Positions 1 to 64,000 of a stretch of 64,000 bases of DNA are shown one piece after another. Made by a program: the position numbers and the translations under genes. Position 1 is the first letter of the stretch, and each line of letters opens with the position of its first letter. The notes beneath the pieces are model-generated. The model was not told where the DNA came from. It did not search any database and was given only the letters and a program-made list of their open reading frames with translations. The DNA is from Shinella pollutisoli (GTDB taxonomy: Bacteria; Pseudomonadota; Alphaproteobacteria; Rhizobiales; Rhizobiaceae), in contig NZ_JANFDG010000005.1 of assembly GCF_024609765.1 (NCBI RefSeq), positions 124,001 to 188,000 on the forward strand. Direction: 5' to 3'.

Positions 1-100
1 GGCCGGCGACGACGGCCGTCAGCAGCGCCAGCCGCCGGCTGCGGCGCGACCAACGGCGGGCAAGGCGAAGGCTCGGAAACGGGATCGGCATGGCCGCCAT
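1..100 (-). CDS. partial CDS, N-terminus of unknown membrane or exported protein
   Basis: An open frame on the minus strand runs off the left window edge. It starts at ATG 100 (or the second in-frame ATG, whose first base is 91). The visible ~30 residues are arginine-rich (LRLARRWSRRSRR) and then hydrophobic (LALLTAVVAG), as in a signal anchor or twin-basic leader. No ribosome binding site is striking. Only the N-terminus is present, so no function can be assigned; it could also be a chance open frame in GC-rich DNA. Confidence 0.4.
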   Translation of the reverse strand, partial: MAAMPIPFPSLRLARRWSRRSRRLALLTAVVAG

Positions 101-175
101 GCACGCGTCATCGCCTCGAAAAAGTCAAGCGCCCGTCGTCCGCAAGGCGACTGCCCGTGACATTATTGGGTGCCT

Positions 176-302
176 CTTACCTCCTTCTCCCCGATGGGAA
201 GGTCGCGGCAGCGGGATGAGGGGCACACCGCAGATGTAAACACGGCGGCGCCCCCTCATCCGGCCCTTCGAGCCACCTTCTCCCCGATGGGGGAGAAGGG
301 GA
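176..302. repeat. palindromic intergenic repeat, family A copy 1
   Basis: Two inverted half-elements lie here. The left one has CTTCTCCCCGATGGG and GGATGAGGGG. The right one has CCCCTCATCCGGCCCTTCGA and CACCTTCTCCCCGATGGGGG. The same consensus recurs at about 38190-38312, 56093-56225 and 61138-61222, always between genes. It resembles the short palindromic or mosaic elements scattered in rhizobial genomes; the exact family name is not certain. No gene is seen in 101-402 apart from the repeat. Confidence 0.8.
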
Positions 303-402
303 ACGGTGGCGTCGCACTCCCTGTGCGATATGCGACGGCCCCGTTTGCTTTCCGGGCGGGCTCGGCTATCAGCTTGGGCCGGAGAAACGTGGGGAGCAGG
401 CC

Positions 403-936
403 ATGGGCGAACGTCGTACCCTGATCGAACCGGCGACGGCGGAGGGCGGCCGCGTGGCGCAGGAGCATTTCGACCACATCCGCCGCGTCAACGACATCTT
501 CTACGACCAGGTGAAGCTCTCCGACCAGAAGGCCGCCTATATCTTCACCTTCATGCTCGCCCTGCTCGTCACCTCGACGGAAAGCCGGGCGGTGTTCACC
601 GCGGCGCGCTATGCAGAAGGCAGCCTGCCGGTGGCATTCTTCTCCGGCCTGCTCGCCTTCGCGCTGGTCTTCTCCGTCGTCTCGGCGATCCTCGTCGTCC
701 TGCCGCGCCGGGTGGACAACGCCACCTCGCTGTTCTGGGGCGCCTGGCCGCACCGGCGCGAGGCCTTCCGCAAGGCGGCCGCCGAGCGCGACGTCGACTA
801 TCTCTTCGAGCAGTACATGCAGAACGCCGACGCCATGGCGACCATCGCGCAAGAGAAGTACCGCTTCGTCGGCTTCGCCTTCCGCGGGCTGCTTCTCACG
901 GTCGTCGCCTATGTCGGGCTGCTTGCCGTGCGCTGA
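403..936 (+). CDS. Pycsar effector-like (PycTM/DUF5706-type) membrane protein
   Basis: 177 residues. ATG 403 is preceded by GGGAGCAGG at a good distance. The N-terminal ~45 residues are soluble and lead into LSDQKAAYIFTFMLALL, which resembles the D-x-K-A motif and first helix of PycTM-type proteins. A second hydrophobic pair lies at about 75-105, and a last TM at the C-terminus (LLLTVVAYVGLLAV). In Pycsar defence the PycTM effector senses cCMP or cUMP made by a PycC cyclase and permeabilises the inner membrane. No cyclase gene is adjacent, so this would be an orphan or a housekeeping relative. It converges on the KpsS-like gene with only 6 bp between stops. The family assignment rests on motif memory and is moderate. 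Confidence 0.6.
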   Translation: MGERRTLIEPATAEGGRVAQEHFDHIRRVNDIFYDQVKLSDQKAAYIFTFMLALLVTSTESRAVFTAARYAEGSLPVAFFSGLLAFALVFSVVSAILVVLPRRVDNATSLFWGAWPHRREAFRKAAAERDVDYLFEQYMQNADAMATIAQEKYRFVGFAFRGLLLTVVAYVGLLAVR

Positions 937-942
937 GAGCAA

Positions 943-2169
943 TCAGTGCCAGGGGCCGCCGGCGACGAGCCGCTCGGCGATGGCGTCGGCCGCCGCGTCC
1001 GTGCCGGAGGCGGAATAGAAGTTGCCGCGCACCTGGTATTTTGCCGCCATCAGCCGGAAGAAGGCGTCGACGAGGGCGGGATCGGGCGGCGTCGGCCTCT
1101 CCCAGAAGGCGTCGAGCGGGCCGGGATAGCTCAGTCCCGGCGCGTCGAACACGGCCGAGCCCAGCGTCTTCACCGGCTTGCCGCGGCGGAAGACGGAGAT
1201 CGAGGCCGTCGAATTCACCGTCACCATGCCGAGCGAATGGGCGGCGAGCCGGTCGAGGTTGCCGCCGTCGATCACCTGCACCCGCCCGGCGATGCCGAGG
1301 CCGGCGGCAGTCCTTCCGACGAAGCCCGCCCAGTCGATCAGCCCGTTGTCGAGCGGATGGATCTTGACGAGGAGCTGCCGGTCCGCCGGCGCGTGGCGGG
1401 CGAAGGAGGAGAGCACCAGCGAGATCGCCTCCTGCTGGTTCGCGAAGGGCGAGTGGGCGCGGAGCTGGTAGTCGGTCTGCAATTGCAGCGGATAGACGAA
1501 GTAGGGCCTGGCGCTGTCGATCAGCTGCCGGACGGCCTCCTCGGCGCGCGCGCGCGACCGGCGCTGGCCCGCGAGCTTGCGCAGCCAGCCGGCATATTCG
1601 GCGAGCGGATGGAACAGCGCGTGGCGGCGGTAGTGCGGATAGAGGAACCAGAGGAAGACGTTCGGCAGGTTGTAGAGCAGGTCGTAGCCCGCCTCCGCGC
1701 GAAAAGTCTGGCGATGGCGGCCGGTCCAGTCCGGTTCGGGCAGGCCCTCGGCCTCTGCGAGGATGCGGGCGGGATCGCGCGGGAAATGCGAGTTGGACGA
1801 CATGCCGTCGCGCTCGAAGGTCACCCAGTCGGGGCGAAGATACCCCATCTCGATCACGTAGACCGGGATGCCGCGCGTCCTCGCCTCGGCGACGGCGGCC
1901 TTGTGGTAGGGGCGCTCCTCGCCGAGCAGGATGAGGTCGGTGACGCCGTGCCTGTCGAGGAAGGCGCCGACGAAGGCCGGCCAGGCCTCGCGCCGGCCGC
2001 GATAGTCGTGCCCGCCGCGGCGGCGCCAGAAGATCCGATCGCCCATGTTGAGGTTGATGCGTAGCGCCCGGTGGCCGGCCCGCTCCAGCCGGTCGGCGCA
2101 TTTGGCGAAGAGCGGCGAGGAGGGACCCTGGAGGAACAGGAAAACCCGCCGGCTGGCGGTCTCGCTCAT
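943..2169 (-). CDS. rkpJ: capsular polysaccharide biosynthesis protein, KpsS/RkpJ-like
   Basis: 408 residues. It begins MSETASRRVFLFLQGPSSPL and contains GHRALRINLNMGDRIFW, EERPYHKAA, MGYLRPDWVTFERDGMS and a late YPLQLQTDYQLRAHSPF/KIHPLDNG region, the signature blocks of capsule KpsS/LipB-type proteins. In E. coli group 2 capsules KpsS and KpsC build the beta-Kdo linker on the lipid acceptor at the cytoplasmic face. Rhizobial RkpJ is the homologue needed for K-antigen export or assembly. The start ATG (2167-2169) overlaps the stop of the upstream sulfatase gene (ATGA), so the two are translationally coupled. The gene faces rkpA rather than following rkpH. Confidence 0.82.
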   Translation of the reverse strand: MSETASRRVFLFLQGPSSPLFAKCADRLERAGHRALRINLNMGDRIFWRRRGGHDYRGRREAWPAFVGAFLDRHGVTDLILLGEERPYHKAAVAEARTRGIPVYVIEMGYLRPDWVTFERDGMSSNSHFPRDPARILAEAEGLPEPDWTGRHRQTFRAEAGYDLLYNLPNVFLWFLYPHYRRHALFHPLAEYAGWLRKLAGQRRSRARAEEAVRQLIDSARPYFVYPLQLQTDYQLRAHSPFANQQEAISLVLSSFARHAPADRQLLVKIHPLDNGLIDWAGFVGRTAAGLGIAGRVQVIDGGNLDRLAAHSLGMVTVNSTASISVFRRGKPVKTLGSAVFDAPGLSYPGPLDAFWERPTPPDPALVDAFFRLMAAKYQVRGNFYSASGTDAAADAIAERLVAGGPWH

Positions 2170-3734
2170 GATTCGCTCCGGCGGAGGTCGGCCTTGGAGA
2201 AGACCGTGGCGAGCAGGTTCCAGGGCGCCTCCTCCTTCTCGACCGGCGGGGCGGCGTGCTCCTTGCGCGCGGCGGCGAGCGGGACGATGACGTAGTCCGT
2301 GCGCGGGTCGGGGAAGGGGTCGGCAAAGGATTTCAGGAGCGGCGCATGGTCGCCGTAGAAGACGAGCCAGACCGGCCGGTCGAGCTTTTCGAGATAGGCG
2401 ACGAGATGGCCGAGCGCGGCGTCCGCCTTGCGCAGCATCTCGCAATAGATCTCGACCGGATCGGTGAGCGTTCCGCAGCGCCCCGCTTCCCAGGGCCCGT
2501 GATTGGCCATCGAGGCGACGAAGACGAAGGCGGGCTTCTCCTCGTCCATGTCGTCGATGGTGCCGATGACCTTGTCGGTGAGCGTGCGGTCGGAGACATA
2601 GGGGCCGTCCGTGCGCGGATCGTGGGTGAAGGCGTCGAGCATCGTCATGTGGTCGAAGCCCAGCGCCGGCAGCGCCCGGTCGCGGTAGAAGAACGACTTG
2701 TCGTAGGGATGGATGAAATGGGTGAGCCAGCCCGAGCGCTTGAGCTGCATCGGCCAGACGACGTCGGCATAGTGGGCGGCGCGCAGGTAGGGATAGCTGG
2801 CGTCGACATGGGCGTCCTCGGGTTGCAGGCCGCTCAGCACCGCGAATTCCGTGCGCAGCGTGTAGCCGCCCTCGAAGACGCTGGTCATGCGTCCCGCCTG
2901 GGCGGCGAGCGCCTTCGCCCGGTCGAGCTGCGGGAGGCTGAGGCCGGTCACGCCGAAATGCCGCAGATCGAGGAAGGATTCCGACTGCCAGACGATGACG
3001 AGCGGCGCGCCTTCCGGATGGCCGAGCCCCGTCGCCTCGCCGAGCTCGTGGAAGGCCTGCTGGATCGTCGCCCTGAGCTCGGCGAGAATCACCTCGCGCT
3101 TCTTGCCGAGCCAGATGATGAAATAGAAGACGACGGAGGTGAAGGTTCCGAAGCGGATCGTGTTCACCCGGACGTCGAGCGTGCGCAGCAGCATCTCGCT
3201 GAGCCGCACCAGCCGGGTGTTGACCGGCTTGAGGAAGATCAGCACCCAGGGACCGAAGGCGACGACGAGGCCGAGCAGGATCCAGGCGGGCCGGTTGCTC
3301 GCCGGCAGCACGTGCGGCTCGAAATAGAAATAGAGGCCCGAGGCGCCGAAGACGTAGGAACAGGCCACCACCCAGAAGACGATGTTGAGCTTGGTGGCGT
3401 AGAAGATCGTCTTGTATTTGAACACGTCGACGACCAGCGCGATGTCGGAGAACACCAGCGGCTCGCGGATGAAGGTGAACTTCGCGCGCGAAATCCCCGT
3501 GAAGATGATGAAGAAGCTCATCGTGCCCTGCGCGGCGTAGATCGGCCGCCAGGAGATGGCGAAGAAGCCGGCATAGACGAGGGCGATCACCGGCAGCCGC
3601 GCCAGATGGTCGACCACCACCCTGCGGCGCCGGCGCTGCATGCGGTGCTTGCGGGCGACCGACCGCGGCAGGGCGAAACCGTCCGTCAGGTAGACGACGA
3701 TGCAGGCCCAGACATAGCCGAAGACCGTTAGCAA
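2166..3734 (-). CDS. LTA synthase-like membrane sulfatase/phosphotransferase
   Basis: About 522 residues. Several TM helices lie in the first ~200 residues (ALVYAGFFAISW, IVFWVVACSYVFGAS, WILLGLVVAFGPWVLIF, SVVFYFIIWLG). An extracytoplasmic sulfatase fold follows, with VWQSESFLD, GGYTLRTEFAVLSG (probable nucleophile Thr) and FYGDHAP metal-ligand blocks. This is the architecture of lipoteichoic acid synthase and opgE/eptA-like phosphotransferases, suggesting transfer of a phospho-polar group to a surface glycan or lipid. It is co-translated with the KpsS-like gene and may be the counterpart of membrane protein RkpI of the S. meliloti rkp-1 locus (inferred from neighbours only). The start is uncertain: TTG 3734 is used, an in-frame CTG about 9 codons upstream is possible, and there is no ATG before the upstream in-frame stop. 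Confidence 0.75.
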   Translation of the reverse strand: MLTVFGYVWACIVVYLTDGFALPRSVARKHRMQRRRRRVVVDHLARLPVIALVYAGFFAISWRPIYAAQGTMSFFIIFTGISRAKFTFIREPLVFSDIALVVDVFKYKTIFYATKLNIVFWVVACSYVFGASGLYFYFEPHVLPASNRPAWILLGLVVAFGPWVLIFLKPVNTRLVRLSEMLLRTLDVRVNTIRFGTFTSVVFYFIIWLGKKREVILAELRATIQQAFHELGEATGLGHPEGAPLVIVWQSESFLDLRHFGVTGLSLPQLDRAKALAAQAGRMTSVFEGGYTLRTEFAVLSGLQPEDAHVDASYPYLRAAHYADVVWPMQLKRSGWLTHFIHPYDKSFFYRDRALPALGFDHMTMLDAFTHDPRTDGPYVSDRTLTDKVIGTIDDMDEEKPAFVFVASMANHGPWEAGRCGTLTDPVEIYCEMLRKADAALGHLVAYLEKLDRPVWLVFYGDHAPLLKSFADPFPDPRTDYVIVPLAAARKEHAAPPVEKEEAPWNLLATVFSKADLRRSES

Positions 3735-4166
3735 CCAGCCGTTGTCGGCGACGAGGTACAGGGATCGGAGGATGGGCGTGCTTCCTTCTCAACGACCGGG
3801 ACGCGGAATTCGGCCGGTACGACCGTCTACTGATCGGCGACGAACCGTGACTCTATCGGTGTCCGCGGGCCCGCACCCGCAAGCAGAGGTCCGCCTTTTA
3901 TCGGAAAGTGCGCGGGAAAATCAATCGATCTTCGCCTGCCGGCTCCTCCCGAAAGGCGGGCTTTGATCGCGTCAGCGTTGTCGCGACACGTTTGGAAACG
4001 CACGGTAAGGCCTTTTTACTTGCCACGGCTGATTTCCATCCTGTATTCCCAACAGTTGGATATGAAATAAAGCCTGCCGCTAGGACGTCTCATTACCAGA
4101 CCGCGGTCCCCGGAAGGGGAAGCCCGTGGTCGGGGACGGCGGAGGCGACATAAGTGTTTGGTGCCT
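3735..4166. other. divergent intergenic region between sulfatase gene and rkpA
   Basis: 432 bp without a convincing gene. It holds the promoters of two divergent surface-polysaccharide transcripts and is noticeably more AT-rich near 3985-4090 than the surrounding genes. Only the rkpA-side promoter candidate listed separately could be picked out. Confidence 0.6.
4020..4047 (+). promoter_or_regulatory. candidate sigma70-type promoter for rkpAGH
   Basis: TTGCCA (4020-4025), a 16-bp spacer and TGTATT (4042-4047) lie about 110 bp upstream of the rkpA ATG in an AT-rich patch. This fits the housekeeping consensus moderately. It is inferred from sequence alone. Confidence 0.35.
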
Positions 4167-7100
4167 ATGACGGTTGAAATTATTGGATATGCTGCCATTG
4201 CTCCCGGTGCCGCCTCGGCGTCGGAGCTTTTCGACGTTCTGTGCAGGGGGGAGTGCACCGTCACGGAGGTCCCAGCGGAACGCTGGGACAGGGCGCGCTT
4301 CTGGCACCCCAATCCCGGCGTCGCCGGCAAGACCTACACCTTTGCCGCCGGCATCGTCGACGATATCGATTCCTTCGATCCGCGCATCTTCGGCCTGTCG
4401 CGGCGCGAGGCGATGGCGATGGACCCGCAGCAGCGCCTGCTGCTCTCGGTGACGTGGCGCGCGCTGGAAGACGCGAACCTGCCGCTGTCGGACCTGCGCG
4501 GCGAGACGGTCGGCGTCTATATCGGCGCCTCCAGCCTCGACAGCGCCAACCTGTCGGCCGAGGACCCGGCCGGCGGCGGCCCGTACTTCATGACGGGCAA
4601 CACGCTGTCGATCGTCGCCAACCGCATCTCGCACATCTTCGCGCTCTCCGGGCCCAGCCTCACCATCGACACGGCCTGCTCGTCCTCGCTGGTCGCGCTC
4701 GACCAGGCGGTGCGCGCGCTCAACCGCGGCGAGATCGACACGGCGATCGTCGGCGGCGTCAACCTGCTCAGCCATCCGCTGCCCTTCGTCGGCTTCGCCC
4801 AGGCGCGCATGCTCTCGCCGGAAGGCCGCTGCCGCGCCTATGACGACGACGCGTCCGGCTACGTGCGCGCCGAGGGCGCCGTCACCGTCGTCCTTCGCCG
4901 CAGCGACCGCGCCACGGCGAACGGCGACCGCAGCCATGCGCGCATCGTCGCCTCCGGCGTCAACTCCGCCGGCCGCACCAACGGCATCTCGCTGCCCTCC
5001 CAGGAGGCGCAGGCGCGCCTTCTCTCCGAGATCTATTCGGACCCCGCGCTCGACCCGAATCACATCGCCTTCATCGAGGGCCACGGGACGGGCACCAAGG
5101 TCGGCGACCCGGCGGAGGTCTGGGCGATCGGCCAGGTGGTCGGCAGCCGCCGCCACGCCCCCGTGCCGCTCGGCTCGATCAAGACGAACATCGGCCACAC
5201 CGAGCCCGCCTCCGGCCTCTTCGGCCTCGTCAAGGCCGTGATGGCGCTGGAGAACGACTACCTGCCGGCGTCGCTCTTCTTCGACAGGCCGAACGAGACG
5301 ATCGACTTCTCCGCCCTCAACGTGCGGGTGACGTCGACCGCGCTGGAACTCTTGCGCGGCCACCGTCCGCGCCTTGCCGGCATCAACTCCTTCGGCTTCG
5401 GCGGCACGAACGTCCACGTCGTGATCTCCGATCCCTCGCCGCGCCAGGCTGCCCCCGCCGCTGCTTCTTCCGGCGGCTATTTCATGGTGAGCGCGCATAC
5501 GGAGACGGCGCTGGAGCGGCTGCTCGACGACTACCGCCGGACGATCGGCGGCACCGATGCGGCGAAGGGCGACGCGATCGTCGCGGCAGCGGCCGCCGGC
5601 CGCACGCCGATGCGCCACCGCTTCGTCTGCGAGGGCCGCAGCGCCCGCGACGTGGCGGCGGTGATCGACCAGCATTTCGCCCAGCGCAACCAGTCGCGCG
5701 GCCTCGTCGGCGAGGCGCCGGCGGCCGATCCCAAGGTAGCCTTCGTCTTCGCCGGCAACGGCGCGCAATGGGCCGGCATGGGCGTCGAGGCCTTCCGCAG
5801 CAACGACAGCTTCCGCCGTCACCTGACCGCCATCAGCGCGCTGTTCGAGGCCCATCTCGACGAGCGCCTGTCGACGCTCCTGACCGATCCGGCGCTGGAG
5901 GAACGGCTTTCCGATACGCGCGTCGCCCAGCCGCTGCTGTTCTCGATCCAGGTCGCGCTCGCCCAATGCCTGATCGGCGCCGGCATCAAGCCGGCCGCCG
6001 TGCTCGGCCATTCGATCGGCGAGGTCGCCGCCGCCCATATCGCCGGCGCGCTGTCGCTGGTCGATGCGGTGGCGGTCGTGGCCGTCCGCTCGCGCTGCCA
6101 GCATGTCACGCAGGGCAGGGGCACGATGGCCGCGGCGCTCTGCAGCGAGGAGACGGCACTGGAGTTCCTGCGCCGCAACGGTTTCGACGACCTGACGGTC
6201 GGCGCCGTCAACGCCTCGAACTCGATCACCATCTCCGGCCCCGGCGACAAGATCGCCGCCATGCGCACGCTCGCCCGGCGCCAGAAGATCGCCGTCCAGC
6301 CGCTCGACATCGACTATCCGTTCCACCACCCGCTGATCGACGAGGCGAAGGAGGAATTCCTGAAGACGCTGCCGGCGCTCTCGCCGCGCGAGGCCGAATA
6401 CGACTTCATCTCCACCGTCACCGGCGACGTCATCGACGGCGTCAAGCTCGACGCCGCCTACTGGTGGCGCAACGTGCGCGAGCCGGTGCACTTCATGCAG
6501 GGCATGGCCCGCGCCATGGCGGCGGGCTGCAACCTGCTCGTTGAGATATCGCCGCGGGCGATCCTCACCAACTACCTCAAGGACGCGGTGAAGGTCGCCG
6601 GCGCCTCGGCGCAGATCATCTCCACGCTCGGCAAGGAAGACGAGAAGGAAGGCCAGGACCCGGTCAGCCGCTGCATCATGCGGGCGATCGCCCACGGCGC
6701 CGCCCTGCCGCGCGCGGTGCGCGAGGCGGGCGTCGACCTGCCGGTCGTTCCCTACGAGCTCGAATCGATGGCGAGCGCGCCGACGAGCGATACCTACGAC
6801 CTCTTCGGCCGCAACGCGGCCTCCTACTCGCTCGCCGGCTGGCGGGCGGACCCGAACGGCTCGTCCTGGAAGAACCACATCGACGCGCGGCTCTTCCCCG
6901 ACCTCGCCGAGCATGTGGTCGACGGCCGCTCGATCATGCCGGGCGCCGGCTTCGTCGAGGTCGCCCTGCAGGTCGCCCGCGAGGCGCTCGGCAGCGACGA
7001 CGTGCAGCTCACCAATGTCGAGCTCCTGCGTCCCCTCGAACTCGACATGCGCATGGTGGAGCTCTCGAGCGTCATCTCGCGCGAGACCGGCACCATCGAG

Positions 7101-10100
7101 ATCCGCTCGCGCGAGCGGCTTTCCACCGACGACTGGACCGTGCACGCGGTCTGCCGCTGCCAGAAGGTGATGCCGGGCACGCGGCCGGGCGCGCTTGCGG
7201 CGATCCCGCGCGCCGCCGCGCAGGAAGTCTCCAAGGAGCAGATCTACCGCATCGCCTCCTCCTTCGGCCTCGACTACGGCCCGGCCTTCCGGCTGGCCGA
7301 GCGCGCGGTGACGGACGGCGGCGCCCGCATCGACGTGGATCTCGCCAGGCCCGTCAACCCGGCCCATCCGATGCTCTCCTGGGGATTGAACCCCATGGTG
7401 CTCGACGCGGCCTTCCACGGCCTCGTCGGCCTGTTCGACAAGCTTTCCGGCGATGCCGAGGGTGCGCCCTACATCCCAGTCCATTTCGGCTCGGTGTCGG
7501 TGCTTTCCGCCGGCAAGCCGGCGACGCGCGCGCGCATCGAGGTGGAGCGCGTCAGCCCCTATTCGATCAAGGCGCGCTTCCTAATGGAAGCCAAGGACGG
7601 CGAGCCGGTGCTCCTCCTGGAGGACTGCCGCTTCCGCCGCACCTGGCTGCGCCAGCACCAGTCGCTCGCCTCGCTCGCCTATCACTACGAGGCGCTGCCC
7701 GTTCCGGGCCTCGTCGCGGCGCCAGGCGACGGCGCGACGCCGGCCTTCCTGCTCGACGCCCCGGCCGAACGGCCGCTCGAGGACGCCTCGCTGCTGATGA
7801 GCGCGGCCGTCTACCGCGCCTGTTACGACATCGCGATGCGCGTCACCGATGCCGCCGGCCGCGTCGCCGTCGGCAGCCTGCCGGGCGACCGCGATTTCCG
7901 CGCCTTCCTTGCCAACGCCTTCCACGTTCTGGAGGACGCGGGCCTTGCCAGCCAGGAGGCCGGCGCCTGGATTCTCTCCCGCGACGTCGACCTGCCGGAG
8001 GCGGGCGAGGTCCTGTCGGAATTCCTCGCCGAGCGGCCCGACCGCGGCGCGGAGGCCGTCATGCTCGCCGACATCCGCGACGGCGCGCTCGCCCATATCG
8101 GGCGGCTGAAGGCGGGCGGCGCCGGCGAGGCGCCGGAACTGCCCGGCAAGACCACGAGCCAGGCTTTCCTGCTGCATTCGCCGCAGGCGCGCGAGCGCGG
8201 CGAGATCGTGCTCGCCGCCGCCGAGAAGGCGATCGCGGCGAAGGGCGGGGCGGTGTCGATCGCGCAGATCGGCGCGTCCTCGGCCGGCTTCAGCCTGCGG
8301 CTCGCCGACATGGTCGCCGGCGTCGGCGGCCGGCTCGACATCGTCGAGCCCGCGGACGACCTGCGCCGGGCGATGGAGGTGCTGTTCGAGGGCAGCGCCC
8401 GCGTCGGCGTGGAGAAATCCCCGGCGGCCCTCGTCCATGCGGACCTGATCGTCAGTTCCTGCGACCGGCTGAACGCGATGCTGACGACCGACGAGGCGCT
8501 GGCTTCGGCCTTCGCCGAGGCGGTCGGCAAGGGCGTGCACGTGATTGCCGCCGAGACCGCGCCGTCCTCGCTCTACGACTTCTTCTTCGGCCTCAGCGCC
8601 AACTGGTTCGCAGGCGGGCTGAGCGACGAGTTCCGCTACGGCCGGCTCGCCACGGAGGCCGACTGGAAGGAACGCCTCGCGCCGCTTGCAGGCCAGGCCT
8701 TCCGCATCCAGCCGGTGGACGGCGCCTATGGCGGCCTGCTTCTGATCGAGGCCGCCGCACCTTCCGCCGCCGCCGACAGGGCGGAGGCGGCCGCGCCGGC
8801 CTATGTCCTCCTCGGCGAGGCGAAGGGCCTGCCCGAACCGGCAGCACAGCTTGCGCTGCACCAGCCGGAAGCCGATCTCGACGCCGCGCTCGATGCGCTC
8901 GCCGCGGACGGCACGACGACGGGCGCCTATGTCTATGCGCTCACCGGCGGCGACGCCGACGCGAGCGGCACGCTCGCCCGCGAGGCCAATGCGCTCGCCC
9001 GCTTCGCCGGCGCGCTGCAGGCGCGCGGCAACGGCAAGGTGAAGCCTGTGCTGCTGCTCATGCTTCCCGGCGGCGCCCCCGCCGTCACCGGTGCCGCGGT
9101 CGCCGATCCGCTGGCGACGGGCCTGTGGACCTTCGCCCGCGTGCTCGCCAACGAGTTCAGCGGCGTCGACGTCCATCTGGTCGACGCGCAGCCGGCCGAC
9201 TGGCCGGTCGCGCTCTCCGTCCTCAGCGCCAGGAGCGCCGAGCGCGAATGGCGCATCCTGCCCGGCGCCGTCGCGGCGGAAGCCTTGCGCGCCGTCGGCG
9301 GTCCGATCGACCGCACCTCGGCCACCACGCACGATTTCGCCGCCGCCACGGTGCGCCAGCGCACCCAGTCGCGCGTCGACAGCCTCTACTGGGAAGCGGT
9401 CGACGTGCCCGAGCCCGGCCCCGGCGACGTCGTCGTCGAGGTCGCAGCCGCGGGCCTCAACTTCCGCGACGTGATGTGGGCGATGGGCCTGCTGCCGGAA
9501 GAGGCGCTGGAGGACGGCTTCGCCGGCGCCACCATCGGCATGGAATTCTCCGGCCGCGTGACCGCGCTCGGCGCCGGCGTCGACGGTCTTGCGGTCGGCG
9601 ACACGGTGATGGGCATCGGCCCCGCCGCCTTCTCGACGCACACCGTCGTCCAGCGCGCCGGCCTCGCCAGGGTACCAAAGGAACTGGACGCCGTCGCCGC
9701 AGCGACCGTGCCCGTGACCTTCCTCACGGCCTGGTACGCCATCGTCGAGCTCGGCCGCGCCCGCAAGGGCGAGACGATCCTCGTCCACGGTGCGGCCGGC
9801 GGCGTCGGGCTCGCGGCGATCCAGATCGCCCGTTCGCTCGGCCTGAAGGTCTTCGCCACGGCCGGCAGCTCCGAGAAGCGGCGCTACCTCCGCGCCCTCG
9901 GCGTCGACCACGTCTTCGATTCCCGTTCGCTCTCCTTCGTGGCGGACGTGAAGGAGGCGACCGGCGGCGCGGGCGTCGACCTGGTGCTCAACTCGCTGTT
10001 CTCCGATGCGATGGAGCGCAGCATCGAGCTGGTAAAACCGTTCGGCCGCTTCCTCGAACTCGGCAAGCGCGACTACTACGCCGACCGCAAGATCGGGCTG

Positions 10101-11561
10101 CGTCCGTTCCGCCGCAACGTCAGCTATTTCGGCATCGACGCCGACCAGCTGCCGCTGCACGCACCGGAGCTCACCCGCTCGATCTTCGAGGCGCTGGGCG
10201 AGCTCTTCGCCAGGGGCGAGCTTCGCGCGCTGCCCTACCGCGCCTTCGACCATGACGAGATCGCCGATGCCTTCCGCCTGATGCAGAATGCCGGCCATAT
10301 CGGCAAGATCGTGCTGCTGCCGCCGAAGGCCGGCCGCGACGCGGTCGAGCGCGGCGCGGGCGCGCCGCTTTCCTTCTCGCCCAAGGGCGTCCACGTCGTC
10401 GTCGGCGGCATCGGCGGCTTCGGCCTTGCCGCCGCCGACTGGCTGGTCGCGCGCGGGGCGAAGCACCTGGCGCTCGTCACCCGCCGCGGCACCGCGGACG
10501 AGGAGACGCTCGCCGCCGTCGAGCGCTGGAAGGCCCTCGGCGCGGTCGCGAGCCTGCATGCCTGCGACGTCACCGACGCAAAGTCGCTCGACGCGCTGCT
10601 TGCCGGCCTGCGCAAGGAGGCGCCGATCGCCGGCGTCGTCCATGCGGCGATGGTGCTCGACGACGCGCTGCTGCCGAACCTGACGGAAGAGCGCTTCCGC
10701 AAGGTCATCGACGTCAAGGCCCGCGGTGCGGACCTGATCGACAGGGCGACGCGCCGCGACAGGCTCGACTACTTCCTGCTGTTCTCCTCGGCGACGACGC
10801 TGGTCGGCAACCCCGGCCAGGGCAACTACGTCGCGGCGAACGGCTATCTCGAAGGCCTTGCCCGCCGGCGCCGGGCCGAGGGGCTGCCGGCGCTCGCCGT
10901 CGCCTTCGGTGCGATCTCCGACAAGGGCTACCTCTCGCGCAACGACGACGTCAACGAGCTGCTCGCACGCCGCATCGGCAACACGGCGATGAAGGCGGCG
11001 ACCGCACTCGCCATGGTCGAGGCGCACATGCGCGCCGATCCGGGCACGGTGGAGGCGGGCGTCTTCGTCTGCTCGCCGATCGACTGGGCGTCCGCCCGCA
11101 ACCTCGCGGTCGTCGGCACGCCGCTCTTCGAGGTGCTCTTGCGCCAGGCCGGCGCGGCCGGCGGGGCGAGCGGCGGCGAGACCGTCGACCTCGTGGCGCT
11201 CGTCGCCGACAAGAACGAGGGCGAGGCGCTTTCCGCGCTCTACCAGCTCGTCGCCTCCGAGATGGCGGCGATCCTGCGCGTTCCGGTCGACACGCTTTCG
11301 CGCGACAAGATTCTCAAGGACGTCGGCCTCGACAGCCTCATGGCCGTCGAGCTCGGCCTCGGCTTCAAGGAGAAGACCGGCTTCGACATCCCGCTGACCA
11401 GCGTCGGCGAGACGACGACGATCGAGCATGTCGTGCGCAAGCTCTACGAGAAGGTTGCCAGATCCGGCGGCGAGGAGCAGGATGACGGCGATCTCGGCGA
11501 GGTCGAGGCGCTCGCCGAGCAGCACATGGGTTCCGCTTCGAGGACGTCCGGCGCACGATGA
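4167..11561 (+). CDS. rkpA: RkpA, multidomain type I fatty acid/polyketide synthase (KS-AT-DH-ER-KR-ACP)
   Basis: 2464 residues from ATG 4167; in-frame TTG 4158 and GTG 4161 lie just upstream and sit closer to GGAGG at 4140. The domains in order are: ketosynthase with DTACSSSL (Cys ~171), GHGTGTKVGDP (His ~306) and KTNIGH (His ~344); acyltransferase GHSIGEV (Ser ~616); dehydratase EHVVDGRSIMPGAGF (His ~916) with partner Asp in NPMVLDAAFHG; enoylreductase LNFRDVM and HGAAGGVGL (~1874); ketoreductase GGIGGFG (~2080) with SSATTLVGNPGQGNY; and an ACP with GLDSLMAVEL (Ser ~2390). All catalytic motifs look intact, so a fully reduced acyl chain is expected. There is no thioesterase; the chain is probably released by RkpG, whose gene overlaps the stop. 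Rhizobial RkpA is required for K-antigen capsule and is thought to make its lipid component. Confidence 0.95.
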   Translation: MTVEIIGYAAIAPGAASASELFDVLCRGECTVTEVPAERWDRARFWHPNPGVAGKTYTFAAGIVDDIDSFDPRIFGLSRREAMAMDPQQRLLLSVTWRALEDANLPLSDLRGETVGVYIGASSLDSANLSAEDPAGGGPYFMTGNTLSIVANRISHIFALSGPSLTIDTACSSSLVALDQAVRALNRGEIDTAIVGGVNLLSHPLPFVGFAQARMLSPEGRCRAYDDDASGYVRAEGAVTVVLRRSDRATANGDRSHARIVASGVNSAGRTNGISLPSQEAQARLLSEIYSDPALDPNHIAFIEGHGTGTKVGDPAEVWAIGQVVGSRRHAPVPLGSIKTNIGHTEPASGLFGLVKAVMALENDYLPASLFFDRPNETIDFSALNVRVTSTALELLRGHRPRLAGINSFGFGGTNVHVVISDPSPRQAAPAAASSGGYFMVSAHTETALERLLDDYRRTIGGTDAAKGDAIVAAAAAGRTPMRHRFVCEGRSARDVAAVIDQHFAQRNQSRGLVGEAPAADPKVAFVFAGNGAQWAGMGVEAFRSNDSFRRHLTAISALFEAHLDERLSTLLTDPALEERLSDTRVAQPLLFSIQVALAQCLIGAGIKPAAVLGHSIGEVAAAHIAGALSLVDAVAVVAVRSRCQHVTQGRGTMAAALCSEETALEFLRRNGFDDLTVGAVNASNSITISGPGDKIAAMRTLARRQKIAVQPLDIDYPFHHPLIDEAKEEFLKTLPALSPREAEYDFISTVTGDVIDGVKLDAAYWWRNVREPVHFMQGMARAMAAGCNLLVEISPRAILTNYLKDAVKVAGASAQIISTLGKEDEKEGQDPVSRCIMRAIAHGAALPRAVREAGVDLPVVPYELESMASAPTSDTYDLFGRNAASYSLAGWRADPNGSSWKNHIDARLFPDLAEHVVDGRSIMPGAGFVEVALQVAREALGSDDVQLTNVELLRPLELDMRMVELSSVISRETGTIEIRSRERLSTDDWTVHAVCRCQKVMPGTRPGALAAIPRAAAQEVSKEQIYRIASSFGLDYGPAFRLAERAVTDGGARIDVDLARPVNPAHPMLSWGLNPMVLDAAFHGLVGLFDKLSGDAEGAPYIPVHFGSVSVLSAGKPATRARIEVERVSPYSIKARFLMEAKDGEPVLLLEDCRFRRTWLRQHQSLASLAYHYEALPVPGLVAAPGDGATPAFLLDAPAERPLEDASLLMSAAVYRACYDIAMRVTDAAGRVAVGSLPGDRDFRAFLANAFHVLEDAGLASQEAGAWILSRDVDLPEAGEVLSEFLAERPDRGAEAVMLADIRDGALAHIGRLKAGGAGEAPELPGKTTSQAFLLHSPQARERGEIVLAAAEKAIAAKGGAVSIAQIGASSAGFSLRLADMVAGVGGRLDIVEPADDLRRAMEVLFEGSARVGVEKSPAALVHADLIVSSCDRLNAMLTTDEALASAFAEAVGKGVHVIAAETAPSSLYDFFFGLSANWFAGGLSDEFRYGRLATEADWKERLAPLAGQAFRIQPVDGAYGGLLLIEAAAPSAAADRAEAAAPAYVLLGEAKGLPEPAAQLALHQPEADLDAALDALAADGTTTGAYVYALTGGDADASGTLAREANALARFAGALQARGNGKVKPVLLLMLPGGAPAVTGAAVADPLATGLWTFARVLANEFSGVDVHLVDAQPADWPVALSVLSARSAEREWRILPGAVAAEALRAVGGPIDRTSATTHDFAAATVRQRTQSRVDSLYWEAVDVPEPGPGDVVVEVAAAGLNFRDVMWAMGLLPEEALEDGFAGATIGMEFSGRVTALGAGVDGLAVGDTVMGIGPAAFSTHTVVQRAGLARVPKELDAVAAATVPVTFLTAWYAIVELGRARKGETILVHGAAGGVGLAAIQIARSLGLKVFATAGSSEKRRYLRALGVDHVFDSRSLSFVADVKEATGGAGVDLVLNSLFSDAMERSIELVKPFGRFLELGKRDYYADRKIGLRPFRRNVSYFGIDADQLPLHAPELTRSIFEALGELFARGELRALPYRAFDHDEIADAFRLMQNAGHIGKIVLLPPKAGRDAVERGAGAPLSFSPKGVHVVVGGIGGFGLAAADWLVARGAKHLALVTRRGTADEETLAAVERWKALGAVASLHACDVTDAKSLDALLAGLRKEAPIAGVVHAAMVLDDALLPNLTEERFRKVIDVKARGADLIDRATRRDRLDYFLLFSSATTLVGNPGQGNYVAANGYLEGLARRRRAEGLPALAVAFGAISDKGYLSRNDDVNELLARRIGNTAMKAATALAMVEAHMRADPGTVEAGVFVCSPIDWASARNLAVVGTPLFEVLLRQAGAAGGASGGETVDLVALVADKNEGEALSALYQLVASEMAAILRVPVDTLSRDKILKDVGLDSLMAVELGLGFKEKTGFDIPLTSVGETTTIEHVVRKLYEKVARSGGEEQDDGDLGEVEALAEQHMGSASRTSGAR

Positions 11562-12952
11562 CAGACATGGAAGAGACGTCAGCAGCCCGCATGGCGCGCG
11601 GCCGCAAGGAAGCGTTGCTGCAAAAAATGCGCGGCATCGCGCCTGCCGAAGGCCGTGCCGGCATTGCCGTCGGCCCGGCCGAGCGGCCCGTGCCCCGCTT
11701 CGAGGACCTGCCCGAATACAAGCAGGTCCGCATGCAGGAGCTGGCGAGCCAGCTCGTCGGCATCGCCAATCCGTTCTACCGCACCCACGACGTCGGCGCG
11801 GGCGCGGTGACGGAGATCGACGGGCGCAACCTCATCAACTTCGCCTCCTACGACTATCTCGGCACGAACCGCCATCCGGCGGTGCACGCCCGCGTCGCCG
11901 AGGCGCTGGCGCGCTACGGCGTCTCCGCCTCGGCGAGCCGGCTCGTCGCCGGCGAGCGGCCGGTGCACGGCATTCTCGAAGAGCGTCTCGCCGAATTCTA
12001 CGGTGTGGAGGCCGCGGTCGTCTTCGTCAGCGGCTACCTCACCAACGTGACGGTGATCGGCACGCTGCTCGGCCCGGAAGACCTCGTCATCCACGACGAG
12101 CTGATGCACAACAGCGCGCTCGCCGGCATAAAGCTCTCGGGCGCGGCGCGGCGCTTCTTCCGCCACAACGACATGGACCACCTGGAGGAGCTGCTCGCCG
12201 GCTTCACCGGGAAGTTCCGCCGTATCCTCGTCATCGCCGAGGGCGTCTATTCGATGGACGGCGACGTCGCCGACCTGCCGCGCCTCGTGGAGCTGCGCCG
12301 CCGCTACGGCTTCTGGCTGATGGTGGACGAGGCCCATGCGCTCGGCGTGCTGGGCAAGACCGGCCGCGGCACCCACGAATATTTCGGCATCGACCCGAAC
12401 GAGGTCGACATCTGGATGGGCACGCTCTCCAAGACCACGTCGAGCTGCGGCGGCTATGTCGCCGGAAGTGCGGCGCTGGCGACGGTGCTGAAGGGCTCCT
12501 CCGGCGGCTTCATCTATTCGGTCGGCCTGGCGCCGGCGCTCGCCGCGGGTGCCACCGCGAGCCTTGACCTGCTTGCCGCCGAGCCCGAGCGCGTCGCCCG
12601 CCTCGGCGCGAACGGCCGGCTGTTCCGCGATCTCGCCAAGGCCGAGGGCCTCGATACCGGGCTGAGCGAAGGCCATTCGGTCGTGCCGGTCCTCGTCGGC
12701 GATTCGCTCCGGGCCGTGCGCCTCTCCAACGACCTGCTGGAGGCCGGCGTCAACGTGCTGCCGATCATCCATCCGGCCGTGCCGGAAGGGCAGGCGCGGC
12801 TGCGCTTCTTCATCACCAGCGAGCACACGGAAGAGCAGATCCGTACGGCCGTGCGCCACACCGCCGACATCCTGCACGCGCTGGAAAAGCAGAATTTCGG
12901 CCTCGCCTCGGTCGATCGCGAACAGATCGCCAAGCTTCTTTCGAGCATGTGA
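11558..12952 (+). CDS. rkpG: RkpG, PLP-dependent alpha-oxoamine synthase family acyltransferase
   Basis: 464 residues, overlapping rkpA by 4 bp (ATGA). After a ~75-residue N-terminal extension comes the fold-type I PLP core shared with AONS (BioF), KBL and serine palmitoyltransferase: INFASYDYLGTNRHP, GVSASASRLVAGERPVH, HNDMDHLE, VDEAHALGVLG and the Schiff-base lysine in GTLSKTTSSCGGY. These enzymes condense an amino acid with an acyl thioester with loss of CO2. Position directly after an ACP-terminated synthase suggests that the acyl-ACP of RkpA is the donor. The amino acid substrate cannot be read from the sequence. It is known in S. meliloti as part of the rkp-1 capsule region. Confidence 0.9.
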   Translation: MTDMEETSAARMARGRKEALLQKMRGIAPAEGRAGIAVGPAERPVPRFEDLPEYKQVRMQELASQLVGIANPFYRTHDVGAGAVTEIDGRNLINFASYDYLGTNRHPAVHARVAEALARYGVSASASRLVAGERPVHGILEERLAEFYGVEAAVVFVSGYLTNVTVIGTLLGPEDLVIHDELMHNSALAGIKLSGAARRFFRHNDMDHLEELLAGFTGKFRRILVIAEGVYSMDGDVADLPRLVELRRRYGFWLMVDEAHALGVLGKTGRGTHEYFGIDPNEVDIWMGTLSKTTSSCGGYVAGSAALATVLKGSSGGFIYSVGLAPALAAGATASLDLLAAEPERVARLGANGRLFRDLAKAEGLDTGLSEGHSVVPVLVGDSLRAVRLSNDLLEAGVNVLPIIHPAVPEGQARLRFFITSEHTEEQIRTAVRHTADILHALEKQNFGLASVDREQIAKLLSSM

Positions 12953-12955
12953 GCG

Positions 12956-13765
12956 GTGGCGATGCGCCACGTTCTCGTCACGGGCGGATCGAGCGGGATA
13001 GGGCTTGCGATCGCCGCGCTGCTGCTCTCGCGCGGCGATCGCGTCACGCTGCTCGCGCGCGACGAGGGCCGGCTTGAAGCCGCCATGGATATTCTGTCGG
13101 AATTGCCGGGGGCGGGGGAGCGGCTTGCCGCCGTCTCCGCGGACGTCGCCGACGCGGCAAGCGTCGGGGCGGGGGTGCGGGCCGCCGCCTCGCGGTTCGG
13201 GCCGGCCGACGTGCTCGTCGCCTCGGCGGGTATCGTCGAGCCCGGGCTGTTCCACGACCAGCCGCCGGAACTCTTCGAGCGCCAGGTCGCCGTCAACCTG
13301 TTCGGCGTCGCCAACAGCGTGCGCGCGGTGCTGCCTGACATGCGGGCGGCGGGCGGCGGGCGCATCGCCATCGTCTCCTCGGGGGCGGGGCTGATCGGCA
13401 TTCCCGGCTACAGCGGCTATTGCGCCTCGAAATTCGCGCTGCGCGGGCTGGCCGCGTCATTGCGCGCCGAGACCGCCGGGCACGGTATCTCCGTCTCGAT
13501 CAGCTTCCCGCCGGACACGGTGACGCCGCAATACGAGCGGGAGATGCTGGTCCGCCCGCCGGAGGCGGAGGCAATGATGGGACGCGTGCGGCCGTGGCAG
13601 GCGGCGGATGTCGCGCGCGTCATCGTCGAGGGCATGGAAAAGGGCAGGCGGGAGGTGCATTTCGGCGTGGCGTTGCGTTTCGTCGGCTATTTCGGCCCGC
13701 TCGTCTCGGCCTGGTTCGACGCGCGCCTCGTCCGCACGGCCCGCAAGGGACGGCGTCCGGTCTGA
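12956..13765 (+). CDS. rkpH: RkpH, short-chain dehydrogenase/reductase, 3-ketosphinganine reductase-like
   Basis: 269 residues from GTG 12956 (ATG 12962 is an equally good start), 3 bp after rkpG. It has a Rossmann motif TGGSSGIG, SAGIVEPG in place of NNAG, catalytic Ser in IVSSGAG and YSGYCASKFALRG (YxxxK). The block SFPPDTVTPQYERE, followed by a basic-acidic RPPEAEAM and a hydrophobic C-terminal stretch ending in RTARKGRRP, strongly resembles 3-dehydrosphinganine reductases (PPDTDTP). In context it would reduce the ketone made by RkpG. The specificity is inferred; membership in the SDR superfamily is certain. Confidence 0.88.
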   Translation: MAMRHVLVTGGSSGIGLAIAALLLSRGDRVTLLARDEGRLEAAMDILSELPGAGERLAAVSADVADAASVGAGVRAAASRFGPADVLVASAGIVEPGLFHDQPPELFERQVAVNLFGVANSVRAVLPDMRAAGGGRIAIVSSGAGLIGIPGYSGYCASKFALRGLAASLRAETAGHGISVSISFPPDTVTPQYEREMLVRPPEAEAMMGRVRPWQAADVARVIVEGMEKGRREVHFGVALRFVGYFGPLVSAWFDARLVRTARKGRRPV

Positions 13766-13768
13766 ACC

Positions 13769-13873
13769 CTACAGGAAGGCGAGGAAGACCAGCGGCAGGC
13801 TGGTCATCACCATCATCCCGGTCAGGAGGGCGAGGAAGCGACTGAATACATGTCTTGCCAGATGACTGTTCAT
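13769..13873 (-). CDS. small hydrophobic protein, 34 aa
   Basis: A short minus-strand frame reads MNSHLARHVFSRFL, then a hydrophobic helix with LLTGMMVMTSLPLVFLAF and stop TAG. The ATG (13871-13873) is preceded at ideal distance by GGAGGATCAG. Such a strong Shine-Dalgarno in front of a clean single-TM peptide supports a real small membrane protein. It converges on rkpH with 3 bp between stops. Function unknown. Confidence 0.6.
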   Translation of the reverse strand: MNSHLARHVFSRFLALLTGMMVMTSLPLVFLAFL

Positions 13874-13967
13874 CTGATCCTCCGTCGAATAACGGACATG
13901 AATACCAGAGTTTCATTGTCGGATGATTAACGGCCCGACGGGCCGGGAAGTTCCCGCAGGAGCGCCC

Positions 13968-14291
13968 GTGACTCTCGACTGGACCTATATTCAGGCCAAC
14001 TACGACTGGCTCGGCCATATGCTGGAAGGGCTCGTCATGGCGGCGGCCGTCACCCTGATCGCGCGGGTGCTCTACCGCTGGCGCGAGTCGGCCGTCATCG
14101 GCCTCGCCTTCGCCATCGGCCACTTCCACGGCCGCGAGAAGCGCGACCACGAGATTTCCGTGCACATGCCGCCGCCGCACCTCAACGGCTACCGGATGTG
14201 GAACTGGACCTGGGACCAGGCGACCGACTTCTGGCCGGCTGCCCTGCTGCTGATGGTGCTCCTCTACCTCGTCCTGCGCCGCAAGGGGTGA
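13968..14291 (+). CDS. hypothetical small membrane protein
   Basis: 107 residues from GTG 13968, which has AGGAG 5-6 bp upstream; a longer reading from ATG 13923 lacks a binding site. Two hydrophobic segments are visible: LEGLVMAAAVTLIARVLY at about 20-37 and FWPAALLLMVLLYLVL at the C-terminus. Between them lies a charged, His-rich stretch (GHFHGREKRDHEISVHMPPPH). The tail ends RRKG, consistent with a cytoplasmic C-terminus. No family is recognised. Confidence 0.6.
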   Translation: MTLDWTYIQANYDWLGHMLEGLVMAAAVTLIARVLYRWRESAVIGLAFAIGHFHGREKRDHEISVHMPPPHLNGYRMWNWTWDQATDFWPAALLLMVLLYLVLRRKG

Positions 14292-14375
14292 GCCGCAGCC
14301 TGCCACCGCTGGTAAGGCCGGCGATTCGATGCTACCGTCGGGGCCCGTGACAGCTTGCCGAAGGGGGACGCTTCG

Positions 14376-14855
14376 ATGGCGACGATCCGCAAGGGCATAG
14401 CCTTCCCGCTGGCGGCCCTCTCGATGGTGCTGGCCGCCGGGGCGGCCGCGCAGACGAAGATCGGCGAAATCGTGGTGATCTCGGTCGAAGGGACCTGCGG
14501 GGACCTTGCCGTCGTCGGCCGTAGGCTCGGCGGCGAATGCTCCGGCAAGCTCCTGAACTTCACCTATCCGGACGGCCGCGTCGGCTTCTATTTCGGGCTG
14601 AAGAGCGGTGCGATCGTCACCTTCAGCGGCATGGACGGCGACAACCCGACGCCCGACAGCGACGTGATCCATCTCGACAAGGTGATCATGAGCCGTTCGG
14701 ACACGCCCGACACGCCGGACGTCTACGCCGCGACGGGAACCTGCCGCTTCGGCAATCCCTACAAGGGGCCGGCGACGATCGCCTGCGAGGGCAGGCTCAC
14801 CGACGGCCGCCCCTTCACCGCCGCCTTCACGACGAACGGAAAACCGCCGACCTGA
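14376..14855 (+). CDS. hypothetical secreted/periplasmic protein
   Basis: 159 residues. ATG 14376 has AAGGGGGA at 14361-14368. The N-terminus MATIRKGIAFPLAALSM through AAGAAAQ is a clear Sec signal peptide with cleavage after an AxA-type motif. The mature part has two cysteines (TCGDLA, GGECSG) and another pair further on (GTCRFG, TIACEG), so disulfides are likely. The pattern of short beta-like segments gives no recognisable family. Downstream lies the oppositely oriented tRNA-Val. Confidence 0.65.
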   Translation: MATIRKGIAFPLAALSMVLAAGAAAQTKIGEIVVISVEGTCGDLAVVGRRLGGECSGKLLNFTYPDGRVGFYFGLKSGAIVTFSGMDGDNPTPDSDVIHLDKVIMSRSDTPDTPDVYAATGTCRFGNPYKGPATIACEGRLTDGRPFTAAFTTNGKPPT

Positions 14856-14885
14856 GCCGGATTTTCAAGGAAGGAGAGGGGGAGA

Positions 14886-14961
14886 TGGTGGGCGATGAGA
14901 GACTCGAACTCCCGACATCCTCGGTGTAAACGAGGCGCTCTACCAACTGAGCTAATCGCCC
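14886..14961 (-). tRNA. tRNA-Val (anticodon UAC)
   Basis: The cloverleaf on the minus strand has acceptor GGGCGAT pairing with ATCGCCC, D-arm AGCTCAGTTGGTAGAGC, anticodon stem CCTCG/CGAGG with loop TTTACAC (anticodon TAC), and T-arm GTTCGAGTC. The CCA end is encoded (reverse complement of TGGT at 14886-14889). Confidence 0.95.
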
Positions 14962-15109
14962 GCTCGACTTGGTGGCCGTGATCTATGCGGAACGGGCTGA
15001 AACCGCAAGAGGCAAATGCGAAGTTTTCGCTTTTTTTTGAGCGCCGCCATGGAGATGGAAAGGTGCGCAAACATTTCGCGGGGTGTCGTCCTTTTGTCTT
15101 GAAAGCTGC

Positions 15110-15138
15110 TTGACACCCAAACGCGAACCCCGTAGTTA
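15110..15138 (+). promoter_or_regulatory. promoter of the tRNA-Asp cluster
   Basis: TTGACA (15110-15115), a 17-bp spacer and TAGTTA (15133-15138) lie about 65 bp upstream of the first tRNA-Asp. This is a near-consensus -35 with good spacing, as expected for a stable-RNA promoter. Confidence 0.65.
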
Positions 15139-15202
15139 GCCGCTCATCAAACGGCTCGGCCGCTTGAGACGGATGCTTCGTCATCCGGTCGCTTTCGAGA
15201 GT

Positions 15203-15279
15203 GCGGGTGTAGCTCAGTCGGTTAGAGTGCCGGCCTGTCACGCCGGAGGTCGCGGGTTCGAGCCCCGTCACTCGCGCCA
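15203..15279 (+). tRNA. tRNA-Asp (GUC), copy 1 of 3
   Basis: 77 nt including encoded CCA. Acceptor GCGGGTG/CACTCGC, anticodon stem CCGGC/GCCGG, loop CTGTCAC (anticodon GTC), T-arm GGGTTCGAGCCCC. It is the first of three identical genes repeated with a 122-bp period. Confidence 0.97.
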
Positions 15280-15324
15280 CTCGAAAACGCCGGTCGAAGG
15301 GTCCCCGGGCCGAAAGGTCCATGC

Positions 15325-15401
15325 GCGGGTGTAGCTCAGTCGGTTAGAGTGCCGGCCTGTCACGCCGGAGGTCGCGGGTTCGAGCCCCGTCACTCGCGCC
15401 A
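15325..15401 (+). tRNA. tRNA-Asp (GUC), copy 2 of 3
   Basis: Identical to copy 1, with the same 45-bp spacer before it. It was probably made by tandem duplication and is kept identical by gene conversion. Confidence 0.97.
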
Positions 15402-15446
15402 CTCGAAAACGCCGGTCGAAGGGTCCCCGGGCCGAAAGGTCCATGC

Positions 15447-15523
15447 GCGGGTGTAGCTCAGTCGGTTAGAGTGCCGGCCTGTCACGCCGGAGGTCGCGGG
15501 TTCGAGCCCCGTCACTCGCGCCA
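15447..15523 (+). tRNA. tRNA-Asp (GUC), copy 3 of 3
   Basis: Identical to copies 1 and 2. The sequence after its CCA (TTCTTTCCC) differs from the inter-tRNA spacer and gives the end of the duplicated block. Confidence 0.97.
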
Positions 15524-15620
15524 TTCTTTCCCTTGCAGATTTGTGCTCCGTCTTGGTGAATGTTTCTCGCGCATGCGCCGTTCCGGCTATAGCTTCGGCG
15601 AACGGAAATGGGGGATTCGC

Positions 15621-16508
15621 ATGCGTTACGTCTCGCTGGCCCTGATGGGCCTTGCCGGTCTTCTCGGCCTCAGCGTCGTGTTCGGCTCCTGGTTCACCAT
15701 CGACCAGGGCGAGCGCGGCGTCATCCTGCGCTACGGCGCCGTCTCCGGCACGGCCGAGCCGGGGCTCGGCTTCAAATTGCCTTTCGTCGATTCGGTCGTG
15801 CGCATCTCCGTGCAGTCGAAGGCGATCGTCTACGAGAAGATGGAGGCCTACAGCCGCGACCAGCAGCCGGCCGACATCCGCCTGTCGGTCAATTACCGCA
15901 TCCCCGCCGATCGGGTGCAGGAGGTCTATGCGATCTACGGCGGCGAGGACGGGCTCCTGTCGCGGCTGATCGAGCGCAAGGTGTTCGAGGAGACCAAGAC
16001 CGTCTTCGGCCGTTTCAACGCGGTGACCGCGATCCAGGAGCGCGGCCGGCTCAACGCGGAGGTGGCCTCGGCGATCCAGGAAGGGGTCTCCGGCCCGGTG
16101 ATCATCGACAGCGTGCAGATCGAGAACATCGACTTCTCCGAGGCCTACGAGGCGAGCATCGAGCAGCGCATGCTGGCCGAGGTCGAGGTGCAGCGCCTGC
16201 GCCAGAACGCCGAGCGCGAGAAGGTGCAGGCCGAGATCACCGTCACCCAGGCGAACGCCCAGGCCGATGCGCGCCGCGCCGAGGCGCAGGCCCAGGCCGA
16301 CGCCGTGCGTCTCGCTGCCCAGGCGGAGGCCGAGGCGATCCGGCTTCGCGGCGAGGCGGAGGCGGAGGCGATCAAGCTGCGCGGCGACGCGCTGAAGGAC
16401 AATCCCGGCCTCGTCGCGCTGACGCAGGCCGAGAAGTGGGATGGGCAGCTGCCGCGCACGATGCTGCCCGGCGGCGCGATCCCGATGCTGAACCTCAACG
16501 CGAACTAG
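15621..16508 (+). CDS. SPFH/band-7 (prohibitin-type) membrane protein
   Basis: 295 residues from ATG 15621, with GGGGA 6 bp upstream. One N-terminal TM (LALMGLAGLLGLSVVFGSWF) is followed by the band-7 core IDQGERGVILRYGAV, PGLGFKLPFVDSV, FGRFNAVTAIQERGRLNAEV and IENIDFSEAYEASIEQR. An Ala/Glu/Gln-rich coiled coil at about 190-255 (many AEAQAQAD-like repeats) precedes a hydrophobic tail. SPFH proteins form cage-like membrane oligomers and often modulate FtsH-type proteases or membrane microdomains. The arrangement is closer to prohibitin/HflC than to flotillin. It is monocistronic, ahead of the nuo operon. Confidence 0.85.
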   Translation: MRYVSLALMGLAGLLGLSVVFGSWFTIDQGERGVILRYGAVSGTAEPGLGFKLPFVDSVVRISVQSKAIVYEKMEAYSRDQQPADIRLSVNYRIPADRVQEVYAIYGGEDGLLSRLIERKVFEETKTVFGRFNAVTAIQERGRLNAEVASAIQEGVSGPVIIDSVQIENIDFSEAYEASIEQRMLAEVEVQRLRQNAEREKVQAEITVTQANAQADARRAEAQAQADAVRLAAQAEAEAIRLRGEAEAEAIKLRGDALKDNPGLVALTQAEKWDGQLPRTMLPGGAIPMLNLNAN

Positions 16509-16752
16509 CGGGGGGTGCGGCCAAGCGTCTCACATTCGCCCTCATCGAATCGTAACGATTTAAACGGCTGCGCCGCCGGTGTTTGGCCGCGGGCGAAAAG
16601 GGCGCATTGATTGTGCCGAAAGCCGGACAAAGCCTTGCACAGTGGCGCTCACTGCGCTAACCACTCTGGCGTTGCAACATATTTTCTCGGCTTGCGGGCC
16701 ACGACCGAAAAGGCGCCTCTCCGGCGCCTTCCCGCAGGCAGGACGGACGCCA

Positions 16753-17118
16753 ATGACTGAACTTCTCGGTTCCTATATCCCGATCGCCATCTTCATAGGT
16801 ATCGCGCTCGTGATCGGCCTCGCGTTGCTGATCGCGCCGTTTGCCGTCGCCTACAAGGCGCCCGATTCGGAAAAGCTCTCGGCCTACGAATGCGGCTTCA
16901 ACGCCTTCGATGATGCGCGCATGAAGTTCGACATCCGCTTCTACCTGGTGTCGATCCTCTTCATCATCTTCGATCTTGAAGTGGCCTTCCTGTTCCCCTG
17001 GGCCGTGTCGTTCGGCGACATGGGCTGGTTCGGCTTCTGGTCGATGATGGTCTTCCTCGGCGTTCTCACGGTCGGCTTCATCTACGAATGGAAGAAGGGA
17101 GCACTCGAATGGGAGTAG
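16753..17118 (+). CDS. nuoA: NADH-quinone oxidoreductase subunit A
   Basis: 121 residues, three TM helices. The conserved loop [25 protein letters not shown] is followed by [16 protein letters not shown]-type residues. Membrane-arm subunit of respiratory complex I near the quinone site. It is the first gene of the operon; the 240 bp upstream (16509-16752) contain no other gene and should hold the main nuo promoter. The 3' end overlaps nuoB by 10 bp. Confidence 0.97.
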
Positions 17119-17690
17119 CTCAGACGAACACGACGCTGGTCTCGCCCCAGGCGAAGGGCATCATCGATCCGCGCACCGGCAAGCCGGTCGGCAGCGACGA
17201 CGCCTTCTTCGGCGAGATCAACAACGAGCTCGCCGACAAGGGCTTCCTCGTCACCTCGACCGACGAGCTCATCACCTGGGCGCGCACCGGCTCGCTGATG
17301 TGGATGACCTTCGGTCTCGCCTGCTGCGCGGTCGAGATGATGCAGCTCTCCATGCCGCGCTACGACGTCGAGCGCTTCGGCTTCGCGCCGCGCGCCTCGC
17401 CGCGCCAGTCCGACGTGATGATCGTCGCCGGCACGCTCACCAACAAGATGGCGCCGGCGCTGCGCAAGGTCTACGACCAGATGCCGGAGCCGCGCTACGT
17501 CATCTCGATGGGCTCCTGCGCCAATGGCGGCGGCTACTATCACTATTCCTACTCGGTGGTGCGCGGCTGCGACCGCGTCGTGCCGGTCGACATCTACGTG
17601 CCAGGCTGTCCTCCCACGGCGGAGGCGCTGCTTTACGGCGTGCTTCTGCTGCAGAAGAAGATCCGCCGCACTGGCACGATCGAGCGCTAA
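17109..17690 (+). CDS. nuoB: NADH-quinone oxidoreductase subunit B
   Basis: 193 residues from ATG 17109. It carries the N2 [4Fe-4S] cluster ligands: the adjacent cysteines in [12 protein letters not shown], one in [14 protein letters not shown] and one in [15 protein letters not shown]. Cluster N2 passes electrons to ubiquinone at the interface with NuoD and NuoH. The N-terminal extension with [14 protein letters not shown] is typical of alphaproteobacteria. Confidence 0.97.
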
Positions 17691-17706
17691 GGGCAGGGGA
17701 CGTACC

Positions 17707-18312
17707 ATGAGCGAAGCCCTCCAGGAGCTTTCCTCCTACATCGGCGAAGCGGCCGGCGACCTCGTCGCCTCCGCCGAGATCGCCTATGGCGAGCTGACGC
17801 TCGTCACCGACGGCGCGCGCGTCATCGACCTCTTGACCTTCCTGCACGACGACGTGCAGTGCGCCTTCGTCAACCTCGTCGACATCTGCGGCGTCGACTG
17901 GCCGAAGCGGGCCGACCGTTTCGACGTGGTCTACCACCTGCTCTCGCCGCGCCAGAACCAGCGCATCCGCGTCAAGGTCGCCACCGGCGAGGACGTGCCC
18001 GTCCCCTCCGCCTGCGCGGTCTATCCGGGCGCCGACTGGTTCGAGCGCGAGGCCTACGACATGTACGGCATCCTCTTCACCGGCCATCCCGACCTGCGCC
18101 GCATCCTCACCGACTACGGCTTCGAGGGCCATCCGCTGCGCAAGGACTTCCCGACGACCGGCTTCGTCGAGGTGCGCTACGACGACGAGGTGAAACGCGT
18201 CGTCTACGAACCCGTCGAACTCAAGCAGGAATTCCGCAACTTCGACTTCCTTTCGCCGTGGGAAGGTACCGATTACGTGCTGCCGGGCGATGAAAAAGCG
18301 AAGACGAACTGA
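17707..18312 (+). CDS. nuoC: NADH-quinone oxidoreductase subunit C
   Basis: 201 residues from ATG 17707. It has the 30-kDa subunit signature [19 protein letters not shown], then [24 protein letters not shown]. Peripheral-arm subunit contacting NuoB and NuoD. Here nuoC and nuoD are separate genes, as in mitochondria-like complex I, but they are pushed about 490 bp apart by an inserted gene. Confidence 0.97.
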
Positions 18313-18330
18313 TCAGGTAGTAACCGCGAG

Positions 18331-18347
18331 TAGCGAATAGCGAATAG
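18331..18347. repeat. heptamer repeat tract left of the inserted gene
   Basis: TAGCGAATAGCGAATAG is a short tract of the 7-bp unit CGAATAG. It is the inverted counterpart of the CTATTCG tract at 18754-18780, so the four-helix-bundle gene lies between inverted short tandem repeats. Confidence 0.8.
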
Positions 18348-18369
18348 TTATCGCGCAGCGACGAAGGAG

Positions 18370-18738
18370 ATGCAGACGATAAATTCCTACAAGGAACTCA
18401 AGGTCTGGCAGGCGGCGATCGAGCTGGCTGTGAGCGTCTACAAGGCGACGGGCGGATTTCCAAAGGATGAGCTGTACGGGTTGACATCGCAGATGCGCCG
18501 GGCGGCAGGTTCGGTAGCCGCGAATATCGCGGAAGGGCATGGACGGGAAACCACGGCAAATTTCATCCAGTTTCTGCGCATCGCGCAAGGATCCTTGAAG
18601 GAGTTGGAGACCCATCTGATCATCGCATACAAGGTTGGCATACTTCCGATGGAAATATTCGAGGTTCTTATGCTTCAGTCGGACGATATAGGAAGAATGC
18701 TGCGTGCTCTGATCAGAAGTCTGCAGGATAAGCTATGA
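18370..18738 (+). CDS. four-helix bundle protein (23S rRNA IVS-type, S23/Avd-like)
   Basis: 122 residues: [72 protein letters not shown]. These are the hallmark blocks of the four-helix-bundle family named after proteins encoded in 23S rRNA intervening sequences. Members form pentameric bundles that bind nucleic acid; the role of stand-alone copies is unknown. AAGGAG touches the ATG directly, an unusually short spacing. The gene is the only non-Nuo-like insertion, between nuoC and nuoD, and its codon usage is less GC-biased (AAATTCCTACAAGG, ATATTCGAGG), suggesting recent acquisition. Confidence 0.9.
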
Positions 18739-18753
18739 AACAATCGATCATCA

Positions 18754-18780
18754 CTATTCGCTATTCGCTATTCGCTATTC
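18754..18780. repeat. heptamer repeat tract right of the inserted gene
   Basis: Three full CTATTCG units plus CTATTC in direct tandem, ending 25 bp before the nuoD start codon. It pairs as an inverted repeat with 18331-18347. Confidence 0.85.
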
Positions 18781-18805
18781 CCTGCAAGCGCGGAGCGCGC
18801 CGCTC

Positions 18806-19996
18806 ATGACCGAACACAACGTCCGCAATTTCAACATCAACTTCGGCCCGCAGCATCCGGCCGCGCATGGCGTTCTGCGTCTCGTGCTGGAGCTCGACGG
18901 CGAGATCGTCGAGCGCGTGGACCCGCATATCGGGCTCCTCCACCGCGGCACCGAGAAGCTGATCGAGACGAAGACCTACCTGCAGGCCGTGCCCTATTTC
19001 GACCGGCTCGACTACGTCGCGCCGATGAACCAGGAGCATGCCTTCGCGCTCGCCGTCGAGCGGCTGACGGGCACCGAGGTGCCGATCCGCGGGCAGCTCA
19101 TCCGCGTGCTCTATTCCGAGATCGGCCGCATCCTCTCGCATCTCCTCAACGTCACCACGCAGGCCATGGACGTCGGCGCGCTGACGCCGCCGCTCTGGGG
19201 CTTCGAGGAGCGCGAGAAGCTGATGGTGTTCTACGAGCGGGCCTGCGGCGCGCGCATGCATGCGGCCTACGTGCGGCCCGGCGGCGTGCACCAGGACATC
19301 CCGCACAAGCTCGTCGAGGACATCGGCAACTGGATCGACCCGTTCCTGAAGACCGTCGACGACATCGAGGGCCTGCTCACCGACAACCGCATCTTCAAGC
19401 AGCGCAACGTCGACATCGGCGTCGTCAGGCTGGAGGACGCCTGGGCCTGGGGCTTCTCCGGCGTTATGGTGCGCGGCTCGGGCGCGGCCTGGGACCTGCG
19501 CCGCGCGCAGCCCTACGAATGCTATTCCGACCTCGACTTCGACATCCCGATCGGCAAGAACGGCGACTGCTACGACCGTTACCTGATCCGCGTCATCGAG
19601 ATGCGGGAGTCGGCGAAGATCATGCGCCAATGCGTGGACCGCCTGCTCGGCGACGCCAAGGTCGGCCCGGTCTCCTCGCTCGACGGCAAGATGGTGCCGC
19701 CGAAGCGCGGCGAGATGAAGCGCTCGATGGAAGGGCTGATCCACCACTTCAAGCTCTATACCGAGGGCTACCACGTGCCGGAAGGCGACGTCTACGCGGC
19801 CGTCGAGGCGCCGAAGGGCGAGTTCGGCGTCTATCTGGTCGCCGACGGCACCAACAAGCCCTATCGCTGCAAGATCCGCGCCCCGGGCTACGCCCATCTC
19901 CAGGCCATGGATTTCCTCTGTCGCGGACACCAGCTGGCCGACGTCTCGGCGGTGCTGGGCTCCCTCGATATCGTGTTCGGCGAGGTGGACCGCTGA
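18806..19996 (+). CDS. nuoD: NADH-quinone oxidoreductase subunit D (49 kDa)
   Basis: 396 residues from ATG 18806. It begins with [18 protein letters not shown] and has [18 protein letters not shown]-like [12 protein letters not shown] and C-terminal [18 protein letters not shown]. It forms the quinone-binding cavity with NuoB. Full length for the family. The stop overlaps the next start (TGATG). Confidence 0.97.
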
Positions 19997-20238
19997 TGCC
20001 GAGACTGGCCGCCGCCATCGCCATGGTGATCGCGACCGCTGCCGCGGCGAACGCGCAGCAGCTGGAGGCCGGCGCCGTCCTGTCCTTCACCATGGGCGAG
20101 CTGGCGAGCCAGGGCTTCGAGATCAAGGCGGCGGCGCAGAATGGCAGCCGCTACGTGGTATTCATGCAGAATGACAAGTCGGCCTACGCCTGCGAGTTCG
20201 TCAACGTGACGACGACGCGGTGCAGGCAGATCAACTGA
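19996..20238 (+). CDS. small secreted protein embedded in the nuo operon
   Basis: 80 residues, start coupled to nuoD by TGATG. The N-terminus [20 protein letters not shown] is a textbook Sec signal with cleavage after ANA. The mature ~58 residues contain two cysteines near the end (YACEFV, TRCRQIN) that could form one disulfide. It is likely a periplasmic accessory or hitch-hiker co-expressed with complex I. No known complex I subunit is recognised. Confidence 0.75.
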   Translation: MPRLAAAIAMVIATAAAANAQQLEAGAVLSFTMGELASQGFEIKAAAQNGSRYVVFMQNDKSAYACEFVNVTTTRCRQIN

Positions 20239-20255
20239 GACAAGGCGTTAAGAGA

Positions 20256-21371
20256 ATGTCCGTTCGTCGACTAGCCGAAGACACAGTCCAGCCCGCGAGC
20301 TTCGCCTTCAACGCGCAGAACGCCGCCTGGGCCGAGGCAACGATCAAGAAGTACCCGAAGGGCCGCGAGCAGTCGGCCGTCATCCCGCTTCTGATGCGCG
20401 CGCAGGAACAGGACGGCTGGGTGACGAAGGCGGCGATCGAATCCGTCGCCGACATGCTCGGCATGGCCTATATCCGCGTGCTCGAGGTCGCGACCTTCTA
20501 CACCCAGTTCCAGCTTGCGCCGGTCGGCACGCGTGCCCATGTCCAGGTCTGCGGCACGACGCCCTGCATGCTGCGCGGCGCCGAGGACCTGATCAAGGTC
20601 TGCAAGAGCCGCATCCACGCCGAGCCCTTCCACCTCAACGAGACCGGCACGCTTTCCTGGGAAGAGGTCGAATGTCAGGGCGCCTGCGTCAACGCGCCGA
20701 TGGTGATGATCTTCAAGGACACGTTCGAGGACCTGACGCCGGAGCGGCTGGAGGAGATCATCGACAGCTTCGACGCCGGCCGCGGCGCCGAGATCACGCC
20801 CGGCCCGCAGATCGACCGTGTCTATTCCGCCCCCGAGGGCGGGCTGACCAGCCTGACCACGCCGGACGCCGAGCCGAAGAAGGCGCCGGCGAGGAAGGCC
20901 GAGAAGGATGCCGTCAGCGTGCCGCCGTCGAACGCCGCCAAGCCGAGGACGGATGCCGACGAGACCGATCCGGCGCTGAAGACGCCGGCGACGGCCAAGG
21001 TGGAAGCCGCGGCCAATGCCGAGGTGAAGGGCGACACCCGCGCCGAGGGCGGCGCGACGGCCTCGAAGAAGGCGGCGAAGCCCGCGCTCGACGACCCGAA
21101 CCGTCCGGCCGCCGTCGAGCGCCCGGCCGCCCCCGACGACCTCAAGCTGATCTCCGGCGTCGGCCCGAAGATCGAGGGCATCCTGCACGAGCTCGGCATC
21201 TTCACCTTCGCGCAGGTCGCCGCCTGGCGGGAGAACGAGCGCGCCTGGGTGGACAGCTACCTGAATTTCAAGGGCCGCATCGACCGCGACGACTGGGTCA
21301 GGCAGGCCGATGCCCTCGCCCGGGGCGGCGAGGCGGAATATATCCGCGTCTTCGGCAAGAAGCCGCGGTAA
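20256..21371 (+). CDS. nuoE: NADH-quinone oxidoreductase subunit E with C-terminal HhH extension
   Basis: 371 residues from ATG 20256. Residues ~1-190 are the 24-kDa thioredoxin-like subunit; [2Fe-2S] ligands lie in VCGTTPCMLRG and CQGACVNAPMV. A low-complexity Ala/Lys/Pro linker (about 205-290) leads to a helix-hairpin-helix-like domain (LKLISGVGPKIEGILHELGI, then a WVRQADALARG end). E. coli-type NuoE lacks the last ~180 residues; the extension is seen in related rhizobia. A paralogous domain is encoded two genes downstream. It passes electrons from or near NuoF. Confidence 0.95.
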   Translation: MSVRRLAEDTVQPASFAFNAQNAAWAEATIKKYPKGREQSAVIPLLMRAQEQDGWVTKAAIESVADMLGMAYIRVLEVATFYTQFQLAPVGTRAHVQVCGTTPCMLRGAEDLIKVCKSRIHAEPFHLNETGTLSWEEVECQGACVNAPMVMIFKDTFEDLTPERLEEIIDSFDAGRGAEITPGPQIDRVYSAPEGGLTSLTTPDAEPKKAPARKAEKDAVSVPPSNAAKPRTDADETDPALKTPATAKVEAAANAEVKGDTRAEGGATASKKAAKPALDDPNRPAAVERPAAPDDLKLISGVGPKIEGILHELGIFTFAQVAAWRENERAWVDSYLNFKGRIDRDDWVRQADALARGGEAEYIRVFGKKPR

Positions 21372-21382
21372 AGGGGTGAACC

Positions 21383-22687
<1,305 letters not shown>

Positions 22688-22691
22688 GGCG

Positions 22692-23297
22692 ATGACGAAA
22701 CCGGCGGGACAGGAAGGCGCAAGGACCCCGGTCCGGCCGGAGCCGGGCGAGGCGGCGTTCACGCTCGCGCCCTGGCTGAAGGACCTGCCGGACGTGCCGC
22801 TGCATCCGCTGATGGTGCATCCTGTGGCGGCGATGGCGGCGACGACCGCGATCGGCTTCGGCGTGGCGAGCCAGTTCGCCGGGCTTATGGTGGGCGCGAT
22901 GCAGGGCGCGACCGCCCGCGCCAGGGCCGCCCTCGACGAGGCGGCCGAGGCGCTGGCGAAGGCGGAGGCCGGGAAGGCGTCCGCCGCGCCCGTGAAGGCA
23001 AAGCCCGCGCTGACGGTCGTGCCGGCGGAGCCGAAGGCGGACAAGCCCGCGCCGGTGCGCAGGCCGCGGGCGGCGAGGCCGGCGGCCGGCAAGGCCGACG
23101 ACCTGAAGGCGATTTCGGGCATCGGCCCGAAGCTGGAACAGGTGCTGAACGGCATGGGCTACCGGTGCTATGCCGACATCGCGGCCTGGACGGCCGCGGA
23201 GGTGGCGAGGATCGAAGCCGAGCTCGGCCTCGACGGGCGGATCGCCCGCGACGGCTGGGTGGAGCAGGCGAAGACGCTGGCGACGGCGCGGGGCTGA
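22692..23297 (+). CDS. HhH-domain accessory protein of the nuo operon
   Basis: 201 residues from ATG 22692, 4 bp after nuoF. The N-terminal part (LAPWLKDLPDVPLHPLMVHP, a weakly hydrophobic AAMAATTAIGFGVASQFAGL) may bind the membrane. A central Ala/Lys/Pro linker follows, then a C-terminal domain DDLKAISGIGPKLEQVLNGM ... ARDGWVEQAKTLA. That last domain is closely similar to the NuoE tail, so a duplication within the operon is evident. Conserved rhizobial proteins of this kind are annotated only as hypothetical or NADH-ubiquinone-related; it is probably an assembly or accessory factor. Confidence 0.8.
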   Translation: MTKPAGQEGARTPVRPEPGEAAFTLAPWLKDLPDVPLHPLMVHPVAAMAATTAIGFGVASQFAGLMVGAMQGATARARAALDEAAEALAKAEAGKASAAPVKAKPALTVVPAEPKADKPAPVRRPRAARPAAGKADDLKAISGIGPKLEQVLNGMGYRCYADIAAWTAAEVARIEAELGLDGRIARDGWVEQAKTLATARG

Positions 23298-23321
23298 GGC
23301 TCCGCCGGAACCGGCAGGACT

Positions 23322-23427
23322 GGAGCAATTCCAGCAAAAGTGCTTGAGCGGTTTTGCGTCCGGAATTGCGTGGAAACAAAGGGATAGAGCATTTCCGCTT
23401 TTCCTCGAAAAGCGGGGGTGCTCTAGA
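23322..23427. repeat. intergenic repeat, family B copy 1
   Basis: Between the HhH gene and nuoG. Blocks include GAGCAATTCCAGCAAAAGTG, GCGGTTTTGCGTCCGGAATT, TAGAGCATTTCCGCTTTTCC and GTGCTCTAGA. The same blocks recur at about 35693-35849 and 48098-48180, always between genes. It looks like a widespread Rhizobiales intergenic element with internal palindromes. Confidence 0.85.
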
Positions 23428-23480
23428 CAGAATGGCGCTGGCGAGGCGCGGGCAACCGCGCGGATAGCGGGAAAGCGGAT

Positions 23481-25559
23481 ATGGCAAAGCTGAAAGTCGA
23501 CGGAAAAGAAATCGAAGTCCCGGATCACTTCACGCTGCTGCAGGCGTGCGAGGAGGCCGGCGCCGAGGTTCCGCGCTTCTGTTTCCACGAGCGGCTGTCG
23601 GTTGCCGGCAACTGCCGCATGTGCCTCGTCGAGGTGAAGGGCGGCCCGCCGAAGCCGGCGGCCTCCTGCGCCATGGGCGTGCGCGACCTCCGTCCCGGCC
23701 CGAACGGCGAGCCGCCGGAGGTCTTCACGACCACGCCGATGGTCAAGAAGGCGCGCGAAGGCGTGATGGAGTTCCTGCTGATCAACCATCCGCTCGACTG
23801 CCCGATCTGCGACCAGGGCGGCGAATGCGACCTGCAGGACCAGGCGATGGCCTACGGCGTCGACTCGTCCCGCTACAGGGAGAACAAGCGCGCCGTCGAG
23901 GACAAGTATATCGGCCCGCTCGTCAAGACGATCATGACGCGCTGCATCCACTGCACGCGCTGCGTCCGCTTCACCACGGAAGTCGCCGGCATTTCCGAGC
24001 TCGGCCTGATCGGCCGCGGCGAGGACGCCGAGATCACCACCTATCTCGAGCAGGCGATGACCTCCGAGCTGCAGGGCAACGTCGTCGACCTCTGCCCGGT
24101 CGGCGCGCTGACGTCGAAACCCTTCGCGTTTACGGCGCGCCCGTGGGAGCTCACCAAGACCGAATCGATCGACGTCATGGACGCCGTCGGCTCGGCGATC
24201 CGCGTCGACACGCGCGGCCGCGAGGTGATGCGCATCCTGCCGCGCGTCAACGAGGAGATCAACGAGGAGTGGATCTCCGACAAGACCCGCTACATCTGGG
24301 ACGGGCTGAAGACCCAGCGCCTCGACCGGCCCTATGTCCGCAAGGACGGCCGCCTGCGCCCCGCCACCTGGGCGGAAGCCTTCGGCGCGATCAGGGCCGC
24401 CGTCGCCGGCAAGGCCGCTGACCGCATCGGCGCGATCGCCGGCGACCTCGCCTCGGTCGAGGAGATCTACGCGCTGCGCGAGCTGATGGCCGCGCTCGGC
24501 TCGAAGAACGTCGACTGCCGCCAGGACGGTGCCGCGCTCGACCCGGCGCTCGGCCGCGCCAGCTACCTCTTCAACACCACCATCGCCGGCATCGAGGATG
24601 CGGATGCGCTGCTCATCGTCGGCGCCAATCCGCGCATCGAGGCGACGGTGCTCAACGCCCGCATCCGCAAGCGCTGGCGCATGGACGGCTTCCCGATCGG
24701 CGTGATCGGCGAGAAGGCGGAGCTGCGCTACGGCTACGACTATCTCGGCGCAGGCCCCGACACGCTCTCCGGCCTGATCGACGGCTCCGTCGGCTTCGCC
24801 GAAGTGCTGAGGAAGGCCGAGCGGCCGATGATCCTGGTCGGGCAGGGGGCGCTCGCGCGTCCCGACGGCCTCGCGGTCCTCTCGGCGGCGGCGGCGCTGG
24901 CCGAGAGCGTCGGCGCGGTGACGGCGGAGTGGAACGGCTTCTCGGTCCTGCACACGGCGGCGGCCCGCGTCGGCGGCCTCGACCTCGGCTTCGTGCCGGG
25001 CGAGGGCGGCAAGACGGCGGCGGAGATGCTGACCGGCACGGACGTGCTGTTCCTGCTCGGCGCCGACGAGATGGATTTTTCGGCCAAGACGGCCTTCACC
25101 GTCTATATCGGCTCGCACGGCGACAACGCGGCGCATGTCGCCGACGTCATCCTGCCGGGCGCGACCTATACGGAGAAGTCCGGCACCTGGGTCAACACCG
25201 AGGGCCGCGTGCAGCAGGGCAACCGCGCCGGCTTCGCGCCGGGCGACGCCCGCGAGGACTGGGCGATCCTGCGCGCGCTCTCCGACGTGCTCGGCCACCG
25301 GCTGCCCTTCGATTCGCTCGCGCAGCTGCGCGCCCGGCTCTATGCCGCGCACCCGCATTTCGCGGCGGTCGACGAGATTGCCCCGGGCGAGCCCGCCGAT
25401 CTTGCCGCGCTTGCGAAAAAAGGCGGGAAGATGGCGAATTCCGGGTTTGCGTCTCCGGTCAAAGACTTCTATTTGACGAACCCGATAGCGCGCGCTTCCG
25501 CGGTCATGGCCGAATGCTCGGCGCTTGCCCGCAACAATTTCAAGGCCGCGGCGGAATGA
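23481..25559 (+). CDS. nuoG: NADH-quinone oxidoreductase subunit G (75 kDa)
   Basis: 692 residues. The N-terminal ferredoxin-like fold has [20 protein letters not shown], the His-Cys cluster [19 protein letters not shown] and the [10 protein letters not shown] cluster region. A molybdopterin-like domain without cofactor residues follows and ends [20 protein letters not shown]. It carries clusters N1b, N4 and N5. The shorter type without the N7 extension is consistent with alphaproteobacteria. Confidence 0.97.
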
Positions 25560-25579
25560 GCGCGAAGGGATAAGGCATT

Positions 25580-26626
25580 ATGGACGCTTTCATTTCGACC
25601 TATGTTTGGCCCGCGGTGATCATGGTCGCCCAGTCGCTCCTGCTGCTGGTCGCGCTCCTCCTCTTCATCGCCTATGTCCTGCTCGCCGACCGCAAGATCT
25701 GGGCGGCCGTGCAGATGCGCCGCGGCCCGAACGTCGTCGGTCCCTGGGGCCTGTTCCAGTCCTTCGCCGACCTCCTGAAGTTCGTCTTCAAGGAGCCGGT
25801 GATCCCGGCCGGCGCCAACAAGGCGATCTTCCTGCTCGCCCCGCTCGTCTCCGTGACGCTGGCGCTCGCCACCTGGGCGGTGGTGCCGCTGAACGAGGGC
25901 TGGGTGATCGCCAACATCAATGTCGGCATCCTCTACATCTTCGCGATCTCCTCGCTCGAAGTGTACGGCATCATCATGGGCGGCTGGGCGTCCAACTCGA
26001 AGTATCCGTTCCTCGGCGCGCTGCGCTCGGCGGCGCAGATGGTCTCCTATGAAGTTTCCATCGGCTTCGTCATCGTCACCGTGCTGCTCTGCGTCGGCTC
26101 GCTGAACCTCACCGACATCGTCAACTCGCAGGCCGACGGCCTCGGCACGCGCCTCGGCCTGCCGCCGTCCTTCCTCGACTGGCACTGGCTGGCGCTGTTC
26201 CCGATGTTCATCGTCTTCTTCATCTCGGCGCTGGCCGAGACGAACCGCCCGCCCTTCGACCTGCCGGAAGCGGAGTCGGAGCTGGTCGCCGGTTTCATGG
26301 TGGAATACGGCTCCACGCCCTACATGATGTTCATGCTCGGCGAATATGCCGCCATCTGCCTGATGTGCGCGCTGACCACCATCCTGTTCCTCGGCGGCTG
26401 GCTGCCCCCGGTCGATTTCTGGCTGATCAACTGGGTGCCGGGCATCGTCTGGTTCGTGCTCAAGGCCTCGCTGGTGTTCTTCATGTTCGCGATGGTGAAG
26501 GCCTTCGTGCCGCGCTACCGCTACGACCAGCTCATGCGCCTCGGCTGGAAGGTCTTCCTGCCGATCTCGCTCGCCATGGTCGTGATCGTCGCATTCGTGC
26601 TGAAGCTGACGGGTTGGTCCGCATGA
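25580..26626 (+). CDS. nuoH: NADH-quinone oxidoreductase subunit H
   Basis: 348 residues, eight TM helices. Conserved [40 protein letters not shown] and [17 protein letters not shown]. It links the peripheral and membrane arms and lines the quinone channel. Confidence 0.97.
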
Positions 26627-26663
26627 CGGCCGCCCGCACCCTCAGCGGCATTGGAGTTTGATG

Positions 26664-27155
26664 ATGGCTAGTGTTACGCAAGCCGTGAATTCGCTGTTCC
26701 TCAAGGAGTTCGTCGAGGCCTTCGTGCTGTCGATGCGCTACTTCTTCCGCCCCAAGGCAACGGTGAACTATCCGTTCGAGAAGGGGCCGGTCTCGCCCCG
26801 CTTCCGCGGCGAGCATGCGCTGCGCCGCTACCCGAACGGCGAGGAACGCTGCATCGCCTGCAAGCTCTGCGAGGCGATCTGTCCGGCCCAGGCCATCACC
26901 ATCGAGGCCGGCCCCCGCCGCAACGACGGCACGCGCCGCACGGTGCGCTACGACATCGACATGGTGAAGTGCATCTATTGCGGCTTCTGTCAGGAAGCCT
27001 GCCCGGTCGACGCCATCGTCGAGGGACCGAACTTCGAGTTCGCCACCGAGACGCGCGAGGAGCTCTACTACGACAAGCAGAAGCTGCTCGACAACGGCGA
27101 CCGCTGGGAGCGGGAAATCGCCCGCAACATGGCCATGGATGCGCCCTACCGCTGA
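26664..27155 (+). CDS. nuoI: NADH-quinone oxidoreductase subunit I
   Basis: 163 residues from ATG 26664; ATG 26661 and TTG 26658 are in frame, but GGAG at 26653-26656 best fits 26664, and [16 protein letters not shown] matches rhizobial homologues. Two [4Fe-4S] ferredoxin motifs: [16 protein letters not shown] and [16 protein letters not shown] (clusters N6a and N6b). Confidence 0.96.
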
Positions 27156-27273
27156 GCGGCGGCGGGGACGAAACGATCAAGTACCTGCCTGGTGGAGCGC
27201 AACCGCCAGGCTTCGACGGGGAAGGGCGGCACTCCGGCCGAGCCCGCCCCGGGGAAGACGAAAAGGCACCAAC

Positions 27274-27888
27274 ATGGGTCTGCAGGCTCTATTCTTCTAT
27301 CTCTTCGCCTTCGTGGCGGTGGCATCCGCCTTCATGGTGATCGCGTCCAGGAACCCGGTCTATTCCGTGCTGTTCCTGATCCTCACCTTCTTCAACGCGG
27401 CCGGCCTCTTCCTGCTCACGGGCGCCGAGTTCCTGGCGATGATCCTGCTGGTCGTCTATGTCGGCGCGGTGGCGGTGCTCTTCCTCTTCGTCGTGATGAT
27501 GCTCGACATCGACTTCGCCGCGCTGAGGGCCGGCGCGCTTGAATACGCCCCGGTCGGCGCGCTGATCGGCGTCATCCTCGCCGTCGAGCTCATCGTCGTC
27601 GTCGGCGGTGCGACGCTCTCGCCGGAGATCGCGAAGAATTCCGCGATGCCGATCCCGCCCGTGACCGAGCGCACCAACACGGCGGCGCTGGGCGACGTGC
27701 TCTATACCCACTACGCCTATTTCTTCCAGATCGCCGGCCTCGTGCTGCTCGTCGCCATGATCGGCGCGATCGTGCTGACGCTGCGCCATCGCCAGAACAT
27801 CAAGCGCCAGGACGTCTCCGCGCAGGTCGCCCGCACGCCGGCGACCGCCGTCGAGGTCGTCAAGGTTAAGCCCGGCCAGGGCATCTGA
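27274..27888 (+). CDS. nuoJ: NADH-quinone oxidoreductase subunit J
   Basis: 204 residues from ATG 27274. Five TM helices, with NPVYSVLFLILTFFNAAGLF, GAEFLAMILLVVYVGAVAVL and FLFVVMMLDIDF. Membrane-arm subunit near the proton-channel E-channel region. The 118-bp gap after nuoI contains no gene. Confidence 0.96.
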   Translation: MGLQALFFYLFAFVAVASAFMVIASRNPVYSVLFLILTFFNAAGLFLLTGAEFLAMILLVVYVGAVAVLFLFVVMMLDIDFAALRAGALEYAPVGALIGVILAVELIVVVGGATLSPEIAKNSAMPIPPVTERTNTAALGDVLYTHYAYFFQIAGLVLLVAMIGAIVLTLRHRQNIKRQDVSAQVARTPATAVEVVKVKPGQGI

Positions 27889-27915
27889 GGCCGCAGGGAC
27901 CCAAGGAAAAGCATC

Positions 27916-28224
27916 ATGGAAATCGGTATTTCCCACTATCTCACGGTCAGCGCCATCCTGTTCGTCCTCGGCGTCTTCGGCATCTTCCTCAACCGGAAGA
28001 ACGTCATCGTCATCCTGATGTCCGTCGAGCTGATCCTGCTTGCGGTCAACATCAACATGGTCGCCTTCTCGGCCTTCCTGAACGACATCGTCGGCCAGGT
28101 CTTCGCGCTGTTCATCCTGACGGTCGCCGCCGCGGAAGCCGCCATCGGTCTTGCAATACTCGTCGTCTTCTACCGCAACCGCGGTTCGATCGCCGTCGAA
28201 GACGTCAATATGATGAAGGGCTGA
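27916..28224 (+). CDS. nuoK: NADH-quinone oxidoreductase subunit K
   Basis: 102 residues, three TM helices. Conserved glutamates are in [18 protein letters not shown] and [20 protein letters not shown]. Antiporter-associated membrane subunit, 27 bp after nuoJ. Confidence 0.97.
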
Positions 28225-28231
28225 TCGGGTC

Positions 28232-30229
28232 ATGGATACCATCATCAAGGCAATCGTCTTCCTTCCCCTGATCGGCTTCCTGATCGCCGGTCTGGGCGGC
28301 AACGCCATCGGCGCGAAAGCCTCCGAATACGTCACCTCCGGCTTCATGATCGTCGCTGCGATCCTCTCCTGGATCGTCTTCTTCGACGTCGCCATGGGCG
28401 AGACGGAGATGATCAAGGTCTCGGTGCTGCGCTGGGTCCAGTCCGGCGGCTTCGACACCGAATGGGCCTTCCGCGTCGACACGCTGACGGCCGTCATGCT
28501 CGTCGTCGTCAACTCCGTCTCGACGCTGGTGCACGTCTATTCGATCGGCTACATGCATCACGACCCGCACCGGCCGCGCTTCTTCGCCTATCTGTCGCTC
28601 TTCACCTTCGCCATGCTGATGCTGGTGACGTCCGACAACCTCCTGCAGATGTTCTTCGGCTGGGAGGGCGTGGGCCTCGCCTCCTATCTCCTGATCGGCT
28701 TCTGGTACAAGAAGCCGTCGGCCTGCGCGGCCGCGATGAAGGCCTTCATCGTCAACCGCGTCGGCGACTTCGGCTTCGCGCTCGGCATCTTCTCGGTCTT
28801 CGTGCTGTTCGGCTCGGTCAATTTCGAGACGATCTTCGCCACCGCCGCCACCTACCTCCCGGCCGAGGGTGCCGCTGATGCGGCCGAGCCGGTGATCAAC
28901 CTCTTCGGCATGACGCTCGACAAGTCGCATGCGCTGACGGCCACCTGCCTCCTGCTCTTCATGGGCGCGATGGGCAAGTCGGCGCAGTTCCTGCTGCACA
29001 CCTGGCTGCCGGACGCGATGGAAGGCCCGACCCCGGTCTCGGCCCTCATCCATGCCGCCACCATGGTGACGGCCGGCGTCTTCCTCGTCGCCCGCATGTC
29101 GCCGATCTTCGAACTGTCGCACGATGCGCTGACGGTCGTCACGCTGATCGGCGCGATCACCGCCTTCTTCGCGGCGACCGTCGGCCTCGTCCAGAACGAC
29201 ATCAAGCGCGTCATCGCCTACTCGACCTGCTCGCAGCTCGGCTACATGTTCGTGGCGCTCGGCATCGGCGCCTACGGCGCGGCGATCTTCCACCTGTTCA
29301 CCCACGCCTTCTTCAAGGCGCTCCTGTTCCTCGGCGCCGGCTCCGTCATCCACGCGGTCGACGGCGAGCAGGACATGCGCTACATGGGCGGTCTTCGTAA
29401 GCACATCCCCGTCACCTTCTGGATGATGACGATCGGCACGCTGGCGCTGACCGGCGTCGGCATCCCGGGCACGGTGATCGGCTTCGCCGGCTTCTTCTCG
29501 AAGGACGCGATCATCGAGAGCGCCTTCGCCTCGCACAGCTCGGTCTCCGGCTTCGCCTTCACGCTGCTGGTGATCGCCGCGCTCTTCACGAGCTTCTATT
29601 CCTGGCGCCTCGCCTTCCTGACCTTCTTCGGCAAGCCGCGTGCCTCCGCCGACGTGATGCACCACGTCCACGAGTCGCCTGCCGTGATGCTGATCCCGCT
29701 CTATCTGCTGGCCGCCGGCGCGGTGCTGGCCGGCGTGATCTTCGTCGAGTATTTCTACGGCCATCATTACGACGAGTTCTGGCAGGGCGCGCTCTTCGTC
29801 TCGGCGGAGAACCACCTCGTCCACGAGTTCCACAACGTGCCGCTCTGGGTGAAGTGGAGCCCGTTCGCCGCGATGGCGCTCGGCTTCGTCACGGCCTGGT
29901 ACATGTACATCCGCTCGCCGGAGACGCCGAAGGTGCTCGCCGAGCAGCACCGCGTGCTCTACCAGTTCCTGCTCAACAAGTGGTACTTCGACGAGCTCTA
30001 CGACTTCCTGTTCGTCCGCCCGGCCAAGCGCCTCGGCCGCTTCCTCTGGAAGAAGGGTGACGGCACGGTCATCGACGGCTTCGGCCCGAACGGCGTCGCC
30101 GCCCGCGTCATCGACGTTACCGGCCGCGTCGTCCGCCTGCAGACCGGCTACCTCTACCACTATGCCTTCGCGATGCTGCTCGGGATTGCGGCACTCGTTA
30201 CCTGGATGATGCTCGGGAGTTCGTTCTGA
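28232..30229 (+). CDS. nuoL: NADH-quinone oxidoreductase subunit L
   Basis: 665 residues, Mrp-antiporter type. Contains [52 protein letters not shown] and the long lateral helix toward the C-terminus. Distal proton pump of complex I. The stop overlaps nuoM (TGATG). Confidence 0.97.
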
Positions 30230-31740
30230 TGACCGATTGGCCCATTCTTTCCGCGGTCACCTTCCTCCCGCTCGTCGGCGTGGTGCTGCTGCTTCTCACC
30301 CGTGAGGACAGCCCCTACGGCCGCCGCAACATCCTCAACGTCTCGCTTTTGACGACGGTCTTCACCTTCGTCCTCTCGCTCTTCATCTGGATCGGCTTCG
30401 ACAATTCGAACCCCGGCTTCCAGATGGTCGAGAAGGTCGACTGGCTCGGCACCGGCATCTCCTATCATCTCGGCGTCGACGGCATCTCCATGCTGTTCGT
30501 CATCCTGTCGACCTTCCTGATGCCCTTCTGCGTGCTGGCGAGCTGGGAGACGATCGGCAAGCGCCTCAAGGAATACATGATCGCCTTCCTGCTCCTGGAA
30601 GTGTTCATGGTCGGCGTCTTCGTCTCGCTCGACATCGTCCTCTTCTACGTCTTCTTCGAGGCGGGCCTGATCCCGATGTTCATCATCATCGGGGTGTGGG
30701 GCGGCAAGGACCGCGTCTACGCGTCCTACAAGTTCTTCCTCTACACGCTGCTCGGCTCGGTGCTGATGCTGCTCGCCATCATGGCGATGTACTGGCAGGC
30801 CGGCACGACGGACATCACCGAGCTGCTCGTCTATTCGTTCCCGGCGCATATGCAGACCTGGCTGTGGCTCGCCTTCTTCGCCTCGTTCGCGGTGAAGATG
30901 CCGATGTGGCCGGTCCACACCTGGCTTCCGGACGCGCACGTGCAGGCGCCGACGGCGGGCTCCGTCATCCTGGCAGGCGTGCTTCTGAAGCTCGGCGGCT
31001 ACGGCTTCGTGCGCTTCTCGCTCGCCATGTTCCCGCTGGCGTCGGACTATTTCGCGCCCTTCGTCTTCGCGCTGTCGGTCATCGCCATCATCTACACCTC
31101 GCTGGTGGCGATGATGCAGGACGACATGAAGAAGCTGATCGCCTACTCGTCGGTCGCCCACATGGGCTACGTCACCATGGGCATCTTCGCGGCGAACGCT
31201 CAAGGGGTGCAGGGCGCGCTCTTCCAGATGCTCTCGCACGGCATCGTCTCCGGCGCGCTGTTCCTCTGCGTCGGCGTCGTCTACGACCGGCTGCACACCC
31301 GCGAGATCGCGGCCTATGGCGGCCTCGTCAACAACATGCCGAAATACGCCGTCGCCTTCATGGTCTTCACCATGGCGAATGTCGGCCTGCCGGGCACCTC
31401 CGGCTTCGTCGGCGAGATCATGACCCTGCTCGGCGCCTTCCGCGCCAACACCTGGGTCGCGCTCTTCGCCACGACCGGCGTCATCCTGTCGGCCTCCTAC
31501 GCGCTCTGGCTCTACCGCCGGATGATCTTCGGCGCGCTGGAGAAGGAGAGCCTCAAGGCGCTCCTCGACCTCTCGCCGCGTGAAAAGCTGATCCTCTATC
31601 CGATGGTGATCCTGACGATCTTCTTCGGCGTCTACCCTGCGCCGGTCTTCGACGCGACGGCGGCCTCCGTCGACGCGCTCCTCAACAATTACACCGCGGC
31701 TTTGCAGGCGGCGCAATCCGTAGCGCTTTCGGCGAACTGA
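30229..31740 (+). CDS. nuoM: NADH-quinone oxidoreductase subunit M
   Basis: 503 residues. [57 protein letters not shown] and [14 protein letters not shown] are diagnostic of NuoM. Proton-pumping membrane subunit. Confidence 0.97.
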
Positions 31741-31757
31741 CGACGGGAACCCAAGAT

Positions 31758-33200
31758 ATGACCGCTGATACGATCCTTGCCAGCCTTCAGCTCTCGACGC
31801 CGGAGATCATCCTCGCCGTCGGCGCGCTGGTCCTGCTGATGATCGGTGTCTTCTCGGGCGAGCGTTCCGGGACCACCGTGACCGGGCTTGCCGTGGCGCT
31901 GCTCATCGTCGCGGGCCTCTGGCTGGTGACGGTGACGGGCGAGGGGGCCGCCTATGGCGGCGCCTTCCTGTCGGACCCCTTCGCCAAGTTCATGAAGGTG
32001 CTGTCGCTGATCGGCTCGATCACCGCGCTGGTGATGACGGTCGGCCATGCCCGCACGGAGCAGCTCGACCGCTTCGAGTTCCCGGTGCTGATCGTGCTCG
32101 CCACGCTCGGCATGATGCTGATGATCTCGGCCAACGACCTGATCTCGCTCTATCTGTCGCTGGAGCTGCAGTCGCTGGCGCTCTACGTTGTCGCGGCGAT
32201 CAACCGCGAGAGCCTGCGCTCGACGGAAGCGGGCCTGAAATACTTCGTCCTCGGCGCGCTCTCCTCGGGCATGCTGCTCTACGGCATGTCGCTGGTCTAC
32301 GGCTTCACCGGCCATACCGGCTTCCACGAGATCGCCGCGGCGCTCTCGGCCGAGGGGCGCTCGCTCGGCCTCGTCTTCGGCCTGGTCTTCGTGCTCGCCG
32401 GCATCGCCTTCAAGATCTCGGCCGTGCCGTTCCACATGTGGACGCCGGACGTCTACGAGGGTGCGCCGACGCCGGTGACGGCCTTCTTCTCGGGCGCACC
32501 GAAGGTCGCCGCCATGGCGATGATGGTGCGCATCGTCATCGAGGCCTTCGAGCCGATCGCCGTCGACTGGCAGCAGATCGTCGTCTTCATCTCCATCGCC
32601 TCCATGGTGCTGGGCGCCTTCGGCGCGATCGGCCAGCGCAACATCAAGCGCATGATGGCCTATTCGTCGATCGGCCACATGGGCTACGCGCTGGTCGGCC
32701 TCGCCTCCGGCTCCATGGCGGGCGTGCGCGGCGTCGTGCTCTACATGCTTGTCTACATGGTCATGACGCTCGGGGCGTTCGCCTGCATCCTCGCCATGCG
32801 GCGCAAGGAAGGCGGCAACGTCGAGAACATCGACGACCTCGCCGGCCTCTCCGCCACCAATCCCTTCATGGCGACGGCGATGACGGTGATCATGTTCTCG
32901 CTCGCCGGCATCCCGCCGCTCGGCGGCTTCTTCGCCAAGTACTTCGTCTTCATGGCGGCGATCGAGGCGCATCTCTACGCGCTCTCCGTCATCGGCGTGC
33001 TCGCCTCCGTCGTCGGCGCCTACTACTACCTGCGCGTCGTCAAGGTCATGTGGTTCGACGAGGCGACGGACGAGTTCGCCCGCACCGCCGGCGAACTGAA
33101 GCTGGTCTTCGGCATCTCCGGCCTGTTCCTCGCCGGCTACGTGCTGATCGGCGGGCCGATCGGCTCGGCCGCCGAAGCCGCGGCGCGGACCTTCTTTTGA
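31758..33200 (+). CDS. nuoN: NADH-quinone oxidoreductase subunit N
   Basis: 480 residues. [53 protein letters not shown] and [15 protein letters not shown]. Proton-pumping membrane subunit, last of the fourteen. Its TGA overlaps the TTG start of birA (TTGA). Confidence 0.97.
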
Positions 33201-33964
33201 GCGCGTCCGACAGCCGCCGCCGGGCGTCGCTCGACGACTTCCGGCACGAGGCGCTCGCCGAGGTGGGCTCCACCAACACGGAATGCCTGGAGCGCGCCCG
33301 CAAGGGCGCGCTTTCCGGTCTCTGGATCACCGCCCGCCGCCAGACGGTCGGCCGCGGCCGGCGCGGCCGGGCCTGGAGCTCGGAGCCCGGCAACCTCTAT
33401 GCCTCGCTGCTCCTGATCGACCCGGCGCCGATGGACCGGCTCGGCTCGCTGCCGCTCGTCGTCGCGGTGGCGCTGCAGGCGGCGGTGAGCCGCGTCATGC
33501 CGCCGGGCGGCCCGCGCGTGCTCGTCAAGTGGCCGAACGATCTCCTGATCGACGGCTGCAAGATCAGCGGCATCCTCGTGGAAGCCGAGGTGCTGCCGGA
33601 CGGGCGGCAGGCGGTGGTGATCGGCTGCGGCGTCAACATCGCCACGGCCCCGGACGCCGGCCTCTACCCGATCGCGACGCTGCGGCAGTTCGGCGTCTCG
33701 GCCTCGCCGGAGGAGCTGTTCGCGCATCTCTTCGCCGAGATGGCCGAGGCGCTGTCGCTCTGGAACCGCGGCGACGGCGTGGCGGCAGTCATGGCGCGCT
33801 GGCGGGCGGTGGCGAGCGGGGTCGGCGAAAAGATCACCGTCAACCTGCCGGACCGCTCAATTTCCGGGCGTTTCGCCGGAATCGATGATACAGGTCTCCT
33901 GAGACTGGAGACCGGGGACGGCGGCGAGCGCCTGATCGCCGCCGGCGACGTTTTCTTTGGATAG
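33197..33964 (+). CDS. birA: biotin--[acetyl-CoA-carboxylase] ligase
   Basis: 255 residues starting at TTG 33197, inside the nuoN stop; the sequence [20 protein letters not shown] leads straight into the catalytic domain and no ATG is suitably placed. Biotin-binding [31 protein letters not shown] and IGCGVNI, then the C-terminal SH3-like domain. It lacks the DNA-binding winged helix of E. coli BirA, so it is a monofunctional ligase and not a repressor. Translation must depend on coupling to nuoN. Confidence 0.93.
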
Positions 33965-33971
33965 GACGATA

Positions 33972-35639
33972 ATGACCACGCAAGACGAACTCGTGTTCCT
34001 GCCGCTCGGCGGCGTCGGCGAAATCGGCATGAATCTGGCGCTCTACGGCTACGGGCCGAAGGGCAAGCGCCAGTGGATCATGGTCGATTGCGGCGTCACC
34101 TTTCCCGGCCCGGAGCTGCCGGGCGTCGACCTGGTGCTGCCGGACATCCGCTTCCTCGCCGAGGAGCGGAAGAACCTGAAGGGCATCGTCATCACCCATG
34201 CGCACGAGGACCACTACGGCGCGCTGAACGAGCTGTGGCCCGGCCTCAACGTGCCGGTCTACGCCTCGCCGTTCACCGCCGGCATGCTGGAGGCCAAGCG
34301 CGACTACGAGAGGAGCCGCACCGAGATCCCGGTGACGATCTTCAAGCAGGGCGACCGCATCAACCTCGGCCCCTTCGAGATCGAGGCGATCGGCGTCAAC
34401 CACTCGATCCCCGAGCCGATGGCGCTCGCCATCCGCACGCCGCTCGGCACCGTCGTCCACACCGGCGACTGGAAGATCGACCTCGACCCCTCGCTCGGGC
34501 CGCTCACCGACGAGACCCGCTTCCGCAAGCTCGGCGACGAGGGCGTGCTGGCGCTGATCTGCGACAGCACCAACGCGGTGCGCGACGGCGTCTCGCCGTC
34601 CGAGCGCGACGTCTCGGAAAGCCTGCGCCGCATCATCGAATCGGCCGAGGGCAGGGTGGGCATCACCACCTTCTCCTCCAATGTCGGCCGTATCCGCTCC
34701 ATCGCCCGCGCGGCGGAGGCTGCCGGCCGCGAGGTGCTGCTGCTCGGCTCCTCGATGAAGCGCGTGACGGACGTCGCCCGCGACATCGGCCTGATGGACG
34801 GCATCAAGCCCTTCATCGCCGAGGACGAGTTCGGCTACATCCCGCGCGACAAGGTCGTGGTCATCCTCACCGGCAGCCAGGGCGAGCCGCGTGCTGCACT
34901 CGCCAAGATCGCCCGCGACGAGATGCGCAACGTCGCCTTCTCCGACGGCGACACGATCATCTTCTCCTCGCGCGCCATTCCCGGCAACGAGAAGGCGATC
35001 AACGACATCAAGAACGGCCTGGTCGAGCAGGGCATCCATATCATCACCGATAGCGAGGCGCTGGTGCACGTCTCCGGCCATCCGCGCCGCCACGAGCTGC
35101 AGCAGATGTACGGCTGGACGCGGCCGAAGATCCTCGTGCCGGTGCACGGCGAGGCGGCGCACCTGACGGCGCAGGCCGAGCTTGCCGAGCAGTCCGGCAT
35201 CGCCCAGGTGCCGCGCGTGCGCAACGGCGACATCCTGCGGCTCGCCCCCGGCGCGCCGGAGGTGGTCGGCGAGGCGCCGCACGGCCGCATCTTCAAGGAC
35301 GGCAACCTGATCGGCGACTATGACGAGATGGGCATCGGCGACCGCCGCAAGCTCGCCTTCGTCGGCCATGTCGCCGTGTCGATCCTGCTCGACGGCCGCT
35401 ACGACTTCGTCGGCGATCCCGAGGTGGAGCCCTTCGGCCTGCCGCAGTTCGACGACGAGGGCGAGGATATGGGCGATACGCTCTACGACGCGGTGCTCGG
35501 CGCCGTCGAGAGCATCCCGCGCGCCCGCCGCAAGGACCTCGGCATGGTGCGCGAGGCCGTGCGTCGCGCCGTCCGCTCCACCGCCAACGAGATCTGGGGC
35601 AAGAAGCCCGTCGTCACGGTGTTCCTGACGAAGGTGTGA
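33972..35639 (+). CDS. rnj: ribonuclease J
   Basis: 555 residues from ATG 33972, 7 bp after birA. Metallo-beta-lactamase/beta-CASP ribonuclease: VMVDCGVTFPGPE, THAHEDHYGAL (metal-binding His/Asp), VHTGDWKID, CDSTNAV, LTGSQGEPRAAL, SGHPRRHELQQM and VPVHGEAAHL. RNase J has 5'-exonuclease and endonuclease activity in rRNA and mRNA processing and is the usual alphaproteobacterial form next to nuo. A GGCCGCA/TGCGGCC hairpin lies about 20 bp after the stop without a T-run. Confidence 0.95.
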   Translation: MTTQDELVFLPLGGVGEIGMNLALYGYGPKGKRQWIMVDCGVTFPGPELPGVDLVLPDIRFLAEERKNLKGIVITHAHEDHYGALNELWPGLNVPVYASPFTAGMLEAKRDYERSRTEIPVTIFKQGDRINLGPFEIEAIGVNHSIPEPMALAIRTPLGTVVHTGDWKIDLDPSLGPLTDETRFRKLGDEGVLALICDSTNAVRDGVSPSERDVSESLRRIIESAEGRVGITTFSSNVGRIRSIARAAEAAGREVLLLGSSMKRVTDVARDIGLMDGIKPFIAEDEFGYIPRDKVVVILTGSQGEPRAALAKIARDEMRNVAFSDGDTIIFSSRAIPGNEKAINDIKNGLVEQGIHIITDSEALVHVSGHPRRHELQQMYGWTRPKILVPVHGEAAHLTAQAELAEQSGIAQVPRVRNGDILRLAPGAPEVVGEAPHGRIFKDGNLIGDYDEMGIGDRRKLAFVGHVAVSILLDGRYDFVGDPEVEPFGLPQFDDEGEDMGDTLYDAVLGAVESIPRARRKDLGMVREAVRRAVRSTANEIWGKKPVVTVFLTKV

Positions 35640-35692
35640 CGGCACGCCGCCCCGGCCGCATTTGAACGCTGCGGCCGGACGTCGTAGAAGAC

Positions 35693-35849
35693 GGTGCTCT
35701 AGATTCAAAGAATGAGCGCGTCCGTACGGACGCACCGCGCTCCAGAGCATTTCCGGCGAAAGCGCGAAGCGGTTTTGCGTCCGGAAATGCGTGAAAAAAG
35801 AGAGGTGGAGCGTTTTCGAGTTCCGAGCAAAAAACGGAAGCGCTCTAGA
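35693..35849. repeat. intergenic repeat, family B copy 2
   Basis: Contains GTGCTCTAGATTCAAAGAAT, AGAGCATTTCCGGCGAAAGC, GAAGCGGTTTTGCGTCCGGA and a closing GGAAGCGCTCTAGAAG. It is the longest copy of the family and occupies almost all of the 221-bp gap between rnj and the DUF1467 gene. Confidence 0.85.
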
Positions 35850-35860
35850 AGGACCGGTCC

Positions 35861-36130
35861 ATGCAGTGGTTTTCCTTTCTCGCCGTCTACTTCATCGTCT
35901 GGTGGCTGACGCTCTTCCTCGTCCTGCCGTTCGGCCTGAAGACGCAAGGCGAGGCGCAGGAGGTGGTGCCCGGCACCGTGGAAAGCGCGCCCGCGCGGTT
36001 CCGCGGCCGCCGCGTCCTGTTCTGGACGACGCTCGTCTCCGCGCTCATCTACGGCGCGTGGTACGTGCTGTCCGTGCGCTTCGGCTACGGCATCGACGCG
36101 ATCCCGCAATTCTTTCCCGAGTTCCGGTAG
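35861..36130 (+). CDS. DUF1467 family membrane protein
   Basis: 89 residues: MQWFSFLAVYFIVWWLTLFL, VLPFGLKTQGE, then a second TM (FWTTLVSALIYGAWYVL). The conserved FGLKTQ motif identifies DUF1467, a two-TM family found between the nuo/rnj block and proS in Rhizobiales. Function unknown. Confidence 0.9.
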   Translation: MQWFSFLAVYFIVWWLTLFLVLPFGLKTQGEAQEVVPGTVESAPARFRGRRVLFWTTLVSALIYGAWYVLSVRFGYGIDAIPQFFPEFR

Positions 36131-36403
36131 GCCGCCGCCGCCACAATGGTTAACGGTGCGGACGGCGGCGGAGGCAAGCCATTCCGCCGTTTCCACGCAT
36201 GCCGGAATAACCTTCCCGCGCGCTCTCCGCGATTCGTCGCCGTCCGGAAGCGCGCGGAACATCCGCGTCCGGTATCCGCACGGTCGTGCCGGGGAGAGGG
36301 TCTTGTCCGTGAGGCGGAATGTCGCAGCCGCCCGCTGATGCGCGGCTTTGACGCATGGACTTTGCCGGAGGCGCGTCCGTAACGGGATCGATTTGGGAAA
36401 GGC

Positions 36404-36433
36404 AAAAAAAAACAAGGCTGAAAGCCTTGTTTT
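36404..36433 (-). terminator. intrinsic terminator of the candidate sRNA
   Basis: On the minus strand AAAACAAGGCT-TTC-AGCCTTGTTTT forms a perfect 11-bp stem followed by a run of at least nine T (plus-strand A-run at 36404-36412). It is the best intrinsic terminator in this gap. Confidence 0.85.
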
Positions 36434-36552
36434 GCAGGTATCGCGTGATCCTTATCCGTTTCCGGCGGCAGCGGCAGAAGCGCGCCTAAGATCTGATCCT
36501 CCCAAGACTTGACCGCGAGAATGGCAAGAATTTGTGCTCCCTGCCTCTTTTG
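36404..36552 (-). ncRNA. candidate trans-encoded sRNA (rhizobial alpha-r9-like position)
   Basis: The 688-bp gap before proS has no credible protein gene. On the minus strand a strong intrinsic terminator ends at 36404. About 148 nt upstream is a plausible promoter: ATGACA (reverse complement at about 36584-36589), a 16-bp spacer and CTACTT. The implied RNA of ~149 nt, oriented away from proS, agrees in size and location with what I recall for the Smr9C (alpha-r9) sRNA of Sinorhizobium, but that identity is from memory. The 5' end is approximate. Confidence 0.55.
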
Positions 36553-36631
36553 TGACCCGAAAGTAGCCCAAAGACCGGGCGTTGTCATCCGCTTTTTTGC
36601 AAATTTACTACAGTGGAATAAAATTTTTTCG

Positions 36632-36660
36632 TTGACAGGGCGGCCGCAAATTTTGTTATT
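36632..36660 (+). promoter_or_regulatory. candidate proS promoter
   Basis: TTGACA (36632-36637), a 17-bp spacer and GTTATT (36655-36660), in an AT-rich patch about 160 bp upstream of the proS start. The -35 is perfect and the -10 is weak. Confidence 0.5.
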
Positions 36661-36818
36661 GACTGCCCCGCTTTTCGGCCGCCGCCGCGGGCTGCGCCGA
36701 AGCGGTGCTGCCGGGTTCCCTTCCTTCGGCGAAGCGTTTATGAACGCGGGGAAATCAACGTCGATCCGCCCGATTCCCCTTGGGGGAACAGAGCGGACAG
36801 GTCATTCCGGAACCCCTC

Positions 36819-38147
36819 ATGCGCCTTTCCCGCTTCTTCCTGCCCATCCTCAAGGAAAATCCCAAGGAGGCCGAGATCGTCTCCCACCGGCTGATGCTGC
36901 GTGCGGGCATGATCAAGCAGCAGTCGGCGGGCATCTACACCTGGCTGCCGCTCGGCAAGCGCGTCCTCGACAAGGTCAACGCCATCATCCGCGAGGAGCA
37001 GAACCGCTCCGGCGCCATCGAGCTCTTGATGCCGACGCTGCAGTCGGCCGAGCTCTGGCAGGAAAGCGGCCGCTACGACGCCTACGGCAAGGAGATGCTG
37101 CGCATCAAGGACCGGCAGGACCGGCCGATGCTCTACGGCCCGACCAACGAGGAGATGATCACCGACGTCTTCCGTTCCTTCGTCAAGTCCTACAAGGACC
37201 TGCCGCTCAACCTCTACCACATCCAGCTGAAGTTCCGCGACGAGATCCGCCCGCGCTTCGGCACCATGCGCTCGCGCGAGTTCCTGATGAAGGACGCCTA
37301 TTCCTTCGATCTCGACCGGGAAGGGGCCGAGCACGCCTATAACCGCATGTTCGCCGCCTATCTGCGCACCTTCTCGCGCATGGGTCTGCGCGCCATCCCG
37401 ATGCGCGCCGACACCGGCCCGATCGGCGGCAACCTCAGCCACGAGTTCATCATCCTCGCCGACACCGGCGAATCGGAGGTGTTCTGCCACAAGGACTTCC
37501 TCGATTTCGACATCCCCGCCGAGGATACCGATTTCGACGACGTCGCGGGGCTGCGCGCCATCTTCGACAAGTGGACCTCGCGCTATGCCGCGACCTCCGA
37601 GATGCACGACGCGGCCGCCTTCGAGGCCGTTCCCGAAGAAGAGCGCGTTTCGGCGCGCGGCATCGAGGTCGGCCACATCTTCTATTTCGGCACGAAATAT
37701 TCCGAAGCCATGGGCGCCAAGGTGCAGGGGCCGGACGGCAAGGAGCACATCGTCCACATGGGCTCCTACGGCATCGGCCCGACGCGCCTCGTTCCCGCCA
37801 TCATCGAGGCCTCCCATGACGAGAACGGCATCGTCTGGCCGAAGGCCGTCGCTCCCTTCGAGGCGATCGTCGTCAACATGAAGGCGGGCGACGCCGCCTG
37901 CGACGCGGCCTGCGAGACGATCTACGCGGCGCTTGCGAAGGCCGGCGTCGACACGCTCTACGACGACACCGACGAGCGGGCGGGCGCCAAGTTCGCGACC
38001 GCCGACCTCATCGGCGCGCCGGTGCAGGTGATCGCCGGCCCGCGCGCGGTGGGCAACGGCGAGGTCGAGATCAAGGACCGCAAGACCGGCGCGCGCGAGA
38101 CGCTGACCATCGAGGCGGCGATCAACCGCCTGACGGCGGCGGACTGA
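36819..38147 (+). CDS. proS: prolyl-tRNA synthetase
   Basis: 442 residues from ATG 36819 ([20 protein letters not shown], as in rhizobial ProRS); an in-frame TTG 13 codons upstream is disregarded. Class II motifs: [51 protein letters not shown]-terminal anticodon-binding domain ends at about 440. It is the short alphaproteobacterial form that lacks the ~180-residue INS editing domain, so Ala-tRNA(Pro) would have to be cleared in trans. Confidence 0.96.
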
Positions 38148-38189
38148 ACGGAAGCCGGGCAACGCTAGGACTGTCGCATATGGTCAAGA

Positions 38190-38312
38190 CACCCCCTCAT
38201 CCGGCTCTTCGGGCCAGCTTCTCCCCCGCGGGGAGAAGGGGACATGAGGCGCCGGCTGTCTTCCCTTTCTCCCCGCCGGGGAGAAGGTGCCGGCAGGCGG
38301 ATGAGGGGGGCA
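38190..38312. repeat. palindromic intergenic repeat, family A copy 2
   Basis: Between proS and lolC. Starts CCCCCTCATCCGGCTCTTCG, has CCCGCGGGGAGAAGGGG and TCCCCGCCGGGGAGAAGG, and closes with GGCGGATGAGGGGGG. The two halves are inverted. Confidence 0.85.
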
Positions 38313-38345
38313 TGCCGCATGGTCCCCGCGCAACGGGGAAAAACC

Positions 38346-39653
38346 ATGGCTGACGCAGCGAACGGCGATGCCGCGACCACCTTGCAGGCCCAGCCGAAGA
38401 GCCGGCCCTTCTCCGCCTTCGAGCGGATGGTCGCCTGGCGCTATCTCCGCTCGCGGCGCAAGGAGGCGTTCATCTCGGTGATCGCCGGCTTCTCCTTCAT
38501 CGGCATCATGCTGGGGGTCGCGACCCTCATCATCGTCATGGCGGTGATGAACGGCTTCCGCACGGAGCTCATCTCCCGCATCCTCGGCATCAACGGCCAC
38601 ATGATCATCCAGGCGATCGACGCGCCGCTCAACGACTATGCCGAGCTCTCCGAGCGCCTCTCGGCGGTCGCCGGCGTCACGCTGGCGATCCCGCTGGTGG
38701 AAGGCCAGACGCTCGCCTCGGGGGCGGCGGGCGCCGGCACCGGCGCGCTGGTGCGCGGCATCCGCGCCGACGACCTCGCCCGGCTGAAGACCGTCTCCGA
38801 CCATATCAAGGAGGGCGACCTGGTCGGCTTCGCCTCCGGCAGCGGCGTCGCCATCGGCGCGCGCATGGCCGAGCAGCTCGGCATCGGCGCGGGCGGCCAG
38901 ATCACGCTCGTCGCCCCCGAAGGCGATGTGACCCCGCTCGGCGTCAACCCGCGGGTGAAGACCTATACCGTCTCCGCCGTCTTCGAGATCGGCATGTCGG
39001 AATACGACGCCTCGATCATCTACATGCCGCTGGAGGAGGCCCAGCTCTATTTCAACAGCGAGGGCATCGTCCAGTCGATCGAGCTCTTCGTCTCCAATCC
39101 GGACGCGGTCGACGACCTGCGCCAGCCGATCGAGGCGGCGGCCGAGCGGCAGATCTTCGTCACCGACTGGCGCCAGCGCAACCGCACCTTCTTCTCGGCG
39201 CTGGAGGTGGAGCGCAACGTCATGTTCATGATCCTGACGCTGATCGTGCTCGTCGCGGCCCTCAACATCATCTCCGGCCTGATCATGCTGGTGAAGGACA
39301 AGGGCAGCGACATCGCCATCCTGCGCACCATGGGCGCGACGTCGGGGGCGATCATGCGCATCTTCTTCATGACGGGCGCGGCGATCGGCACGGTCGGCAC
39401 GTTCGCCGGCGTGCTTCTCGGCGTCGTCGTCTGCCTCAACGTCGAATCGATCCGCCAGTTCTTCTCCTGGATCTCCGGCACGACGCTGTTCAACCCGGAG
39501 CTCTATTTCCTGAGCCAGCTCCCCGCCGACATGAATGCCGGCGAGACGGTCTCCGTCATCGTCATGGCGCTGGCGCTCTCCTTCCTTGCGACGATCTTCC
39601 CGGCCTGGCGTGCGTCCAGGCTCGATCCGGTCCAGGCCCTGCGTTACGAATAG
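38346..39653 (+). CDS. lolC: lipoprotein-releasing ABC transporter permease LolC/E
   Basis: 435 residues from ATG 38346. MacB/FtsX-like permease: [20 protein letters not shown], first TM with [20 protein letters not shown], a ~220-residue periplasmic domain, then three TM helices ([35 protein letters not shown]) and [20 protein letters not shown]. It extracts lipoproteins from the inner membrane for LolA. A single LolC/E type permease probably acts as a homodimer, as no second permease gene is present. Confidence 0.93.
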
Positions 39654-39666
39654 GAACGAGCACCGC

Positions 39667-40353
39667 ATGAGCGCGCGCGTCGCACTAGAGCTTGCCGGCA
39701 TCGAACGGCACTACGGGCAGGGCGATACCCTGCTGACGATCCTGAAGGGCGTCGACTTCACGCTGAAGCGCGGCGAGACCGTGGCGCTCGTCGCCCCGTC
39801 CGGCACCGGCAAGTCGACGCTCCTGCACATCGCCGGCCTGCTGGAGCATCCGGACGCCGGCGAGGTGATCGTCAACGGCCACGCCTGCCAGGGCCTGTCC
39901 GACGACGAGCGCACGGCGATCCGCCGCGGCGAGATCGGCTTCGTCTACCAGTTCCACCACCTGCTGCCGGAATTCAGCGCGCTGGAAAACATCATGATGC
40001 CGCAGCTGATCGCCGGCCTCTCCAGGGCCGAGGCGCGCGAGCGCGCCGCCCAGCTCCTCGACTACATGCGCATCGGCCACCGCGCCGACCATCGCCCCTC
40101 CGAGCTTTCCGGCGGCGAGCAGCAGCGCGTCGCCATCGCCCGGGCCGTCGCCAACGCGCCGCTGGTGCTGCTTGCCGACGAGCCGACCGGCAACCTCGAC
40201 CCGGAGACCGCCGGCTACGTCTTCGAGGCGCTGGAGGCGCTCGCCCGCCAGTCCGGCCTCGCCGCGCTGATCGCCACCCACAACCACGAGCTCGCCGGCC
40301 TCATGGACCGCCGCGTGACGATCGAGGACGGCCGCATCCGCGAGCTTGCCTGA
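39667..40353 (+). CDS. lolD: lipoprotein-releasing ABC transporter ATP-binding protein LolD
   Basis: 228 residues from ATG 39667, 13 bp after lolC. Walker [32 protein letters not shown] signature, Walker [17 protein letters not shown] and a His switch (ATHNHEL). The residue before the P-loop Ser is Pro (GxSG replaced by APSG), a common LolD variant in this order. Confidence 0.95.
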
Positions 40354-40356
40354 CGG

Positions 40357-40938
40357 TCAGTCGTCCAGGCCGCAGGCCCTGCGGCCGATGGCGTCGTCCC
40401 AGGTCTTCAGCTCCGCGAAGAGCGGCTGGCCGGCGAAGGCCCGGCCGTCGCTCTTGCCCTTGCCCGTCAGCACGTTGAGGTCGCACTCGCGCACGCCGTT
40501 CGGATCGAGCGTGTCGTGCGACGCATAGGTATAGCCCGCGACGATGAAGTCGTTGTTGCGATAGGCGATGGTGAGCGACTGGCGCCAGCGGTCGCGTCCG
40601 ACCGACTCGTTTCTCGTCGTCAGCGTGAAGGAACCGTTCGCCAGCGCCGCAAGCGACGGCTCCTGGCCGTAGAGGGTGAGCCCGCCCCATACCGTGTCGG
40701 GCAGCGCCAGCTTGAGCTCCAGCCGGCTCTCGTCGGGATTGGCGAGATAGACGTAGAGCCCGTTGTCCTTGTCGCTTTCGACATCCGCCGGGCGGACGAT
40801 CAGCGCGAGGTCTGAAACCCCGTCCTTGTTCCAGTCGCCGCTCGCCGCGGCGACGATCCGCTCGGCCGGGAAGTCGGCCGCCGCCGCCGCAAACGGCAGG
40901 CCGCACGCAACAACGAGAACGCCCGCAAGCCGTTTCAT
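40357..40938 (-). CDS. periplasmic protein with FG-GAP/VCBS-like calcium motif
   Basis: 193 residues. Signal peptide MKRLAGVLVVACGLPFAAAA. The mature start contains GDWNKDGVSDLALIV, an EF-hand-like DxNxDGxxD loop typical of FG-GAP repeats, and a lone pair of late cysteines (VRECDLNV, GRRACGLDD). Converges on lolD (3 bp between stops). Its upstream gap holds the LexA-boxed promoter of the 28-aa gene on the other strand, so divergent co-regulation is conceivable. Function unknown. Confidence 0.75.
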   Translation of the reverse strand: MKRLAGVLVVACGLPFAAAAADFPAERIVAAASGDWNKDGVSDLALIVRPADVESDKDNGLYVYLANPDESRLELKLALPDTVWGGLTLYGQEPSLAALANGSFTLTTRNESVGRDRWRQSLTIAYRNNDFIVAGYTYASHDTLDPNGVRECDLNVLTGKGKSDGRAFAGQPLFAELKTWDDAIGRRACGLDD

Positions 40939-41015
40939 CCGCTTCCTCTCCTCTCAACCGTGCGGCGAGCTTACGGCGCGCGGATGCGCGCGTCCAGACG
41001 GGCTGTGGAAAACGG

Positions 41016-41044
41016 TTGACATGAGAACAAGAATAGAACAAAAT
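41016..41044 (+). promoter_or_regulatory. promoter with LexA (SOS) operator for the 28-aa gene
   Basis: TTGACA (41016-41021) and CAAAAT (41039-41044) are 17 bp apart. The spacer carries GAAC-AAGAATA-GAAC (41025-41039), an exact match to the alphaproteobacterial LexA box GAAC-N7-GAAC (GTTC-N7-GTTC on the other strand). A repressor bound there would block both promoter elements. Confidence 0.75.
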
Positions 41045-41072
41045 AAAAACATAAACGGAAAGGGAGCCGATA

Positions 41073-41159
41073 ATGACCGATTTTCTCCGTGATCTTGCTG
41101 CGTTCGCCTCCATAACGATGTTCGTCGCCAGCGTCTCCATCCTCATGGTCGGCCTCTGA
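41073..41159 (+). CDS. 28-aa SOS-linked single-TM peptide (SidA-like candidate)
   Basis: 28 residues: MTDFLRDLAAFASITM followed by hydrophobic FVASVSILMVGL and TGA. ATG 41073 has AAAGGGAGC 6-9 bp upstream. A short charged N-terminus and one TM are all it contains. It is preceded by a consensus-like promoter with an exact LexA box. In Caulobacter the SOS-induced division inhibitor SidA is also a ~29-residue inner-membrane peptide. The resemblance in size, topology and control suggests an analogous role; sequence homology is not established here. It lies 122 bp before dnaE. Confidence 0.72.
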   Translation: MTDFLRDLAAFASITMFVASVSILMVGL

Positions 41160-41281
41160 GCGGATCGCCTGCCGCGCCATCTCCGCACGGAGGTGGAAAT
41201 CGGGGGTGAACGCGTCTCGCCTCTGGACTTGCCCCTGCCGAATCCGCTTAAGCTGCGCCCCGGATCGGAAGGAAGACGGGC

Positions 41282-44779
<3,498 letters not shown>

Positions 44780-45044
44780 GGGGAGAGCGACTGTCTTGAA
44801 TTACAAGCCAAGAAAGGGCTTAGGAACGAGGAGTTTGTAGAGAGTTTCGGTGTCCCATCCTTGCGCATAGCGGGCTTGGTCCCCGGCCGGAGCTTGGCCC
44901 AAGCGACTGTACGGGCTTGGGAAATCCCGGCGAGTGTCCCTTGCTTTCCCACGAACTTGAAGTTCTTAGAGTTGTCGGGCTTGGTCGCCAACCTTCCCGG
45001 ACCGGCCAGTCCGGGAAGCAAATTCCAAGTTACAAGGAGGCGTC
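44780..45044. other. non-coding stretch with repeated CGGGCTTGG words
   Basis: About 265 bp after dnaE without a credible gene. The composition is less GC-rich than neighbours. The 9-mer CGGGCTTGG occurs at 44871, 44912 and 44976. A minus-strand frame (44578-45021) crosses it but overlaps dnaE antisense and has no good start. It may be a decayed gene or repeat remnant. Confidence 0.4.
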
Positions 45045-45198
45045 ACCCCCTCTGCCCTGCCGGGCATCTCCCCCGCAAGGGGGGAGATCGGCAGGACGCG
45101 GGCTTCTCGCTTCAACTGTGTCGTCAGCGATGGGCGAAACGGACCCCCATCCGATCTCCCCCCTTGCGGGGGAGATGCCCGGCAGGGCAGAGGGGGGG
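45045..45198. repeat. large inverted repeat, family C
   Basis: Left arm about 45045-45092 (CCCCCTCTGCCCTGCCGGGC, then ATCTCCCCCGCAAGGGGGGA). The right arm at about 45150-45198 is its near-perfect reverse complement (ATCTCCCCCCTTGCGGGGGA, then GATGCCCGGCAGGGCAGAGG). Each arm also has an internal palindrome around CCCCGCAAGGGG. The loop is ~58 bp. A similar element type is common in rhizobial intergenic DNA. Confidence 0.88.
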
Positions 45199-45282
45199 TA
45201 TTCCGTGCGCAGGCGTTTACCCTATCGGGTGCGGCACGGGTATTGCCGTCACTAACGGTATGCCGTGCGCAGGCGTTTACCC
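45197..45282. repeat. direct repeat, 26 bp x 2
   Basis: GGTATTCCGTGCGCAGGCGT plus TTACCC at 45197-45222 recurs at 45257-45282 with one mismatch (T to G at position 6). The spacing is 60 bp. The pair lies directly downstream of the L,D-transpeptidase gene and next to the inverted repeat. Confidence 0.8.
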
Positions 45283-45286
45283 GCCC

Positions 45287-46594
45287 TCAGCGCACCGCCG
45301 TCACCGACGACGCCTTCTTCCTGTTCTTCTTTCTCACCGGCGCCGCGTCCGCCTTCAGCGGCGCCTTGCGGGTGAGCGTGATGAAGTCGGTGCCGTTGCC
45401 GGTCTCGGCGCCGAGGCCGGTGTCGGAGATCGACAGCGACGCGCCCTCGCTCAGCATGGCGGAGATGCGGATGCGCATGTCGGCGGGAATGTCGATGCGC
45501 GAGAGCGTCTTCGCAAGCGCGTCCGGCGCGCCGGCGTCGGCCGCCTGCGTGATGCCGAGGCGTGTCATGGTCGACTGCGGCAGGTGGTTCTCCATGGTCA
45601 CGCCGTACCAGTCCGCCGTGCCCTTCTCGCTGTCCACGTCGCGGGCGAGCAGGAAATGCGTGCCGAGCGCGGTCTCGGCGTCGCGGATCGTCACCGGCGC
45701 CTCCAGCACGGGCTTGAACTTCTGGCGCACGAGCATGCGGCCGTTGGGCGGCGCGCCCTTGCCGGCCCTGGCGTAGACGGCGGCCGAAAGCTCCGGCGTC
45801 ACGCGCCCGTCCTCGGCAAGTCCTTCGGCGGCCTGGAAGGCCTTGATCGCCGCGATCGTCTGGCGGCCGAGAAGCCCGTCCGGCGCGCCGGCGTCGTAGC
45901 CGAGCTCCGTCAGCAGCCGCTGCAGGTCGATGAGGGCCTCCCGCTCGCCGCGGCGGGTGACGAGGATGCGGATCGGGTCCTGCTCGCTCTTCTGCACCGC
46001 CGGCTCCGGCACGGCGGCGACCGGCTCGGTCATCGCCACCTCGACGCTCTTCGTGCCGTCGTCGAGGAGGCCGGGGCGCAGGTCGGCGTCGGAGAGCAGC
46101 TGCGTCTCCGGCAGCACCGTCGCGGGCCTGAAGAGCGCCTCGTGCACGATCCGGCGCGGCTCCACCGCGCGGTCGCTGATGAGGACGTGGCCGCCGCGGC
46201 GGGTGAGGCTGAAGAGCGTCTTGGCGAAGTCGTTCGGCAGGCGCACGCAGCCGTGCGAGGCGGGGTAGGCGGGCACGCTGTTGGAGGCGTGCAGCGCGAT
46301 CCCCGACCAGGTCAGCCGCTGCATGAAGGGCATCGGCGCGCTGTCGTAGAGGTTGGAGAAGTGCGTCCGCTTCTTCTCGAGGATCGAGAAGATGCCCGTC
46401 GGCGTGGAATGCCCGGCCTTGCCGGTGGAGACGCGCGAGGTGGCGACGACCACGCCGCCGTCATAGACCTTCAGTTCCTGCAGATCCTTGGACACCACGA
46501 TCTGAAGGGGACCTTCGAGCGTGCCGGCCAGCGCGGTGCCGCAGCTCAAGAGAAGGCCGAGGATGCCCATACCCGTCGCGAGGCGAAAATTCAT
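45287..46594 (-). CDS. L,D-transpeptidase with peptidoglycan-binding domain
   Basis: 435 residues from ATG 46594, preceded by GGATGGATC; in-frame ATG 46603 and TTG 46618 are alternatives. Signal peptide MNFRLATGMGILGLLLSCGT ... ALA. YkuD catalytic domain at about 25-145: VSTGKAGHSTPTGIFSI, IALHASNS and SHGCVRLPNDFA with nucleophile Cys. A PG_binding_1 motif at about 215-275 (LIDLQRLLTELGYDAGAPDG, QTIAAIKAFQAAEGL). The C-terminus is basic (RKKNRKKASS). It forms 3-3 crosslinks or attaches proteins to peptidoglycan in the periplasm; polar-growing Rhizobiales are rich in such enzymes. Confidence 0.92.
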   Translation of the reverse strand: MNFRLATGMGILGLLLSCGTALAGTLEGPLQIVVSKDLQELKVYDGGVVVATSRVSTGKAGHSTPTGIFSILEKKRTHFSNLYDSAPMPFMQRLTWSGIALHASNSVPAYPASHGCVRLPNDFAKTLFSLTRRGGHVLISDRAVEPRRIVHEALFRPATVLPETQLLSDADLRPGLLDDGTKSVEVAMTEPVAAVPEPAVQKSEQDPIRILVTRRGEREALIDLQRLLTELGYDAGAPDGLLGRQTIAAIKAFQAAEGLAEDGRVTPELSAAVYARAGKGAPPNGRMLVRQKFKPVLEAPVTIRDAETALGTHFLLARDVDSEKGTADWYGVTMENHLPQSTMTRLGITQAADAGAPDALAKTLSRIDIPADMRIRISAMLSEGASLSISDTGLGAETGNGTDFITLTRKAPLKADAAPVRKKNRKKASSVTAVR

Positions 46595-46742
46595 CTGATC
46601 CATCCGTACGCAATACAAACCGGCCGTCAGTCTGGCGCATCGGATTTAAGGAAGATTTGATGCACCCGGAAATCCCCGGCTTGTTCCCCGTCGATGCGGG
46701 AAAGACGCCGCGGCGCGCGGGTTTATTCGGCGGCGGCGCGTC

Positions 46743-48059
46743 TCACTTTTTCGTGAGAACGCTGTCGGCGCCCAGCCGCGGCTCCTTGCCGAAGGTGTAG
46801 CCGGTCTCGACGGTCTTCCTGCCGTACTTGTCGCGCAGCGTGTTGATGGCGGCCTCGGCTGCGGCGCGGCGGGCGGCCTGCGGGTCGACGAGGTCGGGCG
46901 GGTCGGCCCGGCCGGAATCGGCAAGCTCCGTGACGCCGATGCCGATCAGCCGGTATCTCGTGCCGTCCACCTCCTTGCGCAGGAGCTCGATGCCGGTGCG
47001 GAAGATCCGGTCGGCGAGCATGGTCGGGTCTTCGAGCTTGCGGTTGCGGGTGCGGGTCTTGAAGTCCGCCGACTTGAGCTTGAGGACGACCGTATGGCCG
47101 GCGATGCCGGATTTGCGCAGCCGCCCGGCCACCTTCTCGCTGAGGCGGCGCAGATGCGTGGCGAGGTCGTCGTAGCCGGCGATGTCGTCGAAGAAGGTCG
47201 TCTCGGCCGAGACACTCTTCATCGGGTCGTTCGGGTGCACCTCGCGGTCGTCCTGCCCGCGCGAGAGCGTATAGAGCCTGCGGCCCATGACGCCGTAGCG
47301 GCGCATCAGGTCCGTCTCCTCCATCGTCTGCAGCTGGCCGACGGTGCGGATGCCGTCGCGCTCCAGCGTCTCGGCGAAGGCCTTGCCGACGCCCCAGATC
47401 AGCCGCACCGGCTTGTCCTTCAGGAAGTCGAGCGCCTCGCCGGCGCCGATGATGGAGAAGCCGCGCGGCTTGTTGAGGTCCGAGGCGACCTTGGCGAGGA
47501 ACTTGCAGTAGGAAAGGCCGATCGAGATGGTGATGCCGACCTCGCGCTCGACGCGGGCGGCAAAGCGCGCGAGCACGCGCGCCGCGGGATCGTGGTGCAG
47601 CCGCTCGGTGCCCTTGAGCTCCAGGAAGGCCTCGTCGATGGACAGCGGCTGCACCAGCGGCGTGAGCTCCTGCATCATCGCCCGCACCTCGCGCCCGACG
47701 CGGGCATACTTCTCCATGTCCGGCTTGATCACCACGGCGCTCGGGCAGGCCTCCAGCGCCTTGAACATTGGCATGGCGGACCGCACGCCGTGGATGCGGG
47801 CGATGTAGCAGGCGGTGGAGACGACGCCGCGTTTTCCGCCGCCGACGATCACCGGCTTGTCGGCGAGCTCCGGATTGTCGCGCTTCTCGATCGCCGCGTA
47901 GAAGGCGTCGCAGTCGATATGGGCGAGCGTCAGGTCGTAGAGCTCGCCGTGATAGAGGAGCCGCGGGCTGCCGCAGGCCCGGCAGCGGCGCAGAGCCGCC
48001 GGCTGCCCGGCGAGGCAGTCGCGACAGAAGCCCGGAAAACGCGTCTCGTCGGTGCGCAT
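46743..48059 (-). CDS. dinB: DNA polymerase IV (Y-family) with N-terminal zinc-ribbon extension
   Basis: 438 residues. The polymerase begins [20 protein letters not shown] (metal Asp 49), then [32 protein letters not shown] (Asp/Glu), [20 protein letters not shown] and a little-finger domain. The first ~30 residues carry C12-x2-C15 ... C26-x2-C29, a possible zinc-binding ribbon absent from E. coli DinB. The C-terminus ends [10 protein letters not shown] and lacks an obvious QLxLF clamp motif. A LexA box lies 5 bp upstream of the start codon, so SOS induction is expected. Confidence 0.95.
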
Positions 48060-48064
48060 GGGAC

Positions 48065-48079
48065 GAACAAAGGTTGAAC
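48065..48079 (-). promoter_or_regulatory. LexA (SOS) box upstream of dinB
   Basis: GAAC-AAAGGTT-GAAC, an exact GAAC-N7-GAAC (GTTC-AACCTTT-GTTC in dinB orientation). It ends 5 bp before the ATG, so LexA would cover the start region of a nearly leaderless transcript or its ribosome binding site. Confidence 0.75.
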
Positions 48080-48097
48080 GGTGCGAGATTACATACG

Positions 48098-48180
48098 TAG
48101 AGCATTTCCGGCAAAGGTGCGAAGCGCTTTTGCGTCCGGAAATGGACGAGAGCGGGAGGCCGCAGCCTTTTCGCGTTTCG
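48098..48180. repeat. intergenic repeat, family B copy 3
   Basis: TAGAGCATTTCCGGCAAAGG and GAAGCGCTTTTGCGTCCGGA, followed by AAATGGACGAGAGCGGGAGG; a shortened copy of the element at 23322 and 35693. It sits between dinB and the DUF3572 gene. Confidence 0.8.
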
Positions 48181-48190
48181 GCGGTCGGGC

Positions 48191-48487
48191 TCAGGGAAAG
48201 GACGGGTCGGGACCGGAAAGGACGGCATGCGCCCGCACGACCGTTTCCGGCGGCAGGCCGCTCGCCTCGCAGAAGTCGAGAAGCGTCGGCTCGTGGCCCA
48301 TGAGGAAATCGAGGAGCCCGGCGAGGAAGCCCGGATCGCCGGCCGCATGGCGCACGTCGGCGGGCGAGACGCCGGTCAGCGCCAGGAAGCGGGAGAGGAG
48401 CTCCGGCTCGCCGGCAAGCCAGCCGAGCACGGCGACGGCCGTCGCCTCGGCCTCTTCGGCGGCGGATGTGTCTTTTTGGGCTGGCAT
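48191..48487 (-). CDS. DUF3572 family protein
   Basis: 98 residues, all-helical and acidic. [40 protein letters not shown] and [20 protein letters not shown] match the DUF3572 pattern found beside divK in Rhizobiales. Divergent from divK, with about 139 bp between starts. Function unknown. Confidence 0.85.
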
Positions 48488-48626
48488 CGCGCTTTCCCGG
48501 CTGAGTTTACCTTTTAATCAACCAAATGACGCTACCGTTACGGCATCGGGATGGGTGTTCACGGCGTGCCGCACCTTATATGTCTTCCCGAGCGTTGCAA
48601 GCCGGGACCGGGGACAGGGACGAACG

Positions 48627-48998
48627 ATGCCCAAGCAGGTGATGATTGTCGAGGACAACGAGCTGAACATGAAGCTCTTCCGGGACCTCATCGAGGCGTC
48701 GGGCTACACGACGATCCAGACGAGGAACGGAATGGAAGCCCTTGATCTCGCCCGGAAATATCGTCCGGACCTGATCCTGATGGACATCCAGCTCCCCGAG
48801 GTCTCGGGGCTCGAGGTCACGAAGTGGCTGAAGGAGGACGACGAGCTCCACGTCATCCCGGTGATCGCCGTCACGGCCTTCGCCATGAAGGGCGACGAGG
48901 AGCGCATCCGCCAGGGCGGCTGCGAGGCCTATGTCTCCAAGCCGATCTCCGTTCCGAAATTCATCGAGACGATCAAGACCTATCTCGGCGACGCATGA
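48627..48998 (+). CDS. divK: cell-cycle response regulator DivK
   Basis: 123 residues from ATG 48627. A single receiver domain: [20 protein letters not shown], phosphorylation Asp 53 in [31 protein letters not shown] and KPI (Lys ~105). DivK~P acts through the DivJ/PleC kinases and DivL to control CtrA and polar development. The next gene pleD begins 16 bp downstream. Confidence 0.95.
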
Positions 48999-49014
48999 GG
49001 CGGAGGCCAAGGGC

Positions 49015-50382
49015 ATGACAGCGCGCATCCTCGTCGTCGACGACATACCCGCCAACGTGAAGCTGCTGGAAGCGCGGCTGCTGGCGGAATATTTCGACGT
49101 GCTGACGGCCGACAACGGCTACGACGCGCTCTCCATCTGCGAGCGCACCCAGGTCGACCTCATCCTGCTCGACATCATGATGCCCGGCATCGACGGCTTC
49201 GAGGTCTGCGAGCGGCTGAAGGCCAATCCGCGCACGGCGCATATCCCCGTCGTCATGGTGACGGCGCTCGACCAGCCGTCCGACCGCGTGCGCGGCCTGA
49301 AGGCGGGCGCCGACGACTTCCTCACCAAGCCGGTCAACGACCTCCAGCTCATGTCGCGGGTGAAGAGCCTGGTGCGGCTGAAGACGCTGACGGACGAGCT
49401 GCGCATGCGCGCGGCGACCGCCCGCGCCATCTCGATGGAGGAGGGGCTGGAGGGCGCCATGGGCGAGGAGCCCGGCGACGTGCTCCTGGTCGACGGACGC
49501 GGCAGCTCGCAGGAGCGCATCGTCCGCACGCTGAAGCCGGTCGCCGACGTCACCTGCATATCCGACCCGCAGGCGGCGCTGTTCCAGGCGGCGGAGAGCA
49601 ACTACGAGCTCGTCATCGTCAACGCCAATTTCCCCGACTACGATCCGCTCCGGCTCTGCTCGCAGCTTCGCTCGCTGGAGCGCACCCGCTTCCTGCCGAT
49701 CCTCATCATCGTCGAGCAGGGCGACGACCCGATGGTCGTGCGCGCGCTCGATCTCGGCGTGACGGACTATCTCGTCCGGCCGATCGATCCGAACGAGCTG
49801 GTCGCCCGCAGTCTCACGCAGATCCGCCGCAAGCGCTACAACGACCGACTGCGCGCGAGCGTGCGCCAGACCATCGAGCTTGCCGTCACCGACGGCCTGA
49901 CCGGCCTCAACAACCGCCGCTACCTCGACAACCACATGAAGCTGCTGGTGGACCGGGCGATGGCGCGCGGCCGCCCGCTCTCCGTCTGCATCACCGACAT
50001 CGACCGCTTCAAGGTGATCAACGACACCTACGGGCACGATGCCGGCGACGTGGTGCTGAAGGAATTCGCCAACCGGGTGCGCGCGGCCGTGCGCGGCGCC
50101 GACCTCGCCTGCCGCTACGGCGGGGAGGAGTTCGTGCTGGTGATGCCCGACACGTCCGCTGAGATGGCCGCCGGCGTCGCCGAGCGCCTGCGCACCATCG
50201 TCGAGGAGGCGCCGTTCACCATTCCCGGCACCGACATCCGCCTCACCGTGACCGCCTCGCTCGGCACCGCCTCGCTGCTGCCGGCGGGCGATACGCCGGA
50301 AACGCTCCTGAAGCGCGCCGACACCGCGCTCTACGAGGCCAAGCGCTCCGGCCGCAATCGAGTCGTCGCCGCGGCCGCCTGA
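49015..50382 (+). CDS. pleD: diguanylate cyclase response regulator PleD
   Basis: 455 residues from ATG 49015. Receiver 1 (ILVVDDIPANVKLLEARLLA; LDIMMPGIDGFE), a degenerate receiver 2 (DVLLVDGRGSSQERIVRTLK) and a C-terminal GGDEF domain with active site RYGGEEF (~369-373) and an inhibitory RGAD (RxxD) site five residues before it. Phosphorylation-driven dimerisation activates c-di-GMP synthesis at the pole. Operon with divK, as in other alphaproteobacteria. Confidence 0.96.
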   Translation: MTARILVVDDIPANVKLLEARLLAEYFDVLTADNGYDALSICERTQVDLILLDIMMPGIDGFEVCERLKANPRTAHIPVVMVTALDQPSDRVRGLKAGADDFLTKPVNDLQLMSRVKSLVRLKTLTDELRMRAATARAISMEEGLEGAMGEEPGDVLLVDGRGSSQERIVRTLKPVADVTCISDPQAALFQAAESNYELVIVNANFPDYDPLRLCSQLRSLERTRFLPILIIVEQGDDPMVVRALDLGVTDYLVRPIDPNELVARSLTQIRRKRYNDRLRASVRQTIELAVTDGLTGLNNRRYLDNHMKLLVDRAMARGRPLSVCITDIDRFKVINDTYGHDAGDVVLKEFANRVRAAVRGADLACRYGGEEFVLVMPDTSAEMAAGVAERLRTIVEEAPFTIPGTDIRLTVTASLGTASLLPAGDTPETLLKRADTALYEAKRSGRNRVVAAAA

Positions 50383-50819
50383 GTCGGTTGCGGCGCGCCG
50401 GCTTTGCACGTTGCTTATCCACAGGATCGTGCACGCGGCGGGCATCGACGCCAGAATTTGAGCAGCCGGCGTTCCCGTACGGCGTTTCCACGGCCCGGCG
50501 GCAGGCCGCTCTTCCGCGCCGGAACGCGCGGGCAAAGTAGCTAAATTTTAGGATAAGTCGTACTATTGACTTTTGCGGAATTTTATCAACGGCTTGCTTC
50601 GGATACAATCTCGCCGTGTATGCGGCCCCGCTCCTTCCTGGGTTGTGTCGACTGCCCGGAAAGGTTGTTTCGTTACCGTTCGTATCTGTTGCGTTTCACG
50701 ACGGAAATGACTTCGGAAGGGGCAGGGCGGCCCCGGCGCGATTAACTATGAGACACGAAGCCGGCGATGAAGGGTTAAGAAATCGTTGATTTTTTTTCTT
50801 TTCCGGGCGATGCTCTGGA
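50383..50819. other. intergenic region after pleD
   Basis: 437 bp with no credible gene. It contains TTATCCACAG (50415-50424), a DnaA-box-like word, and, near its end, TTAA-N7-TTGA (50775-50789) and TTAAC (50742-50746), which resemble CtrA half-sites ahead of the RNA candidate that follows. A T-rich tract follows at about 50790-50802. Confidence 0.4.
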
Positions 50820-50995
50820 CATGGGCGACAGACAAGCTCGCCACAACCGGTTACCCCATGATGCTAGGTCCGCCGCATCTCCTGGGTCGTGGGGCCGGTC
50901 GGCTGGTTACGATATAAACGGAATCCTCGTGCCGTCGTCGTAACCGGTCGACCCCCGATCAGCGCCGCTCCCGGAAAAATGGGGGCGGCGTTTTT
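50820..50995 (+). ncRNA. candidate structured small RNA between pleD and rpmG
   Basis: Three hairpins in a row end in an intrinsic terminator. Hairpin 1 pairs ACCGGTTACCCCA (50846-50858) with TGGGGCCGGT (50890-50899) and exposes CATCTCCTGG in its loop. Hairpin 2 pairs GGTCGGCTGGTTACGA (50897-50912) with TCGTAACCGGTCGACC (50938-50953), with an inner ACGG/CCGT stem and an ATCCTCGTG loop. Hairpin 3 is the terminator. Arms of 1 and 2 overlap by 3 bases. The 5' end is set loosely by a weak promoter (TTGATT ... GATGCT). Terminal-hairpin plus CU-rich loop architecture is typical of rhizobial Hfq-dependent sRNAs. It could alternatively be a 3'-UTR of pleD. Confidence 0.55.
50963..50995 (+). terminator. 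intrinsic terminator
   Basis: CGCCGCTCCC (50963-50972) pairs with GGGGGCGGCG (50981-50990), loop GGAAAAAT, followed by TTTTT. It ends the candidate sRNA or the divK-pleD transcript. Confidence 0.85.
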
Positions 50996-51043
50996 GATTC
51001 CGTTGCCGAATCGCCCGCAACCCCGCGCGACAGGGTTGCAAAG

Positions 51044-51079
51044 AAAAAGGCGCCGGACGTTGCCGTCCCGCGCCTTTTG
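51044..51079 (-). terminator. intrinsic terminator of rpmG
   Basis: On the minus strand AAAAGGCGC and GCGCCTTTTT flank an inner hairpin GGGACGGCAACGTCC; the T-run follows. It begins about 20 bp after the rpmG stop. Confidence 0.8.
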
Positions 51080-51100
51080 GGAACCGTTCGGGACCAAGGC

Positions 51101-51268
51101 TTACTTGATCTTGGTTTCCTTGAACTCGACGTGCTTCTTGACGACCGGATCGTACTTCGTCTTGGTCATCTTGTCCGTCATCGTGCGGCTGTTCTTGGTC
51201 GTCACGTAGAAGAAACCGGTGTCGGCCGTCGACAGCAGCTTGATCTTGATGGTGGTAGCCTTGGCCAT
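51101..51268 (-). CDS. rpmG: 50S ribosomal protein L33
   Basis: 55 residues: [20 protein letters not shown] ... [20 protein letters not shown]. This is the cysteine-free (zinc-independent) L33 type (no CxxC pairs). Own terminator downstream. A long gap separates it from the MFS gene, so it is likely monocistronic. Confidence 0.97.
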
Positions 51269-51362
51269 GGTCGTCCTGCCTTTATGAAAAACGAAGCCGC
51301 GGACAGCCAGTCTGCTCCACGGCTTTAAATCTGGGCGGAAACTACAAATCGCGCCCGAAAAG

Positions 51363-52547
51363 TCAAGTCCGTTTCGGCCGGAAAACCATGCGGCCGAGAG
51401 AAAGTAGCAGGTAGGAGCCGAAGAAACAGGCGATCGCCCAGGCGAAACCGTCGTTGCCGGCGACATCCATCGCCGCGCCCATGGCCTGCGGCCCGGCGAC
51501 CGTGCCGACCGCGTAGCAGAAGATGAAGGCGGCATTGGCGGCGGCGAGGTCCGCCCCGTGCAGGCGCGAACCGAGGTGGCTGAGGCCGACCGTGTAGAGG
51601 CCGGCGACGCAGCCGCCCCAGAAGAGCAGCACGGCGGCCATCGTCAGCCACCCTTGCGCGAGCACCGGCAGCGCCAGCGCCCCGGCGAAGCCGATGAAGG
51701 CCATGCCGGTGAGCAGCCGGCGCCGGTCCTTCAGGTGGTCGGAGAGCATGCCGAGCGGGATCTGGAAGACGACGTTGCCGAGCCCCATCATCGTCAAGAG
51801 CAGCGCCGCCTGCGGCTCGGTGAAGCCGGCGCGGGTGGCATAGATCGGCAGCAGCGACAGGCCGCCCACCTCGACCGCGCCGAAGATGAAGGCGGCCGCC
51901 GTCGCCGTCGGCACCAGGAAGACGTAGCGCAGGAAATGCCGCTCCGGCTTCTGGTCGATCGCCGCGTTCTCGTGCCGGGCGAAGAGGATCGGCACGGCGG
52001 CGACGAGGATGATCGCCGCGCCGGTGACGAAGGGCAGCGCGCCCTCGCTGCCGAGCGCGGAGAAGAGCAGGGGGCCCATGGCGAAGCCGAGCGAGAGCAC
52101 GGTCGCGTAGATGCCGAGCACGAGCCCGCGCCGGCGCGGCGGGGCGGCGGCGTTGATCCAGAACTCCGACAGGATGAAGACCATGGTGATCGCGCCGTGG
52201 AAGACGAGGCGCAGCGGGAACCACAGCCAGAAATTCTCGACATAGTAGAAGCCGAGCGAGCTCACTGCGGCGAAGAGGATCGTGACGATCATCGTCGTCG
52301 AGGTGCCGAGCGCATGCGCGAGCCGCGTGGTGAACGGCGCGGCGGCCATGGCGGCGATTCCGGCCATGGCCGAGTTGACGCCGATCAGCGTCGGCGGGAT
52401 ACCGCGCTTCTCCATGATGAGGGCGAGCAGCGGCAGGCCGAGGCCGAGCGCGATGCCGACGGCCGCGACGGCGGAGAAGGCGGCGATGAGCGCCGGCCAG
52501 TGAATGTGTTCCGCCGGGCCTGAGGGGCCGCATTCCGGCTGCGTCAT
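51363..52547 (-). CDS. MFS transporter
   Basis: 394 residues, twelve predicted TM helices. [40 protein letters not shown] and [20 protein letters not shown] resemble the YcaD/YfkF-like drug:H+ or sugar antiporter branch. The second half begins around [20 protein letters not shown]. The substrate is not predictable. Starts 13 bp after the NUDIX gene stop, so it is part of the topA-rnr-DUF983-NUDIX transcript. Confidence 0.85.
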
Positions 52548-52560
52548 CGACAGTCGATCC

Positions 52561-53214
52561 TCAAAGCAGTTCCCGGACGAAGCGTCCGCGCGGGCTGTGG
52601 TAGAGCGGAACCGCCCTTCCGAACGGTAAGGACAGGTCCTCCCGGAGGCTTTTCCGCAGCTCCTCCAGGATCAGGGCGGTGATGTCGGGCATGGTGACGC
52701 CGCCGGGCGCGAAGATGTCGACCCAGCGCAGGTCCTCCAGCTCGTGGCTGGCGCGCGCGCCGGCGGGGTCGATGCCGGCCTCGTCGGCGAAGAGGGCGAA
52801 GAAGCGGGTGTCGTAGCGCCGCACCATGCCGGGCGGCGTGATGGCGCGGGCGAGGAAGCGCAGCCGCGAGAGATCGGGGCGGAAGGGAAGGGGGCTGCCG
52901 TCGGCGGGCGCGCCCACGCCGAGCCCCGCCTCCTCGTAGAGTTCGCGCAGCGCCGCGACGCCGAGCGCGCGCAGCCGTGTCTTGGAACACCGTGGCCCCG
53001 CCCGCACCGCCAGCCGCTCGCACGCCAGCGGATGGAGCGTGTTCTCCACCGCGACGTAGCGGTCGGCGGCGTCGCGCCGCCCGCCGGGAAAGACGTAGAC
53101 GTCCGGCATGAAGACATGCTTGCTGCTGCGCCGGCCGACGAGCACGCGCACATCCGCCCCCGACCGGTCGAGGAGCAGGATCGAGGCGGCGTCGACGGGT
53201 CTGACGGGTTTCAT
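52561..53214 (-). CDS. NUDIX hydrolase
   Basis: 217 residues from ATG 53214. VLVGRRSSKHVFMPDVYVFP and a Nudix box ending ALRELYEEAGLGV (RExxEExG). An insertion precedes the box (VENTLHPLACERLAVRAGPR). The long helical-insertion type resembles NUDT19/CoA-pyrophosphatase-like enzymes; the substrate is unknown. Overlaps DUF983 by ATGA. Confidence 0.88.
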   Translation of the reverse strand: MKPVRPVDAASILLLDRSGADVRVLVGRRSSKHVFMPDVYVFPGGRRDAADRYVAVENTLHPLACERLAVRAGPRCSKTRLRALGVAALRELYEEAGLGVGAPADGSPLPFRPDLSRLRFLARAITPPGMVRRYDTRFFALFADEAGIDPAGARASHELEDLRWVDIFAPGGVTMPDITALILEELRKSLREDLSLPFGRAVPLYHSPRGRFVRELL

Positions 53215-53681
53215 GCCGCGCGGTCGCTGTAGGCCGTTTCCTCGTCGGCCTCCTCGGCCTCGTCGCCGAAGCCGTGCATCTTCACCGCCCATTGCAGGCC
53301 GATGACGCCGCCCTTGACCGGCTGCAGCAGAAGCAGCGCCAGCACGAGCGTGATCGGCACCCAGATCGCCAGGTGCTGCCAGGTGGTGAGCGGCCAGACG
53401 AGGTCGGTCGCCATGTAGCCGCCGACGACGATGTGGCCGACGATGGTGATGACGAGATAGGGCGGCAGGTCGTCGGCGCGCTGGTGGGTGAAATCCTCGC
53501 CGCAGACCGCGCAATGGTCGACGCATTTCACATAGGCGCGGAAGAGGCGGCCGGTGCCGCAGGCCGGGCAGCGGTTGAGGAGGCCGCGCTTGATCGAGCG
53601 CCCGACCGGACGCTCGCGGTCGGCGGGCGCCTCCTGGCCGCCGAAATGCAGCGTGCTCTGCGAAGCCTCGTTCGTCTCCAT
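53211..53681 (-). CDS. DUF983 family membrane protein
   Basis: 156 residues. A zinc-ribbon-like pair NRCPACGTGRLF and DHCAVCGEDFTHQRADD precedes two TM helices (YLVITIVGHIVVGGYM; LAIWVPITLVLALLLLQPVK) and GLQWAVKMHGF. Conserved between rnr and a NUDIX gene in Rhizobiales. Function unknown. Confidence 0.9.
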   Translation of the reverse strand: METNEASQSTLHFGGQEAPADRERPVGRSIKRGLLNRCPACGTGRLFRAYVKCVDHCAVCGEDFTHQRADDLPPYLVITIVGHIVVGGYMATDLVWPLTTWQHLAIWVPITLVLALLLLQPVKGGVIGLQWAVKMHGFGDEAEEADEETAYSDRAA

Positions 53682-53722
53682 GTCCGTTCCTTCCTGCCGG
53701 CCGTCTGCTGGCCTGGCATCAC

Positions 53723-56059
53723 CTAGCGTCGTCCGCGCGGAGCGCGCGTGCCCGGCTGGCGCCGGGATGCGCCGCGGTCGCGCCGGCCCGCCTTGTGGAA
53801 GGAGCGGATCGCCGTCGGCATCTTGCGTCCTTCGCTGAGCATCTCGAAGCGGAGCGCGCCGGCAAGCGGAATCGCTTCCGCCAGCCGCACCCGCACCGCA
53901 TCGCCGAGGCGGTAGCCGAGCCCGGTCTTCTCGCCGGACAGCGCCTGGTGCGCCTCGTCGTAGATGTAGTAGTCGCGACCGAGCGTAGATATAGGCACGA
54001 ATCCGTCCGCACCATAGTCCGGCAGGGTGACAAAAAGTCCCGATTTCGTGACACCCGAGACGCGGCCGTCGAATTCCTCGCCGATCCGGCCCGCCAGGTG
54101 ATGGGCGATCAGCCGGTCGACCGTGTCGCGCTCGGCGGCCATGGCGCGCCGCTCGAAGGTGGAGATCTCGGCGGCGATGTCGTCGAGCGCGCCTTCCTCG
54201 TCCGGCGTGATGCCGCCTTCGCCGAGCTTCAGCGAGCCGACCAGGGCGCGATGCACGATCAGGTCCGCATAGCGGCGGATCGGCGAGGTGAAATGGGCGT
54301 ATTTCATCAGGTTGAGGCCGAAATGGCCGATGTTCTCCGGGCTGTAGATCGCCTGGCTCTGCGAGCGCAGCACCATCTCGCCGACCATCTGCTCGAACGG
54401 CTTGTCCTTCGCCTTCGACAGGATGCCGTTGAAATGGTTGGCGCGCATGTTGCCGCCCTTGAGCAGAGAAATGTCGAGCGTCTGCAGGAAGTCGCGCAGC
54501 ACCTCCTGCTTGGCGAGCGAGGGCGCGTCGTGCACGCGGTAGATCAGCGGCTGGCGGCGTTTCTCCAGCGTCTCGGCGGCCGAGACGTTCGCCTGGATCA
54601 TCATCTCCTCGATGAGCTTGTGCGCCTCGAGCCGCGGCGGCACGAAGACCCGGTCGACCGTGCCGTCCTCCTTGAGCAGGATCTTCCGCTCCGGCATGTC
54701 GAGCTCGAGCGGCTGGCGGCGCTCGCGGCCGGTCGTCAGGATGCGGTGCGCCTCCCAGAGCGGCTTCAGGATCGTTTCCAGGATAGGCGCGGTCTTGTCG
54801 TCCGGCGCGCCGTCGATCGCCGCCTGCGCCTGTTGGTAGGAGAGCTTGGCCGCGCTCTTCATCATGATGCGGTGGAAGGTGTGGCTCGCCTTGCGGCCTT
54901 CCTTCGAGAAGACCATGCGCACGGCGAGCGCCGGCCGGTCGACGCCTTCCTTCAGCGAGCAGAGGTCGTTGGAGATGCGCTCGGGCAGCATCGGCACGAC
55001 GCGGTCGGGGAAATAGACCGAGTTGCCGCGCTTCAGCGCCTCGCGGTCGAGCGCCGATTTCGGCCGCACGTAGTAGCTGACGTCGGCGATGGCGACCGTG
55101 ACGATCACGCCGCCCGGATTGTCGGGCGAGGGGTCCGGCTCCGCATGGACCGCGTCGTCGTGGTCCTTGGCGTCGGCGGGGTCGATGGTGATGAGCGGCA
55201 GCGCCCGCCAGTCCTCGCGATGCGCCATCGAGGCGGGGCCGGCGGCCTCGGCCTCGCGGATGACGGCGTCGGAGAAGATGTAGGGGATGCCGTGCGAATG
55301 GATGGCGATCATCGAGATCGCCTTTTCCGAGGCGACCGAGCCGATCACGCCCTTGATCTGCGCGCGCGGCAGGCCGTAGCGGCCTAGGCGCACGACGTCG
55401 ATCTCGACGAGGTCGCCGTCCGCGGCGCCTGCCGTGAACTCCGGGTCGACCTCCATCTCCTCTCCGCGCCGGTCGATGGGGAGAATCCGCCCGCCGCCGC
55501 CGGCAAGCGCCCGGAAGACGCCCATGCCGGCATTCCTGCGCTTGTCGAGGATCTTGATGACGCGCCCCGCATAGGCCGGGCCGCCGCGCTCCTTGGCGGG
55601 GAAGATCTTCGCCAGCACCCGGTCGCCGAGGCCCGCCACCGGCGCCTTGTCCTTGCGGGCGGCGGTCGGCTGGCGGATCGTCACGGCCGGCGCCACGCCG
55701 GCATCGTCCAGCCATTCGGCCGGCCGGCCGATCAGCTCGCCGTCGACGTCGCGCGTGGTGATGTCGAGCACGACGACCGGCGGCAGCGCGCCGGGCCGCA
55801 CGAGCGACTTGCGCCGCTTTTCGAGGAGACCCTCCTCCTCGAAGGATTTCAGGAGCGCCTTCAGCTCGACGCGCGCCTCGCCCTTGAGGCCGAAGGCCTT
55901 GGCGATCTCGCGCTTGGAGGCCTGCTCGGGATTGTCGGCGATGAAGCGCAGGAGGACGTCGCGCGGCGGCACGACGCCGTGGATGATCGGCGCCTCGGCG
56001 TCGGGCGGGCGCCCGGTCCGTTTCGAGTGTCCCGTCCGGCCGCGCGGTTCCTTCACCAT
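53723..56059 (-). CDS. rnr: ribonuclease R
   Basis: 778 residues from ATG 56059 (MVKEPRGRTGHSKRTGRP); the frame continues upstream only through repeat DNA. Winged-helix N-terminus (VLLRFIADNPEQASKREIAK), cold-shock/OB domains, the RNB catalytic core with TIDPADAKDHDDAVH (~292-303), and a C-terminal S1 domain with GRVSGVTKSGLFVTLPDYGA followed by a basic tail. A 3'-5' exoribonuclease degrading structured RNA and acting in rRNA/tmRNA quality control. Confidence 0.95.
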   Translation of the reverse strand: MVKEPRGRTGHSKRTGRPPDAEAPIIHGVVPPRDVLLRFIADNPEQASKREIAKAFGLKGEARVELKALLKSFEEEGLLEKRRKSLVRPGALPPVVVLDITTRDVDGELIGRPAEWLDDAGVAPAVTIRQPTAARKDKAPVAGLGDRVLAKIFPAKERGGPAYAGRVIKILDKRRNAGMGVFRALAGGGGRILPIDRRGEEMEVDPEFTAGAADGDLVEIDVVRLGRYGLPRAQIKGVIGSVASEKAISMIAIHSHGIPYIFSDAVIREAEAAGPASMAHREDWRALPLITIDPADAKDHDDAVHAEPDPSPDNPGGVIVTVAIADVSYYVRPKSALDREALKRGNSVYFPDRVVPMLPERISNDLCSLKEGVDRPALAVRMVFSKEGRKASHTFHRIMMKSAAKLSYQQAQAAIDGAPDDKTAPILETILKPLWEAHRILTTGRERRQPLELDMPERKILLKEDGTVDRVFVPPRLEAHKLIEEMMIQANVSAAETLEKRRQPLIYRVHDAPSLAKQEVLRDFLQTLDISLLKGGNMRANHFNGILSKAKDKPFEQMVGEMVLRSQSQAIYSPENIGHFGLNLMKYAHFTSPIRRYADLIVHRALVGSLKLGEGGITPDEEGALDDIAAEISTFERRAMAAERDTVDRLIAHHLAGRIGEEFDGRVSGVTKSGLFVTLPDYGADGFVPISTLGRDYYIYDEAHQALSGEKTGLGYRLGDAVRVRLAEAIPLAGALRFEMLSEGRKMPTAIRSFHKAGRRDRGASRRQPGTRAPRGRR

Positions 56060-56092
56060 GACAGGATGCCCCAATGGAGTGCCGAGAGCAGG

Positions 56093-56225
56093 CCGTCTTC
56101 TCCCTTCTCCCCTCGGGGAGAAGGTGCCGGCAGGCGGATGAGGGGGCGCAAGCAGCGGATTCGGCCGAGGGGGCTTTTCCCCCTCATCCGGCCCTTCGGG
56201 CCACCTTCTCCCCAAGGGGAGAAGG
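56093..56225. repeat. palindromic intergenic repeat, family A copy 3
   Basis: CCTTCTCCCCTCGGGGAGAA ... GGCGGATGAGGGGGCG, then the inverted half CCCCTCATCCGGCCCTTCGG ... CCTTCTCCCCAAGGGGAGAA. It fills the gap between topA and rnr and is the best-conserved copy in the window. Confidence 0.88.
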
Positions 56226-56275
56226 AGAGCGGCACCGGCCTGCCTTTATCTGCGATAGCCCCGTTCGTCATGGCC

Positions 56276-58888
56276 TCAAGCCTTTTTCGCCTTCGGTGCC
56301 GCCTTAGGCTTGGCCGCGGCCTTCGGCTTCGCCGCCTTCGTCGTCTTCGCGGCCTTGGCCTTGGCGGGTGATTTCCCCGCCTTGCCGGCGATCAGCACCA
56401 GCGCCTCCTCCAGGGTGACGCCGTCGGCGTCCTTCCCCTTGGGCAGCGTGGCGTTCACCTTGCCCCAGTTGACATAGGGTCCGTAGCGCCCGTCGCGCAC
56501 CGTCACCGGCCCGCCGTCGGGATGGTCGCCCAGCGTCTTCAGCGCCGCCGGCGCCGAACGGCCGCGTCCGCCGCCCTTCGATTTCTTCTCGGCGATGACC
56601 GTCACGGCGCGGTTGAGGCCGATCGAGAACACGTCCTCCACCGTCTCCAGGTTGGCATAGCCGCCGTCGTGCAGCAGGAAGGGGCCGTAGCGGCCGATGC
56701 CGGCGGAGATCATCTTGCCGGTCTCCGGATGCCGGCCGATGTCGCGCGGCAGCGAGAGCAGCGCCACCGCCTTCTCGTGGTCGATGCTCGCCGGCGCCCA
56801 GCCCTTCGGCAGGCTGGCACGCTTGGCCTCCTTGCCGTCGCCGCGCTGGACATAGGGGCCGAAGCGGCCGGTGCGCAGCGTGATCTCCTCGCCGGTATGC
56901 GGGTCCTTGCCGAGGTTTTGCGGCTCGGCGGCCGCCTGCGCCTCGCCGTTCGCCTCGGTGCCGAAGGGGCGGGTGTAGCGGCATTCCGGATAGTTCGAGC
57001 AGCCGATGAAGGCGCCGCTGCCGCGCCCGAGCTTCAGCGACAGCTTGCCCGTGCCGCAGGAGGGGCAGGCGCGCGGATCGCTGCCGTCCTCGCGCTTGGG
57101 GAAGATCAGCGGCGCGAGCTCGTCGTTCAGCGCGTCGAGCACATTGGTGACGCGCAGCTCCTTCGTGTCCTCGATCTGCGCGAAGAAATCCTTCCAGAAA
57201 TCGCGCAGCACCTGCTTCCAGTCGAGCTCGCCGGCAGAAATCTTGTCGAGCTTCTCCTCCAGGTCGGCGGTGAAGTCGTATTCGACGTAGCGGGTGAAGA
57301 AGCTCTCGAGGAAAGCGGTGACGAGCCGGCCCTTGGCCTCCGGGATCAGCTTGCGCTTGTCGATGGTGATGTATTCGCGGTCGCGCAGCGTGGCGAGCGT
57401 CGCGGCGTAGGTCGAGGGGCGGCCGATGCCGAGCTCCTCCATCTTCTTGATCAGCGTGGCTTCGGAATAGCGCGGCGGCGGCTCGGTGAAGTGCTGGGTG
57501 GCGTTCACCTTCTCCTTGTCGAGCTTCTCCTTCGCGTTGATCTCCGGCAGGCGGCCGTCCTCGTCGCCATCGTCGGCCTGCTCGCCGTCCTCCTTCTGGT
57601 CGGTGTAGGCAGCGATGAAGCCGTCGAAGCGGATGACGGAGCCGGTGGCGCGCAGGCCGGCCTTGCGCCCGCCGTTGTCGGCGTCGATCTCGACGGTGGT
57701 GCGCTCGATCTCGGCCGACGCCATCTGGCTGGCGATGCCGCGCTTCCAGATGAGGTCGTAGAGCTTCAGCTGGTCGGCGTCCAGCGCGCGGCGCACCTGG
57801 TCGGGCGTGCGGTCGAAGGAGGTCGGGCGGATCGCCTCGTGGGCCTCCTGCGCGTTCTTCGCCTTGGTGGCGTAGAAGCGGGCCTTCTCCGGCACGTAGC
57901 GCGGGCCGAACTGCTCGGCGACGGCACGCCGCGCCGCCTCGATCGCCTCGGGCGCCATCTGCACGCCGTCGGTTCGCATATAGGTGATGAGGCCGACGGT
58001 CTCGCCGCCGATGTCGATGCCCTCGTAGAGCCGCTGCGCCACCTGCATGGTGCGCGACGCCGAGAAGCCGAGCTTGGAGGAGGCTGCCTGCTGCAGCGTG
58101 GAGGTGGTAAACGGCGGCGCCGGATTGCGCTTCGTCGGCTTCGCCTCGACGCTCTCGACGCGGTAGGCGGCGCCTTCGAGCAGCGCCTTGAGGCGGTTCG
58201 CCTCCTCGCCGTTGCCGATCGACTTGCCGGAAAGCCGCTTGCCCTCGGCCGAGACGAGACGGGCCTCGAAGACGTCGCCGCGCGGCGTCTTCAGCAGCGC
58301 CGAGAGGTTCCAGTATTCCTCCGAGACGAAGCGCTCGATCTCCGCCTCGCGGTCGCAGACGAGGCGCAGCGCCACCGACTGCACGCGGCCGGCCGAGCGC
58401 GCGCCCGGCAGCTTGCGCCAGAGCACCGGCGACAGGTTGAAGCCGACGAGATAGTCGAGCGCGCGGCGCGCGAGATACGCGTCGACCAGCGAGATGTCGA
58501 TGTCGCGCGGGTTGCGCATGGCGTCGAGCACGGCCGCCTTGGTGATGGCGTTGAAGACGACGCGCTTGACCGGCTTGTCGCCGATCACCCGCTTCTTCTT
58601 CAGGAGGTCCAGCACATGCCAGGAGATCGCCTCGCCCTCGCGGTCGGGGTCGGTCGCGAGGATCAGGCCGTCGGAGGATTTCACCGCGTCGGCGATGTCC
58701 TTCATGCGCCTGGCGGACGCCCCGTCGACCTCCCAGGACATCTCGAAGTCCTCGTCGGGACGCACGGAGCCGTCCTTGGCGGGCAGGTCGCGCACATGGC
58801 CGAAGGAGGCGAGCACCGTGTAGCCCGGGCCGAGATACTTGTTGATCGTCTTGGCCTTGGCGGGCGATTCCACAACTACAACATTCAT
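56276..58888 (-). CDS. topA: DNA topoisomerase I
   Basis: 870 residues from ATG 58888 (MNVVVVESPAKAKTINKYLG). Toprim domain with ATDPDREGEAISWH, active-site Tyr ~302 in GLITYMRTDG, one clear Cys4 zinc ribbon (ACPSCGTGKLSLKLGRGSGA ... IGCSNYPECRYT) and then several degenerate topo C-terminal repeats (RTGRFGPYVQRGDG, GRYGPFLLHDGG, RDGRYGPYVNWG). It ends in an Ala/Lys/Pro tail. Relaxes negative supercoils. Confidence 0.96.
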   Translation of the reverse strand: MNVVVVESPAKAKTINKYLGPGYTVLASFGHVRDLPAKDGSVRPDEDFEMSWEVDGASARRMKDIADAVKSSDGLILATDPDREGEAISWHVLDLLKKKRVIGDKPVKRVVFNAITKAAVLDAMRNPRDIDISLVDAYLARRALDYLVGFNLSPVLWRKLPGARSAGRVQSVALRLVCDREAEIERFVSEEYWNLSALLKTPRGDVFEARLVSAEGKRLSGKSIGNGEEANRLKALLEGAAYRVESVEAKPTKRNPAPPFTTSTLQQAASSKLGFSASRTMQVAQRLYEGIDIGGETVGLITYMRTDGVQMAPEAIEAARRAVAEQFGPRYVPEKARFYATKAKNAQEAHEAIRPTSFDRTPDQVRRALDADQLKLYDLIWKRGIASQMASAEIERTTVEIDADNGGRKAGLRATGSVIRFDGFIAAYTDQKEDGEQADDGDEDGRLPEINAKEKLDKEKVNATQHFTEPPPRYSEATLIKKMEELGIGRPSTYAATLATLRDREYITIDKRKLIPEAKGRLVTAFLESFFTRYVEYDFTADLEEKLDKISAGELDWKQVLRDFWKDFFAQIEDTKELRVTNVLDALNDELAPLIFPKREDGSDPRACPSCGTGKLSLKLGRGSGAFIGCSNYPECRYTRPFGTEANGEAQAAAEPQNLGKDPHTGEEITLRTGRFGPYVQRGDGKEAKRASLPKGWAPASIDHEKAVALLSLPRDIGRHPETGKMISAGIGRYGPFLLHDGGYANLETVEDVFSIGLNRAVTVIAEKKSKGGGRGRSAPAALKTLGDHPDGGPVTVRDGRYGPYVNWGKVNATLPKGKDADGVTLEEALVLIAGKAGKSPAKAKAAKTTKAAKPKAAAKPKAAPKAKKA

Positions 58889-59139
58889 CGTCAATTCTCT
58901 GATGCCGGGCCGCAGCATTGGGGCAGGCGGCCGAAACAGGCGCGTTCCGCCGGAAATTCGTGCTCCCGACATGAACAGGGAAAGCGCGCCGGTCAAGAGG
59001 CAGGGGTGAAATTAACGCCTCTGCAACGCGATACAACCAAAGAGAGCTTCGCAAGTTGTTGCAATTTTAAATAAAGGATGTATCGTTTTTGTCGTGATGG
59101 AATTGCGCGCCGCGCGCGATCGAACCGCAGGTGCAACTC

Positions 59140-59394
59140 ATGAATTCGAAATCGGCCATGCCCGTCCAATCCCCGAGCGGCACGCTGGACAACATCGTCT
59201 ATGTCCGCAACATGCTCGGGGAGTTGCGCACCGTCGCCCACAACGAGGGCGCGGAGATGCTGGGCTACCTGATCGAGATGGCCTATGTCGAGGCGGGCGA
59301 CATCCAGGCGGGGTTGCGGCCGCTGTCAGTCCGGCGCGCGGGAGACCGCGCCGCCGGCGTGCCGGTGAAGGCGCCCGGCAAGATCAAGCTCTAG
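59140..59394 (+). CDS. conserved hypothetical small protein
   Basis: 84 residues from ATG 59140 (GTG 59131 is in frame upstream). Core: LDNIVYVRNMLGELRTVAHN, EGAEMLGYLIEMAYVEAGDI, a helical pattern seen in small rhizobial proteins of unknown role. The last ~23 codons overlap dprA tail-to-tail on the opposite strand (59326-59394). It is transcribed divergently from topA, with about 250 bp between starts. Confidence 0.65.
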   Translation: MNSKSAMPVQSPSGTLDNIVYVRNMLGELRTVAHNEGAEMLGYLIEMAYVEAGDIQAGLRPLSVRRAGDRAAGVPVKAPGKIKL

Positions 59395-60477
59395 CAGCAC
59401 GAGATAGACCGTCGGCGCGGCGATGCCGGTGTGGCGGATGATGTCGTCGATATCGGTGGGGACGAGGTTCAGCGCGTCGACGACGCGCGCCCGCTCGTCC
59501 TCGCTCGGGGGCAGGGCGGCGAGCGGCGGCGGGCCGTCGTCCGGTTCGTCCGCCCCGGTGCGTGCCGCGACGAAGAGGTCCGGCTCGGCGAGCGGGCGCA
59601 GCGCCTCCAGCACGTCTTCCGCCCCCGTCACGATGGTCGCCCCCTCCTTCAGGAGCCCGTTCGTGCCCTCCGAGCGCGGGTCGAGCGGCGAGCCCGGCAC
59701 GGCGAAGACGAGCCGGCCGAAATCCGCGGCGTTGCGCGCCGTGATCAGCGAGCCGGAACGCGTCGCCGCCTCCACCACGACGAGCCCGAGCGCCATGCCG
59801 GCGATCAGCCGGTTGCGGCGCGGGAAGTCGCGGGCGCGCGGCTCCCAGCCGAACGGCATCTCGCTGACGGCGAGCCCCTGGCCGTCGGCGATCTCCCGGA
59901 GAAGGTCGGCGTTTTCCGGCGGGTAGGGGCAGTCGAGCCCGCCGGCCATGGCGGCGATCGTGCCGGTGTCGAGGCTGGCGCGGTGGGCGGCCGTGTCGAT
60001 GCCGCGGGCGAGGCCGGAGACGGTGGCATAGCCGGCGCGGCCGACGCCGCGGGCGATGAGCCCCGCGAACTTCATGCCGGAGACGGAGGCGTTGCGTGCG
60101 CCGACGATGCCGACGGCGGGTGCGGCCGCGACCGCGCGGTTGCCCATGACGGCAAGGAGCGGCGGCGCGCCGTAGATCTGGCGCAGCAGCGGCGGATAGT
60201 CCGGCTCGCCGATGCCGACGAAGGCGGCGCCGTGCCGGCGGGCGACCTCCAGCTCGCGCTCGGCATCGGCCATGCTGGCCACGCGGATGGCGCGCGCCGC
60301 GCCGCCGCGGCGGGAGAGCTCGGGCAGCATCGTGAGCGCCGTCTCGGCGCTGCCGAAATGGTTAATGAGGTCGCGGAAGGTGACCGGCCCGACATTGTCG
60401 CTGCGGATCAGGCGCAGCCAGGCGATCCGTTGTCGTTCCGAAAGCGCAATTCCCTGTTTCCTTGCGCCGTCGGTCAT
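59326..60477 (-). CDS. dprA: DNA processing protein DprA
   Basis: 383 residues from ATG 60477. N-terminal SAM-like region (IAWLRLIRSDNVGPVTFRDL), Rossmann fold with GIVGARNASVSGMKFAGLIA, VSGLARGIDTAAHRASL, RDFPRRNRLIAGMALGLVVV and VVEAATRSGSLITARNAADF, and a C-terminal winged helix (PTDIDDIIRHTGIAAPTVYL). Loads RecA on incoming single-stranded DNA during transformation. Widespread even in bacteria not known to be competent. Starts 2 bp after plsY. Confidence 0.95.
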   Translation of the reverse strand: MTDGARKQGIALSERQRIAWLRLIRSDNVGPVTFRDLINHFGSAETALTMLPELSRRGGAARAIRVASMADAERELEVARRHGAAFVGIGEPDYPPLLRQIYGAPPLLAVMGNRAVAAAPAVGIVGARNASVSGMKFAGLIARGVGRAGYATVSGLARGIDTAAHRASLDTGTIAAMAGGLDCPYPPENADLLREIADGQGLAVSEMPFGWEPRARDFPRRNRLIAGMALGLVVVEAATRSGSLITARNAADFGRLVFAVPGSPLDPRSEGTNGLLKEGATIVTGAEDVLEALRPLAEPDLFVAARTGADEPDDGPPPLAALPPSEDERARVVDALNLVPTDIDDIIRHTGIAAPTVYLVLLELDLAGRLHRHAGGAVSRAPD

Positions 60478-60479
60478 CG

Positions 60480-61094
60480 CTATCCCTTGTCGCCGATCCT
60501 GCTCTCGGTGCCGCCGAGAAGGCGGGTTATGTTCGCCCGGTGCTTCCACCAGGTGATTACGGTCAGGAGCGCGAAGACGAGCGCCGCCTTCTCGTGACCG
60601 AGAAACCACAATACAACCGGTGAGGCAGCCGTTGCAACCAGGGCGGACAGGGACGAATAGCGGCTGAGCCAGGCGACCGCGCCCCAGACGGCGGCGAAGA
60701 CGGGCACCACCACCGGCACCAGCCCGAGCAGCACGCCGACATAGGTGGCGACCCCCTTGCCGCCCTTGAAGCCGAGCCAGACCGGGAAGAGGTGGCCGAG
60801 GAAGGTGGCGAAGCCCGCCGCGAGGCCGAGGTCGGGCGAGACGCGCGCGGCGATCGCGGCGGCCGCCGTGCCCTTCAGCGCGTCGAGCAGCAGCGTCGCG
60901 GCGGCGAGCTTCCTGTTGCCGGTGCGCAGCACGTTGGTCGCGCCGATATTGCCCGAGCCGATCTTGCGCACGTCGCCGAGGCCGGCGAGCCGCGTCAGGA
61001 CGAGGCCGAACGGGATGGAGCCGAGGAGGTAGCCGAAGACGAGGGCGGCAAGCGTCGCCAGCGCGCCGGGCTGCCAGGTGAGGATTTCGGACAC
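60480..61094 (-). CDS. plsY: acyl-phosphate glycerol-3-phosphate acyltransferase
   Basis: 204 residues from GTG 61094, with GGGGGAA upstream. [40 protein letters not shown] and [20 protein letters not shown] are the three PlsY signature regions. Inner-membrane enzyme acylating glycerol-3-phosphate from acyl-phosphate; first step of phospholipid synthesis. The family A repeat separates it from pyrC. Confidence 0.95.
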
Positions 61095-61137
61095 GTCAGT
61101 TCCCCCAGTTCGTCTTCCAGCTCATCCGCCGCAGCGC

Positions 61138-61222
61138 CCCTCATCCGCCTGCCGGCACCTTCTCCCCGAGGGAGAAGGGAAATGCGGCGCTGACGGTATT
61201 CCCCTTCTCCCTCGGGAAGAAG
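61138..61222. repeat. palindromic intergenic repeat, family A copy 4
   Basis: CCCCTCATCCGCCTGCCGGC ... ACCTTCTCCCCGAGGGAGAA, then CCCCTTCTCCCTCGGGAAGA. Shorter than the other copies, lying in the 142-bp gap between plsY and pyrC. Confidence 0.82.
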
Positions 61223-61236
61223 GCGGCCCGACAGGC

Positions 61237-62529
61237 CTACCCCAGCGAATGCACCCGCTTGCCGGCAACATAGGTGCTGACGGCACGCCCCGTAAAGCGG
61301 GCATCCTCGAAGGCGGTGTTCTTCGAGCGCGAGACGAAGGTGTCGCGCGTCGCAAGCCATGGCTCGTCGGGATCGATCAGCACGATGTCGGCCGCAGCCC
61401 CCGGCGCGAGCGTGCCGGCGTCGAGACCGAAGATCTTTGCGGGCCGCGTCGACAGCGCATCGACGAGCCGCATCAAGGGCACCTCGCCGCTGTGGTGCAG
61501 GCGGAGTGCCGCGGCGAGCATCGTCTCCAGCCCGATCGCCCCGTCGGCGGCGTCGGCGAAGGGCAGGCGCTTGGTGTCGACGTCCTGCGGGTCGTGCGAG
61601 GAGACGATGATGTCGATCGTCCCCTTCGCCAATGCGTCGACCATCGCCTTGCGGTCGTCCTCGCCGCGCAAGGGCGGCGAGAGCTTGAAGAAGGTGCGGT
61701 ACTCGCCGATGTCGTTCTCGTTCAGCGTCAGGTGGTTGATCGAGATGCCGCAGGTGACGTTCGCCCCGCGCGCCCGGGCGATCTCGATGGCGTCCGCCGA
61801 TTCCGGCACGGAGATCTGCGCGGCATGGTAGGCGGCCGTGGTCAGGCCGGCGATGCGGAGATCCCGTTCGAGCGGGATCAGCTCCGCCTCGCGCGGCGTG
61901 CCGGAGAGGCCGAGCCAGCTTGCAAGCAGCCCTTCGTTCATGACGCCGCCGGCGCCGAGGTGCTTGTCGCGCGTCTCCAGCGCGATGACGCCGCCGAAGG
62001 TGCGGGCATAGGTCATGGCGCGGCGCAGCACCTGCGCGTTGTGCACGGGGTGGCGGCCGTTGGTGAAGGCGACGGCGCCGGCCTCCTTGAGCAGGCCGAA
62101 TTCCGTCATCTCCTCGCCGGCGAGACCCTTGGTCAGCGCTGCGGCCGGATGGATGTTGACGACCGCCTTGTCGCGCGCCGTCTTCAGCACGAACTCGACC
62201 AGCGCCACGTCGTCGATGACCGGATCGGTGTCCGGCATCATGATGAAGGAGGTGACGCCGCCCGCCGCCGCGGCGCGCGCGGCCGATTCGATCGTCTCGC
62301 GATGCTCGCCGCCCGGCTCGCCGACGAAGACGCGCGCGTCGACGAGGCCCGGCGCGGCGATCAGCCCGCGTCCGTCGACCACCTCGGCCCCTTCCGGCGC
62401 GCCCTGGTTCAGCGCGCCGGCGCCCGCGGCGGCGATCCGGCCGTTCTCGACGACGATGGCGCCCTTTTCATCGACGTTGCGCGACGGGTCGAGGATGCGG
62501 ACGTTCTGGATGACGGTCGTGCGGCTCAT
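61237..62529 (-). CDS. pyrC: dihydroorotase homologue, probably catalytically inactive (PyrC'/PyrX type)
   Basis: 430 residues; amidohydrolase fold with composite start [20 protein letters not shown] and [20 protein letters not shown]. However, the metal sites are changed: the usual HxH after GLVD reads [11 protein letters not shown] (Arg66, Phe68), the lHxED block reads ALETRDKH, the HVS block reads AAQISVPES, and the catalytic DHAPH reads SHDPQ (Ser311, Gln315). These are the losses of the non-catalytic PyrC' of Pseudomonas-type ATCase complexes. It overlaps pyrB by ATGA and may act as a structural partner; a real dihydroorotase should then be encoded elsewhere. Confidence 0.9.
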
Positions 62530-63467
62530 GCGCGGGGCTCCCGGTTCTGCGAGAGAAGAAGCGTTTCCATCACGGCCATGCGCACGGCGACCCCCATCTC
62601 GACCTGCTGCTCGATCACGCTCTGCGGCCCGTCGGCGATCTCCGAGGCGATCTCGACGCCGCGGTTCATCGGGCCGGGATGCATGACCAGCGCATCCGCC
62701 TTCGCCGCTTTCAGCTTCTCCGCGTCGAGGCCGTAATAGTGGAAATATTCGCGCACCGAGGGCACGAAGGCGCCGGACATGCGCTCGCGCTGCAGGCGCA
62801 GCATCATCACCACGTCGGCGTCCTTCAGCCCCTCAGCCATCGAGTGGTAGACCTCGGCGCCCATCTCGGCGATGCCGGAGGGGAGCAGCGTCGGCGGCGC
62901 GACGACGCGCACGCGCGCGCCCATGGCGTTGAGCAGCAGGATGTTCGAGCGGGCGACGCGCGAATGCAAGACGTCGCCGCAGATCGCCACGATGATGCGC
63001 GAGAGCTTGCCCCGGGCCCGGCGGATCGTCAGCGCGTCGAGCAGCGCCTGGGTCGGATGCTCGTGCTGGCCGTCGCCGGCGTTCACCACCGCGCAGGAGA
63101 CCTTTTGGGCGAGCAGGGCGGCGGCCCCGGCGGAGGAGTGGCGCACCACCAGAACGTCGGGGTGCATGGCGTTCAGCGTCATCGCCGTGTCGATCAGCGT
63201 CTCGCCCTTCTTCACCGAGGAATTGCCGACCGACATGTTCATCACGTCCGCGCCGAGACGCTTTCCGGCGAGCTCGAAGGAGGATTGCGTGCGCGTCGAG
63301 GCCTCGAAGAACAGGTTGATCTGGGTGAGGCCGCGCAGCGTCGAGGTCTTCTTCTCGCGCTGGCGGGAGATCTTCACGGCCTCGTCGGCCCGGTCGAGCA
63401 GGAGCGTGATGTCCTGCTCGGTCAGGCCCTTGATGCCGAGGAGGTGGCGATGCGGAAAGAGGTCCAT
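62526..63467 (-). CDS. pyrB: aspartate carbamoyltransferase catalytic subunit
   Basis: 313 residues from ATG 63467 ([20 protein letters not shown]), with GGAG upstream. [20 protein letters not shown] (carbamoyl-phosphate loop STRTxxSFE), [20 protein letters not shown] and [20 protein letters not shown]. Catalyses carbamoyl phosphate + aspartate in pyrimidine synthesis. No regulatory PyrI is adjacent; the partner is the overlapping pyrC'. Confidence 0.96.
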
Positions 63468-63606
63468 GGGGCTCCGCCTCAACTGTCGTGGATATGCGGG
63501 CTTTCCTTAGAGCCTCGCTCCCGCCCCGGCAAGGAAAAGACGGGCCTTTCGCCGCATTCCCACGCTTTTCTGAGGCCGCCCGCGTCCCCCCGTTTCGTCC
63601 GCTCCG

Positions 63607-63621
63607 GAACTGGGCTAGAAC
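63607..63621 (+). promoter_or_regulatory. LexA-like box upstream of aidB
   Basis: GAAC-TGGGCTA-GAAC, an exact GAAC-N7-GAAC, 6 bp before the ATG of the aidB-like gene. Same distance and layout as at dinB. It could also be a chance match, as the region doubles as the -10 zone. Confidence 0.45.
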
Positions 63622-63627
63622 CCCTCC

Positions 63628-64000
63628 ATGACTCGCGACGCACGCACCGAACAGAAACTCGCCGATCTCAACCAGCCGCCGCTCTGGTCGGGCATCAACG
63701 CCTACCGCTCCGACCCGCTGCTGGTCGACGCCACAGACGCGATGCCGAAGGCGCTGCGCGACGAGTTCGACGCCATCGGCCGCTACGTCACCTCGCCGGA
63801 GGCGCAGGAGCTCGCCCGCATGGCCAACCACGGCGTGCCGGAGCTGCGCACCCACGGGCCGCGCGGCGAGCGCATCGACGTCGTCGATTTCCATCCCGCC
63901 TGGCATGCGCTGATGCGCCGCTCGATGGCAAGCGGCCTGCATTCCTCGCTGTGGGAGACCGTCGCCGACGAGAAGGGCAGGGCGCACAAGGCCCGCGCCG
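63628..64000 (+). CDS. aidB: AidB-like acyl-CoA dehydrogenase family protein, partial
   Basis: The first 124 residues of a gene that runs off the right edge. LNQPPLWSGINAYRSDPLLV, SPEAQELARMANHGVPELRT, HGPRGERIDVVDFHPAWHAL and MRRSMASGLHSSLWE align block by block with the start of E. coli AidB, an FAD protein of the adaptive response to alkylation damage. Only the N-terminal helical domain is visible; the FAD/DNA-binding parts lie outside the window. Confidence 0.85.
   Translation, partial: MTRDARTEQKLADLNQPPLWSGINAYRSDPLLVDATDAMPKALRDEFDAIGRYVTSPEAQELARMANHGVPELRTHGPRGERIDVVDFHPAWHALMRRSMASGLHSSLWETVADEKGRAHKARA

Follow-up and report, generated by a model that had tools for sequence, protein, structure and literature searches.

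A 28-codon gene behind a LexA box and upstream of dnaE in Shinella pollutisoli is a very probable orthologue of the Caulobacter division inhibitor SidA

What is the role of a 28-codon gene that lies between an exact LexA box and dnaE in a member of the Rhizobiaceae? The gene belongs to the window, the whole stretch of 64,000 nucleotides analysed here (Shinella pollutisoli, contig NZ_JANFDG010000005.1, positions 124,001 to 188,000), and the original prediction took its product for a possible analogue of SidA. In Caulobacter, SidA is described as an inner-membrane protein of 29 aa whose action is on FtsW (PMC4211646). At 29 residues for SidA and 28 for the rhizobial peptide, the two have in common a single TM helix (in the window peptide, a hydrophobic stretch) and LexA control, the latter predicted for the window gene. 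The promoter, the LexA box and the ORF were all found where they had been placed, together with the ribosome binding site ahead of the ATG and, by inspection, a hydrophobic stretch from about residue 9 onward that agrees with the proposed TM helix. The features are as follows:

41016 to 41021, plus strand: -35 element TTGACA, from a promoter scan; TTGAC is kept in the relatives inspected
41025 to 41039, plus strand: LexA box GAACAAGAATAGAAC (GAAC-N7-GAAC), between the -35 and -10 elements, from a motif search
41039 to 41044, plus strand: -10 element CAAAAT, from the promoter scan, 17 nt from the -35 element
41059 to 41066, plus strand: ribosome binding site region AAAGGGAG, 5' of the ATG and similar in relatives by eye
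41073 to 41159, plus strand: 28-codon ORF encoding the peptide MTDFLRDLAAFASITMFVASVSILMVGL, with one hydrophobic stretch; proposed SidA orthologue
41282 to 44779, plus strand: dnaE (DNA polymerase III alpha), a TIGR00594 match and the conserved downstream neighbour

This is the single sigma-70-type promoter between 40900 and 41400 (mean of 50 shuffles 0.0), and the TIGR00594 match of dnaE in the genome of the window lies at G000:C45:165336-168419. Exact GAAC-N7-GAAC boxes number four in the window against 1.52 expected, a count reached by 6 of 100 shuffles, so that a single box is not significant alone; the combination of box and ORF stands above chance because it is conserved in relatives. 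The putative control of the ORF by LexA is supported by a copy of the same motif, GAACACATGCGGAAC, that precedes lexA in this genome at a distance of about 63 bp from the MLT start. A narrow pattern scan of the genome returned this site as its sole match, which is little informative. In Pfam, with hits accepted up to E 10, neither the window peptide nor any of four relatives matched a family; one weak NCBIfam match, confined to a relative's peptide (E 0.23, to a cytochrome oxidase model), was disregarded.

Conservation of the peptide and of its box had been proposed as checks, and both bore the prediction out. A search with the 28 residues (E up to 10) gave matches in 32 of 61 genomes, this one included, and in all 20 genomes of the same genus. 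In each of the 30 loci fetched (L001-L030), even those found at E 0.17 and 0.42, dnaE is encoded 3' of the peptide, and 28 of them carry an exact sense LexA box within 900 bp before dnaE, the other two (L014 and L025) having a box with one base changed. The distance from box to ATG is about 46-51 bp in the loci read; in L027 two exact boxes precede the peptide, which is 670 bp away from the match to dnaE. A comparison of 26 coding sequences with 28 codons each, 24 of them distinct (276 pairs), gives a pN/pS of 0.33 for the reading frame, whereas the two shifted frames give 0.86 and 3.69; second codon positions hold 9% of the differences. We take the ORF, from these comparisons, to encode a selected, translated peptide under purifying selection. 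Beyond the genus, in a same-family set of 16 genomes, 15 were read (G024 being the other); the peptide is present in ten of these and absent before dnaE in five (G025, G026, G027, G028 and G035). The small-genome relatives G025 (2.0 Mb) and G026 (1.1 Mb), loci L192 and L193, have neither box nor peptide before dnaE.

The comparison with SidA requires the corresponding locus in Caulobacter and its family. The region upstream of dnaE was first read in genome G404, chosen by 100% CtrA identity to Caulobacter, and was then followed through 80 named Caulobacteraceae loci, mostly Caulobacter and Phenylobacterium; a Caulobacter dnaE query had given 202 confirmed stretches, of which these are the 80 best. 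The sequence before dnaE contains an ORF of 29 aa, or in a few cases 30, in 77 of the 80 loci, with 55 distinct forms. The three misses are L146 and L157, which carry fewer than 75 bases of upstream sequence, and L189 (Asticcacaulis), whose ORF, read by eye, has 28 codons, differs considerably in sequence and follows a degenerate box. Within 700 bp, 56 of the 80 loci show an exact sense box, against one of 80 control stretches, and many Caulobacter loci have only degenerate copies, for example GAACAAAAGTGGAAT. In Caulobacter vibrioides DSM 9893 (L127) the 29-mer stands behind the exact box GAACATCTTGTGAAC.

By its length, the locus numbers and the box, the 29-mer is probably SidA as published, whose gene is presumably CC1927. 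In the literature, sidA is CCNA_02004 (PMC10769358), dnaE is CC1926 and recN is CC1983 (PMC1839093), and recN is also ccna_02062 (PMC12700426); recN thus gives an offset of 79 between the CC and CCNA numbers, by which dnaE adjoins CCNA_02004.

Aligned as profiles with hhalign, hand-chosen sets of 12 rhizobial and order-level rows and 11 Caulobacteraceae rows match at E 1.1e-5 and probability 82, ungapped, residues 1-22 on residues 1-22. Of 1074 short segments in the window, the one that scores best on the Caulobacteraceae profile is the 28-codon ORF (E 0.02; next 0.29). Its score of 11.3 bits is reached by 7 of 20000 full shuffles, by 31 of 20000 in which head and TM segment are shuffled separately, and by none of 152 hydrophobic short control ORFs, the best of which scores 2.1 bits; the 28 rhizobial-side rows range from 1.8 to 15.1 bits, with L029 under that best control. 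In the reverse direction the similarity is weaker: among 7462 segments, the best 38 rows all coincide with the 29-mer position (E 0.037 to 4.1), and none of L111-L139, most of the genus Caulobacter, is among the best 40. The rhizobial and order-level profile scores two of 20 Caulobacterales loci at 6 bits or more, with a control maximum of 4.2. Pairwise, the window peptide is 21-32% identical to four Caulobacteraceae rows. If SidA is the 29-mer, it has R-[DE], A, [FL], S, [IV] and F-V in register with the window peptide; a block FVWM, which is not known to be required, is invariant in the 11 Caulobacteraceae rows, whereas the window peptide has FVAS instead.

Intermediate sequences have been found in the class, in which 285 of 289 genomes gave a dnaE match. 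Sixty class loci were read out of about 150 listed places, a selection made for larger genomes and varied families, not at random. Of these 60, 12 show an exact sense box no more than 700 bp from dnaE, against none of 60 control stretches of the same length; the antisense box occurs in six, and L070 has both orientations. A short hydrophobic ORF follows the box in all 12 boxed loci, a pairing that is partly circular, since the loose ORF filter also returns such ORFs in 13 box-less loci (not counted). Unlike this pairing, the profile test is free of circularity: the rhizobial and order-level profile reaches 6 bits or more in eight of the 60 loci, all within the 12 boxed, and in none of the 60 antisense (best 4.9) or farther-upstream (best 5.6) controls. 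L074 (4.1 bits), L033 (3.0 bits), L031 and L070 were assigned by position, box and hydrophobicity.

Among 32 further order-level loci, eight of them from the same family, the ORF was counted by eye in 15. An exact sense box stands no farther than 700 bp away in 14 of the 32, against one of 32 control stretches; 13 of these 14 have the ORF and L206 does not. The ORF also occurs in L203, where one base of the box is changed, and in L214, where the box is at -749, while in L200 one base of the box is changed and there is no assignable ORF. With the ORF counted in 19 of 20 Caulobacterales loci, similar ORFs stand before dnaE in 25 families of the class by our own reading, some of them assigned by position only. 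In L030 the SidA-like segment forms the C terminus of a longer ORF (114 aa), located between about 570 and 184 bases upstream of dnaE and preceded by a LexA box, possibly a natural fusion. L066 and L074, from one genus, show a GTTCTC...GAGAAC-like stretch just upstream of the LexA box.

The original prediction proposed an analogue, and the evidence favours the stronger reading of orthology. The window ORF is very probably the SidA orthologue, to judge from the same gene order, the same kind of LexA box, the length, the ungapped profile alignment and the intermediates seen at order and class level. As for the window ORF, dnaE is the direct downstream neighbour of the Caulobacter 29-mer, although the gap to dnaE is longer in the window. 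As a SidA orthologue, the peptide would therefore probably be an SOS-induced inhibitor of FtsW-dependent septation. Taken as a whole, a LexA-controlled rhizobial SidA that blocks FtsW-dependent septation is the best explanation of the locus and a reading we hold to be quite likely; that the peptide inhibits division in the manner of SidA is, considered on its own, likely to a marginally smaller degree. Against this explanation count the low pairwise identity, FVAS in place of FVWM, the uneven profile scores, the lack of the gene before dnaE in five of the 15 same-family genomes read, and an FtsW position 145 that does not stand out (see below).

The claim that the peptide was undescribed stands for a role in division and probably falls for the gene itself. 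In Sinorhizobium meliloti 2011, a Ribo-seq set includes sORF25, in the 5'-UTR of dnaE1, with translation detected (PMC10117765). It has the same position before dnaE as the window ORF and, by this position and its reported translation, is probably the orthologue of the window gene; in the available text of that report the authors mention possible uORF roles, and division is not among them (PMC10117765). A literature search on SidA in rhizobia and on any connection of LexA with dnaE, with subscription papers mostly outside its range, found no rhizobial SidA named, and the same range held no paper on how rhizobia stop division after DNA damage.

Three alternative readings have been weighed against a division inhibitor. 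The strongest, and partly compatible with it, is that the locus serves mainly to make dnaE1 SOS-inducible: a LexA-controlled transcript through peptide and dnaE would raise the replicative polymerase after damage, and the peptide would be a passenger or have a second function. The location of sORF25 inside the dnaE1 5'-UTR (PMC10117765) and the short ORF-dnaE gaps in the Caulobacter loci inspected are consistent with such a transcript, as is the result of a simple scan, which found no terminator-like site between 40900 and 41400, including the 122-nt gap between ORF and dnaE (shuffle mean 0.5). The simplicity of that scan counts against this reading, as do the selection on the peptide and its fused form in L030, and we regard it as rather unlikely.

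A second reading makes the ORF a cis-acting leader, or uORF, that tunes dnaE1 expression through its own translation while the peptide is inert. The same terminator-free gap would suit it, and some S. meliloti sORFs of this kind, translated in a 5'-UTR as sORF25 is in that of dnaE1, have been suggested to be uORFs (PMC10117765). Against it, the amino-acid sequence itself is selected (the in-frame pN/pS given above), related hydrophobic sequence recurs in other orders, the spacing between the peptide and dnaE can be tens of bases or as much as about 600, and in L030 the similar segment ends a 114-aa protein; an inert leader is accordingly improbable. The third reading is an SOS-induced membrane peptide with some other effect, for example on membrane potential, as with DinQ or TisB of E. 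coli. This would fit the size, the one hydrophobic stretch and the LexA box, but the synteny and the profile match to the Caulobacteraceae 29-mers leave this reading little likelihood.

For the preferred reading, a SidA-like inhibitor, the following sequence of events may be proposed. In the undamaged cell, LexA on the GAAC-N7-GAAC box between the -35 and -10 elements would block RNA polymerase. Damage would produce RecA-ssDNA and thereby self-cleavage of LexA, whose loss would free the strong TTGACA promoter for a burst of the 28-residue single-TM peptide. This would insert in the inner membrane like SidA, its short R-D head probably cytoplasmic, and would attach to FtsW, as part of the septal complex of FtsW, FtsI and FtsN, and keep it inactive, the block to septation lasting until repair is done and LexA returns. 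Each of these elements (induction, topology, the FtsW target and the division block) we infer by analogy with SidA.

The proposed target is present. FtsW of this genome is about 47% identical to a Caulobacter FtsW and keeps A31, F145 and A246 (Caulobacter numbering, set by the Met start that fits all three residues), the sites named for suppressors (PMC4211646); their retention is permissive only. In Caulobacter, FtsW F145L is reported to suppress both SidA and DidA (PMC4211646), and a structural model, not of high confidence, places SidA on TM7 of FtsW (PMC13396833). In a first set of genomes, position 145 was F in all eight with the peptide and L in two of three without it. Over 81 genomes, those with the peptide (39) have F in 33, L in three, M in two and a gap in one, and those without it (42) have F in 25 and L in 17; 70 of the 73 genomes in one set entered this count, G043 and G373 being left out and G052 having no match. 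Column 145 ranks only 95 of 347 by association with the peptide, many columns separating the groups better, and co-variation of the peptide with FtsW at 145 is therefore not claimed.

Damage-induced inhibitors of division of the kind proposed here include DidA, YneA, SosA, ChiZ and SulA, and several such inhibitors are reported to be small membrane proteins that act on FtsW, FtsI or FtsN (PMC4211646, PMC13396833). DidA, at 71 aa and SOS-independent (PMC4211646), differs from the window peptide with its 28 aa and LexA box; YneA, SosA, ChiZ and SulA are described as differing in size, domains or target.

The window ORF thus names a single small gene as a candidate for division arrest after damage in rhizobia, and offers a function for a translated, unexplained sORF of S. 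meliloti. The same division brake probably exists in many other Alphaproteobacteria, and the many natural variants of the peptide could show which residues of SidA matter for FtsW. Beyond this, we lean slightly towards a wider picture, in which SidA would be an SOS checkpoint peptide of ancient origin in the Alphaproteobacteria, tied to dnaE and found in Rhizobiales, Caulobacterales and further orders. It would have been lost several times and at least once joined to an N-terminal extension (L030), with one LexA-controlled transcript coupling the supply of polymerase III to a block of septation.

Elsewhere in the window, further exact GAAC-N7-GAAC matches lie at 23136-23150 and 63607-63621 and may be due to chance. 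For dinB of Caulobacter, one study reports that evidence of regulation by the SOS response was lacking (PMC1839093). A second exact LexA box, GAACAAAGGTTGAAC at 48065-48079, lies 5 bp before the ATG of an ORF that by inspection is dinB-like (48059-46743, minus strand). Divergent from the peptide gene is a 193-aa ORF (40357-40938, minus strand) with a signal-like start, and similar ORFs occur in L007, L009 and L012.
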